A DNA stretch of 64,000 nt, from the NCBI RefSeq assembly GCF_000328765.2, contig NC_019954.2:62001-126000 (forward strand). The letters run 5' to 3'. A program made the translations under genes and the position numbers. The notes beneath the pieces were generated by a model that had not been told where the DNA came from, ran no database searches, and saw only the letters and a program-made list of their open reading frames with translations. The DNA is from Tepidanaerobacter acetatoxydans Re1. GTDB taxonomy: Bacteria; Bacillota; Thermosediminibacteria; Thermosediminibacterales; Tepidanaerobacteraceae. Shown here in pieces: positions 1 to 64,000 of this stretch; position 1 is the first letter of the stretch; each line of letters opens with the position of its first letter.

Positions 1-657
1 TTAAAATCAAATTATAAAAATCAAATTAGAATTATAAATGTGGTAAACAACTTAACTCCTACAATGGATTTACAAAATGTAGATTTAATTATACACACTA
101 CTTCAATTAACGTATTAGGTAAAAAATCAGTATTAATAAGTCCTTTTTATACTGAAGAAGATTCTCTGAATATTGATAATGCTATCAATGCAGTGCTTAT
201 TAAGAAAAGAAAAAAGCGAAACCAAGATTTACTTCTGACTTATTTTGATGAAAAATTATATTTTAAAAATAAAGGTATTAAAAATAAGGTTAACGCAATA
301 AAATTTCTCGGAAATCATCTTGAAAAAATGAATATCTGTGAAAAGGGCTTTACTGAATCGGTTTTAAGGCGTGAAGCAATTTCATCTACTTGCTTTTTAG
401 GAACATTTGCTGTCCCACACGCTATAGAACTAAATGCTAAATTTACCCAATTTTGTGTATTAATTGAAGAAGATGGTATAAAGTGGGATGATAATAACAT
501 CAATTGTGTTTTTATGATAGCAGTTAGCAAAGATGATCGAAAAGCTTTTATGGAAATTTATAGTGGCATCGTTCAAATTTTATGTGATAAAGAATCAATT
601 GATAAACTCATAAAAGCCCCCGATTTTTCGTCATTTATAAATCACTTTAATCGGTAG
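1..657 (+). CDS. BglG/LicR-type PTS antiterminator, C-terminal part (partial)
   Basis: The reading frame is open through the left edge with no stop, so this is the 3' part of a longer gene; a GTG at 40 is probably internal. The visible part starts in a PTS EIIB-like domain (segment NVDLIIHTTSI) and ends in an EIIA type-2 domain of about 110 residues, with the motif AVPHAIE around the phosphorylatable histidine. In this family, PTS-dependent phosphorylation of such domains and of upstream PRD domains controls antitermination or activation of sugar operons. The RNA-binding or HTH end, and hence the target, lies outside the window. The gene is very AT-rich and is followed by about 150 AT-rich bases without a clear terminator. 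Family assignment is fairly sure; the sugar is unknown. Confidence 0.7.
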   Translation, partial: LKSNYKNQIRIINVVNNLTPTMDLQNVDLIIHTTSINVLGKKSVLISPFYTEEDSLNIDNAINAVLIKKRKKRNQDLLLTYFDEKLYFKNKGIKNKVNAIKFLGNHLEKMNICEKGFTESVLRREAISSTCFLGTFAVPHAIELNAKFTQFCVLIEEDGIKWDDNNINCVFMIAVSKDDRKAFMEIYSGIVQILCDKESIDKLIKAPDFSSFINHFNR

Positions 658-812
658 TTTAAAAATTATTACAATCTAAATAAGCCAAGAAATTTTAATC
701 AAAAAAAATTTTCTTAAAATGAAAAAATTAATGGACTTGCACTTTTAATTTAGTGTATCATATATACTAAGCAGTTAATAATTATAAAGGGCAAAGAGAA
801 AGGGTAAAATTC

Positions 813-2105
813 ATGAATATACGTCTAGGCATCGTTGGACCGGAAGATTCTCTGATTTTATTGAGAAAAGTCTTGCATGAGTTTGACAGAGAGATTACTG
901 TGGTCGAAAAAATTTATAAAGATTTTGAAGACCTTAGAGATATTGCATCAGTAGCCCAAGATGTAGATATAATACTTTACAGCGGTCAGGCGCCTTACTT
1001 TTGGGTAAAATCCAATGTTGATATTGCTGTGCCTGGGGTTTATATCCCTAGAAACGGGACAAGCCTTTATAAGGTTCTTTTTGATATTTACAGAGATGGC
1101 AAAGATGTTTCCGCGTTAAGCTTCGATACTATAAGCCGTCGCGATATTGAGGAGACTTATATGGAACTGAATCTGCCGCTTACCGAGATATTCACAATGG
1201 ATTATGATAAATACCTTCCTTATGAAAAACTTGTAGATTATCACCAAAGCCTATGGGCTAAAGGCAAGACCCGTGCAGCAGTAACATGCCTTAATAAAAC
1301 ATATGAAGAATTAAAAAAGCTGGGCATCCCCGTTTACAGAATATACCCCACTGTTTCTAGTGTACGCCATGGCCTGGAAAGAGCGATGATGTACGGAGAA
1401 AGCATCAAACTTAAAGAAACGCAGATGGCGCTTATTTTGGTAAGGGTTGAGGACCTTGATGATATCTTGTATGAAAGTTCCAGCTATCAACTGCAAATAC
1501 AACTTCTGGAGCTTTATCAGGTAATTCTTGGCTATGGTGATGAAACCAGTGCTACCGTAACCAAGACAGGAGATACGGAATTTATGATAATAACAACTCG
1601 GGGATGTTTAGAGGAATCTACCGATATATTCATGGGCTCGCCGCTGCTTCATGCATTAAAAGCTAATACACATCTTAAGGTAACTGTGGGAATAGGCTTT
1701 GGGCGCACGGCAAAGATGGCTGAAACTAATGCTCGCCAGGCAGTCAGGCTGTCAAAGGAAAACGGCAGTGATTGCTGCTTTCTGGTTACCGAAGAAGGTA
1801 AGATTGTCGGGCCTATTCGAGAAAACAGATTAAATACTGAACCCCTTTCTGATTTAAACTTAGAAGAACTTGCAAAAAAATTAAATATGAATGTAGTCAA
1901 TCTTAATAAACTTAAAGCTTCCATGCGCCGTTTAGGAAAAAACGAGGTAACACCTAAAGAGTTGAGCACATGCATGAGCATCAGCCAGCGAAGTGCCCGG
2001 CGAATCCTTGCTCAATTGGAGGAAAAAGGAGCGGCTCGGATAGTGGGAATCCGAAGAATGTCGGGAAAAGGCAGACCAAGTCAAGTATACCAAGTCTTGA
2101 TATAA
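813..2105 (+). CDS. Transcriptional regulator with GGDEF/GTP-cyclohydrolase-III-like middle and C-terminal winged HTH
   Basis: This 430-residue protein has a start preceded by a purine-rich stretch (GAAAGGG). Residues 1-120 look like a periplasmic-binding or response-regulator-like alpha/beta domain (IRLGIVGPEDS, then VDIILYSGQAP). Residues about 200-330 resemble a degenerate nucleotide-cyclase fold, with TVGIGFGRTAKMAETNARQA, which recalls archaeal GTP cyclohydrolase III and GGDEF domains but has no intact GGDEF signature. The last about 80 residues form a helix-turn-helix region (TPKELSTCMSISQRSARRIL) plus wing. It sits just upstream of, and in line with, the AbgT/M20 operon, separated by a terminator, so it is the natural candidate regulator of that operon. 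The ligand is unknown. Confidence 0.6.
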   Translation: MNIRLGIVGPEDSLILLRKVLHEFDREITVVEKIYKDFEDLRDIASVAQDVDIILYSGQAPYFWVKSNVDIAVPGVYIPRNGTSLYKVLFDIYRDGKDVSALSFDTISRRDIEETYMELNLPLTEIFTMDYDKYLPYEKLVDYHQSLWAKGKTRAAVTCLNKTYEELKKLGIPVYRIYPTVSSVRHGLERAMMYGESIKLKETQMALILVRVEDLDDILYESSSYQLQIQLLELYQVILGYGDETSATVTKTGDTEFMIITTRGCLEESTDIFMGSPLLHALKANTHLKVTVGIGFGRTAKMAETNARQAVRLSKENGSDCCFLVTEEGKIVGPIRENRLNTEPLSDLNLEELAKKLNMNVVNLNKLKASMRRLGKNEVTPKELSTCMSISQRSARRILAQLEEKGAARIVGIRRMSGKGRPSQVYQVLI

Positions 2106-2121
2106 GAAATGAAGTATAATT

Positions 2122-2165
2122 AAAGGCTCGCAGAGTTATTTCCAAAGTGAGCCTTTATATTTTTA
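2122..2165 (+). terminator. Rho-independent terminator after the regulator gene
   Basis: AAAGGCTC at 2122-2129 pairs perfectly with GAGCCTTT at 2149-2156, followed by ATATTTTTATAT. It separates the regulator from the AbgT operon. Confidence 0.75.
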
Positions 2166-2327
2166 TATATTTCTTGATTATGCTGCATAAAACTTAGTGT
2201 ATAAAGCTATGATCAGCATAATAATATGTTTCATATAATAATCAAAAGCAGTATGCCGGTATTTATGACCGGTAATTTTTATGTATAAAATAACTTTTAC
2301 TGTAGAGTCATTTTTTGTATTCAACAA

Positions 2328-2341
2328 GTATACTGTATACA
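2328..2341 (+). promoter_or_regulatory. Candidate operator with two GTATAC copies upstream of the AbgT operon
   Basis: The sequence GTATACTGTATACA contains two abutting GTATAC hexamers and the 8-mer CTGTATAC that recurs three times before the glutamate mutase operon (60259-60431). It lies about 100 bp before the transporter start. Symmetric GT..AC half-sites are typical of GntR/FadR-type regulators, but which protein binds here is inference. The rest of 2166-2439 is AT-rich, with one small hairpin (CCGGT at 2256-2260, ACCGG at 2268-2272) followed by a short T run. Confidence 0.4.
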
Positions 2342-2439
2342 TTTTAAAGCAAGAAGGATTTTTTGAAAAAAAAAGAGAATTCATAATAAAATATATATGG
2401 TCATGTAACCAAAATTTGGCCAAAAAAGGAGGAGAGCAT

Positions 2440-3966
2440 ATGATTCAAAAGGAATTAAAATCAAAAGGAGGTTTCGAGAGGTTTTTAGACTGGGTTGAAC
2501 GTGTAGGGAATAAACTACCGCATCCGTTTTTCTTATTTGTCTACTTGACGATAGCTATAATGCTCTTATCTGCCATTTTGTCTATGCTGGGGATTTCAGC
2601 GATAAATCCCGGCAGCGGAGAAGAGGTGATGGTTAAGAACCTTTTAACGCGAGAAGGTGTAGAGTGGATGCTGGTAAATGCCCTCAAAAACTTTACCGGT
2701 TTTGCTCCCCTTGGGCTGGTGCTTTCTATGCAAATGGGCATCGGTCTTGCGGAACAGGCGGGCTTGCTGTCTGCCTTTATGAGAAAAACCATGTATGGTG
2801 CGCCTTTATGGGCTATTAGTTTAGCGGTAATGTTTGTAGGTATAAATGGAAACATTGCATCAGATGCTTCCATAGTCATTATACCGACACTTGCGGCAAG
2901 CATCTTTCTTTCGCTGGGCAAAAATCCGCTGGTAGGTCTTATGGCAGGATATGCTGCAGCCTGTGCCGGATTTTCTGCAAATCTTATAATAGCCGGAACT
3001 GATGCGCTACTTGCAGGCATAACTCAAGAAGCGGTAAAAATCATAGATCCAAGTATTCAGGTCAACCCCTCTATTAACTGGTACTTTATGTTTGCCTCAA
3101 CATTTATCTTCACTTTTGTTGGAGCATGGGTCACTGAAAAAATCATAGCACCGAGACTTGGAGAATACAAAGGCAAGATAAAGGTTACAGAAAACCAAGA
3201 CCTTACACCTATTGAAAATCTTGCCCTAAAAAATACGGGCAAAGCAGCCTTGGTATTTCTTGCAATCTTGGCTGTTGCAGTACTGCCTAAAAATGCCATT
3301 TTAAGGAATGCTGAAACCGGCGGCCTGATACCCTCGCCGTTTTTAAACGGTATTATTCCCATTCTGATGTTGTTTTTTATAACGATTGGTGCAGCATACG
3401 GGAAAACCGTCGGCACCATAAAAACTGCAGGCGATATACCAAAGCTTATGGCTGAAGCCGTAAAAACCATGTCTGGATATATAGTGCTGGTTTTCATCAT
3501 AGGCCAGTTTGTAGCCTACTTTAACTGGACTAATATAGGTGTCATAATAGCGGTAAAAGGCGCGGAATTTTTGCAAACTGTGGGATTTACCGGTTTGCCG
3601 CTAATCATAGGAATAATTTTACTTTCTACTATAGTAAACATATTTATCGGCAGCGGCTCCGCCAAGTGGTCTATACTTGCACCCATATTTGTACCAATGC
3701 TGATGCTGCTCGGCTATTCTCCGGCAATGACTCAGGTGATATACCGTATTGGAGATTCTTCCACCAACCCTATAACACCGCTTTTTCCATACTTCCCCAT
3801 AGCGTTGGGTCTTGCTCAATACTATGATGAAGATGCCGGAATGGGGACCTTGATGTCTTTGATGCTGCCATATGCATTGATTTTTTTGATAGTGTGGATA
3901 TTGCAGCTGATAGTGTGGATGGTCTTAGATTTACCATTAGGGCCGGGAGCAGGCATTTATATGTAA
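2440..3966 (+). CDS. AbgT-family transporter (p-aminobenzoyl-glutamate or related acyl amino acids)
   Basis: This 508-residue integral membrane protein is exactly the length of E. coli AbgT. The start is the ATG at 2440, because AAAGGAGGAG lies 7 bases before it; the in-frame ATG at 2281 has no ribosome site. The N-terminus (FLDWVERVGNKLPHPFFLF) and the segment IGDSSTNPITPLFPYFPI are typical of the family, and about 11-13 hydrophobic segments are visible. It is followed after 28 bases by two M20D peptidases, as in the abg operon, so the imported compound is probably cleaved in the cytoplasm. In an amino-acid fermenter the true substrate may be N-acyl or dipeptide-like amino acids rather than a folate breakdown product. 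Confidence 0.85.
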   Translation: MIQKELKSKGGFERFLDWVERVGNKLPHPFFLFVYLTIAIMLLSAILSMLGISAINPGSGEEVMVKNLLTREGVEWMLVNALKNFTGFAPLGLVLSMQMGIGLAEQAGLLSAFMRKTMYGAPLWAISLAVMFVGINGNIASDASIVIIPTLAASIFLSLGKNPLVGLMAGYAAACAGFSANLIIAGTDALLAGITQEAVKIIDPSIQVNPSINWYFMFASTFIFTFVGAWVTEKIIAPRLGEYKGKIKVTENQDLTPIENLALKNTGKAALVFLAILAVAVLPKNAILRNAETGGLIPSPFLNGIIPILMLFFITIGAAYGKTVGTIKTAGDIPKLMAEAVKTMSGYIVLVFIIGQFVAYFNWTNIGVIIAVKGAEFLQTVGFTGLPLIIGIILLSTIVNIFIGSGSAKWSILAPIFVPMLMLLGYSPAMTQVIYRIGDSSTNPITPLFPYFPIALGLAQYYDEDAGMGTLMSLMLPYALIFLIVWILQLIVWMVLDLPLGPGAGIYM

Positions 3967-3994
3967 ATCTTTTAAAAAGGAGTGCCGAACTCAT

Positions 3995-5182
3995 ATGAAA
4001 GAATTAGACAAACAAATATCCGAGGTTTTAGAACATATAATATCAATCAGAAGGTATATTCATCAAAATCCGGAGCTGGGCTATGAGGAAAAAGCCACCT
4101 CAAAACTGGTAGCACAAGAGCTAAAATCCTCAGGCCTTGCCGTGCAGGAAGGCGTAGGAGGATACGGTGTAGTTGGGATTTTAGAAGGCAATCATCCGGG
4201 AAAAACTCTGCTGCTTAGAGCCGACATGGATGCTCTCCCTATGGAGGAAGAAACCGGGCTTCCTTTTAGCTCAAAAATTCCAGGCATCATGCATGCCTGC
4301 GGCCATGATATCCATACAGCTATACTGCTGGGCGTGGCTAGAGTTTTGTCAAAATACAAAGATTTCATCGCGGGACAAATAAAGTTTGTGTTTCAGCCGG
4401 CAGAGGAATGCAGCCCACAGGGTGGAGCTCAGAAGATGATAAAAGAAGGCATACTCGAAAATCCGGATGTAGACTATGCCTTGGCACTGCATGTATGGCC
4501 ACAGCTTTATGTGGGTGAAATAGGCCTATGCTCCGGACCTTGTTCGGCTAAGTCGGATCGGTTCTTTTTAAAAGTAACGGGTAAATCCGGCCACGCATCA
4601 GCTCCCCATCAAGGAATAGATGCATTAGTAGCGGCGGCGGATATAATATCAAGCATGCAGACCATAGTATCAAGGCGAGTGGATCCCAGGGACAGCATAG
4701 TTATTTCCATAGGCAAAATCACAGGCGGTCAAAGATATAATGTTATATGTGATAAAGTGGAGATGGAAGGTACCGTAAGAATCATGACACCGGGATATGA
4801 AGATGAAATCAGAAAATATATGAATCAAGTTGGGCAAGGCATAGCTTACGCCCATGGTACTTCTTTTGAAATGAATTATTTAAAAGGATACCCTATGGTG
4901 ATAAATGATGATCGCCTTACACAAAGGGTAAAAGATATTCTGACTGAAAAAATAGGTGAAAATGCTGTAAAAAACATTTCACAAGACACTTCCGGTGAAG
5001 ATTTTTCCTTTATTTCCCAAAAAGTGCCGTCAGTGTATATGAAACTAGGCTCATCCCCAAAAGATGCCAAGGAAGTACTGCCTCTACATAATAGCCGCGT
5101 AATCTTTGATGAAGGCTGCATACCTTTTGGCATTAAGGCCTTGGTAGCATTAAGCTTAGAACTCTTGCATCAGGAGGAATAG
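3995..5182 (+). CDS. M20D-family amidohydrolase/aminoacylase
   Basis: This 395-residue metallopeptidase belongs to the HipO/IAA-amino-acid-hydrolase type. Metal-binding signatures are visible in order: IMHACGHDIHTA (about residue 95), FQPAEE, ALHVWP, and LPLHNSRV near the C-terminus. The ATG at 3995 follows AAAAAGGAG. The middle part (about 185-295) is the dimerisation lobe with GKSGHASAPHQG. The family hydrolyses N-acyl or aminoacyl amides, and position in the operon suggests it acts on what the AbgT transporter brings in. Only one base separates its stop from the next gene. Confidence 0.85.
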   Translation: MKELDKQISEVLEHIISIRRYIHQNPELGYEEKATSKLVAQELKSSGLAVQEGVGGYGVVGILEGNHPGKTLLLRADMDALPMEEETGLPFSSKIPGIMHACGHDIHTAILLGVARVLSKYKDFIAGQIKFVFQPAEECSPQGGAQKMIKEGILENPDVDYALALHVWPQLYVGEIGLCSGPCSAKSDRFFLKVTGKSGHASAPHQGIDALVAAADIISSMQTIVSRRVDPRDSIVISIGKITGGQRYNVICDKVEMEGTVRIMTPGYEDEIRKYMNQVGQGIAYAHGTSFEMNYLKGYPMVINDDRLTQRVKDILTEKIGENAVKNISQDTSGEDFSFISQKVPSVYMKLGSSPKDAKEVLPLHNSRVIFDEGCIPFGIKALVALSLELLHQEE

Positions 5183-5183
5183 C

Positions 5184-6473
5184 ATGGATGATATAAAAAC
5201 ATTGGCAAAGAGCATAGAACCAAAGTTAATTGCATATCGCCGAGATTTTCATAAATACCCTGAAGTGGGCTGGACGGAATTTCGCACAAGCAGTAAAATA
5301 GCAAAAATTCTGATGGACTTAGGTTATGAAGTGAAACTTGGCAGAAAAATTCTAAAGGAAGAAGCAATCATGGGCTTGCCCCCGCAGCAGGAAATACGAA
5401 ATGAAATAGAGCGGGCAGTAAAAGAAGGAGCAAGTCCTAAAATCATAGAGATGATGGAAAATCTGCCGGGAGTCGTTGGAATCCTTCATACCGATAAACC
5501 GGGTCCTACGGTAGCCTTTCGCTTTGATATGGATGCACTGAGTATTACAGAAGCCCAAGATGATGAGCACAGACCATCTAGGGAAAGCTTTGCTTCGATG
5601 CATGACGGCATAATGCACGCTTGCGGTCATGACGGTCATACAGCAGTGGGCCTGGGCTTGGCAGAAATGCTCATGAAAGTTAAAGATAAGTTATCAGGAA
5701 CCATAAAACTTATTTTCCAGCCATCAGAGGAAGGAGTAAGGGGTGCCAGAGCCATGGTGGAAGCAGGCGTTGTAGATGATGTGGATTACTTTTTTGCTTT
5801 TCATATAGGCTTTGGAGCCACTGATTCAGTAAGCCTTGTAGCTAAGACCACAGGTTTTTTAGCTACTTCAAAAATAGATATTGATTATATAGGTCAAACT
5901 GCTCATGCTGGTGCTTGCCCGCAAGAAGGGAAAAATGCTCTATTGGCAGCTGCTTCCGCAGCACTCAACCTGCACGCCATAGCACCTCACAGCGATGGAA
6001 TCACCCGTATAAACGTAGGAGTGTTGACGGCAGGTACATCTGCCAATATAATACCCGGAAGTGCCCATATGAAAATCGAAACAAGAGGCGAAACCACAGC
6101 CCTAAATGATTACATGCAGGAGAAGGCAAAAAGTATACTCGAGGCTTGTGCAAAGATGTACGGCCTTGGCTGCCATATTACAGATGCCGGTGCTGCACCA
6201 AGTGCCAAAGGCGATGAAGAACTTGCCCAAATAGTAAAACAGGTTGGCGAAAACTTAGGGCTTTCGAGAATAGAAAATGAAAGTTATTTTGGTGCCAGTG
6301 ATGATGCTACGTATTTCATGGAAAAGGTTCAGTCACAAGGCGGTAAAGCGCTTTATTTTCAAGTTAAAACTCCAATTGCCGCTAATCATCACAACAGCAG
6401 GTTTGACTTTGACGAATCATGTCTAGTGATAGCACTTCAAATATGCACATGCTTGGCTCTTAATTTATTATAA
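5184..6473 (+). CDS. AbgA-like M20D peptidase (aminobenzoyl-glutamate utilisation type)
   Basis: This 429-residue protein is close to AbgA in length. Unlike its upstream neighbour it has an insertion after the first strand-helix units (GLPPQQEIRNEIERAVKEG), a feature of the AbgA branch. Metal-site motifs: IMHACGHDGHTA, FQPSEEGVRGA, NHHNSRFDFDE. The ribosome site (AGGAGG) lies inside the last codons of the upstream peptidase gene, so the two are translationally linked. In E. coli, AbgA and AbgB form a heterodimer; two adjacent M20D genes here may do the same. The operon ends here; no strong terminator was seen. Confidence 0.85.
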   Translation: MDDIKTLAKSIEPKLIAYRRDFHKYPEVGWTEFRTSSKIAKILMDLGYEVKLGRKILKEEAIMGLPPQQEIRNEIERAVKEGASPKIIEMMENLPGVVGILHTDKPGPTVAFRFDMDALSITEAQDDEHRPSRESFASMHDGIMHACGHDGHTAVGLGLAEMLMKVKDKLSGTIKLIFQPSEEGVRGARAMVEAGVVDDVDYFFAFHIGFGATDSVSLVAKTTGFLATSKIDIDYIGQTAHAGACPQEGKNALLAAASAALNLHAIAPHSDGITRINVGVLTAGTSANIIPGSAHMKIETRGETTALNDYMQEKAKSILEACAKMYGLGCHITDAGAAPSAKGDEELAQIVKQVGENLGLSRIENESYFGASDDATYFMEKVQSQGGKALYFQVKTPIAANHHNSRFDFDESCLVIALQICTCLALNLL

Positions 6474-6500
6474 AAAATCCCCACACTACGTTATTCCGAG

Positions 6501-6640
6501 TAAACAAAGCAGTGCTTCTGTCATGCTAAACAAAACGAAGCAGTACACATGATGTTCTAAACAAAATTAAGTTGTGCTGCATTACCCTATATGAAAAAAG
6601 TAGTAACTCTATCATTGTTATGAATATATACCTAAACAAA
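6501..6640 (+). repeat. Four copies of TAAACAAA in decayed DNA
   Basis: TAAACAAA occurs at 6501, 6527, 6558 and 6633, three of them followed by a loosely similar block (AAGCAGTGC-like). The stretch 6474-6716 has no gene and borders the IS110 relic, so it may be remnant end sequence of that element. No function is assigned. Confidence 0.3.
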
Positions 6641-6716
6641 GACGCACTTAACTAAGGGTGGTTGATTAATCACCCTTCGACCAGCTCAAAGAGCAATGCC
6701 CAAAAAAAATTATATT

Positions 6717-7320
6717 TTAGGTAGCCACTGAAACGGGAAATGACACACTTAATTCTTGTAATTTTTTAAAGTAATAATTAGCTTTTTTCTCTTTATTGAA
6801 CTTTGTATAATAATCGCTACCTAGATCCTTAAAAGGAACATTATCTTTTAACATGTGGTATATTGCAATGAGCATGGAATGGGCTACGGCAGCAGTTGCT
6901 CTATCAGCTTACGGCTACTTACACCGGTTAAGCTGGAAGCGAAAGAACTTAGCTTTATATTAGCACCTTCTAAGGTTTTTTCTAGACGATTAAGTTCTCT
7001 TGAACGCTCTTCGATTAGATTTTTACGGCAGCGTACTATTTCACGAAGTTCGCGTTGTTCCTTATCAGGGATAAAACTACTCTTTAAAAGACTATGTTGT
7101 AAAAGATCTGCTATCCATTGAGCATCTTTGATATCAGTTTTACGCCCGGGGACAGTTTTCATGTGATGTGCATTAACAACCATCACATCAATGTTTGGTA
7201 ATTCCAGAATGTTATAGATAGGTTTCCAATAAGCTCCCGTACTTCTGCTTTTTTCCCGTTTCTAAAGCAGGCAACAATAAGTTTTTTGTGCACGTCAATC
7301 CCACAACAACGCTCATAAAC
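6717..7320 (-). pseudogene. IS110-family transposase remnant (internally deleted and frameshifted)
   Basis: Read on the minus strand, the N-terminus (ERCCGIDVHKK) is the DEDD-type start of IS110 transposases. A frameshift around 7190-7200 leads to VNAHHMKTVPGRKTDIKDAQW and the following helical part. After RKLIEQ the frame changes again and joins the extreme C-terminus ([17 protein letters not shown], ending FPVSVAT at a TAA complementary to 6717-6719). About half of the usual roughly 400 codons is missing. It is unlike the intact IS110 copy at 45.6 kb, so it is a different, dead element. Confidence 0.8.
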
Positions 7321-7580
7321 AGTTTGTATAATAATATTCCTTGCTATTGTTATTATGGCGTTACCCCTGTCTTAATAGCTACATTGCTATACGTCTTTCA
7401 AAGACAATTTGTGGTTCTGCAGCAGGAGTATTTTCAAATTCTGAGTCGATCTCATTGTGACAATGACACTCGAACTCATGCCATAACTAGTGTATAATCA
7501 AGGAATAGCAATTAATATTCGTTTATTGTGGCATTGATGTGACTTAAAGAGAAAGCAAGATTTGAAGTATTTTCAGCAAT

Positions 7581-7609
7581 TTGACAATAAATAAATATAG
7601 TAGTATAAT
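7581..7609 (+). promoter_or_regulatory. Consensus sigma-A promoter for the ROK-type regulator and operon
   Basis: TTGACA at 7581-7586, a 17-base spacer and TATAAT at 7604-7609 match the consensus exactly. It sits 59 bases upstream of the regulator start and may serve the whole 7.7-17.7 kb cluster, since no terminator with a T-run was seen before 17.7 kb. The rest of 7321-7667 is AT-rich and holds nothing else I recognise. Confidence 0.7.
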
Positions 7610-7667
7610 TATTTTAAATTATAAATACTTCTTACGAGCTTAATAATAAGCTATAGTTGGTGAATAA

Positions 7668-8582
7668 ATGCTAGATCAATTAAAAATAAAAAATTTAACA
7701 AATATTTTAGTTAATTTATTTTCTAAGCAGAGAGCAACCAAGACACAACTAGTTGAGCTGACTGGGCTGAGTAATTCGACAGTGTCTTCCTCGGTTAATA
7801 GTCTGCTCAAGCTTAAACTATTAGTTTGCAATGGTATGGAAGATTCAATTGGCGGTCGTCGCTCGGCAATCTATGAAATTAATAAGGATTATGGTCAGTT
7901 TCTAGGCGTAGATTTATTCAAAAACACAATTCGCGTTGTTATTACTGATTGCAAAAGTAATAAGCTTAATAGCTTTACTTATTATTTAAATAAAGAGGTT
8001 CCCGTAATTGATCAACTTATACAACAGTTGCAGAAGGCTGCTGAAAGTTGCATAAATTTGCTTGGCATTGGCATAGGTCTTTTGGCTGAAATCAAACATG
8101 ATGAGCAAATTGTTAAAAGTTGTACATTTTATGATTGGCATAGTGTGAATTTAAAGGAAATTATCGAACGCCAGTTCATGGTATTTACATATATCGATCA
8201 CAGAGCTAATGGCATAGCCGCCCGTGAAAACCTTATGGGACATGGTAAGCACTTAAATAATATTCTATGTTTACATGAATCTGCAATAGATAAAGCTGTT
8301 CTTATCCTTTCAGGTAAAATCTGTCGTGGTGAGCTAAACTGTAATGGAACTATAGACTCCAGATTTTTGTTAAAGAATCTAAGTACTATTAAACGCTTTG
8401 TAGACGTATCCCATATCTTAATTGGATATTGTACAGAAGCGCTTGAAATAGAAACAAGGCAACTGGTGCGATCACTAGGAAATCAGATAATCTGCTATCC
8501 AGAAGCAGAGAACTGTATTGAACTAGGCATGGCTACAGTTGCTGAAATTGAATGGTTTGAATCTATCTATTTCATGCTCTGA
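7668..8582 (+). CDS. ROK/NagC-type transcriptional regulator with degenerate sugar-binding half
   Basis: This 304-residue protein has an N-terminal winged HTH (residues about 10-75, ATKTQLVELTGLSNSTVSSSVN and a GGRRSAIYEI wing), followed by a ROK-like ASKHA fold (LGVDLFKNTIRVVITD; ILCLHESAIDKAVLILSGK). It is about 80-100 residues shorter than typical NagC/XylR proteins. The glycine-rich phosphate loop and the CxCGxxGCxE zinc motif are not present (only RGELNCNGTIDSR), so kinase activity is unlikely and the ligand pocket is altered. It starts the cluster, 36 bases before the permease, and probably controls it. Confidence 0.7.
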   Translation: MLDQLKIKNLTNILVNLFSKQRATKTQLVELTGLSNSTVSSSVNSLLKLKLLVCNGMEDSIGGRRSAIYEINKDYGQFLGVDLFKNTIRVVITDCKSNKLNSFTYYLNKEVPVIDQLIQQLQKAAESCINLLGIGIGLLAEIKHDEQIVKSCTFYDWHSVNLKEIIERQFMVFTYIDHRANGIAARENLMGHGKHLNNILCLHESAIDKAVLILSGKICRGELNCNGTIDSRFLLKNLSTIKRFVDVSHILIGYCTEALEIETRQLVRSLGNQIICYPEAENCIELGMATVAEIEWFESIYFML

Positions 8583-8618
8583 TGTAAATATTAAAACAAT
8601 ATTGTAAGGGGGATTATT

Positions 8619-9917
8619 ATGACAACGGCATTACTTGTTATTATCTTTATTGCTATAAGCGTATTAATGTACACGAAAAAATTGTCAGCCCTTTATGCAC
8701 TTCCTCTAATGGCATTTTTAATGGCTTTAGTTTCGGGAATTCCTTTTGTTGATGGTGTTGAAGGCGAACCTGGTATTCTAACTCTTATGTTCGTCGAAGG
8801 ACCTGTACGCTTAGCATCTGCTATAATGATACTAATTTTTGGTGCAATTCTTGCACAATATGTTAAAAATACTGGTATCGCTGAAGCTGTTATACGAAAA
8901 GTATCTGAGTTAGCTGGAGACCGTCCATTGGTATTAGGCATATCATTTTTTGTAGTGCTTAGCTTACTTTTTACAACTCTAGGTGGACTCGGATCGGTTA
9001 TCATGATTGGAAGTATTGTATTGCCCATTATGACTTCAGTAGGAATAACGCCACTTGATGCTGGTTGTATACTTCTTTTTGCCCTCAGCACAGGAGGGAT
9101 CTTTAATCTTGCAAATTGGGGTTTATATATCGACGCTATGGGGCTTACTGTTGAACAAATTCGCAGCTTTGCATTCCCTTTAGGGGCAATTTTCTTTGTA
9201 CTCGGCATCTTATTCGTCTATATTAATGTCCAGCACGGAGGTAAACTATTTAGTAAAAAGAAAATAGCATGGCCAACTCCAGAAATTTCGCAAAATACTG
9301 ATTCTGCTCCAAATAATGTGAATGTCCTTGCTATGTTAACCCCTATAGTTCCTCTTATTATGGTAATTGGTCTTCATGTGGATATTATAACTGGGTTTGT
9401 AACTGCTATCATTTACTGTATGATTACTACTGCTAACAAAGACACATTTAACCAACTTACAAAATCTATAACAGATGGAATTTCAACTTCTGCAGGTGCT
9501 ATTTTTCTCATTATTGGAATTGGTATGTTGCTTAAAGTAGTTATGGATCCGCGAGTTACCCAGCACATTGGTCCTCAGCTGGCAAGAATTTTACCAACAA
9601 CAGGTATTGGATATATAATTTTCTTTGCAATTTTAGCGCCGCTAGCACTTTATCGCGGACCGCTGAATGTTTGGGGACTTGGTTTGGGTATAGGTGCTAC
9701 TATGATGGCGACTGGGAAAATACCTGCCATGGCTTTAATGGCTGCCCTTATGTCTACTGGACAGCTTCAAGGTATATGTGATCCTACAAACACCCATAAT
9801 GTTTGGACTGCTACTGCAACTGGAACCGATGTAAATGATATTCTCAGAAAAACCTTGCCCTATGCTTGGGTCGGTGCAATAATGGGGTTAATTATAGCAG
9901 GCATCTTGTATTTCTAA
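8619..9917 (+). CDS. Ion-transporter-superfamily permease (Gnt/citrate-type)
   Basis: This 432-residue protein has about 11-12 hydrophobic segments. The layout and motifs (GGLGSVIMIGSIVLPIM; ALYRGPLNVWGLG; MSTGQLQGICDPTNTHNVWTATATG) are those of GntP/citrate-type carboxylate permeases, which import organic anions with protons or sodium. The ribosome site AAGGGGG precedes the ATG at 8619. It is the only transporter in the cluster, so the pathway probably begins with an organic acid or zwitterion. The specific substrate cannot be told from sequence alone. Confidence 0.65.
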   Translation: MTTALLVIIFIAISVLMYTKKLSALYALPLMAFLMALVSGIPFVDGVEGEPGILTLMFVEGPVRLASAIMILIFGAILAQYVKNTGIAEAVIRKVSELAGDRPLVLGISFFVVLSLLFTTLGGLGSVIMIGSIVLPIMTSVGITPLDAGCILLFALSTGGIFNLANWGLYIDAMGLTVEQIRSFAFPLGAIFFVLGILFVYINVQHGGKLFSKKKIAWPTPEISQNTDSAPNNVNVLAMLTPIVPLIMVIGLHVDIITGFVTAIIYCMITTANKDTFNQLTKSITDGISTSAGAIFLIIGIGMLLKVVMDPRVTQHIGPQLARILPTTGIGYIIFFAILAPLALYRGPLNVWGLGLGIGATMMATGKIPAMALMAALMSTGQLQGICDPTNTHNVWTATATGTDVNDILRKTLPYAWVGAIMGLIIAGILYF

Positions 9918-9972
9918 GACAAAAACTAGACAAAGCTTAGTGCTGAGACAGCCTCTTAGTCAAAGCAGATTA

Positions 9973-10002
9973 AAGGCAACTCAATCAAATATGGGTTGCC
10001 TT
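9973..10002 (+). other. Hairpin between the permease and hydantoinase-like genes
   Basis: AAGGCAAC (9973-9980) pairs with GTTGCCTT (9995-10002). There is no T tract after it, so it is more likely an mRNA processing, stability or attenuation element than a full terminator. Confidence 0.35.
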
Positions 10003-10031
10003 ATCACAATATATTGGAGGATCATAGAAAG

Positions 10032-12188
10032 ATGAGCAAGCAATTCATACGCATTGGCATAGATGTTGGTGGCACTTTTACACATGCAGTAGCTATTCAA
10101 GCTCCTGAAAATCTTGTTGTGGCACATGCTGTTACTCCTACAACACATACATCAGAAAATTCTATATCAGATGGGATTATTAAGGTATTTAAAGATGTCA
10201 TGAAGAAAACCGGAGCAATACCAGAGGATGTCTCTTTTGTAGCTCATAGCACGACTCAGGCAACCAATGCATTGCTAGAAGGAGATGTTGCCAAGGTTGG
10301 TATTGTAGGCATGGGAAAAGGATTAGAGGCGTTTAAGGCAAAAGCCGACACACACATAAAGGATATCGTGCTCAGTCCCGGAAAAATACTTCATACAAGC
10401 CATGTCTTTATTAATTCGAGTGAAAAAAATTTTAATTTATCCAAGATTGAACAAGCAATTGAAACATTAATAGAAGAAGGTTGCGAGGTTATTGTAGCTA
10501 GTGAAGCTTTTAGTGTAGACGATCCTAGTAATGAGCAGCTTGTCCTTGAGATAGCTTATAAAAAAGGTTTGCCTGCAACAGCTAGCCATGAAATTTCTCA
10601 ACTATACGGACTTAAGGTGCGCACTCGCACAGCAGTTATAAATGCCAGTATCCTGCCAAAGATGACATCTACAGCAGAGCTAACTGATAAAAGCATTAAG
10701 GAAAGCGGCATAACTGCCCCTCTGATGATTATGAGAAGCGACGGAGGGGTTATGGATCTTGAACAAATGAAAAAGCGACCAATTCTTACGATGCTGTCAG
10801 GACCTGCAGCAGGTATTGCAGCAGCTATTATGTATACCAAGATTTCCGATGGAGTATTTCTTGAAGTCGGAGGAACAAGTACTGATATAGCAGCCATCAA
10901 AAACGGCAAAGCCATGATCAAAAGCGCTAATATAGGTGGACATTTAACTTATTTAAAAACTCTTGATTCTAGAACTGTCGGTATAGGCGGAGGTTCTATG
11001 GTACGCATTCGAGATAGGGTAGTTACTGAAGTTGGACCTCGAAGCGCACATATCGCCGGTTTGAGCTACCTTGCTTTTTGTGATGAGAAAGAGATTGCAC
11101 AGGTAACTCCTGCATTTATTAGACCAATGGAGTCTGATCCTGACGATTATCTTGTTGCAGTTAATCCGCAAGGTAAACGATTTGCTGTAACACTTACTGA
11201 TGCATCTATTGTGGCAGGTATGACAAGACCTGGTGATTATGCTTATGGCAATGAAGCAGCTGTGCGCAATGCCTTTGATCAATTAGGTAAAAGTTTAGGG
11301 ATAAGTGGTCAAGAATTAGCTTATAGCATTTTGAATAAGGCTATATCTAAAGTGCGTCCAATAGTAGAAGATCTTTTAGATGAATATAAATTGGATAAAG
11401 AACTTGTATCTTTGGTCGGCGGTGGAGGAGGAGCAACAACAGTTGTACCGTGGCTTAGCAAAAATATGGAGATGAAGTATCTTATTGCCGAGAATGCTGA
11501 AATAATTTCTGCCATTGGCGTGGCATTAGCTATGTTACGTGATAGTGTAGAGCGTACAGTCGTCAATCCTACCGAGCATGATATTATTTCAATACGTAAA
11601 GAAGCGATTGGACGTTTGGAATCTATGGGAGCAGCTCCGGAAACAATTGAGGTGCAAATAGAAATAGATAATTCAAAAAATATCCTCAGAGCTACAGCAA
11701 CTGGCGCCTTTCACATGGATACAAGCGTTACAAATTTAAAACCACTTAGCAAAAGTGAAATTGCCCAGAAGGCAGCCGAATCATTTAAAACAGATGTAAA
11801 TGAGATTAAACTCGTAGCAGCAACTGATGGCTTGCTAGTTTATCAGCATTGTGAAACAGTAAAAGGCTTGTTTGGCATTTTCACCCGACAACGCTGCCAT
11901 TATCGCGTCATAGACAATTTTGGCATCATTAAACTGCAGTGTTCAGGAGCTGCACTCCAAACAGTTATGCATAAAGCTGATCATGAAGTCCCAGCTTTTA
12001 TCGAGAAAAACTCAATATATAATGACGCAGGCATGATTATTCCCGAAGTCTTCGTTCTATATAAAAGTCGCATTGCCGACTTTTCAACTATCCTTGATTT
12101 TGAAAAAATTAAGGAGCTTATTAAAATTGAATTGCAAGGCTTAAAACAAGATGAACCGGTAGTAGTTATTGTTCAACCCAGGAAATGA
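10032..12188 (+). CDS. Hydantoinase/oxoprolinase-family protein (HyuA-like)
   Basis: This 718-residue protein starts at ATG 10032, eleven bases after TTGGAGG; an in-frame TTG at 9996 lies in the preceding hairpin and is less likely. The ASKHA ATPase motifs are clear: IGIDVGGTFTHAVA at the start, STTQATNALLEG, MLSGPAAGIAAA, LEVGGTSTDIAA and VGIGGGS. This is the architecture of the ATP-dependent HyuA/5-oxoprolinase A subunit, which opens lactam or hydantoin rings or carboxylates ketones. No HyuB partner is next to it, which is unusual and suggests a different partner or reaction. It is preceded by a permease and followed by a TIM-barrel protein. Confidence 0.75.
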   Translation: MSKQFIRIGIDVGGTFTHAVAIQAPENLVVAHAVTPTTHTSENSISDGIIKVFKDVMKKTGAIPEDVSFVAHSTTQATNALLEGDVAKVGIVGMGKGLEAFKAKADTHIKDIVLSPGKILHTSHVFINSSEKNFNLSKIEQAIETLIEEGCEVIVASEAFSVDDPSNEQLVLEIAYKKGLPATASHEISQLYGLKVRTRTAVINASILPKMTSTAELTDKSIKESGITAPLMIMRSDGGVMDLEQMKKRPILTMLSGPAAGIAAAIMYTKISDGVFLEVGGTSTDIAAIKNGKAMIKSANIGGHLTYLKTLDSRTVGIGGGSMVRIRDRVVTEVGPRSAHIAGLSYLAFCDEKEIAQVTPAFIRPMESDPDDYLVAVNPQGKRFAVTLTDASIVAGMTRPGDYAYGNEAAVRNAFDQLGKSLGISGQELAYSILNKAISKVRPIVEDLLDEYKLDKELVSLVGGGGGATTVVPWLSKNMEMKYLIAENAEIISAIGVALAMLRDSVERTVVNPTEHDIISIRKEAIGRLESMGAAPETIEVQIEIDNSKNILRATATGAFHMDTSVTNLKPLSKSEIAQKAAESFKTDVNEIKLVAATDGLLVYQHCETVKGLFGIFTRQRCHYRVIDNFGIIKLQCSGAALQTVMHKADHEVPAFIEKNSIYNDAGMIIPEVFVLYKSRIADFSTILDFEKIKELIKIELQGLKQDEPVVVIVQPRK

Positions 12189-12198
12189 GAGGTGTATT

Positions 12199-12885
12199 AT
12201 GAATAACAGATTTGTTAAACTTTTACAAGATCCTAAGATGACTCTTATTATGAGTTTGCCATCTAACGACCCAGTTCTTGCTAGGGCAGCATGGCAAAAT
12301 GGCGCAGATGTTTTAAAAGTGCATATTAATGTGGAACATCGCGCTAGCAAAACGACTTTTTATAATTTTGAAAGAGAAAAAGACCAACTAAATATAATTC
12401 TTGCAGAAGCCAAAGGACCGTGTGGCATAGTATTAGGTGGCGATGTGCAGTCTGCTAGGAATGATTTTAAGCATGTGGTTCAAGCTGGATTTGAATTTGT
12501 TTCGCTCTATGCTCATCATACGCCTATAATCGTGTTACAAAGTGAGTCATTATCTAAAATGATTGCTATTGATTATAGCTACACATTGGATGATATAAAA
12601 GCCTTTAATAGCATTGGTATTGATGTGCTGGAAGCCTCTATTGTAGAACCTCAAGCTTATGGACAACCTTTAACTGCAAAAGATTTATTGCGATATCATA
12701 ATATCTGTTGCGGCACTGATATTCCGGTAGTAGTGCCAACTCAAAAGGCTATTTTGCCTGAAGAAGTCTCAGCTCTTTGTCAATGTGGTGTTGCAGGCAT
12801 AATGCTAGGTGCTGTAGTTACTGGCAAAACAGCCGATAGCATTGCCCGTTCTGTGGCTGAATTTCGCAATCAAATTGATAAATGA
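12199..12885 (+). CDS. Uncharacterised TIM-barrel protein
   Basis: This 228-residue protein starts at ATG 12199 after GAGAGGTG. It has alternating beta and alpha segments with barrel-like motifs: LARAAWQNGADVLKVHIN, GIVLGGDVQSA, GFEFVSLYAHHTPI, IGIDVLEASIVEPQAYG, IPVVVPTQKAILPEEVSAL and a C-terminal phosphate-type loop VAGIMLGAVVTGKTAD. The pattern resembles NanE/HisF/KDPG-aldolase-like barrels, but I do not recognise a specific family. The enzyme may act on a small phosphorylated or acidic intermediate made by the neighbouring HyuA-like protein. Function unassigned. Confidence 0.6.
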   Translation: MNNRFVKLLQDPKMTLIMSLPSNDPVLARAAWQNGADVLKVHINVEHRASKTTFYNFEREKDQLNIILAEAKGPCGIVLGGDVQSARNDFKHVVQAGFEFVSLYAHHTPIIVLQSESLSKMIAIDYSYTLDDIKAFNSIGIDVLEASIVEPQAYGQPLTAKDLLRYHNICCGTDIPVVVPTQKAILPEEVSALCQCGVAGIMLGAVVTGKTADSIARSVAEFRNQIDK

Positions 12886-12899
12886 TAGGTGATTATGTA

Positions 12900-14381
12900 A
12901 TGAAGATTTGTTTATTGCCATTAGACTCGCGACCTTGCAATTATCGGTTTCCTCAGCAGCTTGCAAATTTGAGAGGGGTTAATCTGATCGAGCCCCCCAT
13001 AGACATAATGGACTTTTTTAAAACACCTTCCAATAGTAGGGCAATCGCTGACTGGTTAAAAATAAATTGTAGCGATGCAGATGTTTTGGTTGTTTCAATA
13101 GATCAGCTTGTGTATGGTGGATTAATTGCCTCACGCACTAACACAAAATCTCTTTCTGAAGCTCAGTCACAGTTAATGCTATTAAAAGATATTAAAAAAG
13201 CTAATCCTCAATTGCGAATTTTTGCTTTTAACGTTTTGATGCGTATTTCAATAAGCGCAGTTGACAAACAAAGTCAGATTTGGTGGCAAAAGATCACGGA
13301 GTATTCTCAATTAAAATATCGATCAATAATAGGTGAACAAGAGGAAAAAGAGAGAGCAAATGCTCAATTAGCTCATTTGACAAAAGAAATTCCATCATCA
13401 ATCCTGAATGAATTTTTAGAGGTAAGACGTCGCAACCATACGATTAATATGGAATGCATCTCTTTGGTAAGTCAAGGAATTTTAGAGCAATTAGTTATTT
13501 TGCAAGAAGATTGTTCGGAAGATGCGATACAGGTTTTTGAACAAGACATTATCAGAAAGACGATTAATGAATATGGTTTACAAAATAGGGTATTTATCCA
13601 TAATGGCACAGATGAAGCGGGTATGGAGCTTACTGTCCAAGCTATTGCACCTCAGAGGCAGACGACTTGTGACATACAGTGGCTATCAGAGAATCGTTAT
13701 TTTACTGCCCGGTATGAAGATCGCCCATTTATAGAGAATCTTGCAAGTCATATGAGTATGATGAATATAATATATGATCCTCATGCCAAAAATTGCTTAT
13801 TCATATTACCCCCGGCAGACCAGCAAGGCGATTATTGTCCGGAAAAATTGCCAATGGTTGATTATACTCCTACCCAACGAACACTTATGATCAACAAAAT
13901 TTTAGAGCAGATAGAGAAGGGCAAATGCTGTTATTTGTTAGATCTTGTATATGCCAATGGCGGAGATTTAGCTTTTTTAGAGGCTCTTGCTGCTAAGATA
14001 CCTCTTACTAGATTATATGGTTATGCTGCCTGGAATACTGCCAGTAATTCACTAGGTACCATACTTGCGCAGATAATAGCTGCAGATGGTCAAAATACGC
14101 CAGCAAATAAACGCTTTACCACCGAACGCTTACTAGATGATCTTATTTATCAAGCGTTTATACGTCAAGAGCTGCAAGAAGAACTACAGCTAGCTGGCCA
14201 AGATATTTGGAACATTACAGATCTTCCCAGGGCAAACAAAATGTTAAATTACCAATTTGATAAGAACAGGCAATTCATAAGAAGATTTTTGCCAATTGAA
14301 ACTAGAGATTTTAAAAAAAGGTTGCCCTGGCCAAGAACCTTTGAAGTAGATATAGAAGTATATAAAAATGATGATATTTAA
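12900..14381 (+). CDS. DUF4127-family protein
   Basis: This 493-residue cytoplasmic protein starts at ATG 12900 after AGGTGATT; an ATG at 12882 overlapping the upstream stop is an alternative that adds six residues. The N-terminus (MKICLLPLDSRPCNYRFP) is the hallmark of the DUF4127 family, which has no established function to my knowledge. Further marks are VVSIDQLVYGGLIASR, FIHNGTDEAGMELTVQAIA and YGYAAWNTASNSLG. The conserved polar DSRP, DQLVYGG and NTASN segments look like an active site. It is co-directional with the TIM-barrel and FAD genes, which fits a metabolic enzyme of one pathway. Confidence 0.75.
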   Translation: MKICLLPLDSRPCNYRFPQQLANLRGVNLIEPPIDIMDFFKTPSNSRAIADWLKINCSDADVLVVSIDQLVYGGLIASRTNTKSLSEAQSQLMLLKDIKKANPQLRIFAFNVLMRISISAVDKQSQIWWQKITEYSQLKYRSIIGEQEEKERANAQLAHLTKEIPSSILNEFLEVRRRNHTINMECISLVSQGILEQLVILQEDCSEDAIQVFEQDIIRKTINEYGLQNRVFIHNGTDEAGMELTVQAIAPQRQTTCDIQWLSENRYFTARYEDRPFIENLASHMSMMNIIYDPHAKNCLFILPPADQQGDYCPEKLPMVDYTPTQRTLMINKILEQIEKGKCCYLLDLVYANGGDLAFLEALAAKIPLTRLYGYAAWNTASNSLGTILAQIIAADGQNTPANKRFTTERLLDDLIYQAFIRQELQEELQLAGQDIWNITDLPRANKMLNYQFDKNRQFIRRFLPIETRDFKKRLPWPRTFEVDIEVYKNDDI

Positions 14382-14404
14382 AGAAGAACGGAGAGGTTTT
14401 ATCT

Positions 14405-15757
14405 ATGAAAAAAAATTATGACGTGATCGTAGCAGGGGCAGGGACAAGCGGCATTGCTGCGGCGCTTTCCGCAGCTCGCAATGGCATGAGTGTTCTGCTC
14501 ATAGATAAAAATGCTTATCCCGGTGGGACGAACACTGCAGCGATGGTTGGTCCCATTATGACCTTCCATTCAGGCTCAAAACAAATCATTAAAGGTATTC
14601 CTCAAGAGATTATAGATCGTTTAGCTCAAAAAGATGCAACATTGGGACATATTCCAGATCCAATTGGGATGGTTTCAACTATTACTCCTATAGATCCAGA
14701 AATACTTAAGTTGGTATACTTTGAAATGCTAGATAATGAAAAGAGTATCACTACCCTTCTGCATAGTTATATTTACTCAGTGGAACGCGAAGATAATTGT
14801 GTAAAAAGCGTTACTGTAGTAAACAAAAATGGGCTAGCTACTTATAAAGCTAAGGTTTTTATTGATGCCACAGGGGATGGGGATTTAGCTGCCATGTGTA
14901 AAGCAGATTTCTGGTTTGGTCGCACCAGTGACAATCTAACTCAACCCATGACACTTATTTTTACTCTTGCAGAGGTAGATTTGGAAAAAGTAATAGATTA
15001 TGTTTATCAAAATCCCGAGCAATTCATTTTAAATAAGAATTGCAATCTTCATGACTACGTAGCTGTCTCGGGGTTCTTCGACTTGGTTGTTAAAGCTAAA
15101 AATAATGGCGATTTATCAATACCCCGAGATAGAGTGCTATTCTTCCAGAGTGTACATCCGGGTGAAGTATTAGTAAATATGACACGAGTTACTAAACTTT
15201 CTGCTATTAATGTTAAAGATCTCACCTTTGCAGAATTTCTTTTACACGAGCAAATAAAAGAACTACTGAAGTTTTTCAGAAAATATGTACCTGGCTTTGA
15301 GCACTGCTATATAAGAAATATTGCTCCTATGATAGGCATAAGAGAAAGTCGCCGCATAAAAGGATTGGAAACTCTAACTGACGATGATGTTATTCACAAT
15401 ACATGTAGTGAAAGAAGTGTGGCAGTTTGCGCTTTTCCAATTGATATTCATGATCCAGCTGGCAACAAACTTAATTGGATAAGAAAAGAAAAAGAGTGTT
15501 GCTATGATATTCCATATGGTGTTATGGTGCCAATCGAAATCAAGAATTTGCTTGTTACCGGTAGATGCATTTCTGCAACCCATGAAGCATTGGCTTCAGC
15601 TAGAATTTCTGCAACTGCCATGGCACTAGGTGAGGCTGCGGGGTTAGCTGCTTCCCTTAGTGTTAAGCAAAACATTGATTTTGCTGACGTGAAAGTATCT
15701 GAACTTCAGAGTGCTCTTGTAAATCAAGGTGCCATACCGGGTAAGCGTTGGTTGTGA
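14405..15757 (+). CDS. FAD-dependent oxidoreductase
   Basis: This 450-residue protein has the Rossmann dinucleotide motif at the N-terminus (DVIVAGAGTSGIAAALSAAR), the FAD-ribose acid (LLIDKNAYPGGTNTAAM), an FIDATGDGDLAAM motif and a C-terminal FAD-closing segment (LVTGRCISATHEALASARI). This is the FAD_oxidored-type fold seen in dehydrogenases of hydroxy or amino acids. GAGAGG lies eight bases before the ATG at 14405. It probably carries out the redox step of the cluster's pathway; the substrate is unknown. Confidence 0.8.
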   Translation: MKKNYDVIVAGAGTSGIAAALSAARNGMSVLLIDKNAYPGGTNTAAMVGPIMTFHSGSKQIIKGIPQEIIDRLAQKDATLGHIPDPIGMVSTITPIDPEILKLVYFEMLDNEKSITTLLHSYIYSVEREDNCVKSVTVVNKNGLATYKAKVFIDATGDGDLAAMCKADFWFGRTSDNLTQPMTLIFTLAEVDLEKVIDYVYQNPEQFILNKNCNLHDYVAVSGFFDLVVKAKNNGDLSIPRDRVLFFQSVHPGEVLVNMTRVTKLSAINVKDLTFAEFLLHEQIKELLKFFRKYVPGFEHCYIRNIAPMIGIRESRRIKGLETLTDDDVIHNTCSERSVAVCAFPIDIHDPAGNKLNWIRKEKECCYDIPYGVMVPIEIKNLLVTGRCISATHEALASARISATAMALGEAAGLAASLSVKQNIDFADVKVSELQSALVNQGAIPGKRWL

Positions 15758-16383
15758 ACATAGTGTGGAATAAAGAAACGGTGAATGTGAAAATATTAGA
15801 TTTTTGTCTTTGGCTGTCTTCACCTATGTACGCTCGAATAGAATCTAGAAAATTGGAGCAGCTGTATAATGAAAGTGTAAAATACGGACAAACTTTGGCA
15901 AGTAAATATCCATTGAAAAATGAAAATATACAAAGCGAGCTTATAGATTACGGTGTTTCCGAAATACAAACTTTTCAAACATTAAGGCTGAAAAACGTCA
16001 GCGAAAAAGCATACTATGATATTGATACCAAACAAATACTTTGGGATGATCAATTTGCTCTAACTCTTTTTCAGAAAGATGATCAAGCAGAAGAACTATT
16101 AGGGTCTGTGCAGAAGGTAGAGCAAGCTCTTCTCATTCATGAATTTTTCCATTTTATTGAGGAGAATTTCGAGATGCCCACTGATGAATTTGTATTTCCG
16201 AATTGCCATACTAATATCGCATCAATTTTTAGAGAAATTGCAGCATTCGCCTTTACCAACGTGGAGTTAGATAATTATATTTGCCAGTTTATCGATGTCT
16301 TATCGCTAAAAATTAATAAACCTACGCAGTACAATGAGCTGTGCAGGCAATATCTTATAAGAGAGAAGGAAACTCATATATGA
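15748..16383 (+). CDS. Unknown protein with HExxH metallopeptidase-like motif
   Basis: This protein of about 200-211 residues overlaps the end of the FAD gene. The exact start is unclear: TTG 15748, or GTG at 15754, 15763 or 15781, all without a strong ribosome site, which suggests translational coupling. The key visible motif is LIHEFFHFIEENFEMP, an HExxH zinc-binding signature, followed by a second acidic helix (NIASIFREIAAFAFTNVE) that could give the third ligand. No signal peptide or membrane segment is seen. Its stop overlaps the next start (ATGA). A small cytoplasmic zinc protease or hydrolase is possible; I do not recognise the family. Confidence 0.55.
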   Translation: MVVNIVWNKETVNVKILDFCLWLSSPMYARIESRKLEQLYNESVKYGQTLASKYPLKNENIQSELIDYGVSEIQTFQTLRLKNVSEKAYYDIDTKQILWDDQFALTLFQKDDQAEELLGSVQKVEQALLIHEFFHFIEENFEMPTDEFVFPNCHTNIASIFREIAAFAFTNVELDNYICQFIDVLSLKINKPTQYNELCRQYLIREKETHI

Positions 16384-17696
16384 AAAAGGTAACTAAAATG
16401 GCAGTATTCTTGTCGATTATTTGCCTTGCAGCATTTACGTCGACATTTACGGTTTTTGCAGCATCAAATAACTTTACGAATGCATCTATCCCTGAGGTCG
16501 TAGCAGATGAAAATTCTCCAAACTTAGAGCTTAAACACAAAATATATATAGAAAATTTTGCAGATGGAGTTGTGAGTGTAGTAAATAAGCAGGGAAAACA
16601 TACCGTAATTGGTAAAGTGTATCGCCCTGCAACATTAGCCAAAGAATCATCCGATGGTTTTTGGGCAGCACACTATGACAAAGCATCTGATGGAACTTTT
16701 TCATGTGTAACCGCAATTGGCGTTAATGCACTACATTTAAAAGTTGGTCCTCGAGCAAGCTACGATGTTTTAAATCCTACTGCATGGAAACCAAAACAAA
16801 TTAGCGTGGGCATAAATGAAGACTACATATACGCTGGCGGCTCTTATAGCAATTCAATGATTTATACATCGGTGCCTGGTGGAGTAAATATTTTTGGAGG
16901 CTCTACTGCGCCTTATGTAGGTAATCCAGTTAAATATCTAAATAGCAGCGGCACATGGGAGTCGCTGGACAATTATTATAATGATGATTATAGCAAAGCA
17001 GTGCCCAAACGTTTACTGATTGAAGTGTATCAGCCTATAACAACTAATGGGACACTTGATTATATTGAGTTCGAAAACTGGGCTGCTGGCGATACGGTAG
17101 CAGGCATTACTAAAATCAATAATGGTCGTGTCATAGCAAAGTACTCTAATGGCACAATTAAACACATTGCGGACATTATTCAGCGTGTCCAAGGAACAGG
17201 TCGCTTTGGAGGTAGCGAGTATGCTGAGGTAGGTCGTTTGCGCGCAGCACACCCAGGAGTTATCTGTTTTTCTACAAGTCCAAAAATTGGATTCACCAAC
17301 AATGCAAATCTACGCGGTGGTTTTCAGTTTGTGCCTGCAAATCATGCTAAGTATTTAAATTATAATCTTTCTCAGGATTCTTTCATCGGCCGTGACCAAT
17401 GGGGCATTATTGCACATATTGGCGCTGACCCATCACAACTGTATGACCCTAATTACATCATTAATGGTCATATAACTTATGACCCTGTGTGGGAGGGTGT
17501 GGCACCTCTTTTTGCAGAATATCTTGCTCCGCGCCACATTCCAGGTAGCGTATCTACTTCTACCTATTTTGTAGTATCAAATGATTTTGGCAATACATGG
17601 AATGACTGTCCTAGCATTCAAGGAATAACAAATGCAGATAATTCACCAGTAGCATCATGGACTAACATTAGATTATATGTAAAATATCCGAATTAA
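16380..17696 (+). CDS. Secreted protein of unknown function, last gene of the cluster
   Basis: This 438-residue protein starts at ATG 16380, which overlaps the previous stop and follows AAGGAAA. A classical signal peptide is visible (KK, then AVFLSIICLAAFTSTF, cleavage near VFAAS). The mature part is rich in Asn, Gly, Tyr and Ser with beta-strand-like repeats (YAGGSYSNSMIYTSVPGG; FGGSTAPYVG; FVVSNDFGNTWNDCP). It lacks cell-wall anchoring motifs and recognised catalytic motifs. Being coupled to an HExxH gene and co-transcribed with a catabolic cluster, it could be an extracellular binding or degrading protein for the pathway's substrate. Function unassigned. Confidence 0.6.
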   Translation: MKKVTKMAVFLSIICLAAFTSTFTVFAASNNFTNASIPEVVADENSPNLELKHKIYIENFADGVVSVVNKQGKHTVIGKVYRPATLAKESSDGFWAAHYDKASDGTFSCVTAIGVNALHLKVGPRASYDVLNPTAWKPKQISVGINEDYIYAGGSYSNSMIYTSVPGGVNIFGGSTAPYVGNPVKYLNSSGTWESLDNYYNDDYSKAVPKRLLIEVYQPITTNGTLDYIEFENWAAGDTVAGITKINNGRVIAKYSNGTIKHIADIIQRVQGTGRFGGSEYAEVGRLRAAHPGVICFSTSPKIGFTNNANLRGGFQFVPANHAKYLNYNLSQDSFIGRDQWGIIAHIGADPSQLYDPNYIINGHITYDPVWEGVAPLFAEYLAPRHIPGSVSTSTYFVVSNDFGNTWNDCPSIQGITNADNSPVASWTNIRLYVKYPN

Positions 17697-17878
17697 CATG
17701 CAAATTGTAATCTCAATATTAACATTATTTAAGTCTGCCTTGCTTAATCAAGGGAAATTTTTAACAATAGGTTTAGCTAAATGCGCTAGGAGCCTTTATA
17801 TGTACTAAAAATGTCAGAGGCGTGTCACATATATTTGATTTCTCTACACTACTTTTAGGTATTTAAGCTTCAGCCTCC

Positions 17879-17907
17879 TTGACTTTCTTGCCCTAATGTG
17901 ATATAAA
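17879..17907 (+). promoter_or_regulatory. Sigma-A promoter for the metG T-box transcript
   Basis: TTGACT (17879-17884), a 17-base spacer and TATAAA (17902-17907) lie about 30 bases before the T-box leader. The 180 bases before it, after the previous gene, show nothing else I can name. Confidence 0.65.
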
Positions 17908-17936
17908 TTTGATTAATCCAAGTAATTAGCCAAATC

Positions 17937-18230
17937 AAAGACTGTGAAGGGAAGAGTAGGCAAGAGGGATAGGCTTAAAGAGAGCCGGGACGGGTGAAAG
18001 CCGGTGCTAAAGACCTTGCTGAAGATGGCCCCTGAGTCTGACTGCCGATAGGTAGGCAGTCACGGGAAAGGACCGTTAAAATCCTTCAGGTATCGGAAGA
18101 TTTATGAAACTTATGGCATCTATAGAGTATAGAGTAAATGTTCCCGCACCTGGCAAAGGCCTTTATTAGGCGAATTTGGGTGGTACCGCGAGAGTCCCTC
18201 GCCCCTTTTTATTGGGGGCGGGGGTTTTTG
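17937..18230 (+). ncRNA. T-box leader (methionine), controlling metG
   Basis: The leader contains the conserved T-box sequence TGGGTGGTACCGCG at 18177-18190, immediately followed by a GC-rich terminator (CCTCGCCCC / GGGGGCGGGG with T5, 18196-18230). A long structured 5' part includes an ATG triplet at 18025-18027 in the right region to be the specifier codon, which matches the downstream methionyl-tRNA synthetase. Uncharged tRNA-Met would stabilise the antiterminator. The specifier placement is by eye and was not checked by folding. Confidence 0.9.
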
Positions 18231-18247
18231 CTATTAAAACAAGTTAA

Positions 18248-20389
<2,142 letters not shown>

Positions 20390-20461
20390 TTCTGCTCCAC
20401 CACCCCACAAATTTTCAATCAATGCGGATTCTAAAAGTAAAAAATCAGACTCCGCCTTGAT

Positions 20462-20534
20462 TTATCCACAGTTTCATACACTTATCCACAATAACTGTGA
20501 ATAACTTGTGGAAATGTGAATAATATGTGGAAAA
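20462..20534 (+). promoter_or_regulatory. DnaA-box cluster between metG and iorA
   Basis: Two perfect TTATCCACA boxes (20462-20470, 20482-20490) are followed by four near-matches in the opposite orientation: TGTGAATAA (20496), TGTGGAAAT (20507), TGTGAATAA (20515) and TGTGGAAAA (20526). Six 9-mers in 73 bases is far above chance. A TATAAT at 20543 follows directly, so DnaA may also act on iorAB transcription. No dnaA gene is in the window, so it is not shown to be the origin. Confidence 0.75.
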
Positions 20535-20646
20535 CTTGTGTATATAATCGATAATTTCATACAACAGAGTCGTTGCCTTACAGGCAGTCGAAGGCCTGCT
20601 TTTACAGCAGACTTAAATTTGTTTTTATAGTAAGGGAGGAGAGCCA

Positions 20647-22407
20647 TTGAAAAAGATAATGACGGGCAATGAAGCTATCGCTCGGGGAGCCTATGAAGCA
20701 GGATGTGAGGTGGCGGCCGCCTATCCCGGCACACCCAGCACTGAAATCTTAGAAAATATTGCTAAATACAAGCAGATATACTCACAATGGTCTGTAAATG
20801 AAAAAGTTGCCGTCGAAGTTGCAGGCGGAGCGGCTATCGCAGGGGCTAGAGCTTTGGCTGCCATGAAACATGTCGGCTTAAATGTAGCTGCAGATCCGCT
20901 GTTTACCTTGGCCTACACGGGAATCAACGGAGGTATGGTGGTTGTAACTGCGGATGATCCGGGGCTTCACAGCTCACAAAACGAACAGGACAACCGCTAT
21001 TATGCCGTGCATGCTAAAGTAGCCATGCTAGAGCCTTCGGACAGTCAGGAATGTTTGGACTATACAAAAGCAGCATTTGAAATAAGTGAAAAATATGATA
21101 TGCCCGTGCTGCTTAGGGTAACCACCCGCATTTGCCACAGCAAATCGGTAGTGAATATCGGCACTAGGCAAGACGTAGGTGTGAAAGAATATAAAAAAGA
21201 TGTAAAAAAATACTGCATGATACCGGCCTTTGGAAAGATTAGACACCATATAGTAGAAGAAAAACTTGCACAACTTAGAGATTACGCCGATGAAACTCCT
21301 TTAAACCGCATTGAATGGGGCAGCCGCAAAATCGGTATTATAACCAGCGGCATTTCCTACCAACATGCCCGAGAAGTTATGGGAGATGACGCATCTTATT
21401 TAAAGATAGGCCTTAGTTTCCCGCTGCCTGAAAGGCTTATTCGGGAATTTGCGGAAAGTGTGGAAACATTATATATCATAGAAGAAAACGAACCTTATCT
21501 GGAAACCTTTGTAAAATCCTTAGGCATAAATTGCATTGGAAAAGATATCTTGCCCATATGTGGTGAACTAAATCCGGAAATCATTGAGAAAGCTCTCAAA
21601 CCGGAAAAATCAAGAACCGTATATACCCTTGATGTACCAATACCCACACGCCCACCGGTGCTTTGTGCCGGATGTCCGCACAGAGGCATATTTTATGCCC
21701 TGAAGAAATACAAAGATGTTGTAGTGACAGGGGACATCGGGTGCTACAGTCTATCTGTAATGCCGCCACTTGATATAACAAATACCGTAATCTGTATGGG
21801 AGCCGGCATATCGGCAGGTATTGGCTTTGAGAAGGCTTTCCAACAGGCAGGCAAAAACCAGAAAGTCTTTGGATGTATGGGAGATTCCACTTTTTTCCAC
21901 TCAGGGATTACAGGTCTTGTGGATGCCGTTTATAATAAAAGTAAATTAGCTATGATAATCTTGGATAATCGCATAACTGCCATGACCGGCCATCAGCAAA
22001 ACCCGGGTACAGGCAAGACTCTCAGCGGTGAGGCCGCACCGATAATTGACATACAACAGATTGCCAAAGCCGTTGGGGTGAAGGATGAGAATATCAAAGT
22101 AGTAGATCCTTACAACCTTTTAGAAACACAGGAAGCACTTCAAAAGGCCTATGAAGCTACTGAGCCCTTTGTTATCATAGCCAAGAGGTCCTGTGCGCTG
22201 CTAAAAGAAGTTCAGAAAAACAGAGCAAATCTCAAATGCAGCATAGATACGGATAAATGCACACAATGCAAGATGTGCCTTAAAATAGGATGTCCCGCCA
22301 TTGCATTTAAAGATGGCATAATGGTGATAGATCAGGCTTCTTGTAACGGGTGCACCCTTTGCATGCAGGTCTGCAGATTTGATGCCATTGAAAGGACGGG
22401 TGAGTAA
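20647..22407 (+). CDS. iorA: Indolepyruvate:ferredoxin oxidoreductase, alpha subunit
   Basis: This 586-residue protein starts at TTG 20647 after GGGAGGAGAG. It has an N-terminal pyrimidine-binding domain (AAAYPGTPSTEILENI), a TPP-binding domain (VTGDIGCYSL, GCMGDSTFFHSGI), and a C-terminal ferredoxin domain with two 4Fe-4S motifs (CTQCKMCLKIGCPA and CNGCTLCMQVC). The enzyme oxidatively decarboxylates arylpyruvates from Trp, Phe and Tyr to aryl-acetyl-CoA, reducing ferredoxin. This is a marker of anaerobic amino-acid fermentation. It is followed directly by the beta subunit. Confidence 0.95.
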   Translation: MKKIMTGNEAIARGAYEAGCEVAAAYPGTPSTEILENIAKYKQIYSQWSVNEKVAVEVAGGAAIAGARALAAMKHVGLNVAADPLFTLAYTGINGGMVVVTADDPGLHSSQNEQDNRYYAVHAKVAMLEPSDSQECLDYTKAAFEISEKYDMPVLLRVTTRICHSKSVVNIGTRQDVGVKEYKKDVKKYCMIPAFGKIRHHIVEEKLAQLRDYADETPLNRIEWGSRKIGIITSGISYQHAREVMGDDASYLKIGLSFPLPERLIREFAESVETLYIIEENEPYLETFVKSLGINCIGKDILPICGELNPEIIEKALKPEKSRTVYTLDVPIPTRPPVLCAGCPHRGIFYALKKYKDVVVTGDIGCYSLSVMPPLDITNTVICMGAGISAGIGFEKAFQQAGKNQKVFGCMGDSTFFHSGITGLVDAVYNKSKLAMIILDNRITAMTGHQQNPGTGKTLSGEAAPIIDIQQIAKAVGVKDENIKVVDPYNLLETQEALQKAYEATEPFVIIAKRSCALLKEVQKNRANLKCSIDTDKCTQCKMCLKIGCPAIAFKDGIMVIDQASCNGCTLCMQVCRFDAIERTGE

Positions 22408-22408
22408 G

Positions 22409-22981
22409 ATGACAAAAAGCCTTATATTAGTAGGTGTTGGTGGTCAAGGTACTATCTTAACTTCAAAAATCCTTGCCGAAGGTCTGCTGCAGCTGGGATT
22501 TGACGTGAAAATGTCGGAGATTCACGGCATGGCCCAGAGAGGCGGCAGCGTCAATACCCAGATAAGATTTGGAGAAAAGGTCTACTCGCCAATTATAAGC
22601 TCAGGAGAGGCTGATGTGTTATTGTCTTTTGAAAAAATTGAGGCAATAAGATATTTGAATTACCTAAAATCTGATGGAACCCTCATAGTAAACGACTATG
22701 AAATCTATTCACTGCCGGTTTTGACCGGAAATGAAAAATATCCAAAACAAGCATTAAAGATGCTCAAATCAACCGTTCCCAACACTGTAGTCATAAAAGC
22801 ATCTGAAATTGCGAATAATATTGGCAACATAAAGGTTCAGAATATGGTACTGCTTGGAGCAGCGGTAAAAAGATTGGGGCTTTTAGATTTAGACTGGATA
22901 AGCATAATAAAAGATTACCTGCCCGAAAGATTTCACGAATTAAATATCAGGGCATTTAATGCAGGAATAAAAGAGGCTTAA
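22409..22981 (+). CDS. iorB: Indolepyruvate:ferredoxin oxidoreductase, beta subunit
   Basis: This 190-residue protein starts at ATG 22409, one base after the iorA stop; the ribosome site (ACGGGTGAG) lies in the iorA end. The gamma-type POR domain is visible: LVGVGGQGTILTSKILAEG, EIHGMAQRGGSVNTQIRFG and SGEADVLLSFEKIEAIRYL. It forms the complex with IorA. Confidence 0.95.
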   Translation: MTKSLILVGVGGQGTILTSKILAEGLLQLGFDVKMSEIHGMAQRGGSVNTQIRFGEKVYSPIISSGEADVLLSFEKIEAIRYLNYLKSDGTLIVNDYEIYSLPVLTGNEKYPKQALKMLKSTVPNTVVIKASEIANNIGNIKVQNMVLLGAAVKRLGLLDLDWISIIKDYLPERFHELNIRAFNAGIKEA

Positions 22982-22997
22982 TGAGGTAGGTGAAAAA

Positions 22998-23759
22998 ATG
23001 TTTGTAGATGTACATGCACATTTAGATGATGAGGCCTTTGACGGTGACAGACAGGAAGTTCTTGCAAAGATAAAAGAAGCCGGCATAATAGTTGTAAATG
23101 CCGGCTCGGATATAGCTTCCAGCCGATTTTCCGTGAAACTTGCACAAGAATATGACTTTATATATGCATGTGTAGGGGTTCACCCTCATGAAGCTCAAAA
23201 AGTCGAACAAAACTATATAAACGAACTTGAAGAGCTTGCAGGCAATCCAAAGGTAATCGGCATAGGTGAAATTGGCCTTGACTATTATTACGATATTTCC
23301 GAGCGCAATATACAGCAAAGAGTTTTTGAGGAGCAGATAGAGCTTGCAAAAAGCTTAAATCTTCCCATAGTAGTCCACAACCGGGAGGCACATAAAGATA
23401 CCGCCGAAATACTTAAAAAAACTCTACCTGCCAAAGGCTTGATGCACTGCTATTCAGGCAGTCTTGAAATGGCACAGGAATTTATCCAACTGGGATTTTA
23501 TTTTTCTTTCGGGGGAGTTATCACATTTAAAAACGCCAAAAAGCCCAAGGAAGTAGCTTCAAAGCTCCCGCTGGACAGGATTCTCCTTGAAACCGATTGT
23601 CCATATCTTTCGCCTGAACCCTACAGAGGCAAGCGCAATGATCCCACACGTATTCCAATCATTGCCGGGCAAATGGCAAACCTTCGCGAAATATCTGTTG
23701 AAGAAGTAAGAGCGGCTACTTACTCTAACTTTAACAGATTATTTAATCTGCCTCATTAA
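22998..23759 (+). CDS. tatD: TatD-family deoxyribonuclease
   Basis: This 253-residue metal-dependent hydrolase has the TatD motifs in order: FVDVHAHLDDEAFDGD, GVHPHEA, GEIGLDYYYD, VVHNREAHKDT, MHCYSGS and LLETDCPYLSPEPYRGKRND. The start ATG 22998 follows GAGGTAGGTG. In Bacillus the equivalent gene (yabD) follows metS; here iorAB is inserted between. The family includes 3'-5' DNases involved in DNA repair or turnover. Confidence 0.93.
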   Translation: MFVDVHAHLDDEAFDGDRQEVLAKIKEAGIIVVNAGSDIASSRFSVKLAQEYDFIYACVGVHPHEAQKVEQNYINELEELAGNPKVIGIGEIGLDYYYDISERNIQQRVFEEQIELAKSLNLPIVVHNREAHKDTAEILKKTLPAKGLMHCYSGSLEMAQEFIQLGFYFSFGGVITFKNAKKPKEVASKLPLDRILLETDCPYLSPEPYRGKRNDPTRIPIIAGQMANLREISVEEVRAATYSNFNRLFNLPH

Positions 23760-23889
23760 AAAACATAAAATGCTTTATATAGCCAATATAACCACTATTT
23801 GTTGTCATTTCACGATGATTATGTTAAAATAGGCTTGTTATCAATTTATAATATTTTAATGTTTAATTTTATTGGACGGTGCAAAAGGA

Positions 23890-24486
23890 ATGATATCTTA
23901 TAAATTGGGGGATTCGCTGTATTTAAACATTACTAACAGGTGTACAAATAATTGCGAATTTTGTATACGACAATATGGAGCTGATGTGGGAGGATGCAAT
24001 CTGATATTGGATAAAGAACCCACGACCAAGGAAATCATCGATGCAATAGGTGACCCTACTGAGTATAAAGAGGTGGTTTTTTGCGGATATGGTGAGCCTC
24101 TCTTGCGGATACAAGTAGTGGTCGATGTGGCCAAGCACCTGAAAAAAAACTATCCAAATGTGCCTATAAGAATCAATACTAACGGTCAGGCCAACCTGAT
24201 TTATGGAGAAGATGTGACGCCGCATTTTGAAGGCTTGGTAGATGTTATTTCCGTAAGTCTGAATGCGGAAAATGCAGAAAAGTACAATGAAATATGTCAT
24301 CCCGAGCATGGGGAGGATGCGTTTTATTCCATATTAGAATTTATCCGTAAATCTAAAAATTATGTTCCTAAAGTAGTGGTATCGGTAGTAGATATACCGG
24401 AAATAGACATCGACAAGTGCCGCAAGCTTGCCGAAGAACTTGGTGTTGAATTTAGAGTTAGACGTTATGAAAAAAAGATAGGTTAA
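23890..24486 (+). CDS. TatD-linked radical SAM protein
   Basis: This protein of about 198 residues carries the radical-SAM cluster motif CTNNCEFC (CxxxCxxC) near residue 20, preceded by the strand LYLNITNRC, and the SAM-binding glycine motif FCGYGEPLLR. The family that starts this way is typically found next to tatD, as here. The ATG at 23890 matches the usual family start; a TTG at 23872 is an alternative. The reaction is not known. The 3' end, including the stop, lies inside a perfect 42-bp palindrome that probably ends the transcript. Confidence 0.85.
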   Translation: MISYKLGDSLYLNITNRCTNNCEFCIRQYGADVGGCNLILDKEPTTKEIIDAIGDPTEYKEVVFCGYGEPLLRIQVVVDVAKHLKKNYPNVPIRINTNGQANLIYGEDVTPHFEGLVDVISVSLNAENAEKYNEICHPEHGEDAFYSILEFIRKSKNYVPKVVVSVVDIPEIDIDKCRKLAEELGVEFRVRRYEKKIG

Positions 24487-24505
24487 CCTATCTTTTTTTC
24501 ATAAC
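24464..24505 (+). terminator. Perfect 42-bp palindrome overlapping a stop codon
   Basis: The left arm (24464-24484, starting GTTATGA) and right arm (24485-24505, ending TCATAAC) are exact reverse complements with no loop and include seven A / seven T runs. It encodes the last residues and the TAA of the radical SAM gene and supplies a hairpin with a T run, so it could terminate in either direction. Confidence 0.65.
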
Positions 24506-24543
24506 AACTGGCAGATATAGCCTTTTGAAGGAGGAGTTAAGCC

Positions 24544-25392
24544 ATTGATACGAAAAGCATAATGAAAAAGTATAATATAAAGGCCGATAAGCGTCTGGGA
24601 CAGCACTTTTTAATAGATAGTCGGCCGCTTTTATCCATGATCGAAGCGGCACAGCTTTCGCCGGAAGATGAGGTGCTGGAGATAGGTCCGGGGCTGGGAG
24701 TGCTTACTCTAGAGCTTGGCACAAGGGCCAAGCGTGTGGTAGCTGTTGAAAAAGACAGACAATTAATACCGGTGCTGGATGATTTGACCAGAGATTTCAA
24801 AAATATTTGTATATTAGAAGAAGATGTGCTAAAATTAGATTTGGAGAAAATGAGTGAAAGCCTTTTTGGCGGCAGGTTTAAGGTGATAGCTAATCTTCCG
24901 TATTATATTACCAATCCGATTATTATGAAAATCATAGAAAATCGCAACATGGTAACGCTTGCAGTTCTGATGGTTCAAAAGGAAGTAGCTCAGCGCCTGA
25001 CGGCTTGCCCGGGCAAGAAGGATTACGGTATTCTTTCCATTGCGGTTAAGCTGTATGCTGATGTAAATATGATATGTACAATAGGCAGGGAATCGTTCCT
25101 GCCGCCGCCGAAGGTGGAATCGGCCGTGGTGCGATTGACGCTGCGGCAGGAACCGAGGGTTCAGCTTAAAGATGAAAGTTTTTTTTTCAAGGTGGTTGAG
25201 GCAGCCTTTGGTGAGCGAAGAAAGACTATAAAAAATTCTCTAAAGAGCAGACTAGCTCTTGCCGGCACAGACCTTGACATTATAGATAAAGCATTAGAAG
25301 CAGCGGGTATAGATGCTCTGCGCCGAGGTGAAACTCTCTCGATTGAAGAATATGCAAGGCTTGCTGAAGAACTGCAAAGACATATGAGCTAG
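24544..25392 (+). CDS. rsmA: 16S rRNA (adenine1518/1519-N6)-dimethyltransferase, probable ATT start
   Basis: This KsgA/RsmA protein has LGQHFLID (substrate/SAM entry), EIGPGLGVLTLEL (motif I), NLPYYITNPI (catalytic motif IV) and a C-terminal helical domain. AAGGAGG lies 9 bases before an in-frame ATT at 24544, while the first ATG (24562) is 27 bases away. Starting at ATT gives the N-terminus (M)DTKSIMKKYNIKADKRLGQ, which matches the family's usual lead-in; 24562 would trim six residues. Product length is 282 or 276. It dimethylates two adenines at the 3' end of 16S rRNA. Confidence 0.93.
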   Translation: MDTKSIMKKYNIKADKRLGQHFLIDSRPLLSMIEAAQLSPEDEVLEIGPGLGVLTLELGTRAKRVVAVEKDRQLIPVLDDLTRDFKNICILEEDVLKLDLEKMSESLFGGRFKVIANLPYYITNPIIMKIIENRNMVTLAVLMVQKEVAQRLTACPGKKDYGILSIAVKLYADVNMICTIGRESFLPPPKVESAVVRLTLRQEPRVQLKDESFFFKVVEAAFGERRKTIKNSLKSRLALAGTDLDIIDKALEAAGIDALRRGETLSIEEYARLAEELQRHMS

Positions 25393-25474
25393 TTTATGCA
25401 ACAAAATTTTTTGATGCTCGTAATATATAAAAGGCAGTAAATATCTACTTTGTATTAAGGATGGGATGATAATC

Positions 25475-25945
25475 ATGAACTTTATTAACCCTACAAAAGG
25501 AAAAATGTCTATTCAAGAAATGGTTCAGGATATTGTAGCTTTTATGGAAGAAGAACCTTCTACATCATATAAGCTTATAATCGGTACCGATTCCCAGTCC
25601 AGAGAAGAATCATGCTTTGTTACTGCCGTGATAATTCATCGAGTCGGGAAGGGTGCCCGCTACTATTACTACAGAAAGTACATGTCACATGTTAAAAACT
25701 TACGCCATAAAATATTTACAGAAACTTCTATGTCGTTGGATGCGGTAACTCAGTTAAAAGAAGAGATGTCAAAGACCCGCTATAAGGATATGGATGTAGA
25801 AATCCATGTGGACATAGGTCAAAACGGTGATACAAAAGAGCTTATTCGAGAAGTCGTGGGCTGGGTCATGGGCAGCGGATTCAAGGTCAAAATCAAGCCT
25901 GACGCCTGTGGTGCCACTAAAGTAGCTGACAAGTATACCAAATAG
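25475..25945 (+). CDS. YkuK/DUF458 RNase-H-like protein
   Basis: This 156-residue protein (an ATG at 25466 would add three residues) has an RNase-H-like fold with GTDSQSREESCFVTAVIIHR early, VEIHVDIGQNGDTK in the middle and GFKVKIKPDACGATKVADK at the end. The acidic residues fit a possible metal site. The family is widespread in spore-forming Firmicutes without a firm function. It is convergent with the next gene and shares a bidirectional terminator. Confidence 0.8.
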   Translation: MNFINPTKGKMSIQEMVQDIVAFMEEEPSTSYKLIIGTDSQSREESCFVTAVIIHRVGKGARYYYYRKYMSHVKNLRHKIFTETSMSLDAVTQLKEEMSKTRYKDMDVEIHVDIGQNGDTKELIREVVGWVMGSGFKVKIKPDACGATKVADKYTK

Positions 25946-25950
25946 AAATC

Positions 25951-25990
25951 AAGCGGCATTTTCTACGCAAAGAAAATGCCGCTTTCATTA
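25951..25990. terminator. Bidirectional terminator between convergent genes
   Basis: AAGCGGCATTTTC (25951-25963) and GAAAATGCCGCTT (25972-25984) form a 13-bp perfect stem with an 8-base loop. A-rich and T-rich flanks make it usable from both strands. Confidence 0.8.
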
Positions 25991-25992
25991 TT

Positions 25993-26790
25993 TTAATTCA
26001 CAGCCAAGAATTTCTCCAATATATCAAAGCGTCTAAAAGGGTTGTAACCCTGGTATTCTTTGTTTAAATAACAGCGGGTTCTAGGCTTATCGCTAAAATA
26101 GTTTATGGCTTCTATAGTATCGCCAATTATTGTATCTGCTATTTTTTTTGCGTGAGAGTAATTTCGTATTTTTGAACCAAGCTGTTTTTGAGGCAGCTTT
26201 GTTGGTACGTCAACGGAAAGCTTCTGCCGTACGGCAAAAGCTAAAACGACCGGTGGTACGGCAAAATCCCGAAAATCTATAAGTTCTAAAAGCTTACGTG
26301 AAACGGCATGAGGGCCATGTGAAGGTGTGGCTACTCCGATTTTATCGTAAAAACCCAAGTTTAAATTCAACAATGTTCTAAAAAATAGAGTCTGTTCGGC
26401 TAACTTGCTGCTGTAATCTAATTCGGGATAGCAGTCAGTCATGGCTAAATCCGTCATATTCGTTGTTACCGCATATATAAGCTCATTTATCTGAATGCGT
26501 ATATTTCCCACCAAATCACCGTCGACAAAAACCACACAAGTAGCACCGCCCGTATAAGCCTGGTAGGCTCCTATCGCTCTTGGAACATCTATACCCAACT
26601 CCGATGCAAAATAAAGAATTTCCACATTTTCCATATTTAATGCCTTTATTTCCTGCATGGTATCATCTTTTGACCCGTTTACCACAACAACGATTTTTTC
26701 TACCGATGTTTGCTGCAGCAAAGTGAGAACCTTGCCGATTCTTCCCTGCTCATTTTTTGCAGGAACTACGGCAACATTCATTTTTTTCAC
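25993..26790 (-). CDS. Family 2 glycosyltransferase (GT-A fold)
   Basis: This 265-residue protein has the N-terminal nucleotide-sugar site VVPAKNEQGRIGKVL, a Thr/Val-rich strand (KIVVVVNGSKDDT) and the metal-binding acidic motif VFVDGDLVGN. It lacks membrane segments. It lies on the minus strand between plus-strand housekeeping genes and is not part of the Bacillus gene order here. Its ribosome site (reverse of CACCTCATT) is a few bases before the start. It may transfer a sugar for an envelope or spore-surface polymer; the acceptor is unknown. Confidence 0.8.
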   Translation of the reverse strand: MKKMNVAVVPAKNEQGRIGKVLTLLQQTSVEKIVVVVNGSKDDTMQEIKALNMENVEILYFASELGIDVPRAIGAYQAYTGGATCVVFVDGDLVGNIRIQINELIYAVTTNMTDLAMTDCYPELDYSSKLAEQTLFFRTLLNLNLGFYDKIGVATPSHGPHAVSRKLLELIDFRDFAVPPVVLAFAVRQKLSVDVPTKLPQKQLGSKIRNYSHAKKIADTIIGDTIEAINYFSDKPRTRCYLNKEYQGYNPFRRFDILEKFLAVN

Positions 26791-26884
26791 CTCATTACAT
26801 ATATGCTCACATCCCCCCTCCTACCATCATATTATGTAATAAGCTTATCAAAGGTGAAATATAGGAAAACGGGGGGAAAAAAGA

Positions 26885-27748
26885 ATGGCAAAAATCAAAA
26901 TAGGAGATGTGGTAGCACGTGCATCCTATAACAAAGATGTATTTTTTAAAGTAGTGGATATCTTTGAGGAAAAAGGTTATTGCACATTAAGGGGACTTAA
27001 CGTCAGAGTTCTTGCCGATGCACCTATCGATGATTTAATTTTGCCTACATCCACTGAAATTAGAGAATATAAAAAAGACTATATTAAAAAAAGCAATGAA
27101 TCCATGGAACGAATTTTTTATCGTAGAGAACTGGAAAAGCAAAAGCGCTTTGTTCGCAGTGAATTAGAAGAGAACAATGGTTTTTTTGATGTTCCGGGGA
27201 TAGTTCTGCATATAGACGGTGATGAGGAATATTTGGATTTGTGCCTTAATACTTATAGACAATTGGATATAGAAGCCTATGGCATAAGCTTGCTTGAAAG
27301 AGAACAACCAAAGAAAATTCACAGTTTGCTAATAAAATATAATCCTGACATTTTAGTTATTACGGGTCATGATGGTTTACTTAAAGAAAAAAAGGATTTT
27401 AGCGATGTGAATAATTATAGAAATTCTAAATATTTTATTGAAGCAGTACAAAATGCCAGACGTTTTGAACCATCCCTGGATGACCTAGTGATATTTGCAG
27501 GAGCCTGTCAGTCACACTATGAAGGAATTCTTAGAGCGGGAGCTAACTTTGCAAGTTCGCCGCATAGAGTGTTTATACATGCATTGGATCCGGTGTTTAT
27601 AATTGAAAAAATAGCTTTTACGTCTATCAATAAAATCATTTCCGCACGAGATATAATCGATGCAACGATAACCGGTATTAAAGGCATTGGCGGTGTTGAA
27701 ACTCGGGGCAAATTAAGGGAAGGTCTTCCGCGATCACCTTATGAGTAA
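26885..27748 (+). CDS. yabG: Sporulation-specific protease YabG
   Basis: This 287-residue protein matches YabG throughout: MAKIKIGDVVARASYN, DVPGIVLHIDGDEEYLD, NPDILVITGHDG and VIFAGACQSHYEGILRAGANFASSPHR, the conserved Cys/His-rich core of the family. YabG is a mother-cell protease that processes spore coat proteins. The position (after rsmA, before veg) is the classical one. It is in line with, and 23 bases before, the SpoIID-amidase gene, so both are probably expressed in the mother cell. Confidence 0.93.
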   Translation: MAKIKIGDVVARASYNKDVFFKVVDIFEEKGYCTLRGLNVRVLADAPIDDLILPTSTEIREYKKDYIKKSNESMERIFYRRELEKQKRFVRSELEENNGFFDVPGIVLHIDGDEEYLDLCLNTYRQLDIEAYGISLLEREQPKKIHSLLIKYNPDILVITGHDGLLKEKKDFSDVNNYRNSKYFIEAVQNARRFEPSLDDLVIFAGACQSHYEGILRAGANFASSPHRVFIHALDPVFIIEKIAFTSINKIISARDIIDATITGIKGIGGVETRGKLREGLPRSPYE

Positions 27749-27771
27749 TTTGACTATTGGTGGTGAGATAC

Positions 27772-29199
27772 ATGACTTTTGACTATGAAGAACTTACCGT
27801 AAAACTCTATGATACTAATAAGCAAGAAGCTCGCCTTGTTGATTTAAAGGAATATGTGATTGGAGCCGTATCTGCGAGCATGCCTCCTGAATTTCCAAAA
27901 GAAGCCTTGAAGGCCCAAGCCATATGCTGCAGGACACTGGCCGTAAAACGAATGGGAATCTTCGGAGGCAGCGGGTGTAAACGGCAGCCGGGATTTGATG
28001 TGTGCAGCGATCCCTCGCACTGCCAGGGCTTTATTGATATAGATGAGCGGCAAAGGACATGGGGCAGCCGCTATGAAGAGTTTACAAAAAAAATTGAGTT
28101 GGCAGTAGAAGAAACATCAGAAATCATCATGGTGTACAATAATAATCCTATAGAAGCAGTATACCATGAAGCTTGCGGAGGATGCACCGAGGATTCGGAA
28201 AATGTATGGGGAAACAAGGTCAGCTATTTAAGAAGAGTAGAATGTATTTATTGCAAGGATTCACCTTACTGGAATATTACAAAAAACTTTTCAATTCGGG
28301 AACTAAAACGCCGATTGGCAATTAATTTTGACGAAAATCTTTCAGAAAAAAATGAAATTATAGGGCTGCTGGATAACATAGAATCCACAGCTTCGGGCCG
28401 CATTAAAAAAATCCGAATAGGCGATATGGTTTTCAATGGTGAGGATGTAAGAAATCTGCTTGGCCTTTCTTCAACAAAATTTACATGGAAAGTATCCGGG
28501 CTTTCTTTTGACGTGATGGGAATGGGAAATGGTTTGGGGCTTTGCCAGTATGGTGCACGAGGTATGGCCTTATTAGGATTTCCCGTAGATGAGATTTTGA
28601 AGTTTTATTTTACAGGTGTTGACCTTAAGCAAGTAGAAAAACCCACATATTTAAAACCTCTCATAGGCAAAACAATAGTAATTGATCCGGGGCAAGGCGG
28701 CAGCAGCGGTAAATCAGGGCCCATGGGTTTATCGGAAGGATATGTAAATCTTGAAATAGCAAAAGTTGCTGCAGAGGGTTTTGAGCAGTGCGGGGCAAAA
28801 GTAATTTTAACTCGCAATAAAAACGAGTTTGTAAGCCTTTCCGAGAGAGTGCAGATTGCAAATAATAGCAAGCCTGATATTGCTATAAGTATTCAACAGA
28901 ATTTTTTCTTTGATGATGAGACAGGTGGGACTGAAACCTTTTACTATCCCGGCGATGCAGAAGGGAAAAAGATATCTGAATACATTCATAGGGAGCTTAC
29001 AGCAGCATTGATGCTCAAAGATATGGGCACTAAACCCGCAGATTTGTACGTACTGAGGGAAACGAACAGCCCGTCGGTAATGCTAAATATAGCTTGCTTA
29101 AGTAATCCGAAAGAAGAACGACTGCTTTCCGAACCGCAATTTCGTCAAAAAGCTGCTAAAGCAATAATAGATGGAATTAAAAATTATTACCATGATTAA
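27772..29199 (+). CDS. SpoIID/LytB domain fused to N-acetylmuramoyl-L-alanine amidase
   Basis: This 475-residue protein starts at ATG 27772 after GGTGGTGAG. Residues about 20-275 form a SpoIID/LytB domain (PPEFPKEALKAQAICCRTLAV; YHEACGGCTEDSENVWGN; GNGLGLCQYGARGMALLGF). Residues about 295-475 form an Amidase_3 domain (IVIDPGQGGSSGKSGPMG; VNLEIAK; VILTRNKNEFVSLSERVQIAN; MLNIACLSNPKEE). SpoIID is a lytic transglycosylase of engulfment and the amidase cuts stem peptides, so both activities sit on one chain. No signal peptide or membrane anchor is visible, which is odd for a wall enzyme. Confidence 0.85.
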   Translation: MTFDYEELTVKLYDTNKQEARLVDLKEYVIGAVSASMPPEFPKEALKAQAICCRTLAVKRMGIFGGSGCKRQPGFDVCSDPSHCQGFIDIDERQRTWGSRYEEFTKKIELAVEETSEIIMVYNNNPIEAVYHEACGGCTEDSENVWGNKVSYLRRVECIYCKDSPYWNITKNFSIRELKRRLAINFDENLSEKNEIIGLLDNIESTASGRIKKIRIGDMVFNGEDVRNLLGLSSTKFTWKVSGLSFDVMGMGNGLGLCQYGARGMALLGFPVDEILKFYFTGVDLKQVEKPTYLKPLIGKTIVIDPGQGGSSGKSGPMGLSEGYVNLEIAKVAAEGFEQCGAKVILTRNKNEFVSLSERVQIANNSKPDIAISIQQNFFFDDETGGTETFYYPGDAEGKKISEYIHRELTAALMLKDMGTKPADLYVLRETNSPSVMLNIACLSNPKEERLLSEPQFRQKAAKAIIDGIKNYYHD

Positions 29200-29252
29200 A
29201 TAAATTAAATTAATATTTTACGAACAAAGCGATTTTTTTTGCCATCTTGGTA

Positions 29253-29320
29253 TTGACAAAACTCGCTATGATTGATAAAATATCCTGTTATTTGACATTT
29301 TGACAATTAGGTGTTATAAT
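29253..29320 (+). promoter_or_regulatory. Tandem sigma-A promoters upstream of veg
   Basis: The upstream promoter has TTGACA (29253-29258), a 17-base spacer and TAAAAT (29276-29281). The downstream promoter has TTGACA (29292-29297), a 17-base spacer and TATAAT (29315-29320), an exact consensus. The start codon of veg lies 37 bases after the second -10 box. Strong veg transcription is known in Bacillus. Confidence 0.8.
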
Positions 29321-29356
29321 AAATATTGTATTTTGTATTTTTTGTGAGGTGAGGTT

Positions 29357-29632
29357 ATGGCTTCGGCTGATGCACTTAGAAAAATCCGTAAAGACGTTGA
29401 ATCACATGTAGGTAAAAGAGTGAAACTCCGGGCCAACCGTGGCCGTAAAAAGACTTTTGAAAAAGAGGGTATCCTTGAACAGGTTTATCCCAGTATTTTT
29501 ATAGTGAAAGTTACCGAGTCACCGGAATTTGTAAGGAGAATTTCCTACAGTTACTCTGACATACTAACTGATACAGTAGAACTTACGGTCTTGAATAATG
29601 ACGAACCGAAACTAAAATGTAATTCACTTTAA
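29357..29632 (+). CDS. veg: Veg protein
   Basis: This 91-residue protein matches Veg: LRKIRKDVESHVGKRVKL, RANRGRKKTFEKEGILEQVYP and FVRRISYSYSDILTDTVELTV. Veg is a small SH3-like protein linked in Bacillus to biofilm matrix regulation and spore outgrowth. It keeps its usual place after yabG. GTGAGGTGAGG precedes the ATG. It is expressed from two strong promoters and ended by its own terminator. Confidence 0.95.
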   Translation: MASADALRKIRKDVESHVGKRVKLRANRGRKKTFEKEGILEQVYPSIFIVKVTESPEFVRRISYSYSDILTDTVELTVLNNDEPKLKCNSL

Positions 29633-29660
29633 TCCCGAATGTTTGGGATTGTTTTTTTTT
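29631..29660 (+). terminator. Rho-independent terminator after veg
   Basis: AATCCC (29631-29636) pairs with GGGATT (29645-29650), followed by G and nine T. It begins one base before the end of the stop codon. Confidence 0.85.
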
Positions 29661-29731
29661 AGGTTAAATAACACAATTCTCCCCTTTTACCAATATATAT
29701 AACTATATAGGCGGTGAAAGGGGGATTTTTT

Positions 29732-30736
29732 ATGCAACAGCTTCAGCGTATTTTAAGGCAACACGAAAAAAAGATATTAAGCTTAGAAAATGTGGTAGGT
29801 TTGGGGTTGGGGTATAAGACGATTCGCGGCAGAACTAGCAACAAACCGGCTATTATTGTCCTTGTAAAAGAAAAAATTCCTTGCGAAAAGCTTTCTAAAA
29901 ATAACATAATACCCAAAACTTTAGGGGACACCCCAACTGATGTGATTGAGGTGGGTGAGATTAGGCTTCTTGCGGCCAGGGTAGAAAAAGCAAGACCCGC
30001 TAAGCCAGGGATGAGCATAGGCCATTATAAAATTACTGCAGGAACTTTTGGAGCACTGGTAGAAGACCAAAAAACCGGTAAACCTCTCATACTTTCAAAT
30101 AATCATGTGCTTGCAAATGCTACCGACGGAACTGACGGCAAATCAGCAATTGGAGATGCTGTGCTGCAGCCGGGAGCTTATGACGGCGGAACTTCCTCCG
30201 ATGTAATAGCATATTTGGAAAGATTCGTACCGATTTTAAAAAGTACCGGAGCCAGCCACTGTGCCATAGCCAACGGCTTTGAAAAATTAATAAACAGTAT
30301 TCTAAAAATTGTAAAGCCTGACTACCAAATTAATTTTATTAAAAGGACATCTTCTAAAAATATGGTAGATGCAGCTGTAGCCAGTCCTATTAAAGCAGAG
30401 TATGTGGCTTCGGAGATAGTCGGCCTTGGCGAAATAGCCGGAATAGAAGAACCGAAAATCGGAGCGGCAGTTCAGAAGAGCGGTCGCACTACAGGGGTTA
30501 CTACCGGTCAAATAAAGGCTATAAATGTGGTGATAAAGGTTATTCTAAGTCCTAAAGAAGAAGCAGTCTTTTATGAGCAAATTCTCGCAAGTTCCATGGC
30601 AAAACCTGGAGACAGCGGTTCAATAGTAGTTAACGATGAAATGAAAGCAATAGGTCTTTTGTTTGCCGGTTCCAACCAGGCTACCTTAATAAATCCAATA
30701 ACAAATGTTTTAAAACTGCTTCAAATAAAATTGTAA
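29732..30736 (+). CDS. Trypsin-like serine protease fold protein (S1-type)
   Basis: This 334-residue protein starts at ATG 29732 after GAAAGGGGG. The catalytic triad can be traced: His in LILSNNHVLANA, Asp in GGTSSDVIAYL, Ser in AKPGDSGSIVVND. The family is related to plant NAL1-like and bacterial chymotrypsin-fold proteins without signal peptide. The N-terminal about 90 residues (NVVGLGLGYKTIRGRTSNKPAI) form a separate small domain common in this group. It replaces the sspF position of Bacillus. Substrate unknown. Confidence 0.8.
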   Translation: MQQLQRILRQHEKKILSLENVVGLGLGYKTIRGRTSNKPAIIVLVKEKIPCEKLSKNNIIPKTLGDTPTDVIEVGEIRLLAARVEKARPAKPGMSIGHYKITAGTFGALVEDQKTGKPLILSNNHVLANATDGTDGKSAIGDAVLQPGAYDGGTSSDVIAYLERFVPILKSTGASHCAIANGFEKLINSILKIVKPDYQINFIKRTSSKNMVDAAVASPIKAEYVASEIVGLGEIAGIEEPKIGAAVQKSGRTTGVTTGQIKAINVVIKVILSPKEEAVFYEQILASSMAKPGDSGSIVVNDEMKAIGLLFAGSNQATLINPITNVLKLLQIKL

Positions 30737-30900
30737 GGTATATAAGCATATGATGCTATCCAAAAGATGTGTAAAATGGCAAAAAGATGAGATAAACATG
30801 GATAAATTAACCACCATGGCATTTAATTGAATAATTTTAACGAAATCTAAATTATACACTATTTGTTACACCTGAAAAGATGACTGCTGCTATAATTAAG

Positions 30901-30929
30901 GTATTCGCTGTTTGTCGAATACAGCGGAT
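30901..30929 (+). promoter_or_regulatory. Two overlapping, mutually exclusive hairpins before the CAP gene
   Basis: GTATTCG (30901-30907) pairs with CGAATAC (30916-30922), but CGCTGT (30906-30911) can instead pair with ACAGCG (30921-30926). The two stems cannot coexist. The surrounding 30737-31013 is otherwise AT-rich without a gene. Such a switch-like arrangement may be a regulator site or may be chance. Confidence 0.3.
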
Positions 30930-31013
30930 AAAATATATAATAGTAATACCCATAGGATGGAATTTTTGAATAAATTCTTAAATCCTGTGCAATAACTTCA
31001 GAGGAGGCAATAT

Positions 31014-31730
31014 ATGATGCAATATGTTTACAAAAAAGCAGCAGTCATTCTTCTGCTTGCACTTGTGCTGGTTATGCCGGGGGTTGCCAGTGCTGCTACG
31101 TTGTATAATGTTAAAGTTACAATCAATGGTCAGACTCAAAGCTTTAAGGTTCCAATCGATTTAAACTCTATCACTTCAGATTCGGTAAAGACTTTCAAAT
31201 TTATTTATACATATAAGGACGGAAAGTGGGTACTGACTTCACAAGAAAACATGCTCCCTGATACGGTAAAACCGACAGAAACCTTACCGGCAGAACCTAG
31301 TGAACCGCCGAAGCAAACTACAAACGAATCAAAGATAGAAGGACTTACTGCTGATGAAAGCAAGATGCTGGAACTGGTAAATGCAGAAAGGGAAAAAGCA
31401 GGTCTTGCACCTCTTAAAAATGATATGAGGCTTGTAGAAATTTCTCGCAAAAAAAGTAAAGATATGATAGAAAAAAATTATTTTGCACATACATCTCCTA
31501 CATATGGCACTCCTTTTGATACCTTAAAGAATAATGGCATTAGCTACAGATATGCAGGTGAGAACCTGGCAGGTGCACCGACAGTACTGCAGGCTCATAC
31601 AAGTTTGATGAACAGTTCAGGCCACCGCGCAAACATATTAAATCCTAACTTTACTCACATCGGTATTGGAATAGTCGATGGAGGAGCATATGGCAAGATG
31701 TATACGCAGACCTTTATCGGAATTAAATAA
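31014..31730 (+). CDS. Secreted CAP-domain (SCP/PR1) protein
   Basis: This 238-residue protein has a signal peptide (YKKAAVILLLALVLVMPG, cleavage near ASAA), a middle region of about 80 residues with Pro/Glu/Thr-rich linker (KPTETLPAEPSEPP), and a C-terminal CAP domain: MLELVNAEREKAGLAPL, FAHTSPTYGTPF, AGENLAGAP, SSGHRANILNPNFTHIGIG. GAGGAGG precedes the ATG. In spore formers, CAP proteins of this type (YkwD-like) are often secreted or spore-associated. Followed by a strong terminator. Confidence 0.88.
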   Translation: MMQYVYKKAAVILLLALVLVMPGVASAATLYNVKVTINGQTQSFKVPIDLNSITSDSVKTFKFIYTYKDGKWVLTSQENMLPDTVKPTETLPAEPSEPPKQTTNESKIEGLTADESKMLELVNAEREKAGLAPLKNDMRLVEISRKKSKDMIEKNYFAHTSPTYGTPFDTLKNNGISYRYAGENLAGAPTVLQAHTSLMNSSGHRANILNPNFTHIGIGIVDGGAYGKMYTQTFIGIK

Positions 31731-31779
31731 ATACCTGCTGATTATATTTGCCGGTTAAATTGAAAATATACAAAAAGGA

Positions 31780-31830
31780 GCTGCTGCACCGCAAATTGAT
31801 TTATTTTGCTGTGCAGCGGCTTCTTTTTTA
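31780..31830 (+). terminator. Rho-independent terminator after the CAP gene
   Basis: GCTGCTGCAC (31780-31789) pairs with GTGCAGCGGC (31811-31820) with one G-T pair, followed by TTCTTTTTT. Confidence 0.8.
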
Positions 31831-31857
31831 TTTACTGATGTGATTTACTCACATGTA

Positions 31858-31898
31858 TTGTGGATTTTATGTGGATAACTTGTTGATAATGTGGATAA
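31858..31898 (+). promoter_or_regulatory. Second DnaA-box cluster
   Basis: Two perfect boxes TGTGGATAA (31870-31878 and 31890-31898) lie with the same 20-base pitch as the perfect pair at 20.46 kb; a third near-match TTGTGGATT starts at 31858. The boxes lie in the 320-base gap between the CAP gene and a small membrane-protein gene, which otherwise holds only the terminator and AT-rich sequence. Confidence 0.6.
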
Positions 31899-32050
31899 AT
31901 CAAGATACTTCAAGACTTTACGCTGATTAAAAATATTTATAATCGTATTTTTTTTACTCACCTTTTCAATATCAGTTCATATTATATTATTGAACACGTA
32001 TCACTTGATTTTTATGTTTTAAAAAGTCGATTGGAAAGGAAGAGAAGCAG

Positions 32051-32248
32051 ATGGATATCCTTATATTTATTATTTTTATCGGCATCGTTTTGGTAGTATT
32101 TTATTTGTTTTCAAGAAAGCTTTTCATAGATTATTTTAATAAACCAGGGGATTCAGAGGAAAGCAAAAAGTTTAAGCTGCTGCAAAAAAAAGAAGCCGAT
32201 GAAAAAGTAAACCTAAAGGAAGAAAATAAACCTGATGATGTTATGTAA
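32051..32248 (+). CDS. Small single-pass membrane protein
   Basis: This 65-residue protein starts after GGAAAGGAAGAG. One N-terminal hydrophobic segment (LIFIIFIGIVLVVFYLFS) is followed by a positively and negatively charged cytoplasmic-type tail rich in Lys and Glu. I do not recognise a family. It has its own ribosome site and lies between a DnaA-box region and a spore-type gene. Confidence 0.6.
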   Translation: MDILIFIIFIGIVLVVFYLFSRKLFIDYFNKPGDSEESKKFKLLQKKEADEKVNLKEENKPDDVM

Positions 32249-32299
32249 AAGCAAAAAATAATGCCAGTCTTTGCTAAAAAGAGTATTTTTTTAATCTGT

Positions 32300-32328
32300 A
32301 ACATATTTGGCAAGCTCAACATATATTA
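32300..32328 (+). promoter_or_regulatory. Sigma-K-like promoter for the SPOCS-LysM gene
   Basis: AACA (32300-32303), 16 bases, then CATATATTA (32320-32328) fit the late mother-cell consensus mACm-N16/17-CATAnnnTA. It lies 42 bases before the ATG and fits a spore-coat role of the product. Short AT-rich motifs can occur by chance. Confidence 0.45.
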
Positions 32329-32369
32329 TATGAGTAAGGGTGTGCATTATTAGAGAAAGGAGGATTTAA

Positions 32370-34016
32370 ATGGGTGTAGTATTGACTAAGGAACGGGTCA
32401 GGGTTGACCAGGTAGTAGGCGAAGACAGGACTCAAACTATTGTAGAAGGTACGATAATATTGCCAGATGGAAAACCGGACATAGAACGAGTAATATCGGT
32501 GGATGCTACCCTGGATACCGAAAAATTAGATACAGAGATTCTTGATTCCAAGATAGGTAAAGTTATAGTTGAAGGAAATATCGATGTAAATGCCATGTAT
32601 GTAGCTGATGTGCCTGAGGGCCGGCCTCAGCAACCGGTTCATTTTGTAGAAGGGCAAGTTGATTTCAGCTTTTTTGTAAAGATTCCCGGAGTCAGAAAAA
32701 ATATGGATGTACGCGTCAGAGCAAAAATTGAACATATCCAGCACAGCTTCGATCCAAATCGGCCCAGAGAAATCAAAGTAAGGATTATTGTTATGTTCTT
32801 GGTAAAAGTGACCAGACGGGTAGAAATTGAAATAGTTACCGATGCTTATGGGCCGGAAGATTTACAGGTACTTAAAAAGACCTTGCGTATTGAGGATGTC
32901 ATAGGAGAAGCACGAGCTCAGAATATTGTCAAAAGTGATGTGGGAGTACCGGAAGAAAAGCCTGATATTGAGCAGGTACTCCAGATTGAGGCCAAAGCCC
33001 GAGAAACATCTACTAAAATTATTAAAAACAAGATTATTATTGAAGGTGTTTTGGAAGTCGGAATTTTATATGTTGCAATAGCCTCACAGGGGCAACCTCT
33101 GCAGCCGGTGCATTTTATGGAGGTTGAGATACCGTTTACTCAATTTGTAGAAATACCAGGTGCACAAGAAGGCATGGCAAAGTTTGTAAGAGTAGAAGTG
33201 GAACATATCAAAGGGCGCAGAAAAGATGAAAGAAGTATAACAATAGAAGCAATTTTAAAAATAAGGGCAAAAGTTTTCGAAACCAGGATTATGCAGATTG
33301 TTGTTGATGTTTTCAGCCCATCTGAGAAACTTGAGGTAGAAAAAACCCGTTTAAAACTGGATCAAGTTATTGGAGAAGATGAAAACGAGATTGTCATAAA
33401 AGATGTGCTCAGTGTGCCTGAAGAAAAACCTGATATTGAGCAGATTTACAGAACAAATTGTAAGGCCAAGGTTACCGAGGCCCGGATATTGGATGGCAAA
33501 GTGGTTGTAGAGGGAGTAATTACACTGGAAACCCTTTACGTAGCAAATGTTCCAGAGGGTGCACCACAGCAGCCGCTGCATTTTATGGAACACGAGGTTG
33601 ATTTTACTACTTTTGTTGAGATTCCCGGTGCCGAAGAAGATATGATGCTTGACTTTGACGTATTGGTAGAGCACTGCTCATCATCCACAATACCCAATGA
33701 ACCTCGGAGGTTTGAAGTCAGGGCGGTTCTAGGCCTTTTTGCAAAGGTAACCGAGATGATTCAAATCGATATAGTTGTAAATGTAATAGAACCAGAGGAA
33801 GAGGAGAAGGAAGAAAAAGAAGAAAAAGAAGAGAAAGAAAAAGAAAAAGAAAAAGAAAAGCCTTCCATGACCATATACATTGTTCAGAAAGGAGATACAC
33901 TCTGGCTCATAGCCAAGAGATACAATGTTACCATAGAGTCCATAGTTTCCGCAAACAACATTGCAAATCCCGATGCGATCATGCCCGGCCAACAGTTGAT
34001 CATACCGAGAGTATAA
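32370..34016 (+). CDS. Three SPOCS (DUF3794) domains plus LysM: spore coat/cortex morphogenetic-type protein
   Basis: This 548-residue protein starts at ATG 32370 after GAAAGGAGG. Three tandem DUF3794/SPOCS units begin near residues 8, 170 and 330, each with VxVDQVxGE-like and PVHFxExxVxFxxFVxIPG-type strands. A Glu/Lys-only linker of about 30 residues (about 465-495) leads to a C-terminal LysM domain (YIVQKGDTLWLIAKRYN; LIIPRV). The pattern SPOCS + LysM is that of SafA/SipL-like proteins that join coat and cortex. The putative sigma-K promoter upstream agrees with that. No signal peptide, as expected for mother-cell assembly. Confidence 0.88.
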   Translation: MGVVLTKERVRVDQVVGEDRTQTIVEGTIILPDGKPDIERVISVDATLDTEKLDTEILDSKIGKVIVEGNIDVNAMYVADVPEGRPQQPVHFVEGQVDFSFFVKIPGVRKNMDVRVRAKIEHIQHSFDPNRPREIKVRIIVMFLVKVTRRVEIEIVTDAYGPEDLQVLKKTLRIEDVIGEARAQNIVKSDVGVPEEKPDIEQVLQIEAKARETSTKIIKNKIIIEGVLEVGILYVAIASQGQPLQPVHFMEVEIPFTQFVEIPGAQEGMAKFVRVEVEHIKGRRKDERSITIEAILKIRAKVFETRIMQIVVDVFSPSEKLEVEKTRLKLDQVIGEDENEIVIKDVLSVPEEKPDIEQIYRTNCKAKVTEARILDGKVVVEGVITLETLYVANVPEGAPQQPLHFMEHEVDFTTFVEIPGAEEDMMLDFDVLVEHCSSSTIPNEPRRFEVRAVLGLFAKVTEMIQIDIVVNVIEPEEEEKEEKEEKEEKEKEKEKEKPSMTIYIVQKGDTLWLIAKRYNVTIESIVSANNIANPDAIMPGQQLIIPRV

Positions 34017-34040
34017 AAATGTTTGAAAAATATAATTTCC

Positions 34041-34090
34041 GGGAGCATATTAAAACTATTTTTAAGTAGTTTTCCATGCTCCCTTATTAT
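34041..34090 (+). terminator. Rho-independent terminator after SPOCS-LysM
   Basis: GGGAGCAT (34041-34048) pairs with ATGCTCCC (34076-34083); an inner AAAACTA/TAGTTTT stem extends it. It is followed by TTATTATG, so the T run is modest. Confidence 0.7.
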
Positions 34091-34230
34091 GTACATTTAT
34101 AGAAAAACTGAAAAATATTTTTTAATCACAACAACACTTTAGTTTTTTAAACTAGCAGGATTTTAAGGTTTTTTGTGAAATATATAAATATGGATGTTAT
34201 TATTACTTTGCGTTGAGAGGGGAAAAGTTG

Positions 34231-35085
34231 TTGAAGAAATTGGATATAGATGCAAGGGGCAAGATAAACTTGACCCTTGATGTGCTTTTTAAAAGACTTG
34301 ACGGCTACCATGAAGTTGAAATGATTATGCAGACAATTGCATTAAAGGATATAATCTCGATAGAATTACTTTCACGTCGTGATATAGTTTTAAACACAAA
34401 TTGCAAAAAACTGCCTCAAGATGAAAGCAATCTGGCTTACCAAGCTGCCGAGCTCATGATGAAAGAATATGAGCTTGATGCTGGGGTGTCAATCGATATA
34501 CACAAAAACATCCCATTGGCGGCAGGACTGGCAGGAGGCAGTTCAGATGCGGCAGCGGTTATTATAGGTATAAATGAGCTTTTTGAGTTAAAAATACCTA
34601 AGGACGAGTTAATGACTTTGGGAGAAAGAATCGGTGCAGATGTACCTTTTTGTATTTTGGGCAAAACCGCTTTTGCACGCGGCATAGGTGAACAACTGAC
34701 TCCTTTAAAATCCCTATCGGGCCTTAGCATACTTCTTGTAAAACCACCATATTGCATTTCTACAAAAGAGGTATACAATAGACTGGATGTAAAAAACATA
34801 AAAATCCGACCAGATACAAAAGCTATGATAGATTATATAGAGCATCAGGATATCGATAAAATAGCTTCAGGCCTTTGCAATGTCTTGGAAGAAGTTACGA
34901 TAAGACTTTATCCTGAGCTTGGCGATATAAAAAAACGCATGTTAGAAAAAGGAGCATTGGGCAGTGTTATGTCGGGCAGCGGACCCAGTGTTTTCGGCAT
35001 TTTTGAAAATATTCGGGATGCCAAAAGAGCGGCTGATGATTTTGCAGGTACAGATAACTGGATTTTTGTGACCAAAACGGAATGA
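34231..35085 (+). CDS. ispE: 4-diphosphocytidyl-2-C-methyl-D-erythritol kinase
   Basis: This GHMP kinase of 284 residues starts at TTG 34231 (TTG 34228 is equally possible) after GAGAGGGG. The ATP loop PLAAGLAGGSSDAAAVI and the N-terminal substrate strand (GKINLTLDVLFKRLDGYHEV) identify IspE of the methylerythritol phosphate isoprenoid route. It keeps the Bacillus position between veg and purR, but here two extra genes separate it from purR. Confidence 0.95.
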   Translation: MKKLDIDARGKINLTLDVLFKRLDGYHEVEMIMQTIALKDIISIELLSRRDIVLNTNCKKLPQDESNLAYQAAELMMKEYELDAGVSIDIHKNIPLAAGLAGGSSDAAAVIIGINELFELKIPKDELMTLGERIGADVPFCILGKTAFARGIGEQLTPLKSLSGLSILLVKPPYCISTKEVYNRLDVKNIKIRPDTKAMIDYIEHQDIDKIASGLCNVLEEVTIRLYPELGDIKKRMLEKGALGSVMSGSGPSVFGIFENIRDAKRAADDFAGTDNWIFVTKTE

Positions 35086-35097
35086 GGAGGGTGTATT

Positions 35098-35796
35098 TTG
35101 AGCAATAGATTTTCTACGATAAAATTGGACAACTATAAACCCCTTAGGGATTTGGTTTTCGCAGCAATGAGAGAGGCAATTTTAAGCGGTAAGTTAAAAC
35201 CGGGTGAAAGGCTAATGGAGGTTCAACTGGCCGAAGAAATGGGAGTTTCCAGAACGCCTGTGCGTGAAGCCATACGAAAGTTAGAACTTGAAGGCTTGGT
35301 AGTTATGGTTCCACGCAAAGGTGCCTACGTGGCAGGCCTTACCTTAAAAGATGTTGCTGAGGTCTTTGAAATCCGCAGTAGCCTGGAAGGCTTAGCTGCG
35401 GCTTTGGCAGCCGACCGCATTACAGATGAAGAGGTTGAAGCCCTTGATAATATATTAAAAGAAATCTCTGAAGCTGTAGGGAAGGGCGATATAGATAAAG
35501 TAATTAAAAAAGATGGTGAATTTCACCAAATCCTATTCAGTGCTTCCAGAAATAATAGGCTTGCCCAGATGATAAATAACTTAAAAGAACAGATAGACAG
35601 ATTTCGTGTTCAATCTTTCAGCAATCCTGTTCGGTTAAAGAGCGTTTTATCAGAGCATAAAGAAATCTTGGATGCTATAAAACAAGGGAATATTGAAAAT
35701 GCCGAAAAGCTTGCCAAAGAGCATATTTATAAAGTAGAATACAATGTGATGAATATACTTAGAAAGCAAATGGATTTTGAGGAGGAACCATTATGA
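35098..35796 (+). CDS. GntR/FadR-family transcriptional regulator
   Basis: This 232-residue protein starts at TTG 35098, following GAGGAGGGTG. The N-terminal winged HTH (AILSGKLKPGERLMEVQLAE; GVSRTPVREAIRKLELEGLV) is followed by an FCD ligand-binding domain (EVFEIRSSLEGLAAALAA, DGEFHQILFSASRNNRLAQM, SEHKEILDAIKQGN) with the metal-binding His and Asp. Its stop overlaps the next start (ATGA). Such regulators commonly bind GT-N-AC symmetric sites and small organic acids, so it is one candidate for the GTATAC sites in this window. Confidence 0.9.
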   Translation: MSNRFSTIKLDNYKPLRDLVFAAMREAILSGKLKPGERLMEVQLAEEMGVSRTPVREAIRKLELEGLVVMVPRKGAYVAGLTLKDVAEVFEIRSSLEGLAAALAADRITDEEVEALDNILKEISEAVGKGDIDKVIKKDGEFHQILFSASRNNRLAQMINNLKEQIDRFRVQSFSNPVRLKSVLSEHKEILDAIKQGNIENAEKLAKEHIYKVEYNVMNILRKQMDFEEEPL

Positions 35797-36530
35797 AGGC
35801 CCTTATTTTGGCCGGTTCACAAGAAGATTGCTATTTAAGCAAATCCTGTTGCAATAAAGCACTTATCAAGATTTGCGGCAAAGAAATGATAAAGTACATA
35901 ATCGATGCCATGAAAGCGTTGGAGTTTATTGATACTGTTGCAGTTGTGGGACCTAAGGAAGAGCTTTTGCCCATTGAGAATCATGTGGATATAATTGTTG
36001 ACGGCGGGCCTTCAATGATTGACAATATCTTAAAGGGTGTCGAGATTTTTCCCGACGAGGACTTGATTTTAATCTCAACCTCAGATATTCCCATGATAAC
36101 TCCTGAGGCTATCAGAGATTTTGTAGAAAAATCGCTAGAATCAGATGCGGAATTTTATTATCCGATAGTTCGAAAAGAGGCAAACGAAAAAAAATACCCG
36201 AAAGTTAAGCGTACATATGTGAAGATAAAAGACGGCACATTTACCGGTGGCAACTTGGTGCTGGTAAAAGTAAGTACAGTAAAAAAATGTATAAAACAAG
36301 CCGAAAACTTTATGATCTATAGAAAAAAGCCGTGGAAGCTTGCACAGATACTGGGAATAGGTACTGTATTCAGGTTTTTAATGGGTACACTTACCATCGA
36401 ACAGTTGGAAAAGCGTGTTTCAGATTTGTTTGGCATAAAGGCACAAGCAGTGATTAGTGATTATCCCGAGATTGGAACTGATGTAGATAAGGAAAGTGAT
36501 CTTGAACTTGCCGAAAGAGTACTAAGCTAG
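35793..36530 (+). CDS. MobA-like nucleotidyltransferase-fold protein
   Basis: This 245-residue protein has a GT-A/NTP-transferase fold: KALILAGSQ at the N-terminus, ALIKICGKEMIKYIIDAM, and the acidic motif LISTSDIPMITPEAI that normally binds metal. The usual glycine-rich LxGGxGxRM phosphate loop is replaced by AGSQEDCYLSKSCCNK, so nucleotide binding may differ. It overlaps the GntR gene by 4 bases and is followed by purR. Exact reaction unknown. Confidence 0.75.
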   Translation: MKALILAGSQEDCYLSKSCCNKALIKICGKEMIKYIIDAMKALEFIDTVAVVGPKEELLPIENHVDIIVDGGPSMIDNILKGVEIFPDEDLILISTSDIPMITPEAIRDFVEKSLESDAEFYYPIVRKEANEKKYPKVKRTYVKIKDGTFTGGNLVLVKVSTVKKCIKQAENFMIYRKKPWKLAQILGIGTVFRFLMGTLTIEQLEKRVSDLFGIKAQAVISDYPEIGTDVDKESDLELAERVLS

Positions 36531-36541
36531 GGGGATTTTAC

Positions 36542-37351
36542 ATGAGGCGCAGTGATAGGATTGCTCTGATTTCAAAAACGCTGTCTGAAAACCCAAACAA
36601 GGTTATTTCTCTCAACTACTTTGCAAAAAGGCTTGGAGCAGCTAAGTCCTCTATAAGTGAGGACTTGGATATTATTAAAAACGCTTTTATAAATGCGGGG
36701 GAAGGAGAAATTGTTACTATTCCCGGAGCATCAGGAGGGGTCCGCTATCGCACTCAAAGGTCCAAGCAGGACATACAGAAATTTTTACAAGATTTTTGTA
36801 AAATCTTGCAGGAAGAAAAGCGAATAATTCCCGGGGGTTATCTTTATATGACCGATGCCGTATTTTCGCCGGTATATTCGCGCATCATTGGAGAAATTTT
36901 TGCTCAACTGTTTATTGACTGCAATCCAACCCATGTCCTGACGGTAGAAACCAAGGGCATACCAATAGCCCTTATGACGGCAAGAGCTTTAAATGTCCCG
37001 ATGGTATCAGCTCGAAGAGACAGTCGCGTAACAGAAGGGCCATCGGTCAGTATCAGTTATGTATCCGGATCCGGTCAAAAAATTCATAATATGTCCCTTG
37101 CTAAACGAGCACTGCCGGAAAATGCAAAGGTTTTAATTGTCGATGATTTTATGAAAGGCGGCGGTACAGCTCGCGGGATGATGGAGCTTGCGGCGGAATT
37201 CAAAGCTGAAGTAATAGGTACCGCAATGGTAGTTACTACAGCCGTGCCGAAAGAGAAGCTTGTAAGGGATTTTACATCACTTTTGATTCTAGAAAGAATA
37301 GATACAAACGAGGGAAAGATTTATATTAATATAAATGATAAATTATTATAA
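36542..37351 (+). CDS. purR: Pur operon repressor PurR
   Basis: This 269-residue protein has an N-terminal winged helix (NYFAKRLGAAKSSISEDL) and a phosphoribosyltransferase-type domain with the PRPP-binding loop VLIVDDFMKGGGTARGM. PurR of Gram-positives represses purine genes and responds to PRPP. It keeps the Bacillus place before spoVG, but yabJ is missing. Confidence 0.95.
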   Translation: MRRSDRIALISKTLSENPNKVISLNYFAKRLGAAKSSISEDLDIIKNAFINAGEGEIVTIPGASGGVRYRTQRSKQDIQKFLQDFCKILQEEKRIIPGGYLYMTDAVFSPVYSRIIGEIFAQLFIDCNPTHVLTVETKGIPIALMTARALNVPMVSARRDSRVTEGPSVSISYVSGSGQKIHNMSLAKRALPENAKVLIVDDFMKGGGTARGMMELAAEFKAEVIGTAMVVTTAVPKEKLVRDFTSLLILERIDTNEGKIYININDKLL

Positions 37352-37452
37352 GATATATTTTACAATATAGCCAATAATTACATCTTTTGCGGCGGGCTAA
37401 GGTATTTAGAGGAGTTAATATAATTTTATTTTAATCTTATGAAGATATTGGG

Positions 37453-37478
37453 AGGATTTTTGACTTTTTTATAGAAAT
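37453..37478 (+). promoter_or_regulatory. Sigma-H-like promoter of spoVG
   Basis: AGGATTT (37453-37459), 14 bases, then GAAAT (37474-37478) copies the spacing and boxes of the Bacillus spoVG sigma-H promoter (AGGATTT then GAAT). A separate TATAAT at 37509-37514 lacks a good -35. Confidence 0.55.
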
Positions 37479-37573
37479 TTTAACACAAAAGTATTAAAAT
37501 ACTTAGTGTATAATTTATGTATTGCCAGAGGCGAGGCTTAGTTACACTAAAATTTTCCCGGGAGGTAGCGCCG

Positions 37574-37831
37574 ATGAATATTACCGATGTCCGCATACGT
37601 AAAGTTGCAGAAGGGGGAAAGATGAAGGCGGTTGTGTCCATTACTTTCAATGACGAGTTCGTGGTGCATGATATTCGTATCATAGAAGGTCAGAACGGTC
37701 TGTTTATTGCTATGCCCAGCAGGCGAACTCCAGATGGAAAATTCAAAGATGTTGCACATCCAATTAGTGCCGAAGCAAGGGCAAAGATACAGGAAACTAT
37801 TTTAAACCATTATCATAGTGAAATAGAATAG
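37574..37831 (+). CDS. spoVG: RNA/DNA-binding regulator SpoVG
   Basis: This 85-residue protein matches Spo[39 protein letters not shown] and [19 protein letters not shown]. The ATG at 37574 follows GGGAGGTAG; earlier in-frame codons give a non-family extension. SpoVG influences septation during sporulation and binds nucleic acids. Flanked by purR and glmU exactly as in Bacillus. Confidence 0.97.
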
Positions 37832-37835
37832 ATTT

Positions 37836-37863
37836 GGGACATCTTAGGATGTCCCTAGTTTTT
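37836..37863 (+). terminator. Rho-independent terminator after spoVG
   Basis: GGGACATC (37836-37843) and GATGTCCC (37848-37855) with a TTAG loop, then TAGTTTTTC. Confidence 0.8.
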
Positions 37864-37986
37864 CGAAATACTCAAAAATAAAAAGCAAACGTTATTTACA
37901 TTGGAAATAAGCTGTAAAAAGGTTATTATATATATAAATGCATAATCGATTTATAAAATTGGATTTTAAGAAAGCTTAGGAGGGTT

Positions 37987-39387
37987 ATGATGGAGGATTT
38001 TACGGCTGTAATTCTCGCTGCAGGTGAGGGAACCCGCATGAAATCCGATTTGCCTAAAGTGCTGCACAAAGTCTGCGGGCTGCCTATATTGACACATGTG
38101 ATAAATGCAGCCAGACATGCGGGAGCAAACAAAATAATCGTAGTAGTCGGCAAGGATGCCGAGAAGATAAAGGAAACCTACGCAAATAAGGATGTTGAGT
38201 TTATAGTTCAAAAAGAACAAAAAGGCACCGGCCATGCATTAATGCAAGCACAAAGTGCTGTTAAAGGCAGCACACATTTTGTTGTTTTATACGGGGATAT
38301 GCCGATGATTACAGCAGAAAATATAGAAAAAATGGCATGCTTTCATCGAGAACAAAACGCTAATGCCACGGTGATGACAGCGAAAGTTGCCGATCCCACA
38401 GGCTATGGCAGGATAATAAGGGAAGGCGGCAGAGTCCTTGATATTCGAGAGCATAAAGATGCCAATAGACAGGAAATGGCAATCAATGAGATAAATGCTG
38501 GTTTTTACTGTTTTGATACATCATCGGTATTTTCCGCTCTTTCAAAGGTGGGAAATAATAATCGCCAAGGTGAATATTACCTTACTGATGTTGTAAAAAT
38601 TTTAAATCAAGAAGGCAAAAAAGTAGTTGCTTTTGAGCTTGAAAATCCTGAGGAGCTCCATGGAATTAATAACCGCCGCCAATTAGCCGAAGTACAGAGT
38701 ATCATGCAGAAAAAAATCATTGATGGCTGGATGGATGAAGGCGTAACTTTTATCAACCCAGGTACATGCATGGTGGATTGCGAAGTCAAAATCGGGAGAG
38801 ACACTACCATTTATCCGGGAGTTATATTAGAAGGCAAAACCAGGATAGGAGAAGGCTGTACTATCATAGGCCCCAGCCGAATAAAAGATACTGTTGTCGG
38901 GGATTGCTGCGAGATAAGCATGAGCCAAATCGATGAATGTATTCTAGAAGAAGGTGTCAAGATTGGTCCTTATTCCAATCTTCGTCCGGGATGCAAACTT
39001 TCATCGAAGGTAAAAGTGGGGGATTTTGTAGAGCTTAAGAATTCAAAAGTCGGTGAAGGCACTAAAATACCGCATCTTTCCTATGTAGGGGATGCAGTTT
39101 TAGGAAAACATATAAATATCGGTGCAGGTGTGATTTTTGTAAATTACGATGGATACAAAAAACATCAGACCGTGGTGCAGGACAATGCCTTTATCGGATG
39201 CAATTCAAACCTGGTAGCACCGGTTACCGTAAAAGCCGGTTCTTATGTAGCGGCAGGGTCCACCATTACCAAAGAAGTGCCGGAGGACTCCCTAGCCATA
39301 GCTCGTGCAAGACAGGAAAATAAAATAGGATGGGCTGCAACACGAAATAACAATTTAAAAGGAGGAGTAGAAGTCGATGGAAAGTAG
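37987..39387 (+). CDS. glmU: Bifunctional UDP-N-acetylglucosamine pyrophosphorylase / glucosamine-1-phosphate acetyltransferase
   Basis: This 466-residue protein starts at ATG 37987 after AGGAGGG (an ATG three bases on is equivalent). The N-terminal uridyltransferase loop [18 protein letters not shown] and a C-terminal left-handed hexapeptide beta-helix ([45 protein letters not shown]) are complete. It makes UDP-GlcNAc for peptidoglycan. It overlaps prs by 11 bases. Confidence 0.97.
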
Positions 39388-40318
39388 GCTAGAGGTTTTT
39401 ACGGGCAATGCCAACCCAAACCTTGCCAGAGAAATCGCAAAACACTTAGGCATATCTTTGGGTGACTCTTGGGTCGGTACCTTTAGTGATGGGGAAATAC
39501 AAGTAAGAATAAAAGAAACGGTAAGAGGGGCAGATGTGTTTGTGGTACAGCCCTTTTCTTACCCGGTGAATGACAGTATCATGGAAATGCTTATAATGAT
39601 TGATGCACTGATGAGGGCATCCGCAGGCCGTATAACTGCCGTTATACCATACTATGGCTATGCCAGACAAGATCGCAAAGCCCGTTCACGTGATCCCATT
39701 ACGGCTAAGATGCTTGCAGATATACTTACTGCTGCCGGAGCAAACCGTGTGCTCACGATGGATTTACATGCCGGACAAATCCAAGGATTTTTCAATTTCC
39801 CCGTAGACCACCTAAAAGCTATGCCTATTTTGGCGGATTATTTCAAAAGTAAAGGCCTAACAGATATAGTAGTTGTATCCCCTGATGTTGGTGGTGTAAC
39901 TCGGGCCAGAGAGTTGGCAGACCGTTTGGTTACTCCCCTTGCAATCATCGATAAGCGCCGCCCTGAGCCGAATGTAGCCGAAGTTATGAACATAATAGGA
40001 AAAGTTTCCGGTAAAACTGTAATTATAGTGGATGATATGATAGATACGGCGGGCACCCTTACTTTGGGGGCTCAAGCTCTTATTGAACGGGGAGCCAAAG
40101 CCGTCTATGCCTGCTGCACACATCCGGTACTGTCAGGCCCTGCTATAGAAAGATTGAAAGCAGCTCCTATAGAGGAAGTGGTTGTGACGAATACAATACC
40201 ACTGCGTGAGAGTCAAAAATTAGACAAAATAAAAGTGCTTTCGGTAGCACCTCTTTTCGCCGAAGCAATATTGAGAATTCACGAAAATAAGTCGCTCAGC
40301 ACCTTATTTGACGACTGA
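39377..40318 (+). CDS. prs: Ribose-phosphate pyrophosphokinase
   Basis: This 313-residue protein has the class I signatures: [20 protein letters not shown] (ATP site), the [11 protein letters not shown] segment and the PRPP loop [14 protein letters not shown]. It makes PRPP for nucleotides and amino acids. The start overlaps the glmU end, as in many Firmicutes, with AAAGGAGG just upstream. Confidence 0.97.
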
Positions 40319-40500
40319 GGATTATAAAGTCAACGGGTATTTACTATGAAGCGTTTTTCTATTAAAAACTTGCCTTAGAAGTAAATGACGAGTATAATAT
40401 AGAGGATACCGACAAAGGACGAAGGATGACCATGCCTTAATATTTGATGGATACAAAAGAGGATATGGCTAAAATAGAGAGAGTGAGGAGGGATACTATT

Positions 40501-41133
40501 ATGGAACATCCGGTTTTAACTGCGGCAGTTCGCCAAGCTGCAAAGAGTGAAAATAAAAAACTCAAGAGAGAAGGCAAAGTTCCCGCCGTAGTATATGGTA
40601 AAGGATACGAAACCACGAGTATTAGCGTTGACGACAAGGAACTGTCCAGAATTTTGAAAAGCAGGGGTGAAAGCTCCCTTATAAATCTTGAACTTAACGG
40701 TGAAGCATTTCCGGTGCTGATAAAGGAAGTTCAGAGGAATGTTTTAAAAAATTCTATGGAACATGTAGACTTTTTTAAAGTATCAATGGATGAGGAAGTT
40801 GAATACAATCTACCTATCGTCCTTAAAGGTGATGCAAAGGGTGTCAAAGAAGGCGGTGTACTGCAGCATCAGAAACGAGAAGTCGCCGTAAAGTCGCTGC
40901 CTAATGATATGTTGGACAACATAGAAATCGACATTTCCGATATGGATATCGGTGATACGCTGACAGTGGCAGATTTAAAAATCGGAGACAAGAATACTGT
41001 TCTTGACGACCCGGACGAAGTTATTGTTTCAGTGCTTGCACCAAGACTTGAAGAAGAAGAAATTGAAACTCCGGAAGAAGGCGAGGAACCGGAGCTTGTT
41101 GGAGAAGATAAAGAAGAGCAGGAAGAAGAATAA
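40501..41133 (+). CDS. ctc: Ribosomal protein bL25 of the Ctc/general-stress type
   Basis: This 210-residue protein starts at ATG 40501, seven bases after GAGGAGGG; earlier in-frame codons are not supported. The L25 domain (LKREGKVPAVVYGKGYETTS) and the beta-rich TL5-type C-terminal domain (VQRNVLKNSMEHVDFFKV; DISDMDIGDTLTVADL) are clear. The end is a long acidic tail of Glu and Asp. It binds 5S rRNA. Order prs-ctc-pth is as in Bacillus. Confidence 0.95.
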   Translation: MEHPVLTAAVRQAAKSENKKLKREGKVPAVVYGKGYETTSISVDDKELSRILKSRGESSLINLELNGEAFPVLIKEVQRNVLKNSMEHVDFFKVSMDEEVEYNLPIVLKGDAKGVKEGGVLQHQKREVAVKSLPNDMLDNIEIDISDMDIGDTLTVADLKIGDKNTVLDDPDEVIVSVLAPRLEEEEIETPEEGEEPELVGEDKEEQEEE

Positions 41134-41156
41134 GGGCGAAGCGCCCTTATTTTTTT
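41132..41156 (+). terminator. Rho-independent terminator between ctc and pth
   Basis: AAGGGCG (41132-41138), AAG loop, CGCCCTT (41142-41148), then ATTTTTTT. It starts inside the ctc stop codon and would make pth dependent on readthrough or its own promoter. Confidence 0.8.
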
Positions 41157-41175
41157 CCGTTGAGGGGGATTTGAC

Positions 41176-41745
41176 TTGTTTTTGATAGCCGGCTTAGGAA
41201 ATCCGGGGAAAGAATACGAAAATACCCGACACAATGTAGGCTTCATGACTCTTGATGTCATAGCAGAAAAACTAGACGTAAAAATAAATAAAGTAAAATT
41301 TAAAGGGCTGCTGGGTGAAACTGTGTATAACAAAGAGAAGATTTTACTGCTAAAGCCACTTACGTTTATGAATCTGTCAGGTCAGAGCGTTGCCGATGCT
41401 TTAAATTTTTATAAAATTTCTTTAGAGCAGCTCATAGTGATTTATGATGATATGGACTTGCCAGTAGGCCGTTTGCGCATAAAGCCTGAGGGCGGCAGCG
41501 GCGGTCATCGAGGCATGGATTCAATAATATACCAACTGGCTTCTGACAAAATTTGCCGAATCCGCATAGGAATAGGCAGGCCTGATGAACAAAAAGACCC
41601 GGTTGGTCATGTTTTAGGCAGGTTTTACGGTGATGAAATTGAAAAAATCAAAGCTGCCATAGAAGCGGCAGCAAAGGCAGCTCTTTGCATAGTATCTGAT
41701 GGTGTTGAACAAGCAATGAATATGTACAATGGGTTTGAAGCATAG
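41176..41745 (+). CDS. pth: Peptidyl-tRNA hydrolase
   Basis: This 189-residue enzyme starts at TTG 41176 after TTGAGGGGG. The motifs LFLIAGLGNPGKEYENTRHN, FMNLSGQSVADALNFY and IVIYDDMDLPVGRLRIKPEG, with catalytic His in TRHNVGF and Asp in YDDMDLP, identify Pth (spoVC of Bacillus). It releases peptides from stalled peptidyl-tRNA. Confidence 0.96.
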   Translation: MFLIAGLGNPGKEYENTRHNVGFMTLDVIAEKLDVKINKVKFKGLLGETVYNKEKILLLKPLTFMNLSGQSVADALNFYKISLEQLIVIYDDMDLPVGRLRIKPEGGSGGHRGMDSIIYQLASDKICRIRIGIGRPDEQKDPVGHVLGRFYGDEIEKIKAAIEAAAKAALCIVSDGVEQAMNMYNGFEA

Positions 41746-41754
41746 TATAAATAT

Positions 41755-41793
41755 AAAAAAGAAGTGTATATTTAGTATACCCTTCTTTTTTTT
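41755..41793 (+). terminator. Rho-independent terminator after pth
   Basis: AAAAGAAG with GTATA (41757-41770) pairs with TATAC and CTTCTTTT (41776-41788) around a TTTAG loop; one bulged base in each arm. The run of T follows. Confidence 0.75.
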
Positions 41794-41946
41794 GATTAAT
41801 AAATAGACAAATGACTGCTGTGATTTTATGAATAATAAAAACAAAATCGAGGAAAATATAAATGCAAAACTAAATTCATAATCAAAATCGGTTGCAAATA
41901 AACAGCATAAGACTTCAGCAAAAAATTCAACTGGGAGCGATGTAAG

Positions 41947-42318
41947 ATGAAAGGATTAAAGATTGCAGGACCTAAGCAAGGAGGTAAAAGCACAACCATG
42001 TCAATGTTTAAACGCATTTTTTGGGGCTTGGGAGCTGCAACCCTCACCTATGTTGTAGTGCCTAAAATGAGAAAGATGGCAAAACCGGTTGTAAACAAGG
42101 GCATGGACAATATCAAGAATATGGCCGAAAAAGGAAAGCAAACTATCGAAAATTACAAATCTCGCTGCGAAAACGAACTAAACGACATGACAATAGATAC
42201 TTCCCTAGGCCAGGTTAAAATCCACAATGATATAATCTCAAACAAAATAAATACACTTCAAGAAATGGTCAATAAACTTCAAAACGAAATAAATCAATTA
42301 AAGAATGGGAATATTTAG
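41947..42318 (+). CDS. Small protein with N-terminal hydrophobic segment and C-terminal coiled coil
   Basis: This 123-residue protein starts at ATG 41947, overlapping by ATGA the end of a tiny upstream frame. Residues about 22-42 are moderately hydrophobic (IFWGLGAATLTYVVVPKM). The end is a heptad-like helix (INTLQEMVNKLQNEINQLKN). A YtxH-like envelope protein is possible. No family recognised with certainty. Confidence 0.55.
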   Translation: MKGLKIAGPKQGGKSTTMSMFKRIFWGLGAATLTYVVVPKMRKMAKPVVNKGMDNIKNMAEKGKQTIENYKSRCENELNDMTIDTSLGQVKIHNDIISNKINTLQEMVNKLQNEINQLKNGNI

Positions 42319-42320
42319 CG

Positions 42321-42428
42321 AATATTTAGGGACGGTTCCAAATTATTCACTTAAACACTTAAATGCCCTCTGTCACGCACTCAGGGCATTTTTTTTTGAA
42401 TATTTAAGAACGGTTCCGAATTATTCAC
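42321..42428. repeat. Pair of 30-base direct repeats flanking a terminator hairpin
   Basis: Copies at 42321-42350 and 42399-42428 agree at 27 of 30 bases and share ACGGTTCC. Between them AAATGCCC (42361-42368) pairs with GGGCATTT (42384-42391), followed by a long T run. The GGGACGGTTCC core resembles a dispersed repeat known from several Firmicutes genomes, often linked to REP/IS200-type elements; that link is recalled, not tested. Confidence 0.55.
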
Positions 42429-42447
42429 ATGCCGCCAATACCGCTAA

Positions 42448-42780
42448 TTAATACTCATCTCCGCCCAGCCTTTCCCGCCACATCTGTTCAAGTATTTTTA
42501 AATCCTCGGCAAAGCTTTTTGTTTCCTGGTCAGGTTCTTTTTCAATCTCATCTAGCACATCAAACTCAAAAGCCTTTGCTCCATACAAATCCCAGTCCTT
42601 CTTTAGCTTCAAATGGAAACAGGAATTGGTGGAAACAGAAAAGTCAAATAGGTTTTTAGAACCCTTCATATCGATACCACTGCCTAGCAAATACTTACCG
42701 TTTTTGGTATTTGTTATCCTAAATACTCCTCCGGTAATAGGCCTCTCCTTATATTTTGCAATGAGTTCTTTTTTATCCAT
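42448..42780 (-). CDS. GIY-YIG-like nuclease-fold protein
   Basis: This 110-residue minus-strand protein has a GIY-YIG-like beginning (GGVFRITNTKNGKYLLGSG, with GVF and YLLG in place of GIY and YIG) and a following FHLKLKKDWDLYGAKAFEFDVL helix. GGAGGA lies before the start. It is a stand-alone domain as found in many small bacterial nuclease-like proteins. The 298-base gap to the next gene on its upstream side has CGAAAG/CTTTCG hairpin-capable sequence but nothing I can name. Confidence 0.75.
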   Translation of the reverse strand: MDKKELIAKYKERPITGGVFRITNTKNGKYLLGSGIDMKGSKNLFDFSVSTNSCFHLKLKKDWDLYGAKAFEFDVLDEIEKEPDQETKSFAEDLKILEQMWRERLGGDEY

Positions 42781-43078
42781 ATGATTTTTTCCTCCTTAAT
42801 AGCCCATTTCTTAAGGCTTGACGAAAGCCGAAAGGTGACGAAGTCTTTCGCCGATTAGCTCATAATCCTTGCTAAGGCAATTTAAAACAGTTTAATACCC
42901 TCGCCAATCAACTCATTTTCCGTGCAAACCAAAATAGTCTTTTTTTAAACCTATTGCATACAGCAATATTTCAGAAATATACACTGCAACTACTATAATC
43001 AAAACAAAAACAACATATTGATATTTTTAGGTTAAAATCGACTTTTTACAGCAAAATCAAATAATAGTCATCGTGAAA

Positions 43079-44326
43079 TTACATCGAAGAGGATTTACCG
43101 GCTAAATATCCTGAGGACCAAGCCCATTGGAGGTTAAAGCCTCCGCAAGCCCCATCGATATCTAGGATTTCACCGCAGAAATACAGGCCCTTTACTAATG
43201 CTGACTCCATTGTCAAAGGGTCAATCTGACTAGTATCAACACCACCTGCAGTTACTTGAGCACTGGGCCAAGATTTAGTTCCGGTTATTTTAAATCTCCA
43301 ATCTGTTAAGATATTTGCAATCTTTTGCCTGTCTGCAGAGGAAAGTTCTCGGACAGGTTTTCTTATATCTTTTATGCCTGCCTGCTTAAGCAAAACCGGT
43401 ATAAGCCGCTTATTTACAAAGCCCACCATACTAAAATCCAAACTTTTTTCCTGCATATTTTTAAAGCGCTTTTCCAAGAATCTCTCCAGCTCTTTTTGAG
43501 TCATATTATCTATGACAGAGATTTTTAAAACAGCCTCCTTATTTGCCTTCAGCAACTCCACTGCCTTGCGGCTAATCTGCAATATGGGCGGACCGGACAC
43601 ACCATAATTTGCAAAAAGTATATCCCCCTTATCTTTGGCCAAGACTTTTTTACCAGATAAAACCTCGGCAGTGCCTACGAACTTGACACCCTCAATCTGC
43701 TTGAAGAAATCCCCCGCAAGTTTTAGCTGAACAAGGGCAGGGGAAATATCCACTATTTTATGGCCCAGATTTTTAGCCAAATCAAAACCGCTGCCATCAG
43801 AACCGGAGGATGGCATGGCTTTGCCGCCACAGGCTAAAATCACCCGATTACCCTCGAAGATTCTGCCATCTTCAAGCACCAGCGTAAATTCATTTTTAGT
43901 TTTCCTTATTTCTTTCACAAAAGCATTACAGATGATATTTACGCCGATGCGATTTAGCTCGTACAAAAGCACATCTAAAACACTCGAAGCTTGATCAGAC
44001 ATGGGAAACACCTTACCTGCGTCTTCCACTCGCGGAACAATACCTAGTTTTTCGAAAAAACCCATAGTCCTAGATACATCAAAGGCTGACAGGGCACCAT
44101 ATATGAATTCGGGGTTTTGCCCGTGATAATATTTTACATCAGCGTTGATATTAGTAAAATTACACCTTCCATTACCGGTAGCCAGAATTTTCTTGCCCAC
44201 CCGAGGATTTCGCTCTAGGATGGTCACATCAGCACCGCTATATCGAGCGGAAAGGGCTGCCATCATACCTGAAGCTCCTCCGCCAACTACATATATTTTT
44301 AATGGATCTATTTTAGACATATCCAT
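43079..44326 (-). CDS. HI0933/BaiN-type NAD(P)/FAD-dependent flavoprotein
   Basis: This 415-residue protein has the FAD motif VVGGGASGMMAALSARYSGA, the acidic ribose ligand ILERNPRVGKKILATGNGRC and the family-specific NFTNINADVKYYHG and CGGKAMPSSGSDGSG segments. The C-terminus has VTAGGVDTSQIDPLTMES and GEILDIDGACGGFNLQWAW. This family includes BaiN/YhiN-like flavoproteins whose substrates are mostly unknown. It is downstream of, and in line with, the triple-XRE regulator. Confidence 0.85.
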   Translation of the reverse strand: MDMSKIDPLKIYVVGGGASGMMAALSARYSGADVTILERNPRVGKKILATGNGRCNFTNINADVKYYHGQNPEFIYGALSAFDVSRTMGFFEKLGIVPRVEDAGKVFPMSDQASSVLDVLLYELNRIGVNIICNAFVKEIRKTKNEFTLVLEDGRIFEGNRVILACGGKAMPSSGSDGSGFDLAKNLGHKIVDISPALVQLKLAGDFFKQIEGVKFVGTAEVLSGKKVLAKDKGDILFANYGVSGPPILQISRKAVELLKANKEAVLKISVIDNMTQKELERFLEKRFKNMQEKSLDFSMVGFVNKRLIPVLLKQAGIKDIRKPVRELSSADRQKIANILTDWRFKITGTKSWPSAQVTAGGVDTSQIDPLTMESALVKGLYFCGEILDIDGACGGFNLQWAWSSGYLAGKSSSM

Positions 44327-44382
44327 TTCTCCCTATTGATTTATTTTAGAGTTTACTATAAAATACTCATTGACAGCGAAAT

Positions 44383-44398
44383 AGTATAATAGTATAAT
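44383..44398. promoter_or_regulatory. Direct-repeat candidate operator before the flavoprotein gene
   Basis: AGTATAAT occurs twice in tandem (44383-44390, 44391-44398), resembling the AGTATAGTATAAT block in the palindromic site before the XRE gene. It lies about 60 bases upstream of the flavoprotein start on the minus strand. Confidence 0.4.
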
Positions 44399-44491
44399 AA
44401 AAATGCAAATAAAAGATTAATACAAGGGTAAAATAGGTATAAGCAGAAAGGATGAAACTATTTTCATCAACTGCAAGTCAAAAGCAAAAGA

Positions 44492-45253
44492 TTAGCTTTC
44501 TCGATGCTCTTTATAAAGCTGAATAAACTTCAAGATAAAACTAAACTCTTCGGCACTGCAGTCGGCCAAAAGCTCGAGAGCGGACCGCACCTTGGGATCA
44601 TTTAGCAATTCCCTAACCTTAGGGTTCATAGGTTTTAGGATTGATGAAAGTTCTTCATCTTCCGAAACGAAAAAGCAGGGTGAAAGTGATAATGCTGCGG
44701 CGATTTTCTCCAATGTTTTAATCGAAGGCTCTACTTTACCGCTTTCAATCTGACCGATAAGGCCAGTAGATACCCCGGCTTTTTCTGCAAGCTCTGCCTG
44801 AGTGATTTTACGCTCACAACGTATCTTTTTTATCTTATAGCCTACGAAACTTGCAGCGGCCATGAGGTTTTCGGGCTTTACATCCAAAGCCTTGGCGATA
44901 CTCTTTAGCGTAGATAAAGCGGGCATTGCCCTTCCGCTTTCAATTTGACAAAGATAACTGGGCGAAATACCCACTTTTTCCGCAAGCTCAGAAAGGGATA
45001 GATTTTTTTCCTGCCGGATGAGTGCAATCTTTGCGCCAATTCCACCGGCCCCGGCGCTGCTTGAGGAAATAAGACCCTCGCGCGATATGTTTAGGGCTTG
45101 TGCAAGTTTGTCGATAGTCTCCAAAGAAGGCTGCTTTTTGCCCAGCTCAATTTCGCTAAGATATGAAACCGAAAGACCCGCTTGCTGTGCCAAATCCTGC
45201 AAGGTCATATTCCGCTTTTGGCGAAGGCTGCGAATGAGTTTATGGTCTATCAT
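44492..45253 (-). CDS. Regulator with three tandem XRE/HTH_3 domains
   Basis: This 253-residue protein contains three consecutive HTH_3 units: residues about 6-58 (LRQKRNMTLQDLAQQAGLSV), 73-127 (IRQEKNLSLSELAEKVGISP) and 137-191 (IRCERKITQAELAEKAGVST), each ending in a SGxxxPSxxTLxxIAxAL-type helix. The remaining about 50 residues have a helical tail (RSALELLADCSAEEFSFILK). Most XRE regulators have one such domain. A palindromic site in its own upstream region suggests autoregulation. Confidence 0.9.
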   Translation of the reverse strand: MIDHKLIRSLRQKRNMTLQDLAQQAGLSVSYLSEIELGKKQPSLETIDKLAQALNISREGLISSSSAGAGGIGAKIALIRQEKNLSLSELAEKVGISPSYLCQIESGRAMPALSTLKSIAKALDVKPENLMAAASFVGYKIKKIRCERKITQAELAEKAGVSTGLIGQIESGKVEPSIKTLEKIAAALSLSPCFFVSEDEELSSILKPMNPKVRELLNDPKVRSALELLADCSAEEFSFILKFIQLYKEHRES

Positions 45254-45326
45254 GAGAGCTACATCCTTCCATACTGGTTTGATAAATTTATAATAAATCT
45301 AAAAATATATTTTTCGCAAAATGTAA

Positions 45327-45350
45327 ACTATACTATAATAGTAGTATAGT
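45327..45350. promoter_or_regulatory. Inverted repeat upstream of the triple-XRE gene
   Basis: ACTATACT (45327-45334) and AGTATAGT (45343-45350) are perfect inverted arms around an 8-base centre that itself contains ATAATAGT. TATAAT follows at 45350. The candidate operator lies about 75 bases before the start on the minus strand. The remaining 45254-45595 carries the IS downstream flank, including a GTCAAGGGA/TCCCTTGAC hairpin (45470-45494). Confidence 0.55.
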
Positions 45351-45595
45351 ATAATCACAAAAAACGGTCAAGAAAAACTGAAAACATATTTTATAAGACC
45401 AGCTATTAAAAGTCAAGAGATAATTTAATTTATTTTGCCTTTGTGATTATAAAATTTCTGTCAGAACCCGTCAAGGGAAAAAGCATCCCTTGACAGAACC
45501 TGCCATAAATACTTATGTAAAATTAGGCAAAACAAATAAACCTAAATATAGAATAAAAAATTTAGGTTGTAAAAGCAGGTTAGTTTTTACCAATC

Positions 45596-46774
45596 CTATT
45601 TAATATCAGGCACATAGGGTTTGTTATCACGAAGGACTGCAAAGATAATATTACACATCTTTCTAGCGACAGCCCCAATGGCAGTTAAATGATGTTTCCC
45701 TCTTGCCCTAAGTGATTGATAATAGACTGACAGAGCTGGGTCTTTGAAGGCTGCAACAGTAGCAGCTAACCAAATTGCCCTACGAAGATATGGAGAACCA
45801 CGTTTAGAAATTTTAGTCTGTGTCCCCACAAAATCACCAGATTGTTTTACGGCTACATCAAGACCTGCATAGGCAACAAGTTGGGGTGCAGCTTCAAAAC
45901 GGGAAATATCACCAATTTCTCCGATAATAATAGCACCAAGAACATCACCAATACCTGTAATAGTAGTAATAACTGAATTGGTTTGGTGAAGGAGTGTAGA
46001 AATTTCAGTTTCAAGTTCTTTTAGCTGTTCTTCGATAAAATTAATTTGGGCAATAATTTGCTTAATTTGAAATGCAAATGCATCTTTTGCAAAGTTAATA
46101 CCAAAAGTATTAGTAGCAGACTCTTGAATTTCAGAAGCTTTTGAAATACCAAAACGTCCTCTACTAGCTTCGGATAGAAGTTTGGAAAGAGTCCCTGTAT
46201 CTATGGATAACATATCCTCTGGAGTAGGATATTTAGAGAGCAGCTCCCTAGAAGTTACTCCAAAGGTATCAGAAAAAAGCTTAGAGTATTCAGGGAAAAC
46301 TTGATCCAAAAGAGCAATACACTTGCGTTTCCAATCAGAGCATTCATCTACTAAAGCGAGACGGTATCTGGATAATTGGCGTAAGGCCATAACATCTTCA
46401 TCAGCTAAAGAAGTAGTGGAAAATTCACCGAAACGCATAATTTGAGCAATGATAAAGGAATCCTTAGAGTCGTTCTTAGTTTGCCTAATATACATCTTTC
46501 TAAATGCATCTGATTGAATAGGGTTAATAACATTTACAGTAAACCCTAGATCAATTAGATATGAATAAAGGCTAACCCAATAATGACCAGTAGCTTCCAT
46601 ACCAATAACAGTGTTGGAAGTATCAGCTTCAAATCTTTCAAGCAAGGCAATTAATTTATTGCAACCTACTTGAGAATTTGAAAAGGATATACTTTTATCA
46701 AGAAGCTTACCATTAGAATCAATAATAGAAGCTTCGTGGTTTTGTTTAGCAATATCAATACCAACATAAAACAT
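45596..46774 (-). CDS. IS110-family transposase (intact)
   Basis: This 392-residue protein starts FYVGIDIAKQNHEASIID, the DEDD RuvC-like start of IS110 transposases, continues with GMEATGHYWVSLYSYL and RQTKNDSKDSFIIAQIMR (second and third acidic residues), and has the C-terminal Tnp20 serine motif TGIGDVLGAIIIGEIGDISRFE and GSPYLRRAIWLAA. The full reading frame without stops suggests it is or was recently active. It inserted between the XRE gene and trxA. Confidence 0.93.
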   Translation of the reverse strand: MFYVGIDIAKQNHEASIIDSNGKLLDKSISFSNSQVGCNKLIALLERFEADTSNTVIGMEATGHYWVSLYSYLIDLGFTVNVINPIQSDAFRKMYIRQTKNDSKDSFIIAQIMRFGEFSTTSLADEDVMALRQLSRYRLALVDECSDWKRKCIALLDQVFPEYSKLFSDTFGVTSRELLSKYPTPEDMLSIDTGTLSKLLSEASRGRFGISKASEIQESATNTFGINFAKDAFAFQIKQIIAQINFIEEQLKELETEISTLLHQTNSVITTITGIGDVLGAIIIGEIGDISRFEAAPQLVAYAGLDVAVKQSGDFVGTQTKISKRGSPYLRRAIWLAATVAAFKDPALSVYYQSLRARGKHHLTAIGAVARKMCNIIFAVLRDNKPYVPDIK

Positions 46775-46799
46775 AAAATCACCAGCTTTTAATATATTT

Positions 46800-46962
46800 A
46801 CAGATAAAGTCTAGGACCTCTCTACTTTACATGATGCAACCTCGTTAGATATTCAGTAACTTTTGTACTATCCAGCTCATTCGCATATGGATGTAAAGAA
46901 GAGGCGTAACCCTTGAAAAGGAAGACTAGGCTTCAAGGAGGAAAACTACGACCTCTATCTGT
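46800..46962 (-). ncRNA. Candidate bridge RNA of the IS110 element
   Basis: The 163-base non-coding stretch upstream of the transposase start is bounded by ACAGATA (46800-46806) and TATCTGT (46956-46962), which can pair. Inside, CCTTGAA (46911-46917) and TTCAAGG (46932-46938) form a stem with a 14-base loop. GACCTCT occurs twice (46815, 46950). Position, length and stem-loops fit the bridge RNA known for IS110-group elements; not folded or aligned. Confidence 0.45.
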
Positions 46963-47047
46963 ACAATTATTATCTCACAAGAATAGTGAGATAGAAAAGA
47001 AATATAGTTTTTAAACTATGACTTTATTATACGAGGAGGAAATTCAA

Positions 47048-47362
47048 ATGAAACCATTGACTATTACAGATGATAACTTTGCTCAGGAAGTACTTCAAGC
47101 AGAAGGAAAGGTACTTGTGGATTTTTGGGCACCATGGTGCGGACCTTGCCGGATGATGGGACCGGTCATTGATGAAATAGCTGCTGAGTATAGCGACAGC
47201 TTGAAAGTAGGCAAACTCAATGTAGACGAAAACCCCAAAACTGCATCCAACTATGGCGTCATGAGTATTCCCACACTCATCCTTTTTGAAAATGGCAAAG
47301 TAGCAAAAAAATTGGTTGGCTTTAGACCTAAACAGGAACTAGTAGCTGAAATCGGGCTATAA
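47048..47362 (+). CDS. trxA: Thioredoxin
   Basis: This 104-residue protein has the active site DFWAPWCGPCRMMGP, the cis-Pro segment MSIPTLILFENG and normal thioredoxin length. The ATG at 47048 follows GAGGAGG; upstream in-frame codons are not part of the family. It reduces protein disulfides in the cytoplasm. The intact IS110 sits upstream, so its promoter region may have been changed by the insertion. Confidence 0.95.
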   Translation: MKPLTITDDNFAQEVLQAEGKVLVDFWAPWCGPCRMMGPVIDEIAAEYSDSLKVGKLNVDENPKTASNYGVMSIPTLILFENGKVAKKLVGFRPKQELVAEIGL

Positions 47363-47383
47363 AATTCAAAATGTGAATAACCT

Positions 47384-47446
47384 ACTCCCTTTATGGCAGA
47401 CAGCTGAGAACGATAAAACTGTCTGTACATTAAGGGAGTTATTTTT
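47384..47446 (+). terminator. Rho-independent terminator after trxA
   Basis: ACTCCCTT (47384-47391) pairs with AAGGGAGT (47432-47439), and inner CAGACAG pairs with CTGTCTG. TATTTTTAT follows. Confidence 0.8.
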
Positions 47447-47575
47447 ATAGGTTCAAAACATAAAGCATATTTGAAATAAAAATATCCCTTCTCTATATAG
47501 AGCCCGTATATATAGATATAGCAAAGGGGAGATTTATACAATGCATTTTGCTATATTAAAATTTTTAAAGAATAA

Positions 47576-47605
47576 TTGACATAAGCATGTGAAAGAATAT
47601 ATAAT
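47576..47605 (+). promoter_or_regulatory. Sigma-A promoter of the zinc transporter operon
   Basis: TTGACA (47576-47581), an 18-base spacer and TATAAT (47600-47605) lie 43 bases before the ATG of the substrate-binding protein. Confidence 0.7.
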
Positions 47606-47617
47606 ATAAAACGCAAA

Positions 47618-47632
47618 TGCAAACCTTTTGCA
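47618..47632 (+). promoter_or_regulatory. Candidate Zur/Fur-type operator
   Basis: TGCAAACCTTTTGCA is a perfect 6-bp inverted repeat with a 3-base centre, located just after the -10 box. A Fur-family regulator gene is the last metal gene of the same operon, so metal-dependent autoregulation is likely. Confidence 0.55.
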
Positions 47633-47647
47633 ATTGGAGGAATTAAA

Positions 47648-48562
47648 ATGAAAATAGCAAAATCATTTTTAGTGTTATTATTAATCTTATCTATATCAGT
47701 TCTTACCACAGCTTGTTCTAACAATAGTCAGGTGGTGCTACCCAACCAGCCTAATGATCAGCAAAACAGTCTTAAAATCTACACCACATTTTATCCGCTG
47801 TATGATTTCACCAAGAAGATTGTGGGCGATAATGCTCAGGTGGAAAATCTCATGCCGGCAGGAGTCGAACCTCATGACTTTGAACCTTCGCCCAAACAGA
47901 CGGCGATGATTTATGATGGTGATATATTTATCTTTTTAGGTGAAAGCATGGAGCTATGGGCAAAAAAAATGGCAGGAGATTTGGATAAAAAGGGTGTTGC
48001 TGTTGTAGAAGCCGGTAAAGGCCTCATAGAGAACAATGATCCGCATATCTGGCTCGACCCTGTAATGGCCAAGGAGATGGCACAAAAGATTTTTGACGGA
48101 GTTGTCGCAAAAGACCCGGAGCACAGTGAAGTATATCAGGAAAATCTTAACAACCTTATGCAAAAATTCGATGAGCTTGATAAAAACTTAAATGAAATAA
48201 TATCAAGCAGTTCTGAAAAAAACATAGTAACATCACATTCCTTTTTAGGTTATGTGGCTCGCCGCTATGGGCTTGAGCAGACAGCTATTACCGGCCTTTC
48301 GCCGCAGGAAGAGCCATCGCCGAAGAAGATGGCAGAGCTGGTAGAGTTTTGCAAGGCTAAGAAAATAAAGTATATACTGGATGAACCGGGGGAAGTTTCC
48401 AAGCTTTCACAAACACTTGCCGATGAAATCGGAGCAGAAATTTTAATTATAAATCCCTTGGGAACCCTTCAACCGAATGAGGTAAAAGCCGGAGAAGACT
48501 ATTTTTCTGTTATGGAAAAAAATTTAGAAGTATTAAAGCGAGTGTTGAGCTATGAGCAGTAA
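47648..48562 (+). CDS. znuA: Zinc ABC transporter, substrate-binding lipoprotein
   Basis: This 304-residue lipoprotein has a signal peptide ending in the lipobox VLTTACSN. Metal-ligand residues of the cluster A-I family can be traced: His in MPAGVEPHDFEPSPK, His in NDPHIWLDP, His in VTSHSFLGYVARRYG and an acidic residue in KYILDEPGE. GGAGGAATT lies before the ATG. No long His-rich loop, so zinc or manganese cannot be fully told apart; Zur-type context favours zinc. Confidence 0.85.
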   Translation: MKIAKSFLVLLLILSISVLTTACSNNSQVVLPNQPNDQQNSLKIYTTFYPLYDFTKKIVGDNAQVENLMPAGVEPHDFEPSPKQTAMIYDGDIFIFLGESMELWAKKMAGDLDKKGVAVVEAGKGLIENNDPHIWLDPVMAKEMAQKIFDGVVAKDPEHSEVYQENLNNLMQKFDELDKNLNEIISSSSEKNIVTSHSFLGYVARRYGLEQTAITGLSPQEEPSPKKMAELVEFCKAKKIKYILDEPGEVSKLSQTLADEIGAEILIINPLGTLQPNEVKAGEDYFSVMEKNLEVLKRVLSYEQ

Positions 48563-49379
48563 TAGTTTATGTGCGGGTTTTGGAAGGGTATATGACGGTG
48601 AAGCCGGTGATGATATGGAGGATATCATTGATACATCTAAAATCAAAGACAATGAGGTCATAAGCCTTAAAAATGTCGATTTTTCATACAATGGTACTTT
48701 AGTCTTAACAAATATAAATATTACAGTTGAAAAAGGCGACTTTATAGCGATTCTCGGCCCAAACGGTTCGTCAAAGTCGACCTTACTTAAGATTATGCTG
48801 GGATTGCTTACTCCTAAAGCCGGAGAAGTTAAGATATTCGGACAAAATGTCCGGCATTTTAAGGAGTGGAGCAAGATTGGCTATATATCTCAGCAAGCTG
48901 CAAATACGAATACATCCTTTCCTGCCACGGTGGAGGAAATAGTTTCATCGGGATATTACACAGGATTCGGCAGGTTGTTTGATAAAGCCGAGAGAAAAGC
49001 AGCCACCGGCGAAGCCCTTGCTGCGGTAAAAATCACAGACCTTTCCAATAGACTAATTGGTCAGCTTTCAGGCGGACAAAGACAGAAAGTATTTTTAGCA
49101 AGGGCGCTGGTTAAAAAACCGGAGGCTCTTTTTCTCGATGAACCTACAACCGGCATTGATGCAGTCTCGCAGCAGGAATTTTACGAAATGCTTGCCAAAC
49201 TTCATAAAAACCGCATGACAATTGTCATGATAACCCATGATATTGACGCAGCCATAAAAAGAGCTACAAAGGTTGGCTATATGGAAGATGGCAACATAAA
49301 TATTTATGAAAATAATGGGAACCTTTCCGGAATTTTAGCGTCTAGATTAATAGGGGAAGGTGCAAGGGGAAGAATATGA
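48552..49379 (+). CDS. znuC: Zinc ABC transporter, ATP-binding protein
   Basis: This 275-residue ATPase starts at ATG 48552, overlapping the znuA end; ATG 48615 would give a shorter form. Walker A is GPNGSSKST, with Ser in place of the usual Gly before Lys; the signature LSGGQRQKVFLARAL, Walker B LFLDEPTTGID and H-loop MITHD are normal. It energises metal import with the membrane partner that follows with a 4-base overlap. Confidence 0.88.
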   Translation: MSSNSLCAGFGRVYDGEAGDDMEDIIDTSKIKDNEVISLKNVDFSYNGTLVLTNINITVEKGDFIAILGPNGSSKSTLLKIMLGLLTPKAGEVKIFGQNVRHFKEWSKIGYISQQAANTNTSFPATVEEIVSSGYYTGFGRLFDKAERKAATGEALAAVKITDLSNRLIGQLSGGQRQKVFLARALVKKPEALFLDEPTTGIDAVSQQEFYEMLAKLHKNRMTIVMITHDIDAAIKRATKVGYMEDGNINIYENNGNLSGILASRLIGEGARGRI

Positions 49380-50188
49380 TGTATATCCTTAGTTTTGATT
49401 TTATGCAAAGAGCCTTTATGGCTGGAATCATTACAGCACTGCTGGCATCAGTTATGGGCGTTTTTATTGTGTTAAGGCGCATGTCCATGGTAGGCGACAG
49501 CCTATCTCACGCAGCATTGGCAGGAGTAGCTGGCGGCATGCTTGTAGGGATTTATCCGTTTTACGGTGCTTTGATTTTCTCGGGTGCTGCCGCCGTTTTA
49601 ATAGAAATTATAAGGTCGGCCTTCAGTAAATACGCAGAGGTGGCTTTGGCAGTGGTATTATCCGGAGGGATGGGCCTTGCGGTAGTGTTCATAAGTATTG
49701 GAAAATCCTTTAATGCCGACCTGATGTCATATTTATTCGGCAGCTTAGTGGCTGTTTCATCCCAGGATCTTCTACTTATTGCAATATTAGGTTTCATCAT
49801 AATGTTTTCTATGATATTATTATATAGGGAACTTTTTTCCATTACATTCGATGAAGAAGCAGCAAGGCTTTCCGGCATACCGGTTAAAGCGGTCAACATG
49901 TATTTCACCCTTATGACAGCTCTGGTAGTAGCCTTATCCATTCGAGTGGTAGGAGCCTTGCTGATATCGGCCTTAATGGTCATACCGGCTGCTGTTGGCA
50001 TGCAACTAGCAAAAAGCTTCAAATCGACTTTTATTATAGCCGTTGGGGTAGCGATTTTTTCTGTTGTATCCGGTCTTTATACATCTTTCATATTCGATTT
50101 GGCCCCTGGCGGAACCATAGTTTTGATTGCTACAGCCATACTAATGATTGTACTTTGTGTAAAGGGGGCTGTAAAGCAATGGATGTAG
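49376..50188 (+). CDS. znuB: Zinc ABC transporter, permease
   Basis: This 270-residue membrane protein has about 8 hydrophobic segments and the ABC-3 family motifs (VLRRMSMVGDSLSHAALAGV; RVVGALLISALMVIPAAVG). ATG 49376 overlaps the ATPase stop. It is the channel-forming partner of the binding protein and ATPase. Its 3' end overlaps the regulator start by ten bases. Confidence 0.92.
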   Translation: MMYILSFDFMQRAFMAGIITALLASVMGVFIVLRRMSMVGDSLSHAALAGVAGGMLVGIYPFYGALIFSGAAAVLIEIIRSAFSKYAEVALAVVLSGGMGLAVVFISIGKSFNADLMSYLFGSLVAVSSQDLLLIAILGFIIMFSMILLYRELFSITFDEEAARLSGIPVKAVNMYFTLMTALVVALSIRVVGALLISALMVIPAAVGMQLAKSFKSTFIIAVGVAIFSVVSGLYTSFIFDLAPGGTIVLIATAILMIVLCVKGAVKQWM

Positions 50189-50601
50189 AAGAACTTTTAA
50201 AAAAACAGCGGTTAAAGGTGACTCCGCAGCGCAAGGCTATCATCAATGTGCTTGAAAGCTCTGATGGTGTTTTAAGTGCCCAAGATATTTTCACTGAAGT
50301 TATCAAAATACTGCCAAACATTAATTTTTCAACAATATATCGAAATCTTGATTTGCTGCTTGAAAGAGGAATTTTGTGTCGAATTACTCCGGAAAGCGGT
50401 GGAATTCTATACGAACTTCGTCGCGAGGAAGGGCACCACCACCATGTAATTTGTAAAAAATGTGGAGCGTCAATTCCCCTTGACTACTGTCCGATGGGAA
50501 ATATAGAAAAGGAACTTAGCCGTAAAGGCTTTACCCCGACGGAACATCGATTTGAGATTTACGGCTATTGCAACAAATGCAGTAAAAAAATAAAGGAGTA
50601 A
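50179..50601 (+). CDS. Fur-family metalloregulator (Zur-like)
   Basis: This 140-residue protein starts at ATG 50179 after AAAGGGGG. The winged HTH (RLKVTPQRKAIINVLESSDG; LPNINFSTIYRNLDLL) is followed by the metal-binding C-terminal part with HHHHVICKKCGAS and a second CNKC pair. Context with the zinc transporter suggests Zur, though Fur or PerR cannot be excluded on motif alone. Confidence 0.85.
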   Translation: MDVEELLKKQRLKVTPQRKAIINVLESSDGVLSAQDIFTEVIKILPNINFSTIYRNLDLLLERGILCRITPESGGILYELRREEGHHHHVICKKCGASIPLDYCPMGNIEKELSRKGFTPTEHRFEIYGYCNKCSKKIKE

Positions 50602-50616
50602 AGGAGGTATTACACA

Positions 50617-51336
50617 ATGAACCGGCTCATAAAAAGACTTCTGATACTTATGCTGGTTACGATTTTAATACTTGCCGGCTGTGCTAAAGAAAATGACAGC
50701 AAACCGGTAGTATCTCAACCGCCAGATACCTCTTCCGTCGGTAATGAAAACGAACCTGTGCCCAATCAAGCAGCATCCCCCGATGAAAATATCGGTGATA
50801 CAAATAGCAATTTGACTGATGAAAATGCAGACAGTGAAACAATGTTTAAAGTGCAAGACTCAAAGCAAATTCAAGGATGGAAAGAACTCATAGTTAAAGA
50901 TTATGCTTATACTACCGAAGATTGGGAATCATATTCCTTTCGCGAAAATAGTCCGATTATCTCATATTCGCTGAACTTTCCCGGCAACTGGAATGTGGAT
51001 TACAGCATTTTTACCGACGAAAACGGTGCAAAAGTAGCTGAACTGCTGCCCACGATAATTATGAAAGAAGGTCAAAGCCTGTTGGATAATTGGGAGCCAA
51101 ACAGCGAGTGTGAATTGATATCTCGTGAAAACATAAAAGTCGGGGATCTGACCGGCGTAAAAATAATACTGAAGTCTTATCCATACGGCGGAGATATCGA
51201 GATGTGGTATCCGCATACCTACTACCTTACCGACGGCAAACAAGTATTTATTATGAGCTTTTACGCGCTGGAGTTAGATTCAGAAGAACAAGAACTATTC
51301 GATAAAATTATAAAAACATTCCAATTCTTAAGTTGA
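50617..51336 (+). CDS. Lipoprotein of unknown function
   Basis: This 239-residue protein has a lipoprotein signal (RLLILMLVTILILAGCAK). A low-complexity linker (about 25-70, rich in Pro, Asn, Asp, Glu) leads to a domain (about 85-239) with YSLNFPGNWNVDYSIFTDEN and DLTGVKIILKSYPYGGDIEM, reminiscent of PsbP-like or other small extracellular beta domains. Follows the regulator with its own ribosome site (AAAGGAGG). Not obviously metal related. Confidence 0.65.
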   Translation: MNRLIKRLLILMLVTILILAGCAKENDSKPVVSQPPDTSSVGNENEPVPNQAASPDENIGDTNSNLTDENADSETMFKVQDSKQIQGWKELIVKDYAYTTEDWESYSFRENSPIISYSLNFPGNWNVDYSIFTDENGAKVAELLPTIIMKEGQSLLDNWEPNSECELISRENIKVGDLTGVKIILKSYPYGGDIEMWYPHTYYLTDGKQVFIMSFYALELDSEEQELFDKIIKTFQFLS

Positions 51337-51407
51337 ACATTAAAATTCAGGGCAAAAAGTAAAGGGCTATTAAATGTTACATAAAAGCCCAGCATAACAA
51401 AAACCCA

Positions 51408-51461
51408 AAGCCATGCATATAAGCAAAAAGCTATCTTGCTTATATGCATGGCTTATTTTTA
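51408..51461 (+). terminator. Strong rho-independent terminator before the CRISPR locus
   Basis: A 17-bp perfect stem (51408-51424 with 51438-51454) with a 13-base loop, followed by ATTTTTAT. The rest of 51337-51740 (404 bases without a gene) is AT-rich; the segment around 51590 has a purine-rich AAGGAGGAG without a following frame. Confidence 0.85.
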
Positions 51462-51740
51462 TAAGAATCAAATATCAGTTGCCCATATCCGCAAGAACAG
51501 ATTTTAACACCAAAGCCAAGATTCCAAGTTAAAACTTAGACCATAAAATCTCCCATACCAAAATTAACTAATAACTCAGATAAAAGTCCTTTTTTAAGGA
51601 GGAGTTTTTTGGAAAAGGTGGAATATATATAAAAGACAAAAAATCACAATGTTTGATAAAGTTATTAATTATTTTAGCACGGAGAAAATAAAACACAATT
51701 ATTGTCGATTTTAAAATACAAAAATAATGGAGGTTAAAAG

Positions 51741-52481
51741 TTGAGACAACAAATTTACTTTTGGCCAGAAAACGGTCAGTACCTAACATTGCCTATTCAC
51801 TATAATCATATAGTGCAGGCCGTGATATATGATTCACTGGATGAAGATATCAGTAATTTTCTGCATGAGAAAGGCTTTTCTTATGAAAAAAGATCCTTTA
51901 AAATGTTCGCCTTTTCCAGACTTATGGGCACCTATGAAATAGATAAGGGAAAGGAAAAAATCATATTGCAGAAGCCGGTATCGCTAGTAGTAACATCGCC
52001 TTACAGAAATTTTTGCACATCACTTGCCAACGGCCTCTTGCTCAAATCGACTGTAAGGTTGGGAAATACAAATATGCAAGTTACGAATGTCTCTTTTGCA
52101 AAGGATATGATTTACCAAGATAAAATACAAATAAGCACACTATCGCCTATTGTCGTCTATAGCACTTTGATGAGGCCAGATGGCAGGAAATATACCTGCT
52201 ATTTTGAACCTGGAGAAAAAGATTTTGATGAAATCATGGAAAAAAATCTTCGGAAAAAATACATAGCATTTCATAAAACAGAGCCTCCTGAAGGGAATGT
52301 AAAATTAGAACCTCTAAGACAGCCAAAACTTTCGATAATAAAATACAAAAACACAATAATAAAAGGCTACTCAGGAAGATTTATCCTTTCAGGTCCCGCT
52401 CCTCTCCTACAAATAGCAGTAGAAAGCGGTCTAGGCAGCAAAAACAGCCAAGGATTCGGGTGCGTGGAGGTGGAAGGATAG
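51741..52481 (+). CDS. cas6: CRISPR-associated endoribonuclease Cas6
   Basis: This 246-residue protein starts at TTG 51741 after TGGAGG. The ferredoxin-like RAMP fold and the C-terminal Gly-rich loop (ESGLGSKNSQGFGCVEV) are characteristic of Cas6. It cuts the pre-crRNA at repeats of the array at 59.5 kb. It has its own upstream region; a hairpin and a new promoter separate it from cas8b. Confidence 0.9.
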   Translation: MRQQIYFWPENGQYLTLPIHYNHIVQAVIYDSLDEDISNFLHEKGFSYEKRSFKMFAFSRLMGTYEIDKGKEKIILQKPVSLVVTSPYRNFCTSLANGLLLKSTVRLGNTNMQVTNVSFAKDMIYQDKIQISTLSPIVVYSTLMRPDGRKYTCYFEPGEKDFDEIMEKNLRKKYIAFHKTEPPEGNVKLEPLRQPKLSIIKYKNTIIKGYSGRFILSGPAPLLQIAVESGLGSKNSQGFGCVEVEG

Positions 52482-52516
52482 GTATTAAATAGGTATTAAA
52501 ATAGTTTCTGTTAAAA

Positions 52517-52551
52517 AAGAAGTGAAGAGCTTAATTAAGCTCTCCCTTCTT
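52517..52551. terminator. Hairpin between cas6 and cas8b
   Basis: AGAGCTTAATTAAGCTCT (52526-52543) is a perfect palindrome extended by AAGAAG/CTTCTT. The T run is on the minus-strand side (reverse of AAAAAA at 52513), so it would work best against leftward transcription. Confidence 0.5.
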
Positions 52552-52672
52552 AAACCCTTATAGGTATACTAGAATTGTAACAATAAAATCATATATTTCA
52601 ATTCCCTTTAGGGCAATTAATTATACATATTATATAATACTAATAAAAAAAATTAAAGCTTATTAAAAATTA

Positions 52673-52701
52673 TTGACAATTCTTGATATAAAGTATAAAA
52701 T
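52673..52701 (+). promoter_or_regulatory. Sigma-A promoter of cas8b-cas7-cas5-cas3
   Basis: TTGACA (52673-52678), a 17-base spacer, TAAAAT (52696-52701), 46 bases before the cas8b start. Confidence 0.65.
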
Positions 52702-52747
52702 ACATATTAAGATAACAATAAAAACATATTAAAAGGAAGTGCTAAAA

Positions 52748-54847
52748 ATGAGTATTCCAAAACTGACTGCATTAATAGGGGAAAGTGCTTCCGAAAGATT
52801 CCAAGATGAATTTACCCCTCTAATGAAGAGCATTAAAAAAGTCAAAGATGATGAAACGCCTTATATAGTTTTTCTGGTTATGGATTTAGCAAAAGAAGAA
52901 ATTTATTTTAAGCTAAATAAGAAACTAACCGAAGACTCGGTAAATGAGTATTACTACTTTGGCAATAATTCAGGTTCAGGTGCGCAGTATTATCTTACAA
53001 GAGATAGCAAATCCCTAAGATACTTACTAACCAGAACTTTTAATGAACTCTATATAAGTTTATCAAAAAATGATCTAGAAAATGGAGAACTTGCAAAGCT
53101 TATAAAAAAGATGGAAGAAAAGAAACTTGTCAAGTTAGGAAAAAAACAGGGAGAAAATTGCTTTAATCTAGAGAAATTATCCTTAGCAAAATCCGGAAAA
53201 GTCAAGGATATAAAGTTAGGTAGGGGGAAAAGTGATGTTAATGATATTTACCTTGAGGGCAAGCGCTATCACCCTGAAGATTTTATCCGGATATTTCTAC
53301 AAGATGCTAATAAGAAAAATAAATTTGTTCTGATAGTACCCAAAGTAATAACTGAAGATGGCCATGAAATAATACTATCTACTCATGATGAATATTTGGA
53401 ATTGGTTAGAAGAGAAAATAAGCTAGGCTCAAACCAAAATTTAACTAAAGATTCAAATAAAAATAAAAGAATTTGCTACATTTGTAAAAAAGAAGGTCCG
53501 GACGTCTCGAGTGAATACTCTAAAAAATTTAGCAGAACAGGGATTAATAAAATTTTTACGACAACAACGATAAATACATCTCCATTTTTGAAAAAATCTG
53601 ATTATGACAAGGTATACTCTATATGTATTGATTGCTATCAAAAACTCAAGGCGGGCGAGAAGGTAATATCAATGGATTTTAGGAGCAAAATTGCCGGAGA
53701 AGATGTTTTTATTATACCCCAAGGATTATTGGGAGATTTTGATTATAACTATCTAGGAATTCTAAAGAAAGATGTGGATCTAGCATTTAAAAGTAGTGAT
53801 GCTAAAGAGTGGTTTGAAACTATTAAAAGTGAACAAGATTTAAGCGGTGTCCGGCAATACTTAGTAAATTTTATAATTTACAGAACAGACGGCACTTCGC
53901 TTACAGTTCTTGAAACTATCGAAGATGTTCCAATGCTAAGGTTAGAGAAAATAATGGAAATTTTTGCGAATATAACAAATGAATTAAAACCTCATATAAA
54001 AAATTTTTCATTAGGTTCTGTGTACAGACTCATCCCGGTAAAAGTAAATGATAAAGGTAAGCAGATTGATGTAGGGAGAGTTTTATCACTTTATAAAGCC
54101 ATTTTGTCTGGCGAAAAAATTAGCAGCAGAACTCTTTTTGATTATGCGTTAGAAGGGTTAGAAAAAGGGATAAAGCAATTAGAAAAAGCGACTATTAACA
54201 ATTACTACAATATGGGTTTAACGCGATATTTAAATGGATATGAAGACTTTTTTATAAAGAGGTTAATATTCGGCTATATAGTTTTATTTAAAGCTTGTCA
54301 GGAGTTAAATTTGTTAGATAGAGAAGTATTTAAATTTCAAAAAGAGGAGGAAGATGATTTTATGGATAATTTTGAAACGCCTTCAAAAGAAGTCAATGCG
54401 TTAATTAGGCGAATAGAAGAATTTTTAAAACGCCAAGGCTTTAATAACAATGCCAAAGCCATGTTTTATTTAGGAGTTTTGGTAAATCGAGTAGCGATGG
54501 CGCAGATGGAAAAGGAACATAAGAAGAAACCTATCTTGAAAAAAATACAATTTCAAGGAATGAATGCGAAAGAAGTATATGGCTTATATCAAGATGTAGT
54601 GGAAAAATTAATCCAATACAACAAAATGACGTTATTTACAGAAGCTATTATGAATAGATTTCACTATTACTATGGGTCTCTTGACGGCGATTGGAAACTT
54701 GATGATAGGGCTAATGTATTTTATATAATGGCTGGATATTCATATATGGTAGGCAATAAAGCACTTGATTTTACTAAGGAAGAGGAAGAAGCAGAGATCG
54801 GAGTAGGTGATGAGGAAGAAGTAAGCGAGGATCGCATAGAAGAATGA
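52748..54847 (+). CDS. cas8b: Type I-B CRISPR large subunit Cas8b (TM1802/Csh1 type)
   Basis: This 699-residue protein starts at ATG 52748 after AAAGGAAG. It has a four-Cys zinc-finger-like pair (RICYICKKEGPD and YSICIDCYQKL, about residues 240-300), a long helical C-terminal half and an acidic tail (EEEEAEIGVGDEEEV). These traits and the order cas6-cas8b-cas7-cas5-cas3 identify the I-B (Hmari/Tneap-like) signature protein, which recognises PAM and starts R-loop formation in Cascade. Confidence 0.88.
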   Translation: MSIPKLTALIGESASERFQDEFTPLMKSIKKVKDDETPYIVFLVMDLAKEEIYFKLNKKLTEDSVNEYYYFGNNSGSGAQYYLTRDSKSLRYLLTRTFNELYISLSKNDLENGELAKLIKKMEEKKLVKLGKKQGENCFNLEKLSLAKSGKVKDIKLGRGKSDVNDIYLEGKRYHPEDFIRIFLQDANKKNKFVLIVPKVITEDGHEIILSTHDEYLELVRRENKLGSNQNLTKDSNKNKRICYICKKEGPDVSSEYSKKFSRTGINKIFTTTTINTSPFLKKSDYDKVYSICIDCYQKLKAGEKVISMDFRSKIAGEDVFIIPQGLLGDFDYNYLGILKKDVDLAFKSSDAKEWFETIKSEQDLSGVRQYLVNFIIYRTDGTSLTVLETIEDVPMLRLEKIMEIFANITNELKPHIKNFSLGSVYRLIPVKVNDKGKQIDVGRVLSLYKAILSGEKISSRTLFDYALEGLEKGIKQLEKATINNYYNMGLTRYLNGYEDFFIKRLIFGYIVLFKACQELNLLDREVFKFQKEEEDDFMDNFETPSKEVNALIRRIEEFLKRQGFNNNAKAMFYLGVLVNRVAMAQMEKEHKKKPILKKIQFQGMNAKEVYGLYQDVVEKLIQYNKMTLFTEAIMNRFHYYYGSLDGDWKLDDRANVFYIMAGYSYMVGNKALDFTKEEEEAEIGVGDEEEVSEDRIEE

Positions 54848-54907
54848 GAAGAGCAATGACGATAAATAGCCAAATATTATACATTAATTAAGGAAAGGAC
54901 GATTTTC

Positions 54908-55960
54908 ATGTTGATAAACCAGAACAGCGATTTTCTCTTTGGCTTTCAAGCTACAATGTCAAATCCCAACGGGGATCCAGACCAGGAAAATAAGCCTAGA
55001 ATGGATTACGAAACTTCGACAGCACTAGTAAGTGATGCTAGGAGAAAAAGAGATGTAAGAGATTTTTTAAAAAACAAAGGTTACAAAATTTTTGTTGACA
55101 CACTTGCAGATCAAAAAGTTCCCATGGACAAAATGTTGGAGTACATAACAGATACTTTCTTGGAAAATTCGGGAAATATAGAACTTCTTTTTAAAGAAAA
55201 TCCAAACTTAAAAGTCCAATGGGAAAAAGTATTTGGAACGACAGAGAATCCTAACAAAGAATATAATGAGAAAAAGGAAAAGTTAAAGAAAAATAAAGAT
55301 TTCATAAGATTGAATAATATTTTTCTAACTGAAATAATCAAAAAAGAACTTATAGATATACGCCTTTTCGGCAGCGCCATGGCTGTTGAAGGCGTAAGTA
55401 AAACTTTTACCGGCCCTGTTCAATTGAACTGGGGTTATTCACTCCATCCAGTAGAATTGATTAAGTCAAATACAATCACTTCTATAATGAACGAAGATAA
55501 CTCGACCTTTGGGAAAAAATACAAACTCTATTATGCTTTAATGGCCCATTACGGCACAATAAATAAATATAATGCAAAACTGACAGGGATGACAGAAAAG
55601 GATAGAGAATTATTCAGAAAAGCTTTAGGTCAAAGTCTAATGGCAAATCAAACAGACAGCAAGCAAGGTCAAGAACCGATATTTTACTTAGAGATCCTTT
55701 ATGCTCCTGAATTTGACGGCTACTTGGGCGATTTAAGGAGATTTTTAAATGTTGAATATGCAACTTATGCTATAAGGAGTCTAGACGATATTAAAGTAGA
55801 CTTTAGCCGATTAAATGATGCTATAAATAATGTGAAAAATAAAGGCTATATAGACAAAGTGATAGGTTGGGTAAATCCTTTTATTCCCAACGAAAGCTTC
55901 ATGAATTTACCTGAATTTGAAAACATAGATCTTTTGGCTCCTATAAAAACGGAGGAATAA
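54908..55960 (+). CDS. cas7: Type I-B CRISPR backbone subunit Cas7 (Csh2)
   Basis: This 350-residue protein starts SDFLFGFQATMSNPNGDPDQ and has ENKPRMDYETSTALVSDARR, the diagnostic N-terminus of Csh2/Cas7. Later GPVQLNWGYSLHPVE and DIRLFGSAMAVEGVS follow. It forms the helical crRNA-binding filament of Cascade. AAGGACG lies before the ATG. It is followed two bases on by cas5. Confidence 0.95.
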   Translation: MLINQNSDFLFGFQATMSNPNGDPDQENKPRMDYETSTALVSDARRKRDVRDFLKNKGYKIFVDTLADQKVPMDKMLEYITDTFLENSGNIELLFKENPNLKVQWEKVFGTTENPNKEYNEKKEKLKKNKDFIRLNNIFLTEIIKKELIDIRLFGSAMAVEGVSKTFTGPVQLNWGYSLHPVELIKSNTITSIMNEDNSTFGKKYKLYYALMAHYGTINKYNAKLTGMTEKDRELFRKALGQSLMANQTDSKQGQEPIFYLEILYAPEFDGYLGDLRRFLNVEYATYAIRSLDDIKVDFSRLNDAINNVKNKGYIDKVIGWVNPFIPNESFMNLPEFENIDLLAPIKTEE

Positions 55961-55962
55961 AC

Positions 55963-56727
55963 ATGAAGGTTATTTCATTTCATTTAAAGGGCAAGATGGC
56001 TCATTTTAGAAAGTTTTACTCAAACGCATCAGCTCTTTCATATTTTGTGCCTCCAAGAACCACGATATGCGGCATTATAGCAGGGCTATTAGGACTAGAA
56101 AGAGACGGATATTATGACGACTTTTCTCTAGACAATTGCAAAATAACCATAACTTCATGCAGTCCCTTAAAAAAGACTATGCAAAAGTTAAATTACCTTA
56201 TGATTAAATCCGTCCAAGACTTAAACGGATCTCAAGAAAATCATAGCCAGACTGCCACAGAGCTGGTAATTCCCCAGGATATCAGGTCAGGATATATTGA
56301 TTATAAAATATGGTTTCACCATTGCGACAACAAAATAATGAGCGATGTTGAAAGTATAATAAATGATTGCTCTCCATTTTATGAAAGCAAATGGTCCTGT
56401 GTAGCTCTGGGCAGTGCATTTAATTTGGGTTGGATAGAAAAGGGAGAAATATTAGAAGCAGAAGAAAAATTTGTCAAGTCAAAAAAACTAGTATCATCTT
56501 CCATACCCATACATAACATAGAAGAAATTAAAGTTGATGAGATTAATACTAACAAGGTGTATAAATTGATAAAAGAAGAAGTGCCTTTAGAATTTGACCA
56601 GCAGAGGCGTATCACTAAAGAAGGATTAAAAGAAATATTAATAAATGTTAATGGCGACTATATACCTGCTGTAGTAGATTCATTTGTCAGTTTAGATAAT
56701 GGTGAAGTTATTACATGGTTAGAATAA
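55963..56727 (+). CDS. cas5: Type I-B CRISPR subunit Cas5
   Basis: This 254-residue RAMP protein starts with FHLKGKMAHFRKFYSNASAL, a family hallmark, followed by SYFVPPRTTICGIIAGLLGL. It caps the 5' handle of crRNA in Cascade. The start is two bases after the cas7 stop, with GGAGGA in the cas7 end. Confidence 0.93.
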   Translation: MKVISFHLKGKMAHFRKFYSNASALSYFVPPRTTICGIIAGLLGLERDGYYDDFSLDNCKITITSCSPLKKTMQKLNYLMIKSVQDLNGSQENHSQTATELVIPQDIRSGYIDYKIWFHHCDNKIMSDVESIINDCSPFYESKWSCVALGSAFNLGWIEKGEILEAEEKFVKSKKLVSSSIPIHNIEEIKVDEINTNKVYKLIKEEVPLEFDQQRRITKEGLKEILINVNGDYIPAVVDSFVSLDNGEVITWLE

Positions 56728-56730
56728 AAA

Positions 56731-56764
56731 AAGGCACTGGAGAAAGTTTATCCTCCAGTGCCTT
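56731..56764 (-). terminator. 12-bp hairpin between cas5 and cas3, oriented for the minus strand
   Basis: AAGGCACTGGAG (56731-56742) pairs with CTCCAGTGCCTT (56753-56764). The flanking A-run on the plus strand gives the T-run on the minus strand, so it resembles a terminator for leftward transcripts. On the plus strand it could be a processing or stabilising hairpin of cas mRNA. Confidence 0.55.
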
Positions 56765-56780
56765 AAAAAGGTGAAATAAA

Positions 56781-59270
56781 ATGCAATATTTAGCTCATTA
56801 CGATAAAGGAAAACAAGAAAAACAATTTTTGAATGAGCATTTAACTTCAGTAGCTACATTAGCCAAAACTCGAGTATTGCCATGTGTTGTATTTGATGAT
56901 TTGGATAGCTCAAAGATTGAAGAGATTTGCTATTGGACGGGATATTTTCATGATTTGGGCAAGTATAGCATTTATTTCCAAGATTACTTACAAAAAGGAA
57001 TAAGTAGTCCTCTGAAAAATCACGCTCACATTTCAGCATGCTTTGCTTACTCGTATTTATCCAACAAAGCAACATCGCGATTTGACTCTGACAAAACGTT
57101 ACTTTTTTTTATTTATACGTGTATAAGGCTGCACCATACATCATTAAAATGCAAAGGATTATTTAATTATGGAATATGGGAGGACTTAATTCCTATAAGC
57201 AAAAATATAAGTGACAAAAGCAATGAAATTATAAAGGACTTAGGACTTGCTCAAGACATGTCAGATGAAGAATTTCGTGCGCTGATTGATATTGAAAAAT
57301 TCAAGGCTAATGCTTTCTCTCTTGAACGAATCCCATTAATGTTTAATAATAGTCGAATAAGTAATCCAAAGTGGTATTTTCTGCTCATTTATTTGTTTTC
57401 AATGTTAATAGATACTGACAAATTAGACTCGGCAAATATAAAAAGTGAAAAAATATCCACCGTTCCACCGGAAAACGTTACTAGCTATATTTTTAGTAAA
57501 CATGGCAAGAAGTCAGATACAGAATTAATTAATAATCGCGAAAAAGCAAGAAAAAGCATGATAGAAGTAGTTGAGAGTTTAAGTAATGACGCATTAAAGA
57601 ATGTAAGGTTTTTTACGATAACAGCACCTACAGGGATAGGGAAAACCCTCTCATCTCTTCAGTGTGCTCTTGACCTCCAGCAAAAAATAGCAGAAACAGA
57701 AGGATATACTCCACGGATAATTACGGCTATCCCGTTTATAAATATTATCGAGCAAAATAAGTTAGAATATGAAAATGTAATGGGGAAAGAGTGTAAAATA
57801 GCTGTCCACCATAGATTATCTGATTTTGGAGTGGCTAAATCTAAAGATGAAACAATACCGGTGGATAGAGTTCTTTTAGAAACTGAGTCATGGGAAGCAG
57901 ATGTTATACTTACAACCTTTGTCCAATTATTTCAATCTCTGTTTTCCAGCACAAATAAAATGTTAAAAAAAATTAATAAACTTGCCGGAAGCATTGTAAT
58001 TCTGGATGAAATTCAAGCAATCCCTGAAAAATATATGCCTTTAATAGGAGCTTCACTTCAGATGATTGCGAAATATTACGGAACACGATTTATTTTAATG
58101 ACTGCTACACAGCCCAAGATTCTTCAATTCGGCAGTATGCTTTTGCAATACACTGAAAAAAATTCAAAACAAATTGAGAGCATAGAGCTTTTACCAAACC
58201 ATGAAGAATATTTTAAGTGTTTGACTAGGACTAAATTTGTACCGCTTTTAGAAAATGTATTGGACACAGAAGACTTCCTTGATGTATTTTTTAATAAATG
58301 GGATTACACAAAATCTTGCCTAATTGTTGTCAATACGATTAAACGAAGTATAGATGTTTATAAGAAAATCAAAGAAGAACTAGCACTGAGAGGTTTTAAA
58401 TTACCAGTATATTATCTTTCTACGAATATTATTCCTTTAAAAAGAAGAGATGTGATTCAAGAAGTTAAAGATTTGTTGGAAAGTGAGCAGCCGGTTATTC
58501 TGGTTTCAACTCAAACTATAGAAGCAGGCGTAGATCTAGATTTTGATATGGCATTTAGGGATTTTGCCCCTCTGGATTCTCTTGTTCAGACAGCCGGCAG
58601 GGTTAATCGACAAGGGAAAAAAGGCAATTATTCTCCAGTATATATTATTCAGCTAGAAAATGATAGCCATTATATTTATGATTTATCGCTTCGTGAAGTT
58701 ACTATAAATTTACTCAAAGAGCTGTTAACGGCGCAAGAAGAGATAAAAGAAACTGATTATGTTAGTTTAACTAAGAGATATTACGATTTAATCCTTAAAG
58801 AGGGAGTAGATGATGCGTCAAAGAGAATTTGGAATGATGGAATATTAAAGTTGGATTTTGATAAGCTAGAAGAATTTAAGCTTATAGAGTCACCGGGCGA
58901 AGTTTACGATGTATTTATAGAAAAAGAACTGTCTGCTACGAATTTAGCAGATGCATATGAACAAGTATTAGGATATAAAGATAGTTTTGATTACGATTTA
59001 TCTAAAATATTTCCCGACTTTAAATCAGACCAATTTGAGAAAACACTTAATGTGTTTCAAAGAAAGGCTTTGCTTAGGCTTATAATGGCTAAAATGCATG
59101 ATTATATAATTCAAGTAAGAGTCTCACGATTAAAAGAAAATAGACCTGTGGAATTTAAAGAGAGAGGAAATATAGAATCTAGTTTGTACTGGGTGCCTCC
59201 AACCAAATGTGATGATTATTATGATGAAGATACGGGTTTTAAAGATGAAAGCGGTGACGGATTCATTTAA
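56781..59270 (+). CDS. cas3: CRISPR helicase-nuclease Cas3
   Basis: This 829-residue protein has an N-terminal HD nuclease (YFHDLGKYSIYFQDYL with HD; NHAHISACFA; CIRLHHTS) and a superfamily 2 helicase with Walker A (TAPTGIGKTLSSLQ), DEIQ box (IVILDEIQAIPEKY), SAT-like motif (LMTATQPK) and motif VI (VQTAGRVNRQGKKG). It degrades the DNA strand at Cascade-bound targets. AAAGGTGA lies before ATG 56781. It is immediately followed by the array rather than by cas4-cas1. Confidence 0.96.
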   Translation: MQYLAHYDKGKQEKQFLNEHLTSVATLAKTRVLPCVVFDDLDSSKIEEICYWTGYFHDLGKYSIYFQDYLQKGISSPLKNHAHISACFAYSYLSNKATSRFDSDKTLLFFIYTCIRLHHTSLKCKGLFNYGIWEDLIPISKNISDKSNEIIKDLGLAQDMSDEEFRALIDIEKFKANAFSLERIPLMFNNSRISNPKWYFLLIYLFSMLIDTDKLDSANIKSEKISTVPPENVTSYIFSKHGKKSDTELINNREKARKSMIEVVESLSNDALKNVRFFTITAPTGIGKTLSSLQCALDLQQKIAETEGYTPRIITAIPFINIIEQNKLEYENVMGKECKIAVHHRLSDFGVAKSKDETIPVDRVLLETESWEADVILTTFVQLFQSLFSSTNKMLKKINKLAGSIVILDEIQAIPEKYMPLIGASLQMIAKYYGTRFILMTATQPKILQFGSMLLQYTEKNSKQIESIELLPNHEEYFKCLTRTKFVPLLENVLDTEDFLDVFFNKWDYTKSCLIVVNTIKRSIDVYKKIKEELALRGFKLPVYYLSTNIIPLKRRDVIQEVKDLLESEQPVILVSTQTIEAGVDLDFDMAFRDFAPLDSLVQTAGRVNRQGKKGNYSPVYIIQLENDSHYIYDLSLREVTINLLKELLTAQEEIKETDYVSLTKRYYDLILKEGVDDASKRIWNDGILKLDFDKLEEFKLIESPGEVYDVFIEKELSATNLADAYEQVLGYKDSFDYDLSKIFPDFKSDQFEKTLNVFQRKALLRLIMAKMHDYIIQVRVSRLKENRPVEFKERGNIESSLYWVPPTKCDDYYDEDTGFKDESGDGFI

Positions 59271-59467
59271 TATAAAATCCGATACAAAAAAGTTGTCGAT
59301 GGGAATGGTGCAAAAACCCCTGGAGGTCGACGACAACCTAAAATCACACTCAAATAAAGAATAGAAATGGAAAAGAAGGACTTTTCGATTTAATGTAGAA
59401 ATTATTAATAGAAAATTGAACAAATTATTTTTCTCGCTCTTTCTTTATTTTTTACCCCAAATTACGG
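59271..59467 (+). promoter_or_regulatory. CRISPR leader region
   Basis: The 197 bases between cas3 and the first repeat have no gene. GTTGTCG (59292-59298) and CGACAAC (59331-59337) are inverted arms around a GC-richer block with CCCCTGGAGGTCGACG; after that the sequence is A/T-rich up to the repeat. Location upstream of perfect repeats and opposite to the degenerate one supports the leader role. Confidence 0.6.
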
Positions 59468-59634
59468 GTTTATAGCCTACCTATAAGGGATTGAAACTAA
59501 ATTTAAAATCTGCCAGAAGTTCACTAAGACCCAGGTTTATAGCCTACCTATAAGGGATTGAAACAAATATTTAACTCCATTACTTAATCGATGCGGAGAG
59601 ACGCGTTTTTAGCCTACCTATAAGGGCTCACATC
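59468..59634 (+). CRISPR. CRISPR array, 3 repeats, 2 spacers (type I-B)
   Basis: Repeats of 30 bases at 59468-59497 and 59535-59564 are identical, begin GTTTATAGCC and end ATTGAAAC as in many I-B arrays. The third (59605-59634) has one change near its start and its last eight bases are diverged (after AAGGG), which marks the leader-distal end. Spacers are 37 (59498-59534) and 40 (59565-59604) bases. Transcription is to the right, from the cas3 side. Confidence 0.95.
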
Positions 59635-59709
59635 TTCTTGTTTCTATGCTTAAATAAATAGTAAATTATTTGGCTTTCCCGTATTTGCACACTTTTCCTT
59701 TATAAATTT

Positions 59710-59735
59710 AAACCCTTTTTATGGGTTTATTTTTA
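59710..59735 (+). terminator. Terminator after the CRISPR array
   Basis: AAACCC (59710-59715) pairs with GGGTTT (59723-59728) followed by ATTTTTA. The stretch from the array to cas2 otherwise shows no cas1 or cas4 remnant that I can read. Confidence 0.65.
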
Positions 59736-59829
59736 TGTCGTTGAAAATTTGATATATTAAACTTAAACAGGTAACACGCTATGGCAAAGTTGTTGTCTGC
59801 CGAAACAAAATGCTTAAAGGGTGAGATGG

Positions 59830-60093
59830 ATGTTTATCATATTGGTGTATGATGTTGGGGAAAAGCGAGTGGCGAAGGTCCTGAAAATATGTCGGAAGTA
59901 TTTAACCTGGGTGCAAAATTCTGTGCTGGAAGGGGAAATTTCTGCTGCGAATTTCAAAAAGCTAAAGCTAGAATTAAAGCGAGTTATCGATGAAGATGAG
60001 GATTCGGTCATATTTTATATATTGCGAACAACTAAGTATTCTGAGAGGCAGAGCATGGGGATAAAAAAGGGCGGAGATGAATTATTTATTTGA
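59830..60093 (+). CDS. cas2: CRISPR-associated endonuclease Cas2
   Basis: This 87-residue protein has the Cas2 core FIILVYDVGEKRVAKVLKIC and the following YLTWVQNSVLEGEIS, ending in DELFI. The catalytic-type Asp in VYDV is present. The start ATG 59830 fits the family; GTG 59821 would add three residues. Cas2 normally works with Cas1 in spacer integration, but no cas1 is in the window, so this copy is either a relic or helped by a Cas1 encoded elsewhere. Confidence 0.95.
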   Translation: MFIILVYDVGEKRVAKVLKICRKYLTWVQNSVLEGEISAANFKKLKLELKRVIDEDEDSVIFYILRTTKYSERQSMGIKKGGDELFI

Positions 60094-60258
60094 TTTGGCT
60101 AATGCGGCGAAAAACTTATATAATGCAAGCATAAAGCAGATTGCAGTAAGAAAATGGAGTTTCCGGCAGGAAACATGATAATATTAATATTTTTAGAAAA
60201 AAAGCATAATACAAAATTTATAATATGTGGTATAGTAAAACAAAGGGGATTATGTATT

Positions 60259-60431
60259 CTGTATACAAAAGGACAGTATTTCATGTATGCGTATATATCC
60301 CAAATAAAAACACAAATTAAGATTTTAATTTGTGCTTGCAGCAAGGCTAATTTACAATTTTGAATTTAATATTCTTGCGTCATTGTATACAGGAAACCTG
60401 GCATTCAAAAATACGGAATATTCTGTATACG
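60259..60431 (+). promoter_or_regulatory. Three CTGTATAC sites before the glutamate mutase operon
   Basis: CTGTATAC(A) occurs at 60259-60267, inverted as TTGTATACAG at 60383-60392, and as CTGTATACG at 60423-60431. The first half of the 376-base gap 60094-60469 has no gene. Three copies in 173 bases suggest an operator array; a fourth copy lies before the AbgT gene (2333). Confidence 0.45.
60311..60334 (+). other. Hairpin in the glutamate mutase leader
   Basis: CACAAATTAA (60311-60320) pairs perfectly with TTAATTTGTG (60325-60334) around GATT. No T run follows. It lies between the first and second CTGTATAC sites. Confidence 0.4.
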
Positions 60432-60469
60432 TTACTTCAATTAAACAATTATTAATGAGGTGATATAAA

Positions 60470-60892
60470 TTGAAATACGACGATAAAAAAACGATTGTGC
60501 TAGGAGTTATAGGTTCTGATGTGCACTCAGTAGGTATTAGAATTCTCGATGAAGCCTTTAGTGAAGCCGGTTTTAATGTGGTAAACATCGGAGTTTTATC
60601 ATCACAGGAAGATTTTATCAATGCCGCCATTGAAACCGATGCCGATGCCATCTTGGTGTCTTCGCTATATGGACATGGAGAGCTTGACTGCAAAGGTTTT
60701 AAGGAAAAATGCGTTGAAGCAGGCTTAGGTGATGTGATCCTATATGTAGGCGGCAATCTGGTGGTTGGAAAACAAGATTGGCCGGCTACTGAAAAGAAAT
60801 TTTTAGACATGGGATTTGACAGGGTTTATCCTCCAGGGACACTGCCTGAAATACCTATTAATGATTTAAAAAATGATTTAGGGATTAAATAA
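60470..60892 (+). CDS. glmS: Glutamate mutase (methylaspartate mutase), S subunit
   Basis: This 140-residue protein starts at TTG 60470 after GAGGTGATA. It is a stand-alone cobalamin-binding domain with the base-off motif GSDVHSVG (DxHxxG), then [11 protein letters not shown] and a GG motif ([13 protein letters not shown]). It binds adenosylcobalamin and with GlmE turns glutamate into 3-methylaspartate, the first step of the methylaspartate route to acetate and butyrate. Confidence 0.95.
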
Positions 60893-60922
60893 GATAATCT
60901 TTGTTTACAAAGAGGTGTGAGA

Positions 60923-62317
60923 ATGGAACTAGCCTTACTTATAGATATTGGAAGCACCTATACAAAAGTGACTGCCGTAGATTTGGAAACCGTCGAGCTA
61001 AAAGCCAGGGCACAAGCGGCAACTACCGTAGCTGAAGATGTAAATATAGGGATAAATAAGGCCCTCGAAGAACTCAAAGCAATGGGAATCGATCCTGCAA
61101 AGGCAAAACACAAACTTGCATGCAGCAGTGCGGCAGGCGGTCTTAAGATGGTAGCAGTGGGCCTTGTGCCTGAACTAACGACCGAAGCCGCAAAGCGAGC
61201 AGCACTAGGTGCAGGAGCTAAGGTAGGACATGTGTTTTGCTATGAGCTGACAGATGATGAGCTGAATCAAATAGCAAGGTACTCGCCGGATATAATTCTG
61301 CTTGCAGGCGGCACCGATGGCGGCAATAAAGATGTGATAATACATAATGCTGAAAAACTTGCAGAACTTAAAGTTGATGCCCCGATAATCGTTGCAGGCA
61401 ACAAAACAGCGGCATCTGCTGCCGAAAAAGCCCTGCGTGCAGCCTCTAAAGAAGTCTATGTTACCGAAAATGTAATGCCTAAACTTGAATGCCTGAACAT
61501 CGAACCTGCCAAAAAGATTATCAGAGAAGTTTTTTTAAGCAAGATTATTTATGCCAAAGGCCTGTCAAAAGTAAGTAATTATGTAGACAGCCCTATCATA
61601 CCCACTCCTTCAGCGGTAATGAAGGCGGCTGAGCTTCTTGCCAAGGGGAGCGATAATGAGGCAGGGTATGGAGAGGTTATGATTGTCGATATCGGGGGAG
61701 CTACAACAGATGTGGATTCTGCTGCAACAGGAGAGCCGACAAAGGCAGGGGTGACGTTAAGAGGTCTTGAAGAACCTTTTATAAAAAGGACCGTGGAAGG
61801 GGACCTCGGGATGCGCTACAGCGCCTTGGCACTGGTCGAAGAAGTCGGCATCAAGAATATGTTGAAAAATTACCTTCCCTGCGGTATGGATGAAAAAACC
61901 TTGCAAGAGTATGTCAAAAAAATAAGCATTGATACAGATTATGTGCCTTGTAATGAAACGGACAAACAAATAGATTGCGGAATCGCAAAAGCTGCAACAG
62001 ACCTTGCAGTCAAAAGACATGTAGGAAGAATCGAAACAGTCTATAGCCCATTCGGTGCGGCATATGTTCAGCATGGGAAAGACCTTACAAAGCTTGATTT
62101 TATGATAGCAACCGGCGGAGTCCTCATATACAGCGAAAATCCAAAGGAAATATTAAGACATGGCCTATACGACAGCAGCCGGCCGGAAGTGCTGGCACCG
62201 GAAAATCCCAAAATGCTTCTTGATGAAAAATACCTTTTATCATCTTTAGGGTTATTAAGTGAAATCGCGCCTGACAAGGCTTTAAACTTGGCAAAAAAAT
62301 ATCTTAAAGAGCTTTAA
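60923..62317 (+). CDS. mutL: Glutamate mutase accessory protein MutL (reactivase type)
   Basis: This 464-residue protein starts at ATG 60923 after AGAGGTG. It is an ASKHA ATPase: [20 protein letters not shown] at the start, [12 protein letters not shown], and [19 protein letters not shown]. Proteins of this kind always sit between the two mutase subunits and are thought to reactivate or chaperone the B12 enzyme. It is unrelated to DNA-repair MutL. Confidence 0.93.
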
Positions 62318-62336
62318 TTTTAAGGAGGCATGTACT

Positions 62337-63791
62337 ATGGAAGTTCAAAATAAAAAATGGGATATGAAAAAATTTAGTGAAATGAGGCAGGAGGTTTTAA
62401 ATCAGTGGCCCACGGGAAAGGAAGTAGATTTTGAGGAAGCAGTAAGGTATCACCAAAACCTTCCCAAAAATCAAATTATGACAAATAAGCTGCGGGAGGC
62501 TGCCACTAAAAATAATACACTGATACAACCTCGGGCCGGTGTAGCCCTGCTTGATGAACATATAGAACTTTTGAAATTCCTCAGGCAGAAAGGAAAGGCA
62601 GATGTGCTGCCTACCACAATAGACAGCTACACTAGGCAAAACAGGTATGAAGAAGCCGAAAAAGGCATTAAAGAAAGCGAAAAAGCAGGGCGGTCGCTGC
62701 TGAACGGTTTTCCCGCAGTAAATTACGGCGTAAAAAAATGCAGAAAAGTAATTGAATCTGTAGACTGTCCTGTTCAGGTAAGACACGGAACTCCTGATGC
62801 TCGGCTGCTAGCTGAAATTACACTGGCAGGAGGTTTTACAGACTTTGAAGGCGGCGGTATATCCTATAACGTGCCATATGCCAAGAAAATCTCTATTGAA
62901 CAATCGATTTATTATTGGCAGTATGTGGATAGGCTTGTAGGCATTTACGAAGAAAACGGGATTTCTTTAAACAGAGAACCCTTCGGCCCGCTGACCGGAA
63001 CGCTGGTTCCTCCTTGTATATCTCACAGCATAGGAATCATTGAGGGACTCCTTGCTGCAGAGCAGGGTGTTCGAAATATTACCCTCGGATACGGCCAGTG
63101 CGGCAATTTAATCCAGGATGTTGCAGCTGTTGAGACATTAAAAGAGCTGTCAGCGGAATATCTAAAAGATTATGATGTTATGCTGACTACGGCTTTTCAT
63201 CAATGGATGGGCGGATTCCCGCAGGATGAAGCTCAAGCCTTCGGAGTTATATCTTGGGGAGCTGCCACTGCAGCGTTGAGCAAGGCTACTAAGGTTATTG
63301 TAAAAACACCTCATGAAGCATTTGGCGTGCCCACAAAAGAGGCGAATGCCGAAGGCTTAAGAGCTACAAGACAGGTAATCAACATGCTAAAAGACCAGAG
63401 GATGATTTCCAGCCAGGAACTTGAAAAAGAAAAAGAGATTATAAAAAGAGAAACACGGCAGATTTTATCCAAGGTGTATGAACTTGGAGAAGGAGATTGG
63501 GCAAAAGGTGCAGTAAGAGCCTTTGAAGCAGGGGTACTTGATGTTCCCTTTGCGCCCAGCCAGTTTAATGCCGGAAAAATCTTGCCTGCCCGGGACAACA
63601 GCGGAGCGGTCAGGTTTTTGAATTTCGGCTCAATTCCCTTTGATGATAAAATAAAAGAATTCCACAGAAGAAAATTAGCTGAAAGGGCCAAGGCAGAAAA
63701 CAGAGAAGTAAGCTTTCAAATGGTCATAGACGATATATACGCAATAGGACAGGGAATGCTTGTAGGAAGAATGGATTCTAAAATTGCATGA
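62337..63791 (+). CDS. glmE: Glutamate mutase, E (catalytic) subunit
   Basis: This 484-residue TIM-barrel protein has family segments [66 protein letters not shown] and [20 protein letters not shown]. It provides the barrel that, with GlmS and adenosylcobalamin, catalyses the radical carbon-skeleton rearrangement. AAGGAGG precedes ATG 62337. Next in the operon comes methylaspartate ammonia-lyase. Confidence 0.96.
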
Positions 63792-63804
63792 AGGAGACAA
63801 GGCA

Positions 63805-64000
63805 ATGAGTAAAATTAAGGAAGTTATAGCATCTAAAGGTCTTGCCGGCTTTTATTTCGACGATCAGGCGGCAATTAAAAGCGATGCAAAAGAGGATGGG
63901 TTTATTTACAAAGGCACACCAAAAACAAAAGGATTTACAGATGTAAGGCAGGCAGGGGAATCTATTTCAGTAATGATAATAACAGATGACGGCAAGATGG
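63805..64000 (+). CDS. mal: Methylaspartate ammonia-lyase, N-terminal part (partial)
   Basis: The frame starts at ATG 63805 after GAAGGAGAC and runs open to the right edge. The visible 65 codons read SKIKEVIASKGLAGFYFDDQ, then an AIK segment, GFTDVRQAGES and ISVMIITDDGK, the start of beta-methylaspartase. It deaminates 3-methylaspartate to mesaconate, the step after glutamate mutase. The gene is cut by the window. Confidence 0.9.
   Translation, partial: MSKIKEVIASKGLAGFYFDDQAAIKSDAKEDGFIYKGTPKTKGFTDVRQAGESISVMIITDDGKM

Follow-up and report, generated by a model that had tools for sequence, protein, structure and literature searches.

The window analyzed here, 64,000 nt of the Tepidanaerobacter acetatoxydans Re1 genome (NC_019954.2, 62,001-126,000; coordinates below are window positions), carries an operon that belongs to a system of two modules: an uptake and activation module (permease, HyuA-like ATPase, and HExxH protein) and a core composed of a TIM barrel protein, an FAD-dependent oxidoreductase, and often a DUF4127 protein. 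Complete or partial versions of it occur in many microbes that are only distantly related. We give an even chance to the reading that this operon moves horizontally and serves to import and degrade a compound derived from a carbohydrate, most likely a sugar derivative that is acidic or bears an amide or lactam, for instance an amino-sugar acid. The system was nowhere described in the literature searched, which covered HyuA without HyuB, hydantoinase with a citrate transporter and FAD oxidoreductase, and spore muramic lactam. Through its operon structure, it makes DUF4127 and a phosphate-binding TIM barrel that lacks annotation accessible to study and brings several uncharacterized families into one testable sugar-use pathway.

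Layout of the operon and its gene products

All eight ORFs between 7668 and 17696 were found on one strand (Table 1), downstream of the sole 12/12 promoter site within 6400-18500, which confirmed the first-pass annotation of co-directional genes following a ROK regulator with a perfect promoter. It had reported three overlapping or nearly overlapping junctions; four were found to overlap or to lie within about 10 nt: HyuA to TIM barrel (stop at 12188, ATG at 12199), TIM barrel to DUF4127 (end at 12885, start at 12882, a 4-nt overlap), FAD oxidoreductase to HExxH protein (end at 15757, start at 15748), and HExxH protein to secreted protein (end at 16383, ATG at about 16380). The conserved start of the HyuA-like protein lies at about 10032 and that of the DUF4127 protein probably at about 12900, within ORFs open from 9996 and 12882, respectively. 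The permease, the TIM barrel, the HExxH protein, and the secreted protein matched no Pfam or NCBIfam family above the cut-off.

Table 1. Features of the operon, in window positions
Feature	Position	Strand	Basis
Predicted promoter TTGACA-17-TATAAT	7581-7609	+	12/12 consensus match
Short ROK-type regulator (HTH and first part of ROK domain)	7668-8582	+	PF00480
Permease, probably ion-transporter superfamily (organic anion)	8619-9917	+	Weak profile matches of homologs
HyuA-like ATPase, subfamily without HyuB	9996-12188	+	PF05378 and PF01968
Phosphate-binding-type TIM barrel, new family	12199-12885	+	Model and Foldseek
DUF4127 protein	12882-14381	+	PF13552
FAD-dependent oxidoreductase	14405-15757	+	PF12831
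Small HExxH...E gluzincin-like protein	15748-16383	+	Invariant motif residues
Secreted protein with signal peptide, loosely attached	16380-17696	+	Homologs beside TIM barrel/DUF4127

The operon stops before a T-box leader (RF00230, 106 bits) at 17935-18209, which belongs to the next gene, metG, encoding methionyl-tRNA synthetase. On the upstream side, an IS110-like transposase fragment, recognized by eye, lies at 6884-7186 on the minus strand between the operon and an abg-like unit (2281-6473; aminobenzoyl-glutamate or N-acyl amino acid) in which an AbgT-type transporter gene (PF03806, 632 bits) precedes two M20 amidohydrolase genes. The genome is a single contig of 2.76 Mb, and DUF4127, the HyuA-like gene, the TIM barrel gene, and full-length PF12831 each occur in it once, all inside the operon.

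The regulator had been called degenerate. Its ROK match (31 bits) is indeed restricted to residues 79-202, corresponding to domain positions 2-128 of 294, and a complete ROK domain was not found in it, while the HTH region is present. The idea of decay did not hold, because the ortholog of Treponema lecithinolyticum has nearly the same length (302 versus 304 aa), which argues for a conserved short form. For the permease, 15 homologs gave weak matches to CitMHS, DcuC, DctM, and Na_H_antiporter profiles (DcuC, 1e-10; CitMHS, 2e-6; DctM, 5e-6; 0.044 for the window protein itself), and comparison with the PDB pointed to the isethionate DctM protein (E 3e-5). Judged by these weak DcuC, CitMHS, and DctM matches, the permease probably belongs to the ion-transporter superfamily and would carry an organic anion.

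Structure prediction, suggested earlier for the TIM barrel and the DUF4127 protein, yielded a confident model of each. The TIM barrel model (pLDDT 97) retrieved TrpA, RPE, NanE, and class II FBA with Foldseek (E about 1e-8 to 1e-6), and weak profile similarity to ThiE, NanE, and HisA was observed, with an hhalign probability of 96.6 for NanE. These closest folds and the profile similarity suggest that the protein likely acts on a phosphorylated substrate. It shares the predicted fold with NanE and related phosphate-binding TIM barrels (RPE, HisA, ThiE, TrpA) and has an end of the phosphate-binding type, GAVVTG. An assignment as NanE itself was rejected: there is no Pfam match, and in the hhalign alignment the positions that we take to be the catalytic Lys and Glu of NanE hold other residues, whereas the window protein has its own invariant residues K40, H42, H47, and E145. 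The DUF4127 protein matched PF13552 over its full length (493 bits, 1e-147, positions 1-489), and its model was confident (pLDDT 93), with 20 invariant positions that are mostly polar or glycine. At E<=1e-3 the model matched no fold in the PDB, a PDB profile search with the protein returned no relative, and a literature search on DUF4127 yielded no paper. The fold hits were weak, and even the best, xylose isomerase (E 2e-3, TM 0.2), was rejected as homology. We infer that DUF4127 is an enzyme. The FAD oxidoreductase matched PF12831 over its full length (397 bits, positions 1-416).

Co-occurrence of the genes and the two modules

In T. lecithinolyticum the whole order ROK-permease-HyuA-TIM barrel-DUF4127-FAD-HExxH is kept, with identities of 51% (ROK), 71% (permease), 61% (HyuA), 51% (TIM barrel), 43% (DUF4127), 66% (FAD oxidoreductase), and 43% (HExxH protein). 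In the tree of TIM barrel proteins the window protein is sister to that of Treponema, followed by Roseburia sp. (supports 98/87 and 98/90), and neither the TIM barrel nor the HyuA-like protein was found in the searched relatives of the window's own genus and family. This distribution, together with the transposase fragment just upstream, suggests that the operon was likely gained horizontally.

Unbiased whole-genome counts over a phylum sample of 398 genomes detected DUF4127 in 62, a strongly matching TIM barrel in 15, and the HyuA-like subfamily in 21. Thirteen of the 15 TIM barrel genomes also carry DUF4127 (genome-level Fisher p 8e-10), and 8 of the 21 HyuA-like genomes carry the TIM barrel (genome-level Fisher p 7e-8). 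The earlier description as an uncharacterized catabolic cluster was thus borne out, the genes co-occurring across genomes far beyond chance.

We also compared about 80 neighborhoods around DUF4127 and 61 named TIM barrel loci. Locus counts were obtained by profile searches over all ORFs and dereplicated at 80% identity; since loci were collected via DUF4127 or the TIM barrel and partly via HyuA, the following locus proportions are not unbiased. Of the 63 dereplicated TIM barrel loci, 43 have an FAD oxidoreductase gene nearby, 34 have DUF4127, 25 a carbohydrate ABC permease gene, and 17 the HyuA-like gene. Around 29 dereplicated HyuA-like loci we found the permease in 27 cases, the HExxH protein in 24, the FAD oxidoreductase in 19, the TIM barrel in 14, and DUF4127 in 5. 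As the DUF4127 counts show, this gene is not the center around which the cluster had been thought to be built.

HyuA and an ABC importer occurred together at a single one of the 63 TIM barrel loci (Fisher p 0.001). At sister loci, carbohydrate ABC importers stand in place of permease, HyuA, and HExxH protein, while TIM barrel and FAD oxidoreductase stay. Such loci, which combine LacI or ROK regulators with PF12831, share the TIM barrel, the FAD oxidoreductase, and in part DUF4127 with the window operon but differ from it in the uptake genes. On plasmids of rhizobia and Deinococcus, for example, genes for LacI, FAD oxidoreductase, a carbohydrate ABC importer, and the TIM barrel are present and DUF4127 is absent. 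HyuA-type and ABC-type loci are interleaved on the TIM barrel tree, where at least three changes between them are forced by well supported branches and five occur on the best tree. ROK regulators were found near 13 of the 17 HyuA-type TIM barrel loci and LacI near 13 of the 25 ABC-type loci.

The HyuA-like ATPase and its HExxH neighbor

HyuA proteins are known as parts of enzymes built from an A and a B subunit. The window protein contains the Hydant_A_N (PF05378) and Hydantoinase_A (PF01968) domains, and its subfamily is sharply set apart, full-length members scoring 833-1172 bits versus 210 for the next protein. HyuB (PF02538, with an Asp-His-Asp-His metal site) was not detected in the 2.76-Mb genome by a search whose control was positive in 6 genomes, so that the earlier statement of a HyuA without a HyuB holds genome-wide. 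It is absent likewise from 20 of the 21 genomes carrying the subfamily, and the sole HyuB among them is encoded about 1.08 Mb from the HyuA-like gene.

Caprolactamase CapAB has its ATP site in CapA; the metal site at which the activated lactam undergoes opening belongs to CapB and is essential (PMC8453981). About 330 residues of the N-terminal ATPase region of the window protein can be aligned with this enzyme group (CapAB, 5-oxoprolinase, N-methylhydantoinase; 6e-44 for the last), whereas the C-terminal half hardly aligns. Comparison of the CapA ATP-site residues D11, T15, D18, K32, D295, G298, T299, and D302 showed that D11 and T15 are kept in all HyuA-like proteins compared and the GGT motif (G298/T299) in all but a truncated copy. 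The position of D295 is occupied by E in 44 of 46 proteins, and in the window and Treponema proteins H replaces D18 and V replaces K32. These exchanges suggest that the ATP site of the window protein may be altered. The protein differs from the HyuAB enzymes further in the missing B subunit, the adjoining small HExxH...E protein, and the sugar context.

In the HExxH protein, H131, E132, H135, and E163 are invariant among 20 homologs, which corresponds to the gluzincin pattern. With small gluzincin-type metallopeptidases (Zincin_1, minigluzincins) it shares HExxH and the downstream Glu, but it belongs to no Pfam family at the cut-off, had no relative in a PDB profile search, and is tied to the HyuA-like ATPase. 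A whole-genome search found it in 15 of 348 genomes, and all 15 also carry the HyuA-like subfamily. The two genes almost always adjoin; in one fragmented assembly they lie on different contigs. Haloarchaeal plasmids carry citrate transporter-HyuA-HExxH together with an FAD oxidoreductase gene, the small archaeal proteins matching the HExxH profile at 40-57 bits. A sulfatase and an AGE epimerase are encoded nearby at two of three haloarchaeal loci (Halostagnicola, Halocatena), and GH3 also in Halostagnicola.

With the A-type protein kept, the B subunit gone, and an HExxH...E protein tied to the A-type protein, it is simplest to assume that this small protein would supply the metal site. We propose, tentatively, that the orphan HyuA-type ATPase and an unrelated small HExxH...E protein, a putative zinc protein replacing HyuB, could form a new two-component ATP-dependent hydrolase whose substrate would be an amide, lactam, or lactone derived from a sugar, and that this pair, together with an anion permease of its own, may move among bacteria and haloarchaea. 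The idea of a strict two-component hydrolase is weakened by loci with permease and HyuA at which no HExxH protein was detected (L191, L192, L204). If it is correct, a widespread HyuA subfamily without HyuB would show how the chemistry can be rebuilt with another partner, from a small, metalloprotein-like family that has no Pfam model.

It is doubtful, though still worth weighing, that the HyuA-like protein is simply a kinase for sugars or sugar acids, built on the superfold that it shares with such enzymes, and that the HExxH protein plays a side part in regulation or proteolysis. The near-universal lack of HyuB, the frequency of the superfold among sugar kinases, and the resemblance of the TIM barrel to enzymes of phosphorylated sugars fit such a kinase; yet PfkB or FGGY-like kinases already adjoin HyuA at L183, L184, L193/L194, and L175, and the HExxH protein is restricted to HyuA-like genomes. 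We consider it unlikely that the ATPase and the HExxH protein serve uptake by energizing, gating, or maturing the permease, in which case the three together would do the work of an ABC importer. Such a role would fit the adjacency of the permease and HyuA genes at nearly all loci, even at L191 and L192, where the other system genes are missing, and the exchange of the trio for ABC importers; but an ATPase is not required by secondary carriers of the permease superfamily, the relatives of HyuA work on small molecules, and no ATPase of the HyuA family is known to us to drive a transporter.

Genomic surroundings and candidate substrates

Neighbors of HyuA-type loci include GntR/UTRA and ROK regulators, PfkB, SIS, KDPG aldolase, and OMPdecase/HUMPS proteins, further RraA-like proteins, mannitol dehydrogenase, and glycerate kinase. 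Those of ABC-type loci are LacI, GH3, GH20, GH84, NanE, SIS_2, and an SGNH esterase. What these genes share is a link to carbohydrate use, which leans toward amino sugars in the ABC types and, in some HyuA types, toward sugar acids. GH, NanE, and SIS genes occur in a minority of the loci, and the window's own operon has none. As the neighbors vary by locus (amino-sugar, sugar-acid, unrelated), the compound may vary too. Elsewhere in the window genome, NanE and two glucosamine-isomerase-family genes are present, through which amino-sugar products could enter central metabolism.

Three examples illustrate the range of these surroundings. In L193 (8668-19188) and L194, the HyuA-like gene is part of a sugar-acid locus with genes for a PfkB kinase, a HUMPS/OMPdecase protein, an SIS isomerase, the HExxH protein, and a PrpR-like activator, and, judged by the sequence start, KdgT-like, OtnK-like, and PdxA-like proteins; L194 also has a KDPG aldolase gene. 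In L132 (9983-20528), one gene run comprises TIM barrel, DUF4127, GH84, NanE, GHL10, and a fusion of GntR-UTRA with an acetyltransferase. The third, L033 (6826-14189), comes from a member of the same family as the window and combines DUF4127 with genes for NanE-like and ROK-kinase-like proteins and for an ABC sugar importer.

The sugar regulators, the carbohydrate ABC importers, and the sugar-type neighbors indicate that the substrate is most likely carbohydrate-derived and not a generic hydantoin. A lactam or another carbonyl substrate is possible. Muramic-delta-lactam is attractive because of GH3, SIS, and NanE neighbors combined with lactam chemistry, and we name it as a guess. In the pathway we envisage, the short ROK protein would sense the compound and the permease would bring it in as an anion. 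The HyuA-like ATPase would spend ATP to activate it by phosphorylating a carbonyl or hydroxyl group, and the HExxH...E protein, acting as a metal-dependent hydrolase in place of HyuB, would open the ring or bond. The product would be oxidized by the FAD oxidoreductase, and the NanE/RPE-like TIM barrel might act as isomerase, epimerase, or lyase on a phosphorylated intermediate. DUF4127, present in part of the systems, would be a further enzyme.

The first-pass annotation had instead proposed degradation of an organic acid, lactam, or hydantoin-like compound. As a pathway unrelated to sugars, this is improbable. The HyuA ancestry (N-methylhydantoinase, CapA, oxoprolinase), the organic-anion permease class, an amidohydrolase gene beside two loci, and the AbgT and M20 genes directly upstream of the window operon are in line with it; against it, homologous loci repeatedly feature regulators of the sugar type and ABC importers for carbohydrates. 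The organic acid remains compatible with the permease class, while the hydantoin-like compound found no support, HyuB being absent and the surroundings being those of carbohydrate use.

Although DUF4127 and FAD genes are also found apart from the rest, a coincidental neighborhood of unrelated genes can practically be dismissed, given a gene order kept across phyla at 43-71% identity and the co-occurrence described above; it is refuted for the TIM barrel, FAD oxidoreductase, HyuA, permease, and HExxH protein and possible only for the secreted protein. Homologs of the latter are rare (2 of 398 genomes), the four among the fetched neighborhoods (L114, L143, L147, L166) all lying beside TIM barrel/DUF4127 genes. 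At three of these loci, from Armatimonadota/WS1 (L143, L147, L166), where no ABC importer or FAD gene is located nearby, the homolog is encoded directly upstream of TIM barrel and DUF4127.
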